DNA of 10,932 bases from Gammaproteobacteria bacterium (GTDB taxonomy: Bacteria > Pseudomonadota > Gammaproteobacteria > Steroidobacterales > Steroidobacteraceae), in NCBI GenBank assembly GCA_003162555.1, contig PMNQ01000252.1:1-10932 (forward strand). Reading direction: 5' to 3'. Numbering within the stretch: the stretch's first letter is position 1; each line of letters starts with the position of its first letter. Position numbers and translations under genes: made by a program. The notes under the pieces were generated by a model that saw nothing but the letters and a program-made list of their open reading frames with translations, was not told where the DNA came from and ran no database searches. Of the stretch, positions 1-10,932 are shown piece after piece.

Positions 1-636
1 GCTTCGGTTCTCCGCGGTGGCAAACACGGACGGGTCGTCACGCCCGGAAAAATCAGCGACAGCATGCTGGTGCAGCGCATCGCGTTGCCGCTCCGCGACG
101 AGCGGGTCATGCCGCCGAGCAGCCAGCCCCCGCTTCCGGTCGACGACGCCACGGTCATCAAACTCTGGATCGCGGCTGGCGCCTCCGGCATCCAGCCGGT
201 GGCCGATTTCCGCACTGCGCCGCGACCCGTCGCGCACGTGACCATTGTCGATGTCGACCCGCGCGCACTCGCCGCGGTGCGCGCGCCTGTCGCCAGCGCG
301 TTGCAAGCCTTGCAGGAGCGCTTCCCGGGTGTCATCGCCTACGAGTCGCGCGGTTCCGCATGGCTGGAACTGGATGCATCGCTCCTCGGCCACAGCTTTG
401 GCGATCAGGAGCTGGCGGCATTCGCACCGCTCCGTGACTTCATCGTGCGGGCGGACGTGTCGGGCACCGCGATCGGCGAACCTTCTGCTGACGCTATCGG
501 CGCGATGAAGAATCTGCGCGTGCTGCGCATGATGGATGTCCATCCGGGTCCGGCACTCGGTGCGCGAGTGCAGGCCTTGCGCCAACACGGCGCGCGGGTC
601 TACGTGGAGCAGGGCGGCGTCGATGACCGGCACTGA
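1..636 (+). CDS. c-type cytochrome domain protein with degenerate LRR tail (5' truncated by window edge)
   Basis: The reading frame is open from base 1, so the true start lies upstream; 211 residues plus the TGA stop are visible. Residues 5-60 (LRGGKHG, then VTPGK, then MPP at 37-39, then a WIAAGA ending) have the pattern of the C-terminal half of the planctomycete-type cytochrome c domain, in which Met37 of MPP would be the distal haem ligand. The CxxCH haem site is expected upstream and cannot be seen. From about residue 95 to 205 the protein has leucine-rich-repeat-like segments: LELDAS, then an LxxFAPL stretch, ADVSGTAI, and MKNLRVLRM, ending in VYVEQ. This resembles the LRR tails of proteins annotated as 'c-type cytochrome domain-containing'. 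The product is probably exported and transfers electrons. It overlaps the following cytochrome b gene by 14 bases, which implies translational coupling. The family call is fairly secure; the substrate and partner are unknown. Confidence 0.72.
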   Translation, partial: ASVLRGGKHGRVVTPGKISDSMLVQRIALPLRDERVMPPSSQPPLPVDDATVIKLWIAAGASGIQPVADFRTAPRPVAHVTIVDVDPRALAAVRAPVASALQALQERFPGVIAYESRGSAWLELDASLLGHSFGDQELAAFAPLRDFIVRADVSGTAIGEPSADAIGAMKNLRVLRMMDVHPGPALGARVQALRQHGARVYVEQGGVDDRH

Positions 637-1315
637 ACCGCAGGGCGCCAGCGCGCCAGCGCAGGATCAGGTGCGCGTCTGGGATGTCCCGGTGCGCGTG
701 TTTCACTGGAGCATCGTCGTTCTGGTCACGCTGTCGTGGGCGTCCGTCGAGAACGGCTACATGAAACTGCACCTCTGGTCCGGTCTCACGCTACTCACGC
801 TGCTGCTGTTTCGCATCGCATGGGGTTTTGTCGGTTCGACCACCGCGCGCTTTGCAGACTTCGCCCAGCGACCTGCGAGCGCACTGGCTTATCTCCGCGC
901 CATGGCGCGCGGCGAGCATCAGCCGCACGCCGGTCACAACCCGGCCGGTGGCTGGATGGTCTTGCTGCTGCTGGCCGTGCTGCTGCTGCAGGCGGCCACC
1001 GGCCTGTTCAGCAACGATGGCGTCCGGTTCAACGGGCCGCTGGCGGCACTGATCAGCTCGCGCCTGTCTGATCGCCTGAGCAGCCTGCACGGCACAATGT
1101 TCAACTTCATCCTGCTGTTGGTGTGGATGCACGTCGTGGCTGTGCTGTACTACCGCTTCGTCCGCGGTGAAAATCTGATCGCTGCGATGATCAGCGGCAG
1201 GAAACCGCGCGACGAGATCAGTGCCCAGGCTGCACTGAAGTTCGTGCCACTGCGCTGGGCTCTGCTGTGCCTGGTGCTGGCGGCGGGCATCGTGTGGTGG
1301 ATCGCGGAATCGTGA
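623..1315 (+). CDS. cytochrome b561-type di-haem membrane protein
   Basis: This 230-residue protein fits the bacterial cytochrome b561 / Ni-hydrogenase b-type cytochrome family (PF01292), which carries electrons across the inner membrane. It opens with VRVWDVPVRVFHW (17-29), the usual start of the family. There are four main hydrophobic segments (about 28-42, 52-72, 111-128 and 157-178) and a C-terminal one at 209-227. Candidate haem ligands are His28, His50, His156 and His170, one for each of four helices, as expected for two bis-His b haems. The ATG at 623 is preferred to an in-frame ATG at 536 because AGGG sits 8 bases upstream and the first residues then match the family; the 536 start would lie deep inside the preceding gene. 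It overlaps the cytochrome c gene by 14 bases and is followed 20 bases later by a Tat-exported propeller. It probably passes electrons between quinone and the periplasmic partners. Confidence 0.85.
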   Translation: MTGTEPQGASAPAQDQVRVWDVPVRVFHWSIVVLVTLSWASVENGYMKLHLWSGLTLLTLLLFRIAWGFVGSTTARFADFAQRPASALAYLRAMARGEHQPHAGHNPAGGWMVLLLLAVLLLQAATGLFSNDGVRFNGPLAALISSRLSDRLSSLHGTMFNFILLLVWMHVVAVLYYRFVRGENLIAAMISGRKPRDEISAQAALKFVPLRWALLCLVLAAGIVWWIAES

Positions 1316-1335
1316 CGATTGCAGAGGAATCAACT

Positions 1336-2436
1336 ATGAACCAGCCCGGCAAACAGCTGTTATCGCGCAGATCGCTGTTGTGGTCGGCGCCGCTGGCAAT
1401 GGCCGGCGCGGCCGCGACGCTGGGGCCACGCGCGGCCGCCTCCGCGGCCGCCGCTGCAACTGCAGACAAGTCCGTGGCCGCTGGCTGCGTTGCGCCCGAG
1501 CTGCTGGGGCAGGGCGCCTTCCAGTATCACGCCAACCGCTTCTGGGGACTGCTGGACCGCAAGCGCTACCCGGTCGCCGACTGCCACGGCATTTGCGAGG
1601 ATCGTGACGGCCGCATCGTGATGCTGACCAACGACACGCACAACAACCTGATCGCCTATACGCACGCGGGGCAATTCCGCGCCGCCTGGGAGAAGCGCTT
1701 TCCGGCAGCGCATGGCCTCGACATTGTCGAACACGGGGATGAAGAGCGGTACTGGATCACCGATCACGACCGGCAGCTGGTATCCATATGCACACCGGAT
1801 GGGCGCGAACTGCGCGTCATTGGCGCCGATGCGGTCAAACAGAAATACGCGGACATCGGGCGCTATCACCCAACCAACAGCGCCACGCTCCCGGACGGGC
1901 AGTGCTACGTGAGCGATGGCTACGGCTCCAGCTACGTGCATCACTTCGATCCGGACGGCCGCTACATTTCGAGCTTTGGCGGCGAGGGCGACGCGCCGGA
2001 GCAGTTGCGCACACCGCACGCCGTGTGGATCGACACGCGCTCGGGCAAGCCGCTACTACTGGTGTGCGATCGCTCGCACGACATGCTGAAGTGGTTTTCC
2101 CTGGCGGGTGAATTTCTCAGGATGGTCGCGGTGCCGGGCTTGCAGCCCAGCAATGTGGCGGCATTCAGCGGCAGATATAGCGATCACCTGGCGGTCTGCG
2201 GTCTCAATGGCATGGTCCTGATCATGGACGGGAGCGATCGCGTGATTTCCTGCGTCGGCGGAGAGCCGCCGGAATACCGTGACGGAAAACTGCAGCCGCT
2301 GTCCGTGTACAACTACACCTTTATTCACCCGCATGACGTGTACGTGGACAAGGCGGGCGCGCTCTACGTCGTGCAGTGGGCGTCGAACCAGACCTATCCG
2401 ATTAAGCTGGAGCTGCTGCAGTCGTTAGTTGGCTAG
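1336..2436 (+). CDS. Tat-exported NHL/PAL-like beta-propeller protein
   Basis: The protein has 366 residues. The start is set by AGAGGA 7 bases upstream of the ATG. Residues 10-15 read SRRSLL, a twin-arginine motif, followed by a hydrophobic Ala-rich stretch to about residue 42; this is a Tat signal, so a folded protein is exported to the periplasm. The mature part shows five to six repeats in which His or Pro-His is followed by a hydrophobic strand and Asp-x-x-Gly: DCHGI (82-86), HGLDI (126-130), HPTNSA (178-183), PHAVWID (227-233) and HPHDVYVD (331-338), with DGYGSSYVHHF at 194-204. This resembles NHL propellers and the lyase domain of peptidyl-glycine amidating enzyme, whose metal is held by His residues at blade starts. 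Eight mature-region cysteines could form disulfides. Enzyme activity is not shown. It is third in a redox gene set, and its 3' end overlaps the opposite-strand racemase by 12 bases. Confidence 0.78.
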   Translation: MNQPGKQLLSRRSLLWSAPLAMAGAAATLGPRAAASAAAAATADKSVAAGCVAPELLGQGAFQYHANRFWGLLDRKRYPVADCHGICEDRDGRIVMLTNDTHNNLIAYTHAGQFRAAWEKRFPAAHGLDIVEHGDEERYWITDHDRQLVSICTPDGRELRVIGADAVKQKYADIGRYHPTNSATLPDGQCYVSDGYGSSYVHHFDPDGRYISSFGGEGDAPEQLRTPHAVWIDTRSGKPLLLVCDRSHDMLKWFSLAGEFLRMVAVPGLQPSNVAAFSGRYSDHLAVCGLNGMVLIMDGSDRVISCVGGEPPEYRDGKLQPLSVYNYTFIHPHDVYVDKAGALYVVQWASNQTYPIKLELLQSLVG

Positions 2437-3117
2437 CGCCCAGTCGACCGCATAGGCCGCGTGCAGGGCCGTGGTGTCGAACACCGGCAGCGCCGAATCC
2501 TTTGGCTCGAGCAGCAGGCTGATTTCGGTGCAGCCGAAGATGACGCCTGCTGCGCCTGCATCCGCCAGCCTGCCGATGATCTGCTGGACTGTGCGGCGCG
2601 ATGCATCGGGCGTCTTTCCCAGGCACAGCTCCTCGAAGATGATGCGGTGTGCTTCGAGTCGATCGGCCTCTCCGGGCACGATCACATCCACGCCCTGCTG
2701 CCGCAGCCGCGCGAGGTAGAAATCCCCTTCCATCGTGAAGCGCGTGGCGAGCAGGCCGACGCGGCCGAGGCCGGCGCCCCTGATGGCCGCGGCCGTCGGG
2801 TCGACGATGTGCAGCAACGGGATCGACAGTGCCGCTTCGATCGCCGGCGCCACCTTGTGCAGCGTATTCGTGCACAGCAAGATCGCCTCGGCGCCGGCCC
2901 GCTCGAGCAGCGCCGCCTCCCGCCCGAGAAACGCGCCCGCATCGTCCCAGCGGTTGGTGCGCATCATGATTTCCAGGTCGGCGAAATCGACGCTCGACAA
3001 CAGGAGTCTGGCCGAGTGCAGCCCGCCGCATCGGTCGCGAACCGCCTCGTTGAGCAGCCGGTAGTACGGCAGCGTCGATTCCCAGCTCATTCCGCCCAGC
3101 AGACCCAGCGTCTTCAT
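2425..3117 (-). CDS. ygeA: YgeA-type broad-spectrum amino-acid racemase (Asp/Glu/hydantoin racemase superfamily)
   Basis: This 230-residue cytoplasmic protein belongs to the aspartate/glutamate racemase superfamily and closely follows E. coli YgeA, which interconverts L- and D-forms of several amino acids without cofactor. It opens with MKTLGLLGGMSWEST, a hallmark of the family. The two catalytic cysteines lie in LCTNT (Cys82) and FGCTE (Cys196), both in the expected context, so the enzyme looks intact. The ATG at 3117 is chosen because the family signature begins there; an upstream GTG- or ATG-started extension has no homology. A purine run (AGGGGG) directly abuts the ATG with no spacer, poor for a Shine-Dalgarno site, and a -10-like box lies just upstream, so the message could be leaderless. 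It is divergent from an FAD amino-acid-type oxidoreductase, which suggests linked D-amino-acid metabolism. The true substrate cannot be read from the sequence. Confidence 0.92.
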   Translation of the reverse strand: MKTLGLLGGMSWESTLPYYRLLNEAVRDRCGGLHSARLLLSSVDFADLEIMMRTNRWDDAGAFLGREAALLERAGAEAILLCTNTLHKVAPAIEAALSIPLLHIVDPTAAAIRGAGLGRVGLLATRFTMEGDFYLARLRQQGVDVIVPGEADRLEAHRIIFEELCLGKTPDASRRTVQQIIGRLADAGAAGVIFGCTEISLLLEPKDSALPVFDTTALHAAYAVDWALAN

Positions 3118-3166
3118 CCCCCTATCATAGGTGCAACGGGCGGTGGCAGAGGGAGCGGCGCGGGGC
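3118..3166. promoter_or_regulatory. divergent promoter gap between racemase and FAD oxidoreductase genes
   Basis: Only 49 bases separate the two start codons. Bases 3121-3131 form an inverted repeat with arms CCTAT and ATAGG around one base. The repeat contains a -10-like hexamer on each strand: TATCAT (3123-3128) reading toward the oxidoreductase and TATGAT (complement of 3124-3129) reading toward the racemase, each 5 of 6 to consensus. I found no convincing -35 box for either. On the minus strand transcription would begin about at the racemase ATG. The purine run at 3148-3155 (AGAGGGAG) is the likely ribosome site of the oxidoreductase, 11 bases before its ATG. Confidence 0.4.
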
Positions 3167-4345
3167 ATGGGCAGGCATTACGACGTCGTGATCGTCGGTG
3201 GCGGCGCGATCGGTTGCTCGATCGCCTACGCGCTGACGACCGAGGCCGGGTTTCGCGGCACGGTGCTCGTCATCGAACGCGACCCGACCTACCAGCGCGC
3301 CTCTTCAGCGTTGTCCGCCAGCGGCATCCGCCAGCAATTCTCGGCGCCGGTCAACATTCGTATTTCCCGCTACGGCATCGAATTCCTCCGCCATGCGGGC
3401 GAACTGCTTGCCTGCGGAGATGACCGGCCGCCGATCAACGTCAACGAGGCCGGATATCTGGTGCTTGCGCCGCCCGAGGGCCTGGAAACGCTGCGGCGCA
3501 ATCATGCGCTGCAGAACAGTCTCGGGGCCCGCATCGCGCTGCTGTCGCCGCAGGAACTGCAGCTGCGGTTTCCGTGGCTGGCAACGGACGATCTGGGCGG
3601 CGGCTGCCTGGGGCTGGAAGGCGAGGGCTGGCTGGACGGCTACCTGCTGTTGCAGGCCTTTCGTAACAAGGCGCGCGCGAATGGCGCGGAGCTGCTGCAC
3701 GACGAAGTCGTCGGCATGGATCGGGGCGCCGGCCGCATAGACGCACTGCGTCTGGCCAGTGGCGAGCGCATCGGCGCCGGCATGGTCATCAACGCGGCTG
3801 GCCCGCACGCCCGCCAGGTCGCGGCCATGGCTGGCGTGGTGCTGCCGGTCGAAGCGCGCAAGCGCAATGTGTTCGTCGTCTCCTGTGCCGAAGCAATACC
3901 GGGCTGCCCGCTGGTCTGCGATGACTCAGGCGCCTGGTTCCGTCCCGAGGGCGCGCACTTCATCTGCGGCTGCGCGCCGGACCGAAGCAACGATCGAGAG
4001 AATTTCGACCTGGAGCCTGACCACGCATTCTTCGAGCAGTCGGTGTGGCCCGCGCTCGCGGCGCGGGTGCCGGCGTTTGCGGCGTTGCGCGTGACCGGCG
4101 CCTGGGCGGGACACTACGAGACCAACACTTTTGATCAAAATGGCATCGTGGGACTGCACCCTGAAGTGCGCAACTTCGTGCTCGCGAACGGCTTCAGCGG
4201 CCACGGGCTACAGCAATCGCCCGCAGTCGGACGCGCTGTCGCCGAGCTGATCGCGTACGGCAATTACCGTACGCTGGATCTATCGGAGCTCTGCTTCGAG
4301 CGCATCGCCGCCGGCCGGCCGCTCAGTGAACTGGGGATTTACTGA
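3167..4345 (+). CDS. FOXRED1-like FAD-dependent oxidoreductase (DAO family)
   Basis: This 392-residue flavoprotein belongs to the D-amino-acid oxidase / sarcosine oxidase family (PF01266). The N-terminal Rossmann motif VVIVGGGAIG (7-16) and Glu37 at the end of the second strand (VIERD) bind FAD. SALSASGIRQQFS (47-59) and the C-terminal GFSGHGLQQSP (342-352) are typical of the branch that includes human FOXRED1; the W-A-G-x-Y-x-x-N-T-F-D-Q-N-G segment just before it fits the same branch. There is no signal peptide, so it is cytoplasmic or membrane-associated. Family members oxidise amines such as sarcosine, dimethylglycine or D-amino acids; FOXRED1 itself aids complex I assembly. The ATG at 3167 is preferred to a GTG at 3131: the Rossmann strand begins right after it, AGGGAG precedes it, and the GTG overlaps the putative -10. 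It is divergent from a racemase. Confidence 0.88.
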   Translation: MGRHYDVVIVGGGAIGCSIAYALTTEAGFRGTVLVIERDPTYQRASSALSASGIRQQFSAPVNIRISRYGIEFLRHAGELLACGDDRPPINVNEAGYLVLAPPEGLETLRRNHALQNSLGARIALLSPQELQLRFPWLATDDLGGGCLGLEGEGWLDGYLLLQAFRNKARANGAELLHDEVVGMDRGAGRIDALRLASGERIGAGMVINAAGPHARQVAAMAGVVLPVEARKRNVFVVSCAEAIPGCPLVCDDSGAWFRPEGAHFICGCAPDRSNDRENFDLEPDHAFFEQSVWPALAARVPAFAALRVTGAWAGHYETNTFDQNGIVGLHPEVRNFVLANGFSGHGLQQSPAVGRAVAELIAYGNYRTLDLSELCFERIAAGRPLSELGIY

Positions 4346-4384
4346 TCTGGGCCGGCGCGGGGCGGAACGTCGATGCCTGGCCGG

Positions 4385-4798
4385 TCAGGCCGTGGCGCGC
4401 GACGAGCGTTGCAAGGCGTACGCGCCACTGCCCAGTGCGGCGACCGCGATGCTCACCACGAGCAGGAACGCGGGATATTCCCAGCCACCGCCCTTGGCGC
4501 TGAACACCCAGCCGTTGGCGGCGTGCACCCAGATGATCGCGCCCAGCAGGGTAGGGGTGAGCGCCAGCGCGACCAGCCGCGTCTGCACGCCCAGCAGCAG
4601 CAGTGCGCCGCCGACGGCCTCGCCGATCGCGGTGGCGTAGCCCAGCCAGCCGGGCAGGCCGATCGACACGAAATAGCCAGCCGTGCCGGCCAGGCCGAAA
4701 GTCAGTATCTTGAGCAGCAGTCCGTGCGACAGGTACATGAGACCGAGGCTGAGGCGCAGCAGCGTGGCGGTCAATTCGGTAATGCGGGCCTGATTCAC
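4385..4798 (-). CDS. DoxX-family membrane protein
   Basis: The product is a 137-residue integral membrane protein of the DoxX family (PF07681). Four hydrophobic segments are visible, roughly at residues 10-32, 40-60, 62-92 and 106-128. Family marks are RLSLGLMYLSHGLLLK (15-30), with the Arg-Leu-x-Leu-Gly and His-Gly pair, and GEAVGGALLLLG (59-70). DoxX proteins are often induced by quinone, thiol or oxidative stress and can couple to redox enzymes; the exact chemistry of this one is unknown. The start codon is GTG at 4798-4796, fixed by AGGAG 6 bases upstream. It is divergent from a MarR-family regulator across an AT-rich gap full of repeats, so it is the probable target of that regulator. 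Its 3' end faces the oxidoreductase gene across a 39-base gap with no terminator that I can see. Confidence 0.87.
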   Translation of the reverse strand: MNQARITELTATLLRLSLGLMYLSHGLLLKILTFGLAGTAGYFVSIGLPGWLGYATAIGEAVGGALLLLGVQTRLVALALTPTLLGAIIWVHAANGWVFSAKGGGWEYPAFLLVVSIAVAALGSGAYALQRSSRATA

Positions 4799-4804
4799 GG
4801 TTGG

Positions 4805-4809
4805 CTCCT
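4805..4809 (-). promoter_or_regulatory. Shine-Dalgarno site of the DoxX gene
   Basis: The complement reads AGGAG, 6 bases before a GTG codon at 4798. It decides the GTG start of the DoxX-family gene. Confidence 0.75.
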
Positions 4810-4894
4810 GATGGTTGCAAATGCATCAATATGAATGCAATTGCATTTAAACACGGATTTTGATGTAATTGCATGCATCAGCTCATACGCCGCC
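4810..4894. promoter_or_regulatory. AT-rich divergent control region and probable MarR operator
   Basis: This gap between the DoxX gene (-) and the MarR gene (+) is clearly poorer in GC than its surroundings and is packed with related elements. They are TTGCAAATGCATCAA (4815-4829), a perfect palindrome at 4834-4847, and the imperfect inverted repeat TGATG...CATCA at 4861-4880 with TGCATGCA inside it. AATTGCAT occurs twice, 28 bases apart (4839 and 4867), and ATGCATCA twice, 52 bases apart (4821 and 4873). MarR proteins bind inverted repeats of this size and commonly control themselves and a divergent neighbour. A possible promoter for the regulator is TTGCAT (4842-4847), a 16-base spacer, and TGTAAT (4864-4869, 5 of 6 to the -10 consensus). 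It would place the transcript start near 4876, inside the repeats. Confidence 0.65.
4834..4847. repeat. perfect 14-base palindrome AATGCAATTGCATT
   Basis: The 14 bases equal their own reverse complement. The palindrome is the strongest symmetric element of the doxX-marR gap and the best candidate for the core operator; the half-site AATTGCAT recurs at 4867-4874. Confidence 0.8.
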
Positions 4895-5362
4895 ATGACC
4901 AGCAATCCCACCAGCACCAGTCCCAGCAGCACGGTAATCCGGGCGTGGTCGCGGCTTGCCAAGGTGCAGCAGCTCGCCGCCGACGCCATCGAGCAGCGGC
5001 TCAAGGCGGCGGACCTGCCGCCACTCGCCTGGTACGACGCGCTGCTCGAACTGGAGCGCGCGGGGCCCGCAGGCTTAAGGCCGTTTGAGCTGGAGCGCGA
5101 ACTGCTGCTGTCGCAGTGCAATCTCTCTCGCCTGATCGACCGGCTGGAAAAGGAAGACTACGTGGAGCGGCAGGCCTGCCAGGACGACGGGCGCGGCCAG
5201 GTCATCGCCATCACCGCGGCCGGCCGCGCTATCCGCCGTCGCATGTGGGGCGTGTATGGTCCTGCTATCCAGAGCGTGATTGGCGCGCACTTGAGTTCCG
5301 GCCAGGCCGCGGCGCTCGATACCGCGCTCGGCACGCTGATATCCGGCGCCAGACCTGCGTAA
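4895..5362 (+). CDS. MarR-family transcriptional regulator
   Basis: This is a 155-residue winged-helix repressor of the MarR family, which usually releases DNA on binding a small phenolic or oxidised ligand. Visible parts are the N-terminal dimer helix (about 13-37), the helix-turn-helix with recognition helix around LLSQCNLSRLIDRLEKEDYV (71-90), and the wing DDGRGQVIAITAAG (97-110), which matches the family's D-x-R-[GA]...-T-x-x-G signature. Cys75 sits at the recognition helix and Cys95 just before the wing; redox sensing is possible but not shown. I chose the ATG at 4895. The in-frame ATG at 4835 lies inside the operator palindrome and would add 20 residues without family similarity. Neither start has a good Shine-Dalgarno site. 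The gene is divergent from DoxX, its likely target, and is followed 16 bases later by an M20 peptidase on the same strand. Confidence 0.88.
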   Translation: MTSNPTSTSPSSTVIRAWSRLAKVQQLAADAIEQRLKAADLPPLAWYDALLELERAGPAGLRPFELERELLLSQCNLSRLIDRLEKEDYVERQACQDDGRGQVIAITAAGRAIRRRMWGVYGPAIQSVIGAHLSSGQAAALDTALGTLISGARPA

Positions 5363-5378
5363 AGCTAACAAAAACAAA

Positions 5379-6719
5379 ATGATAAATAGAAAAGCTCTAC
5401 TGAATTATCGCACAGGGATTTTCACCCTGTGCGCGCTGGCGCTCGCCGCTATGCTTCCTGCCGCGCCAGCCAGCGTGAGCCTGTCGCGCGAAGAGCAACG
5501 CATCGTCAGCGCCGCGGCCGCGGAGAATGACCGATCGATTGCGCTGCTCGAGACGCTGGTCAACATCAACAGCGGCACCATGAATTTCGCCGGCGTCGAA
5601 CGCGTGGGCCGCCGCATGATGGCGGAGCTGGAGCCGCTCGGCTTCAAGGTGGAGTGGCGGCCGATGTCCGCCGTCGGGCGCGCGGGCGTCGTGATCGCCA
5701 CGCACCACGCCGCAGGCCCGGGCAGGCGCCTGCTGTTGATCGGGCATCTCGACACGGTGTTCGAGCAGGACAGTCCGTTCCAGCGATTCGAGCGGCGCGG
5801 CAACATTGCCGAAGGTCCGGGTACCAATGACATGAAGGACGGCCTGGTGATCATGCTCGGCGCGCTGCGCGCACTGCACACGGCCGGCGCACTTTCGGGT
5901 GCGGACGTGACGATCGTGCTGAGCGGCGATGAGGAAGATGCCGGCAGCCCGCTCTCGCGGGCCCGCGCCGACCTGATCGAGGCGGCCGGCCACGCCGACG
6001 CAGCGCTGGAGTTCGAGGCGCTCGCCACCGAGAACGGTCATGACATGGGCACCATCGCGCGCCGCAGCGCCATCGACTGGACGCTGCGCACCACGGCGCA
6101 GTCGGGCCATTCCTCCGGCATTTTCTCGGCAGAATCCGGATTTGGCGCGAACTACGAGCTGACGCGCATCCTCGACACTTTCCGGCGCGAGCTGCGCGAG
6201 CCGAATGCCACCTACAACGTCGGCCTGCTGCTGGGCGGCGCGGGCGCAGCAATCAACGCCGACGGCGTCAGCGGCGCGGCCAGCGGCAAGAGCAACGTGA
6301 TTGCGGCACAGGGCGTCGCGAAAGGCGACTTGCGCACACTCAGCAACGCGCAGACCGAACGGCTGATGGCGCGCATGCGAGCCATCGTCGCCGATCATCT
6401 GCCTGGAACGGGCGCGACGATCGAATTCGAACCCGGGTATCCCGCGATGGCGCCGACGAACGGCAATCGCGCGCTGCTGGCGCGCCTCAACGAGATCAAC
6501 GCAGCGCTGGGCCTCGAGCCAATGGCCGCGCTCGACCCGCTGCAGCGGGGCGCCGGCGACATCTCATTCGTGGCCGACAAAGTGGACTGCCTGGTCGGCT
6601 TTGGAGCCGTGGGGCAGGGCAGCCACGCACCGGGCGAGACTGTGGACCTCAGCAGCTTCGATCGTCAGCTCAAGCGCACCGCGTTGCTGATCGAGCGCCT
6701 GTCGCGCACACCGCGCTGA
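5379..6719 (+). CDS. exported M20 family metallopeptidase (glutamate carboxypeptidase-like)
   Basis: This 446-residue zinc peptidase of family M20, closest in layout to carboxypeptidase G2, releases C-terminal residues or hydrolyses N-acyl amino acids. An N-terminal signal peptide is seen: basic residues at 4, 5 and 11, a hydrophobic run at 13-28, and likely cleavage near residue 31, so it acts in the periplasm. Active-site residues by analogy are His123 and Asp125 (GHLDT), bridging Asp151 (GTND), catalytic Glu185 and ligand Glu186 (GDEED), Asp207 (HADAAL) and His416 (GSHAPGE). All are present, so it should be active. The dimerisation domain spans about 230-345, with QSGHSSG at 241-247. The ATG at 5379 has no Shine-Dalgarno site; its leader is a run of A with a few C. 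It lies 16 bases after the MarR gene and may be cotranscribed with it. The natural substrate is unknown. Confidence 0.9.
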   Translation: MINRKALLNYRTGIFTLCALALAAMLPAAPASVSLSREEQRIVSAAAAENDRSIALLETLVNINSGTMNFAGVERVGRRMMAELEPLGFKVEWRPMSAVGRAGVVIATHHAAGPGRRLLLIGHLDTVFEQDSPFQRFERRGNIAEGPGTNDMKDGLVIMLGALRALHTAGALSGADVTIVLSGDEEDAGSPLSRARADLIEAAGHADAALEFEALATENGHDMGTIARRSAIDWTLRTTAQSGHSSGIFSAESGFGANYELTRILDTFRRELREPNATYNVGLLLGGAGAAINADGVSGAASGKSNVIAAQGVAKGDLRTLSNAQTERLMARMRAIVADHLPGTGATIEFEPGYPAMAPTNGNRALLARLNEINAALGLEPMAALDPLQRGAGDISFVADKVDCLVGFGAVGQGSHAPGETVDLSSFDRQLKRTALLIERLSRTPR

Positions 6720-6741
6720 TCGCGGCCGCCAATTGGGTGCG

Positions 6742-7857
6742 CTAGTCGCGCGCGCTGACGCGGTAAGTGGCGGCGGACAACCACTCGGGATTGATCTCCA
6801 CGCCCCAGCCCGGCGCGGCCGGTATGTTCACCTTGCCGTCGCGGATTGTAAACGGATCGCCCAGGAACAAGCCCTGCTGCCAGGGGTAGTAGTCCGCGCC
6901 CTCGATCGAGAACTCAAGGTATTTGCCGGCATTGGGAATCGCGCCGAGCAGATGCATCGTGCAGATCGTCACCAGCGACAGGTTGGCGCTGTGCGGGGTG
7001 CAGGGAATGCCGGCCGCGGCAGCCATGCGTGCGACCTCGAGCGTGCGCCACAGGCCACCCATGTACATCACGTCCGGTTGCACGATGTCGACGGCACGGG
7101 TTTCGATCATGCGCGCCCAGGTGGCGAGGTCCCAGTCCTGTTCGCCGCCGGTGACGTCGATGTTCAGCGCGTCGGCGACGATGCGCGTTTCCTCGAGTTT
7201 CCAGTACGGGCAGGGCTCTTCGTAGTGGCCAATACCCTCGGATTCCAGCAATTTCCCGATTTCGATGGCCCGTTTTGGCGAGTAGCCGCTGTTCGCATCG
7301 ACCAGCTTGCCGATGCCGTCGCCGAGCGCGCGCGCGACCGTGGGCACGATCTCTTCGGTGCGGCCCGGCCACTCGTCGACATCGCGCCCGCATTCGGCGG
7401 CCACGCGCCACTTGAAGGCATCAAAGCCCTTGTCGTCGCGCAGCCGCAGGAAGCGCGCCGCTTCGGCTTGCGGCGTGATGTCGCGTTTCATCGAGGAGGC
7501 GTAGGCACGGAGCGGCCGCGCTTTGCCGCCGAGCAGTTCGACCACCGGCCTGCTCTCGAGCTTGCCACGCAGATCCCACAGCGCGGTGTCGAGCCCCGCC
7601 AGCGCGCGGCAGCGGTAACTGCCCGGGAATTTGTGTTCGCGCCTTTCGATCAGGTCGATGAGCGCGGGGATGTCGAAAGCGTCGGCGCCCAGCGCCCACG
7701 GCGCAACCTGGCGATGGAAAACGCTGGCCGTGATGTCGGCGTTGTAAGTCGAGGTCTGGCCCCAGCCGACCGCACCGCTGTCGGTCGTGAGCCGCACAAA
7801 GCAGACGAACTCGTTGGCGAAGGTCTCGAGGCGCGAGATGCGGGGCGCGGCGTGCAT
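6742..7857 (-). CDS. enolase-superfamily protein, mandelate racemase/muconate lactonizing type
   Basis: The 371-residue product has the two-part fold of this superfamily: an N-terminal capping domain (about 1-115) and a TIM barrel. Magnesium ligands by pattern are Asp187 (VDANSGYS), Glu213/214 (HYEEP) and Glu239 (GGEQ). A His-Asp dyad of the mandelate racemase subgroup is suggested by Asp262 (QPDVMYMGG) and His289 (TPHSAN), with Glu315 (YLEFS) as the usual barrel-end acid. At the second barrel strand, where many members have Lys-x-Lys, the sequence is Lys149-Trp-Arg151. Members usually dehydrate or epimerise sugar acids; I cannot name the substrate. The ATG follows the acuI-like stop by 8 bases, and its ribosome site overlaps that stop, so the two genes form an operon. 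The 3' end faces the M20 peptidase gene across 22 bases. Confidence 0.87.
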
Positions 7858-7863
7858 CGTTAG

Positions 7864-7867
7864 CCCT
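7864..7867 (-). promoter_or_regulatory. Shine-Dalgarno site overlapping the upstream stop codon
   Basis: The complement reads AGGG. Its AG belongs to the TAG stop of the acuI-like gene, and it lies 6 bases before the ATG of the enolase-superfamily gene. This geometry supports coupled translation of the two genes. Confidence 0.6.
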
Positions 7868-8852
7868 AGCCGTTGACGTCGACGACCACGCGGCCGCGCA
7901 CCTGGCCCGCGACAATGGCCTGCGCGAGGCGCGGCAGATCCTCGAGCCGCGCATCGATGCTGATTGCCTCGAGCTTGGCGACTGGCAGGTCAGTCTGCAG
8001 CCGCGTCCAGGCGGCCAGCCGCCGGGCAGTGGGGCACATGACCGAGTCGATGCCCAGCAGATTCACGCCGCGCAGGATGAAGGGTATGACCGTGTGCTCG
8101 AGCTTGCTGCCGCCAGCAAGACCGACGGCGGCGACAGAGCCCGCATAGCGCGTCTGCGCGAGCACGCGCGCCAGCGTATTGCCGCCGACCGAATCGATGC
8201 AGGCCGCCCAACGCTCCGATTCCAGCGGCCGCTTGGCGGGATCGGCAAACGCCGAGCGATCGATGATCTGGCTTGCACCGAGGCTACGCAGGAAATCGTG
8301 CGCATCGGCGCGGCCGGTGGAAGCGGTCACCTGGTAACCACGCTGCGCGAGAATGGCGGTCGCGACCGAGCCGACGCCGCCGGCGGCCCCGGTGACCAGC
8401 AGTTCACCCGAGTGCGGGCCAATGCCTTGCGCTTCCAGCGCCAGCACTGCGAGCATTGCGGTGAGCCCAGCCGTGCCGATGACCATGGCCTGGCGCGCAC
8501 TGAGACCGGCGGGGAGCGGCACCAGCCATTCGCCATTCACCTGCGCCAGCTGCGCGAATCCGCCCCACTGCACTTCGCCGACTCGCCATCCGGTCAGCAC
8601 CACCTTGTCGCCGGGCTTCCAGGCGGGATTGCGGCTCTCGAGTACCGTACCGGCGAAATCGATACCGGGCACGTGCGGGTAGTTGCGCACCAGCCCGCCG
8701 AGGCCGTTGATGATCAGCCCGTCCTTGTAGTTGAGCGACGAGCGCTCGACGGCGACGCGCACATCGCCCGCGGGCAGCTGGGCCTCATCAAGCTCCTGAA
8801 CCGCCGCAATCACTGCGCCGCTGCGATTGTCCGCCACCAATGCCCTGAACAT
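7866..8852 (-). CDS. acuI: AcuI/YhdH-type NADPH-dependent acrylyl-CoA reductase (MDR family)
   Basis: This 328-residue cytoplasmic medium-chain dehydrogenase/reductase follows the AcuI/YhdH branch along its whole length (E. coli YhdH is 324 residues). AcuI reduces toxic acryloyl-CoA to propionyl-CoA with NADPH. Branch marks are SSLNYKDGL (38-46), PGIDFAGTV (62-70), LTGWRVGE (86-93) and WGGFAQ (96-101). The nucleotide-binding motif is [11 protein letters not shown] (154-164), followed by GLAGG (234-238) and the [14 protein letters not shown] segment (248-261). Zinc-binding cysteines are absent, as expected for this branch. The ATG at 8852 has GGGAG 8 bases upstream and begins the family match; a longer frame reaching toward 9161 would run into tadA and has no homology. 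It is the first gene of a two-gene operon. The branch is secure; physiological substrate is inferred from family knowledge only. Confidence 0.9.
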
Positions 8853-8970
8853 CTGCTGCGCTCCCGTATACCAGGCTGTCGCGGACGGCAAGATAAGCCA
8901 TTTTCCGATCCCATGCGCAATACATGTTTGCGCCTGTGCGACCATAGAGTCCCAAGGGGCTATGCACGCG
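8853..8970. promoter_or_regulatory. divergent gap between acuI-like gene and tadA
   Basis: These 118 bases must hold promoters for both directions. The most regular element is an inverted repeat at 8915-8933, arms GCGCAA and TTGCGC around 7 bases, which could be an operator. I found no promoter hexamers good enough to place. A ribosome site for tadA (AAGGGG, 8954-8959) lies at the right end. Confidence 0.4.
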
Positions 8971-9423
8971 ATGGGCACAGACAAGGCTTTCATGGAACTG
9001 GCGCTCGAGCAGGCGCGGCGCGCCCGCGACGCGCGCGAAGTGCCCGTGGGCGCCGTACTGGTGCGCGCCGGGCAGGTCATCGCTACCGGCGCCAACCGGC
9101 CCATCGGCGGCTGCGATCCGACCGCGCACGCAGAGATCGAGGCGCTGCGCGCCGGCGCCATCGCGCTGGGGAGCTATCGACTGAACGCCACGGAGCTGTA
9201 CGTGACGCTCGAACCCTGCCTGATGTGCGCCGCCGCGATCGTGCATGCGCGCGTGCGGCGCGTGGTATTCGGGGCCTGGGATCCGCGCGCCGGCGCGGCC
9301 GGCAGCCTGATCGATGCTTTCGCGCTACCCGCCCTCAATCACCGCGTCGACGTGTTCGGCGGCGTGCTGCAGGAAGAGTGCGCAGCGCTGCTAACGGAAT
9401 TTTTCGAACCACGTCGGCGCTAG
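8971..9423 (+). CDS. tadA: tRNA-specific adenosine deaminase TadA
   Basis: TadA deaminates adenosine 34 of tRNA-Arg(ACG) to inosine and is usually essential. The 150-residue protein carries the cytidine/deoxycytidylate deaminase zinc site: TAHAEI (51-56), with zinc ligand His53 and catalytic Glu55, and EPCLMC (81-86), with ligands Cys83 and Cys86. REVPVGAVL (22-30), NRPIGGCDPTAHAE (42-55) and GAAGSLIDAF (108-117), followed by NHRV, are diagnostic of TadA among deaminases. The ATG at 8971 has AAGGGG 11 bases upstream; an ATG at 8962 is in frame, 2 bases from that run and so less well spaced, but it would add only three residues and cannot be excluded. An upstream ATG at 8827 is unlikely because it precedes the ribosome site and adds unrelated sequence. 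The 3' end overlaps mltF on the other strand by 33 bases. Confidence 0.95.
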   Translation: MGTDKAFMELALEQARRARDAREVPVGAVLVRAGQVIATGANRPIGGCDPTAHAEIEALRAGAIALGSYRLNATELYVTLEPCLMCAAAIVHARVRRVVFGAWDPRAGAAGSLIDAFALPALNHRVDVFGGVLQEECAALLTEFFEPRRR

Positions 9424-10848
9424 CCGCGATGGCGCGGGCACAGGTGTGAGTGCTGGCGCGGACATCAACACCGGCGCCGGCGCCAGTCCCGTGGGACGCC
9501 CATCGCCGTACCATTCGAGCACCGCGAGATAGCCGCGCACCTGTTCGACGAAGCGCACCGGCTCCCAGCCGCGCGCATAGCCGCGCCGCGCGAGGTTGTA
9601 CCAGCGCTCCTGCGCGAGCCAGGGCAGCACCTGGCTGACATCGGTCCACGAATCCGGGTTCTTGCCCTGTGTCTGCGCGAGGATGCGCGCGTCCTCGAGA
9701 TGGCCGAAGCCGACGTTGTACGCCGCGAGGGCCAGCCAGGTGCGGTCCGGCTCGGCGATGCGCGCGGGAATCGTCTGCAGCATCTGCGCCAGATAGGCCG
9801 CGCCGCCGGCAATGTTCTGCGCCGCGTCGGTCCGGTCGACGACGCCCATTGCCCTGGCGGTGGAGGGCGTCAGCATCATGATGCCAGCCGCGCCGTCGCC
9901 GGAAACGGCGTGATCGTCCCAATGCGATTCCTGGTAACCGACCGCAGCCAACAACCGCCAGTCGACGGCCTGGCTGCTGGCCGCCTGCGTGAATTCGTCG
10001 CGCAACTCCGGCAGGCGCTTGGTGATGTCGTCCTGAAAGCGGCGTGCTTCCTGATATTCGAAATCGCCCGCCTCGGCTTCGGCATCGTGCGTCAGGTGCA
10101 GCAGCAGTCCGGTGTCGCGCGCGTTGGCGAAAAAGCGGTTCGCGGCGTCGCGCAGGTCGAGCGCCGAGCGGCGCACCAGCCACTGCACTGCGCGTGGATC
10201 GGGCAATGTGAAGGCCACAGATACATCCGGATACAGGTGGCGCGCGTACGAGAATTCGCTCCGGTCGATGATCGCGTAATCGGCATCGCCGGTGTTGACC
10301 CAGTCGAGCGGGTCGGCCTGCTCGCGCGGCAGCTCGGTCCAGGTCAGGTACGGCGCGCCGCTCCCGCGCAAACCGCGCAGCAGTTCGAGCTGCGGACTGC
10401 CTTCGCGCGCAACGACGCGTGTGCCGCCGAGCCCGGAAATATTGTGTATCGACGCCAGCCCGCGGCGCTGCACGACCAGCTGCTGGATTTCACGGTAATT
10501 CGCGGTGGCGAGTCCCGCGCGCTTCCAGCTGTCATCCACGGTCAATTCGGCGGCGACGATGTCGACGCGCCCCTCGGCCAGCATGTCGCGCAAACTGGCG
10601 CGATCTCGCGCCGGAACGATGACCAGCTGCACGCCCAGACTGTCGGCGAAAGCGTGCGCGAGCCGGTATTCAAAACCCTGCGGGCCGTGCGCGCCCAGGT
10701 AGTAACTGGTGGGTTCGTTGATGGTCGCGACGCGCAGCTCGCCGTGTGAGTAGATGCGCGCCAGCCCGTTGGGCTCGCCGTCGCATGCGGCCAGTGCCAT
10801 GCACGCGAGCGACGCGAAAACGCCCAGTCTGGTCAATCCTCGCGCCAC
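9391..10848 (-). CDS. mltF: membrane-bound lytic murein transglycosylase F
   Basis: MltF cleaves the glycan strands of peptidoglycan, forming 1,6-anhydro ends. The 485-residue product begins with a lipoprotein signal: a basic start, a hydrophobic run and LAAC with Cys22 as lipidation site. Residues about 35-250 form a periplasmic binding protein-like domain (SBP family 3), typically regulatory. From about 285 to 450 is the SLT domain, with catalytic Glu307 in GYQESHW, then GAAGIMMLTPSTA (319-331) and LAAYNVGFGH (374-383). The last 30 residues are rich in Pro and Ala. The residue after Cys22 is Asp, which in enterobacteria keeps lipoproteins in the inner membrane. The start is GTG, fixed by GAGG 7 bases upstream. 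It converges on tadA with overlapping 3' ends and diverges from a tRNA-Ser gene. Confidence 0.94.
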   Translation of the reverse strand: MARGLTRLGVFASLACMALAACDGEPNGLARIYSHGELRVATINEPTSYYLGAHGPQGFEYRLAHAFADSLGVQLVIVPARDRASLRDMLAEGRVDIVAAELTVDDSWKRAGLATANYREIQQLVVQRRGLASIHNISGLGGTRVVAREGSPQLELLRGLRGSGAPYLTWTELPREQADPLDWVNTGDADYAIIDRSEFSYARHLYPDVSVAFTLPDPRAVQWLVRRSALDLRDAANRFFANARDTGLLLHLTHDAEAEAGDFEYQEARRFQDDITKRLPELRDEFTQAASSQAVDWRLLAAVGYQESHWDDHAVSGDGAAGIMMLTPSTARAMGVVDRTDAAQNIAGGAAYLAQMLQTIPARIAEPDRTWLALAAYNVGFGHLEDARILAQTQGKNPDSWTDVSQVLPWLAQERWYNLARRGYARGWEPVRFVEQVRGYLAVLEWYGDGRPTGLAPAPVLMSAPALTPVPAPSRLAPTWFEKFR

Positions 10849-10855
10849 AGGACAT

Positions 10856-10859
10856 CCTC
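10856..10859 (-). promoter_or_regulatory. Shine-Dalgarno site of mltF
   Basis: The complement reads GAGG, 7 bases before GTG at 10848. No in-frame ATG lies nearby, so this site decides the GTG start of mltF. Confidence 0.7.
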
Positions 10860-10878
10860 ACGGACCGGTCGGTTCAGC

Positions 10879-10884
10879 TAGAAT
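10879..10884 (+). promoter_or_regulatory. -10 box for the tRNA-Ser gene
   Basis: TAGAAT matches the -10 consensus at 5 of 6 positions and lies 25 bases before the tRNA. The bases after it (AGCAGCTCGC) form a GC-rich discriminator, as is usual for growth-controlled stable RNA promoters. No good -35 hexamer is found at 16-18 bases upstream, so the call rests on the -10 and position. Confidence 0.5.
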
Positions 10885-10909
10885 AGCAGCTCGCAAAAAG
10901 GCCAGTTCA

Positions 10910-10932
10910 GGAGAGGTACCGAAGTGGTCATA
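10910..10932 (+). tRNA. tRNA-Ser, 5' part (cut by window edge)
   Basis: The 23 visible bases begin GGAGAGG (acceptor strand), then TA, then CCGAAGTGGTCATA, the first half of a D-arm. This start is typical of bacterial serine tRNAs. The anticodon, variable arm and 3' end lie outside the window, so the isoacceptor cannot be named, and a leucine tRNA is not fully excluded. Confidence 0.75.

Follow-up and report, generated by a model that had tools for sequence, protein, structure and literature searches.

The window analysed here, a stretch of 10,932 nucleotides, opens with three genes lying on the same strand (Table 1). The initial annotation had described them as a closely packed trio, with a 20-base gap (1316-1335) between genes 2 and 3, and the positions of the open reading frames agree with that layout, overlap included. 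The counterpart of the overlap in a related genome (G077) is likewise 14 bases long, and genes 1 and 2 are likely to be translationally coupled through it. The trio forms the 3′ portion of a larger gene set, which the contig end cuts.

Table 1. Features of the three-gene set at the start of the window.
Feature	Position	Strand	Remark
Gene 1, C-terminal 211 aa of a membrane-anchored one-haem PSCyt1-LRR c-type cytochrome	1..636	+	open at contig edge; intact orthologues G077, G009, G029 aligned
Gene 2, membrane cytochrome b561 (PF01292), 230 aa	623..1315 (ATG)	+	
Gene 1/gene 2 overlap, 14 bases	623..636	+	
Gene 3, predicted Tat-exported PAL-like NHL-type propeller, 366 aa	1336..2436 (ATG)	+	
Propeller Tat signal region (LLSRRSLLWSAPLAMAGAAATL...)	1360..1467 (approximate limits)	+	by eye

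Gene 1 is truncated: alignment with the intact orthologues places its N-terminal anchor and its CxxCH motif outside the contig. It scores 18.4 bits against the PSCyt1 model, below the cut-off of 22, since the contig stops before the half of the domain with the CxxCH. In G077 the orthologue is complete (309 aa), passes with 43.7 bits and has one CxxCH. Gene 1 is 71% identical to the G077 gene found directly 3′ of DUF1501, and a profile of six distant PSCyt1-LRR proteins (positions 36-224) matches its residues 1-178 with a domain E-value of 3.3e-22 in a search of 4 sequences. The identity and the profile match place it in the PSCyt/PSD1-DUF1501 unit described below and, together with the intact orthologue, confirm its earlier reading as an LRR-tailed c-type cytochrome. 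The tail is degenerate, and Pfam finds no LRR in the G077 orthologue at E 0.01. Among 72,556 plasmid records, a PSCyt1-LRR query gave four matches: three are PSCyt1-LRR genes adjoining PSD1/DUF1501, and the fourth match falls on the PSCyt1 domain within a PSD1 protein. Three of the four matches span the haem domain only.

Gene 2 scores 84.8 bits against the b561 family (PF01292, cut-off 30.1), as expected from its initial description as a membrane cytochrome b561. Residues H28, H50, H156 and H170, which we take to be the haem ligands, are invariant in all five aligned b561 sequences (the window protein and four relatives), and with the family score they make gene 2 a prokaryotic cytochrome b561. 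A role as hydrogenase b subunit was considered and rejected (TIGR02125, 27.3 bits against a cut-off of 121.5). In two relatives (G047 and G010), b561, PSCyt1 and LRR form a single fused protein adjoining DUF1501/PSD1, which links genes 1 and 2, and a DUF2231-like membrane part is fused to PSCyt1-LRR in G131, G143, Catenovulum and Haliscomenobacter. A search with the b561-PSCyt1-LRR fusion over 299 genomes of the phylum was uninformative, as its matches, in 208 of them, were almost all to generic b561.

Gene 3 has an N-terminal Tat-like signal recognized by eye (SRRSLLW), and the N-termini of its relatives are similar. Such signals are also seen by eye in all six module-adjacent propellers, in one of them only with an upstream in-frame start, and in none of three propellers adjoining glycyl-radical or PhyH enzymes. 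Matches of gene 3 to propeller and NHL models all fall below the model cut-offs; among solved structures it matches NHL propellers (E 1.7e-12) and PAL propellers (E 5.2e-9). Its best PDB sequence matches are the NHL propellers of TRIM-type proteins, which are binding domains. The NHL matches occur in several registers, and a structure predicted from 2 sequences (the window protein and L002) has a pLDDT of 36, too low to be a reliable fold. Identity with the scytonemin protein ScyF was rejected (32.4 of 350 bits).

In the available portions of the respective papers, PAL (peptidyl-alpha-hydroxyglycine lyase) is described as a six-bladed propeller that holds a single Zn (PMC6529398), and Tyr651/Arg703 in human numbering as its catalytic dyad (PMC10303134). 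The three Zn-binding histidines and the catalytic tyrosine and arginine of PAL appear to have counterparts in gene 3, namely H126, Y196, H228, R246 and H333. In the numbering of rat PAL, the ends of the match place H126/R246/H333 on 585/706/786, provided that it is gap-free between, and a sub-profile fits Y196 on 654; H228 would correspond to 690. In ten aligned propellers, with identities down to 26%, H126, Y196, H228 and H333 are always kept and R246 is kept in nine. These residues and the matches to solved structures favour the PAL-like propeller initially proposed. The signature is not specific: nearly all the paralogues checked keep it. Among 16 paralogous propellers of the family, chosen by similarity to the window propeller and so biased towards PAL-like proteins, the H126, H228 and R246 columns are kept in all 16 and Tyr196 in 14, and the H333 column in all five whose alignment reaches it.

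In relatives, the genes follow the order PSCyt1-PSCyt2-PSD1 (DUF1549/DUF1553), DUF1501, PSCyt1-LRR, b561, propeller. The PSD1-DUF1501-PSCyt1LRR-b561 part is found in this order at all five close DUF1501 loci among 217 family genomes (G077, G009, G029, G866:C355 and G048). At the G077 locus, which has one 4-base and one 14-base gene overlap, the PSD1 protein passes the cut-offs for PSD1 (300.7 bits), PSCyt2 (277.4) and PSCyt1 (55.7), carries two CxxCH motifs and lies next to a DUF1501 that also passes (498.5 bits), which makes the pair a PSCyt/PSD1-DUF1501 unit. The genome of the window has a PSD1 gene at the end of a separate contig (C82), and its DUF1501 presumably falls in an assembly gap. 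PSD1 adjoins DUF1501 in 22 of 23 family loci, the contig ending there in the 23rd. The DUF1501 partner suggested by the initial annotation is thus found, in conserved order, in relatives; the trio is not itself the system, as had been supposed, but the end of a unit that includes PSD1 and DUF1501.

The core consists of the four genes from PSD1 to b561, and the propeller is dispensable. The propeller adjoins the core in the window and in three relatives, once convergently; it was not found in G048, which has the core, lies on another contig with other partners in G866, and is absent from the stretch examined at most DUF1501 loci. By genome, close DUF1501 occurs in five of the 217, the propeller in six and both in four (hypergeometric 8e-7, kinship ignored). 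PSCyt1-LRR adjoins PSD1/DUF1501 in nine family loci, themselves selected by DUF1501. Co-occurrence beyond close relatives was borne out in part: the strict trio of adjoining PSCyt1-LRR, separate b561 and propeller is seen only within the family (window, G077, G009 and G029), but a wider set, in which PSCyt1-LRR bears a DUF2231-like membrane part and is accompanied by PSD1, DUF1501 and the propeller, also recurs in Catenovulum (Alteromonadales). There, two plasmids of one strain carry it in two other orders, PSD1-DUF1501-propeller-cytochrome and cytochrome-propeller-PSD1-DUF1501. Conserved order, the b561-PSCyt1-LRR fusions and this rearranged recurrence in another bacterial order uphold the idea that the three genes form one functional unit, and the membership of genes 1-3 in the module is strongly supported. 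Among 37 viral contig stretches, no relatives were found. The racemase and the oxidoreductase downstream were rejected as operon members: neither is directly beside the propeller in G009 or G029, and the racemase is on the opposite strand.

Several loci have carbohydrate genes nearby. GH94-like and GH2 (GalB) genes are neighbours in G029, GH115, GH98 and GH43 occur among locus neighbours and fucP at another locus, GH88 and a pectate lyase adjoin a PSD1-DUF1501-b561 set that lacks the propeller, and on C82 a GH2 gene lies about 3 kb from PSD1. In the window, G077, G009 and G048, most neighbouring genes are unrelated to sugars. The G866 propeller has as neighbours a 3-keto-disaccharide hydrolase, an FA_hydroxylase and a GFO/IDH protein near the glycoside 3-dehydrogenase model (below cut-off). 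Across its loci, the propeller clade adjoins FA_hydroxylase, PhyH dioxygenases and glycyl-radical enzymes, in a sample of about ten loci where some neighbours may be coincidental.

What might such an operon do? Its probable task is to oxidise a sugar on the outer side of the inner membrane and to deliver the electrons to the respiratory chain. What the sequences themselves show is the protein families, their order and conservation, the fusions, the CxxCH and conserved-His sites and N-termini that resemble signals. In the fuller reading that we prefer, and to which we give somewhat less than an even chance, genes 1-3 are the end of a five-gene operon by which a glycan-derived substrate is oxidised in the periplasm, the electrons entering the quinone pool and the product being cleaved by the propeller. 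The chemistry that we infer would have PSD1, a haem c protein, oxidise the substrate jointly with DUF1501, exported by the Tat route; electrons would move to the haem of the membrane-anchored PSCyt1-LRR, then to b561 and the quinone pool; and the propeller, with its putative PAL-type Zn(His3)-Tyr-Arg site, would be a lyase cleaving the oxidised (keto or hydroxylated) intermediate. This lyase would be exchangeable, being attached to oxidising enzymes of several kinds. If the reading is right, glycan breakdown gains an oxidative route. The link to the quinone pool first suggested for the cytochromes remains likely, by way of a b561. No assayed activity for PSD1 or DUF1501 was found in the available excerpts of the literature. 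DUF1501 has weak matches to the alkaline-phosphatase superfamily (E 0.019-0.047), which is not known for redox chemistry.

Electrons could also flow the other way, with quinol reducing b561 and the PSCyt1-LRR haem. These would supply PSD1/DUF1501, acting as a hydroxylase that uses O2 or peroxide, and the propeller would cleave the hydroxylated carbon in the manner of PHM and PAL in peptide amidation. The unrelated C-H oxidising and radical enzymes adjoining the propeller clade and the retained PAL residues would suit this scheme, but it is unlikely: neither PSD1 nor DUF1501 shows an oxygenase domain by Pfam, PSD1 matches solved structures at E 0.05 only through its cytochrome c domain, and the neighbours come from that same small and possibly coincidental sample. 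We are equally doubtful that the propeller is a non-catalytic NHL scaffold binding glycan or protein, with the cytochromes serving PSD1/DUF1501 alone. The invariance of its His3-Tyr set in the ten aligned sequences, and the way the match ends fall on PAL catalytic residues, argue against a scaffold, whereas the TRIM-type best matches and the lack of a propeller, in the stretch examined, at most DUF1501 loci speak for one. Loose operon packing around a general quinone-cytochrome c exchange module, b561/PSCyt1, is a still poorer prospect. Relatives of gene 2 are indeed widespread (151 plasmid records, with 8 of the 15 matches listed overlapping an annotated cytochrome c′ gene), and L088 has b561 together with two small cytochromes; PSCyt1-LRR, however, is found only beside PSD1/DUF1501, in three plasmid records and the nine DUF1501-selected loci, and is fused to a membrane part of either kind.

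The preferred reading of periplasmic oxidation followed by cleavage has a bolder extension, which we consider rather unlikely. PSD1/DUF1501 and the cytochromes would be a new class of quinone-wired periplasmic enzyme that oxidises C-H bonds, as a dehydrogenase or a hydroxylase, and acts in the PHM-PAL fashion, a sugar or glycan carbon being oxidised and the product split by the PAL-type propeller. The propeller clade would be a modular lyase whose partners are oxidisers of unrelated kinds (PSD1/DUF1501, FA_hydroxylase, PhyH, glycyl-radical enzymes), and it would be exported or cytosolic as its partner is. If so, the DUF2231-like part standing in for b561 in some fusions would be an unrecognised quinone-reactive membrane cytochrome. 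The compact proteobacterial copy combines a b561 with a lyase-like propeller, in several relatives has genes of sugar degradation nearby, and offers a small test case (e.g., in Catenovulum) for the role of PSD1/DUF1501.

Among known systems, the lactose 3-dehydrogenase LacABC of Caulobacter and its DUF1080 3-ketolactose hydrolase offer, in the portions of the report available, a sugar dehydrogenase of three parts, periplasmic and bound to the membrane, after which the oxidised glycoside is cleaved (PMC9007349). Cleavage is there attributed to DUF1080, whereas in the window operon it is proposed for the propeller, and the five genes have no GMC or gluconate-dehydrogenase-type domain, a distinction drawn from Pfam domains only. 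With PAM (PHM plus PAL), the system of peptide amidation, the propeller shares residues that would correspond to PAL's Zn site and Tyr-Arg dyad, but Pfam finds no PHM-like domain among the five genes, and the match to PAL is remote, its signature being common to nearly all paralogues checked. Cytochrome b561-cytochrome c′ pairs are a further parallel. Gene 2 shares 37.7-38.2% identity with b561 proteins for which the match overlaps an annotated cytochrome c′ gene; its partner in the window is PSCyt1-LRR, not cytochrome c′.

PSD1-DUF1501 pairs also occur in Singulisphaera, and planctomycetes carry many genes of the PSCyt/PSD1 type as well. In freshwater Verrucomicrobia (PVC bacteria), PSCyt2 genes have already been reported beside an uncharacterised family, unnamed in the available portions of that report and very likely DUF1501 (PMC5615132). 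As far as those portions go, such planctomycete-type units share with the loci seen here the PSCyt1-PSCyt2-PSD1 architecture beside a second uncharacterised family (here DUF1501) and the carbohydrate-gene contexts. The window operon differs in being proteobacterial and in having an extra PSCyt1-LRR, a separate b561 and a PAL-like propeller: it is a proteobacterial variant of the planctomycete-type unit.

Five genes on one strand, encoding PSD1 (a PSCyt1-PSCyt2-PSD1 protein), DUF1501, a PSCyt1-LRR cytochrome, a b561 and a propeller, are found in MAG contig JANYHD010000029.1, whose DUF1501 is identical to that of genome G077, and in the related genome G009. The propellers of the contig and of G077 are 82–83% identical to that of the window, and the intergenic spacings along the five G077 genes are +5, -4, -14 and +13 bases. 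G029, from another genus, has the first four genes on a single strand and in unchanged order, with its propeller (53–55% identical) on the opposite strand at their 3′ end, after GH94-like and GH2 genes. In the window, the 14-base overlap and 20-base gap that the initial annotation gave for the three genes are borne out by the ORF coordinates. The window is bases 1–10932 of an 11,151-base contig, base 1 being the contig end, in a 2.9 Mb genome that is 72% complete. Because the PSD1 gene of this genome (82% identical) sits at the end of another contig, C82, DUF1501 and the 5′ part of the first gene presumably fall in an assembly gap. The genome gave no DUF1501 match belonging to this clade; it does have two remote DUF1501 genes at other sites. 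On the other side, the racemase-like gene marks the end of the operon.

Features of the window and of related loci
Feature	Position or length	Remarks
Window gene 1, PSCyt1-LRR cytochrome	1–636	Cut by contig end; PSCyt1 match below Pfam cut-off
Window gene 2, b561	623–1315	Pfam 84.8 bits
Window gene 3, propeller	1336–2436	NHL and PAL structure matches; no propeller model above cut-off (Pfam)
Window, Asp/Glu racemase-like	2425–3093 (-)	3′ end overlaps propeller 3′ end by 12 bases, tail to tail
Window, DoxX-family membrane protein	4388–4798 (-)	Divergent from the next
Window, MarR-type regulator	4835–5362 (+)	
G077 PSCyt1-PSCyt2-PSD1	1030 aa	2 CxxCH
G077 DUF1501	507 aa	Tat-like TRRHFL
G077 PSCyt1 cytochrome, degenerate LRR tail	309 aa	1 CxxCH
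L032 (G009), second b561-family gene	13052–13630	Directly after propeller; weak match to gene 2 profile
L042 (C82), GH2 glycosidase	4–1848 (-)	About 3 kb from PSD1 gene
L100, PSD1-DUF1501-PSD1	4517–13173	Two large PSD1 genes flank one DUF1501; second cut by contig end
L080 (Moraxella osloensis TT16 p4)	4390–8948	Propeller relative, PFL-family glycyl-radical enzyme and activase

Conservation was read from 23 loci in 14 genomes, obtained by querying 217 family genomes with the G077 DUF1501 (E ≤ 1e-60) and analyzed with custom profiles built in part from sequences of the same loci. PSD1 lies beside DUF1501 in 22 of the 23, the exception (L037) stopping at a contig end. A PSCyt1-LRR protein occurs at nine: with a separate b561 at five (G077, G009, G029, G866 contig C355 and G048), fused to b561 at two (G047, G010), and fused to a DUF2231-like membrane part at two (G131 and G143, scoring 17.3 and 25.2 bits, both below the Pfam cut-off of 26.4). 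It was not seen in the stretch covered at the other 14, several of which stop at contig ends. The four-gene order is identical in all five loci with a separate b561. The propeller adjoins this set in G077, G009 and G029; in the window it lies next to b561. The G866 locus ends within b561, its propeller being on another contig, and G048 gave no propeller match. Among the 217 genomes, six have the propeller (E ≤ 1e-20, a distant G121 match left out), five the close DUF1501 and four both (hypergeometric 8e-7, kinship ignored). The more distant propeller of G121 is divergent from a PSD1-DUF1501 pair. A second DUF1501/PSD1 subtype (L088, L104, L105, L098) has b561 at all four loci; the first three carry a short PSD1 (779–873 aa, one CxxCH), and L088 and L104 a small CxxCH cytochrome, that of L104 being a PF01322 cytochrome c'.

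Outside the family, the set is uncommon and its distribution patchy: across 369 class genomes, the propeller (E ≤ 1e-25) was matched in the window genome only, and DUF1501 (E ≤ 1e-80) in one, G326, where a 5 kb contig holds PSD1 and two DUF1501 genes without a propeller. The propeller query matched 26 of 72,556 plasmid records, and six regions among the matches listed were examined; a second plasmid query found another Catenovulum copy. In Catenovulum adriaticum (Alteromonadales), one copy reads PSD1-DUF1501-propeller-cytochrome within a GH43/GH115/GH98 cluster and the other cytochrome-propeller-PSD1-DUF1501, followed by fucP. That the members recur while their order varies speaks for a functional link among them. 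In both copies the cytochrome is of the PSCyt1-LRR type and includes a DUF2231-like part (above the Pfam cut-off for the first only, 28.1 bits). Haliscomenobacter (Bacteroidota) has cytochrome-DUF1501-PSD1 without a propeller, Singulisphaera has PSD1-DUF1501 pairs, and in a Saccharobesus pectin cluster PSD1-DUF1501 is accompanied by a pair of small c-type cytochromes and by a b561 that shares 38% identity with gene 2. In PSCyt1-LRR fusions (L034, L035, L082, L086, L087) an N-terminal DUF2231-like membrane part replaces b561; its histidines are kept in 5/5 aligned (one in GRFH, another five residues further on, one mid-protein, and those of GH and THG), a pattern resembling what a b-type cytochrome might show.

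The propeller's PAL match is one collinear stretch (residues 115–346 on 3fvz 83–308; 115–278 on 5wm0 574–738, the two chains being offset by a constant 491). If 5wm0 follows rat PAM numbering, as we assume, and no gap intervenes to the match end, H126, R246 and H333 fall on 585, 706 and 786; Y196 fits on 654 by sub-profile. We take these four rat positions to be zinc ligands and catalytic residues of PAL. In the window propeller and nine relatives (26–83% identity), H126, Y196, H228 and H333 are kept in all ten and R246 in nine. PAL is described as a six-bladed zinc propeller (PMC6529398), with Tyr651/Arg703 given as the human catalytic dyad (PMC10303134). Since 16 paralogous family propellers mostly keep the same residues (H126, H228 and R246 columns 16/16, Tyr 14/16, H333 in all five whose alignment reaches it), the predicted PAL-type site is a mark of a broad bacterial PAL-like group and not of this operon. 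Many PAL-like propellers with the catalytic set kept occur in family genomes (L007–L022).

Neighbours and export signals suggest that the propeller may be a lyase acting after an oxidising step, sited where that step occurs. PhyH dioxygenases stand beside propeller relatives in Catenovulum and Persicobacter, and glycyl-radical enzymes in Moraxella/Acinetobacter plasmids and Persicobacter; in G077 a PhyH gene lies about 10 kb upstream. The G866 propeller neighbours FA_hydroxylase, 3-keto-disaccharide hydrolase and GFO/IDH genes, the last having the BT_2158 glycoside 3-dehydrogenase as its nearest model (125 bits against a cut-off of 750). Judged by eye, Tat-like signals are present on 6/6 propellers beside the module (one only if its start lies upstream of that annotated) and on 0/3 beside glycyl-radical or PhyH enzymes. 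This partner list is a short, non-random sample; in Mesorhizobium, a relative has ectoine genes as neighbours and no oxidising partner of this kind. L080 and L085 (Acinetobacter towneri, with the same three genes as L080) lie on mobilisable plasmids, near Tn3 transposase genes; no NCBIfam model matched the L080 glycyl-radical enzyme above cut-off.

The module has two CxxCH proteins, signal-like N-termini and a b561 with four conserved histidines, and in some relatives the membrane and haem c parts are fused. We infer that PSD1/DUF1501 would oxidise a glycan-derived substrate, electrons passing from the PSD1 haems through PSCyt1-LRR and b561 to quinone, and that the propeller would cleave the oxidised product. 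The set has sugar genes around it in G029, in Catenovulum and on C82, but not clearly so in G077, G009 and G048; the C82 GH2 gene is consistent with a sugar context. DUF1501 appears weakly alkaline-phosphatase-like, its five PDB matches below E 0.05 all belonging, we presume, to that superfamily. D357, H359, E405, D426, H427, D466, D478 and H479 are kept in ten aligned DUF1501 proteins and would be suited to binding metal. At E 0.05, the only solved relatives of PSD1 are matched through its cytochrome domain.

No publication on a propeller or amidating lyase combined with b561 and planctomycete cytochromes was found in the open-access literature. The initial annotation had put the trio forward as a candidate for an undescribed system. 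The trio alone does not make up a system of its own: the operon is a variant of a known, functionally uncharacterised unit. According to PMC5615132, PSCyt2 genes usually adjoin a family of unknown genes; their functions are not known, and roles in carbohydrate use are suggested. For oxidation followed by cleavage in the periplasm, LacABC with a DUF1080 hydrolase, as described in PMC9007349, offers a precedent.
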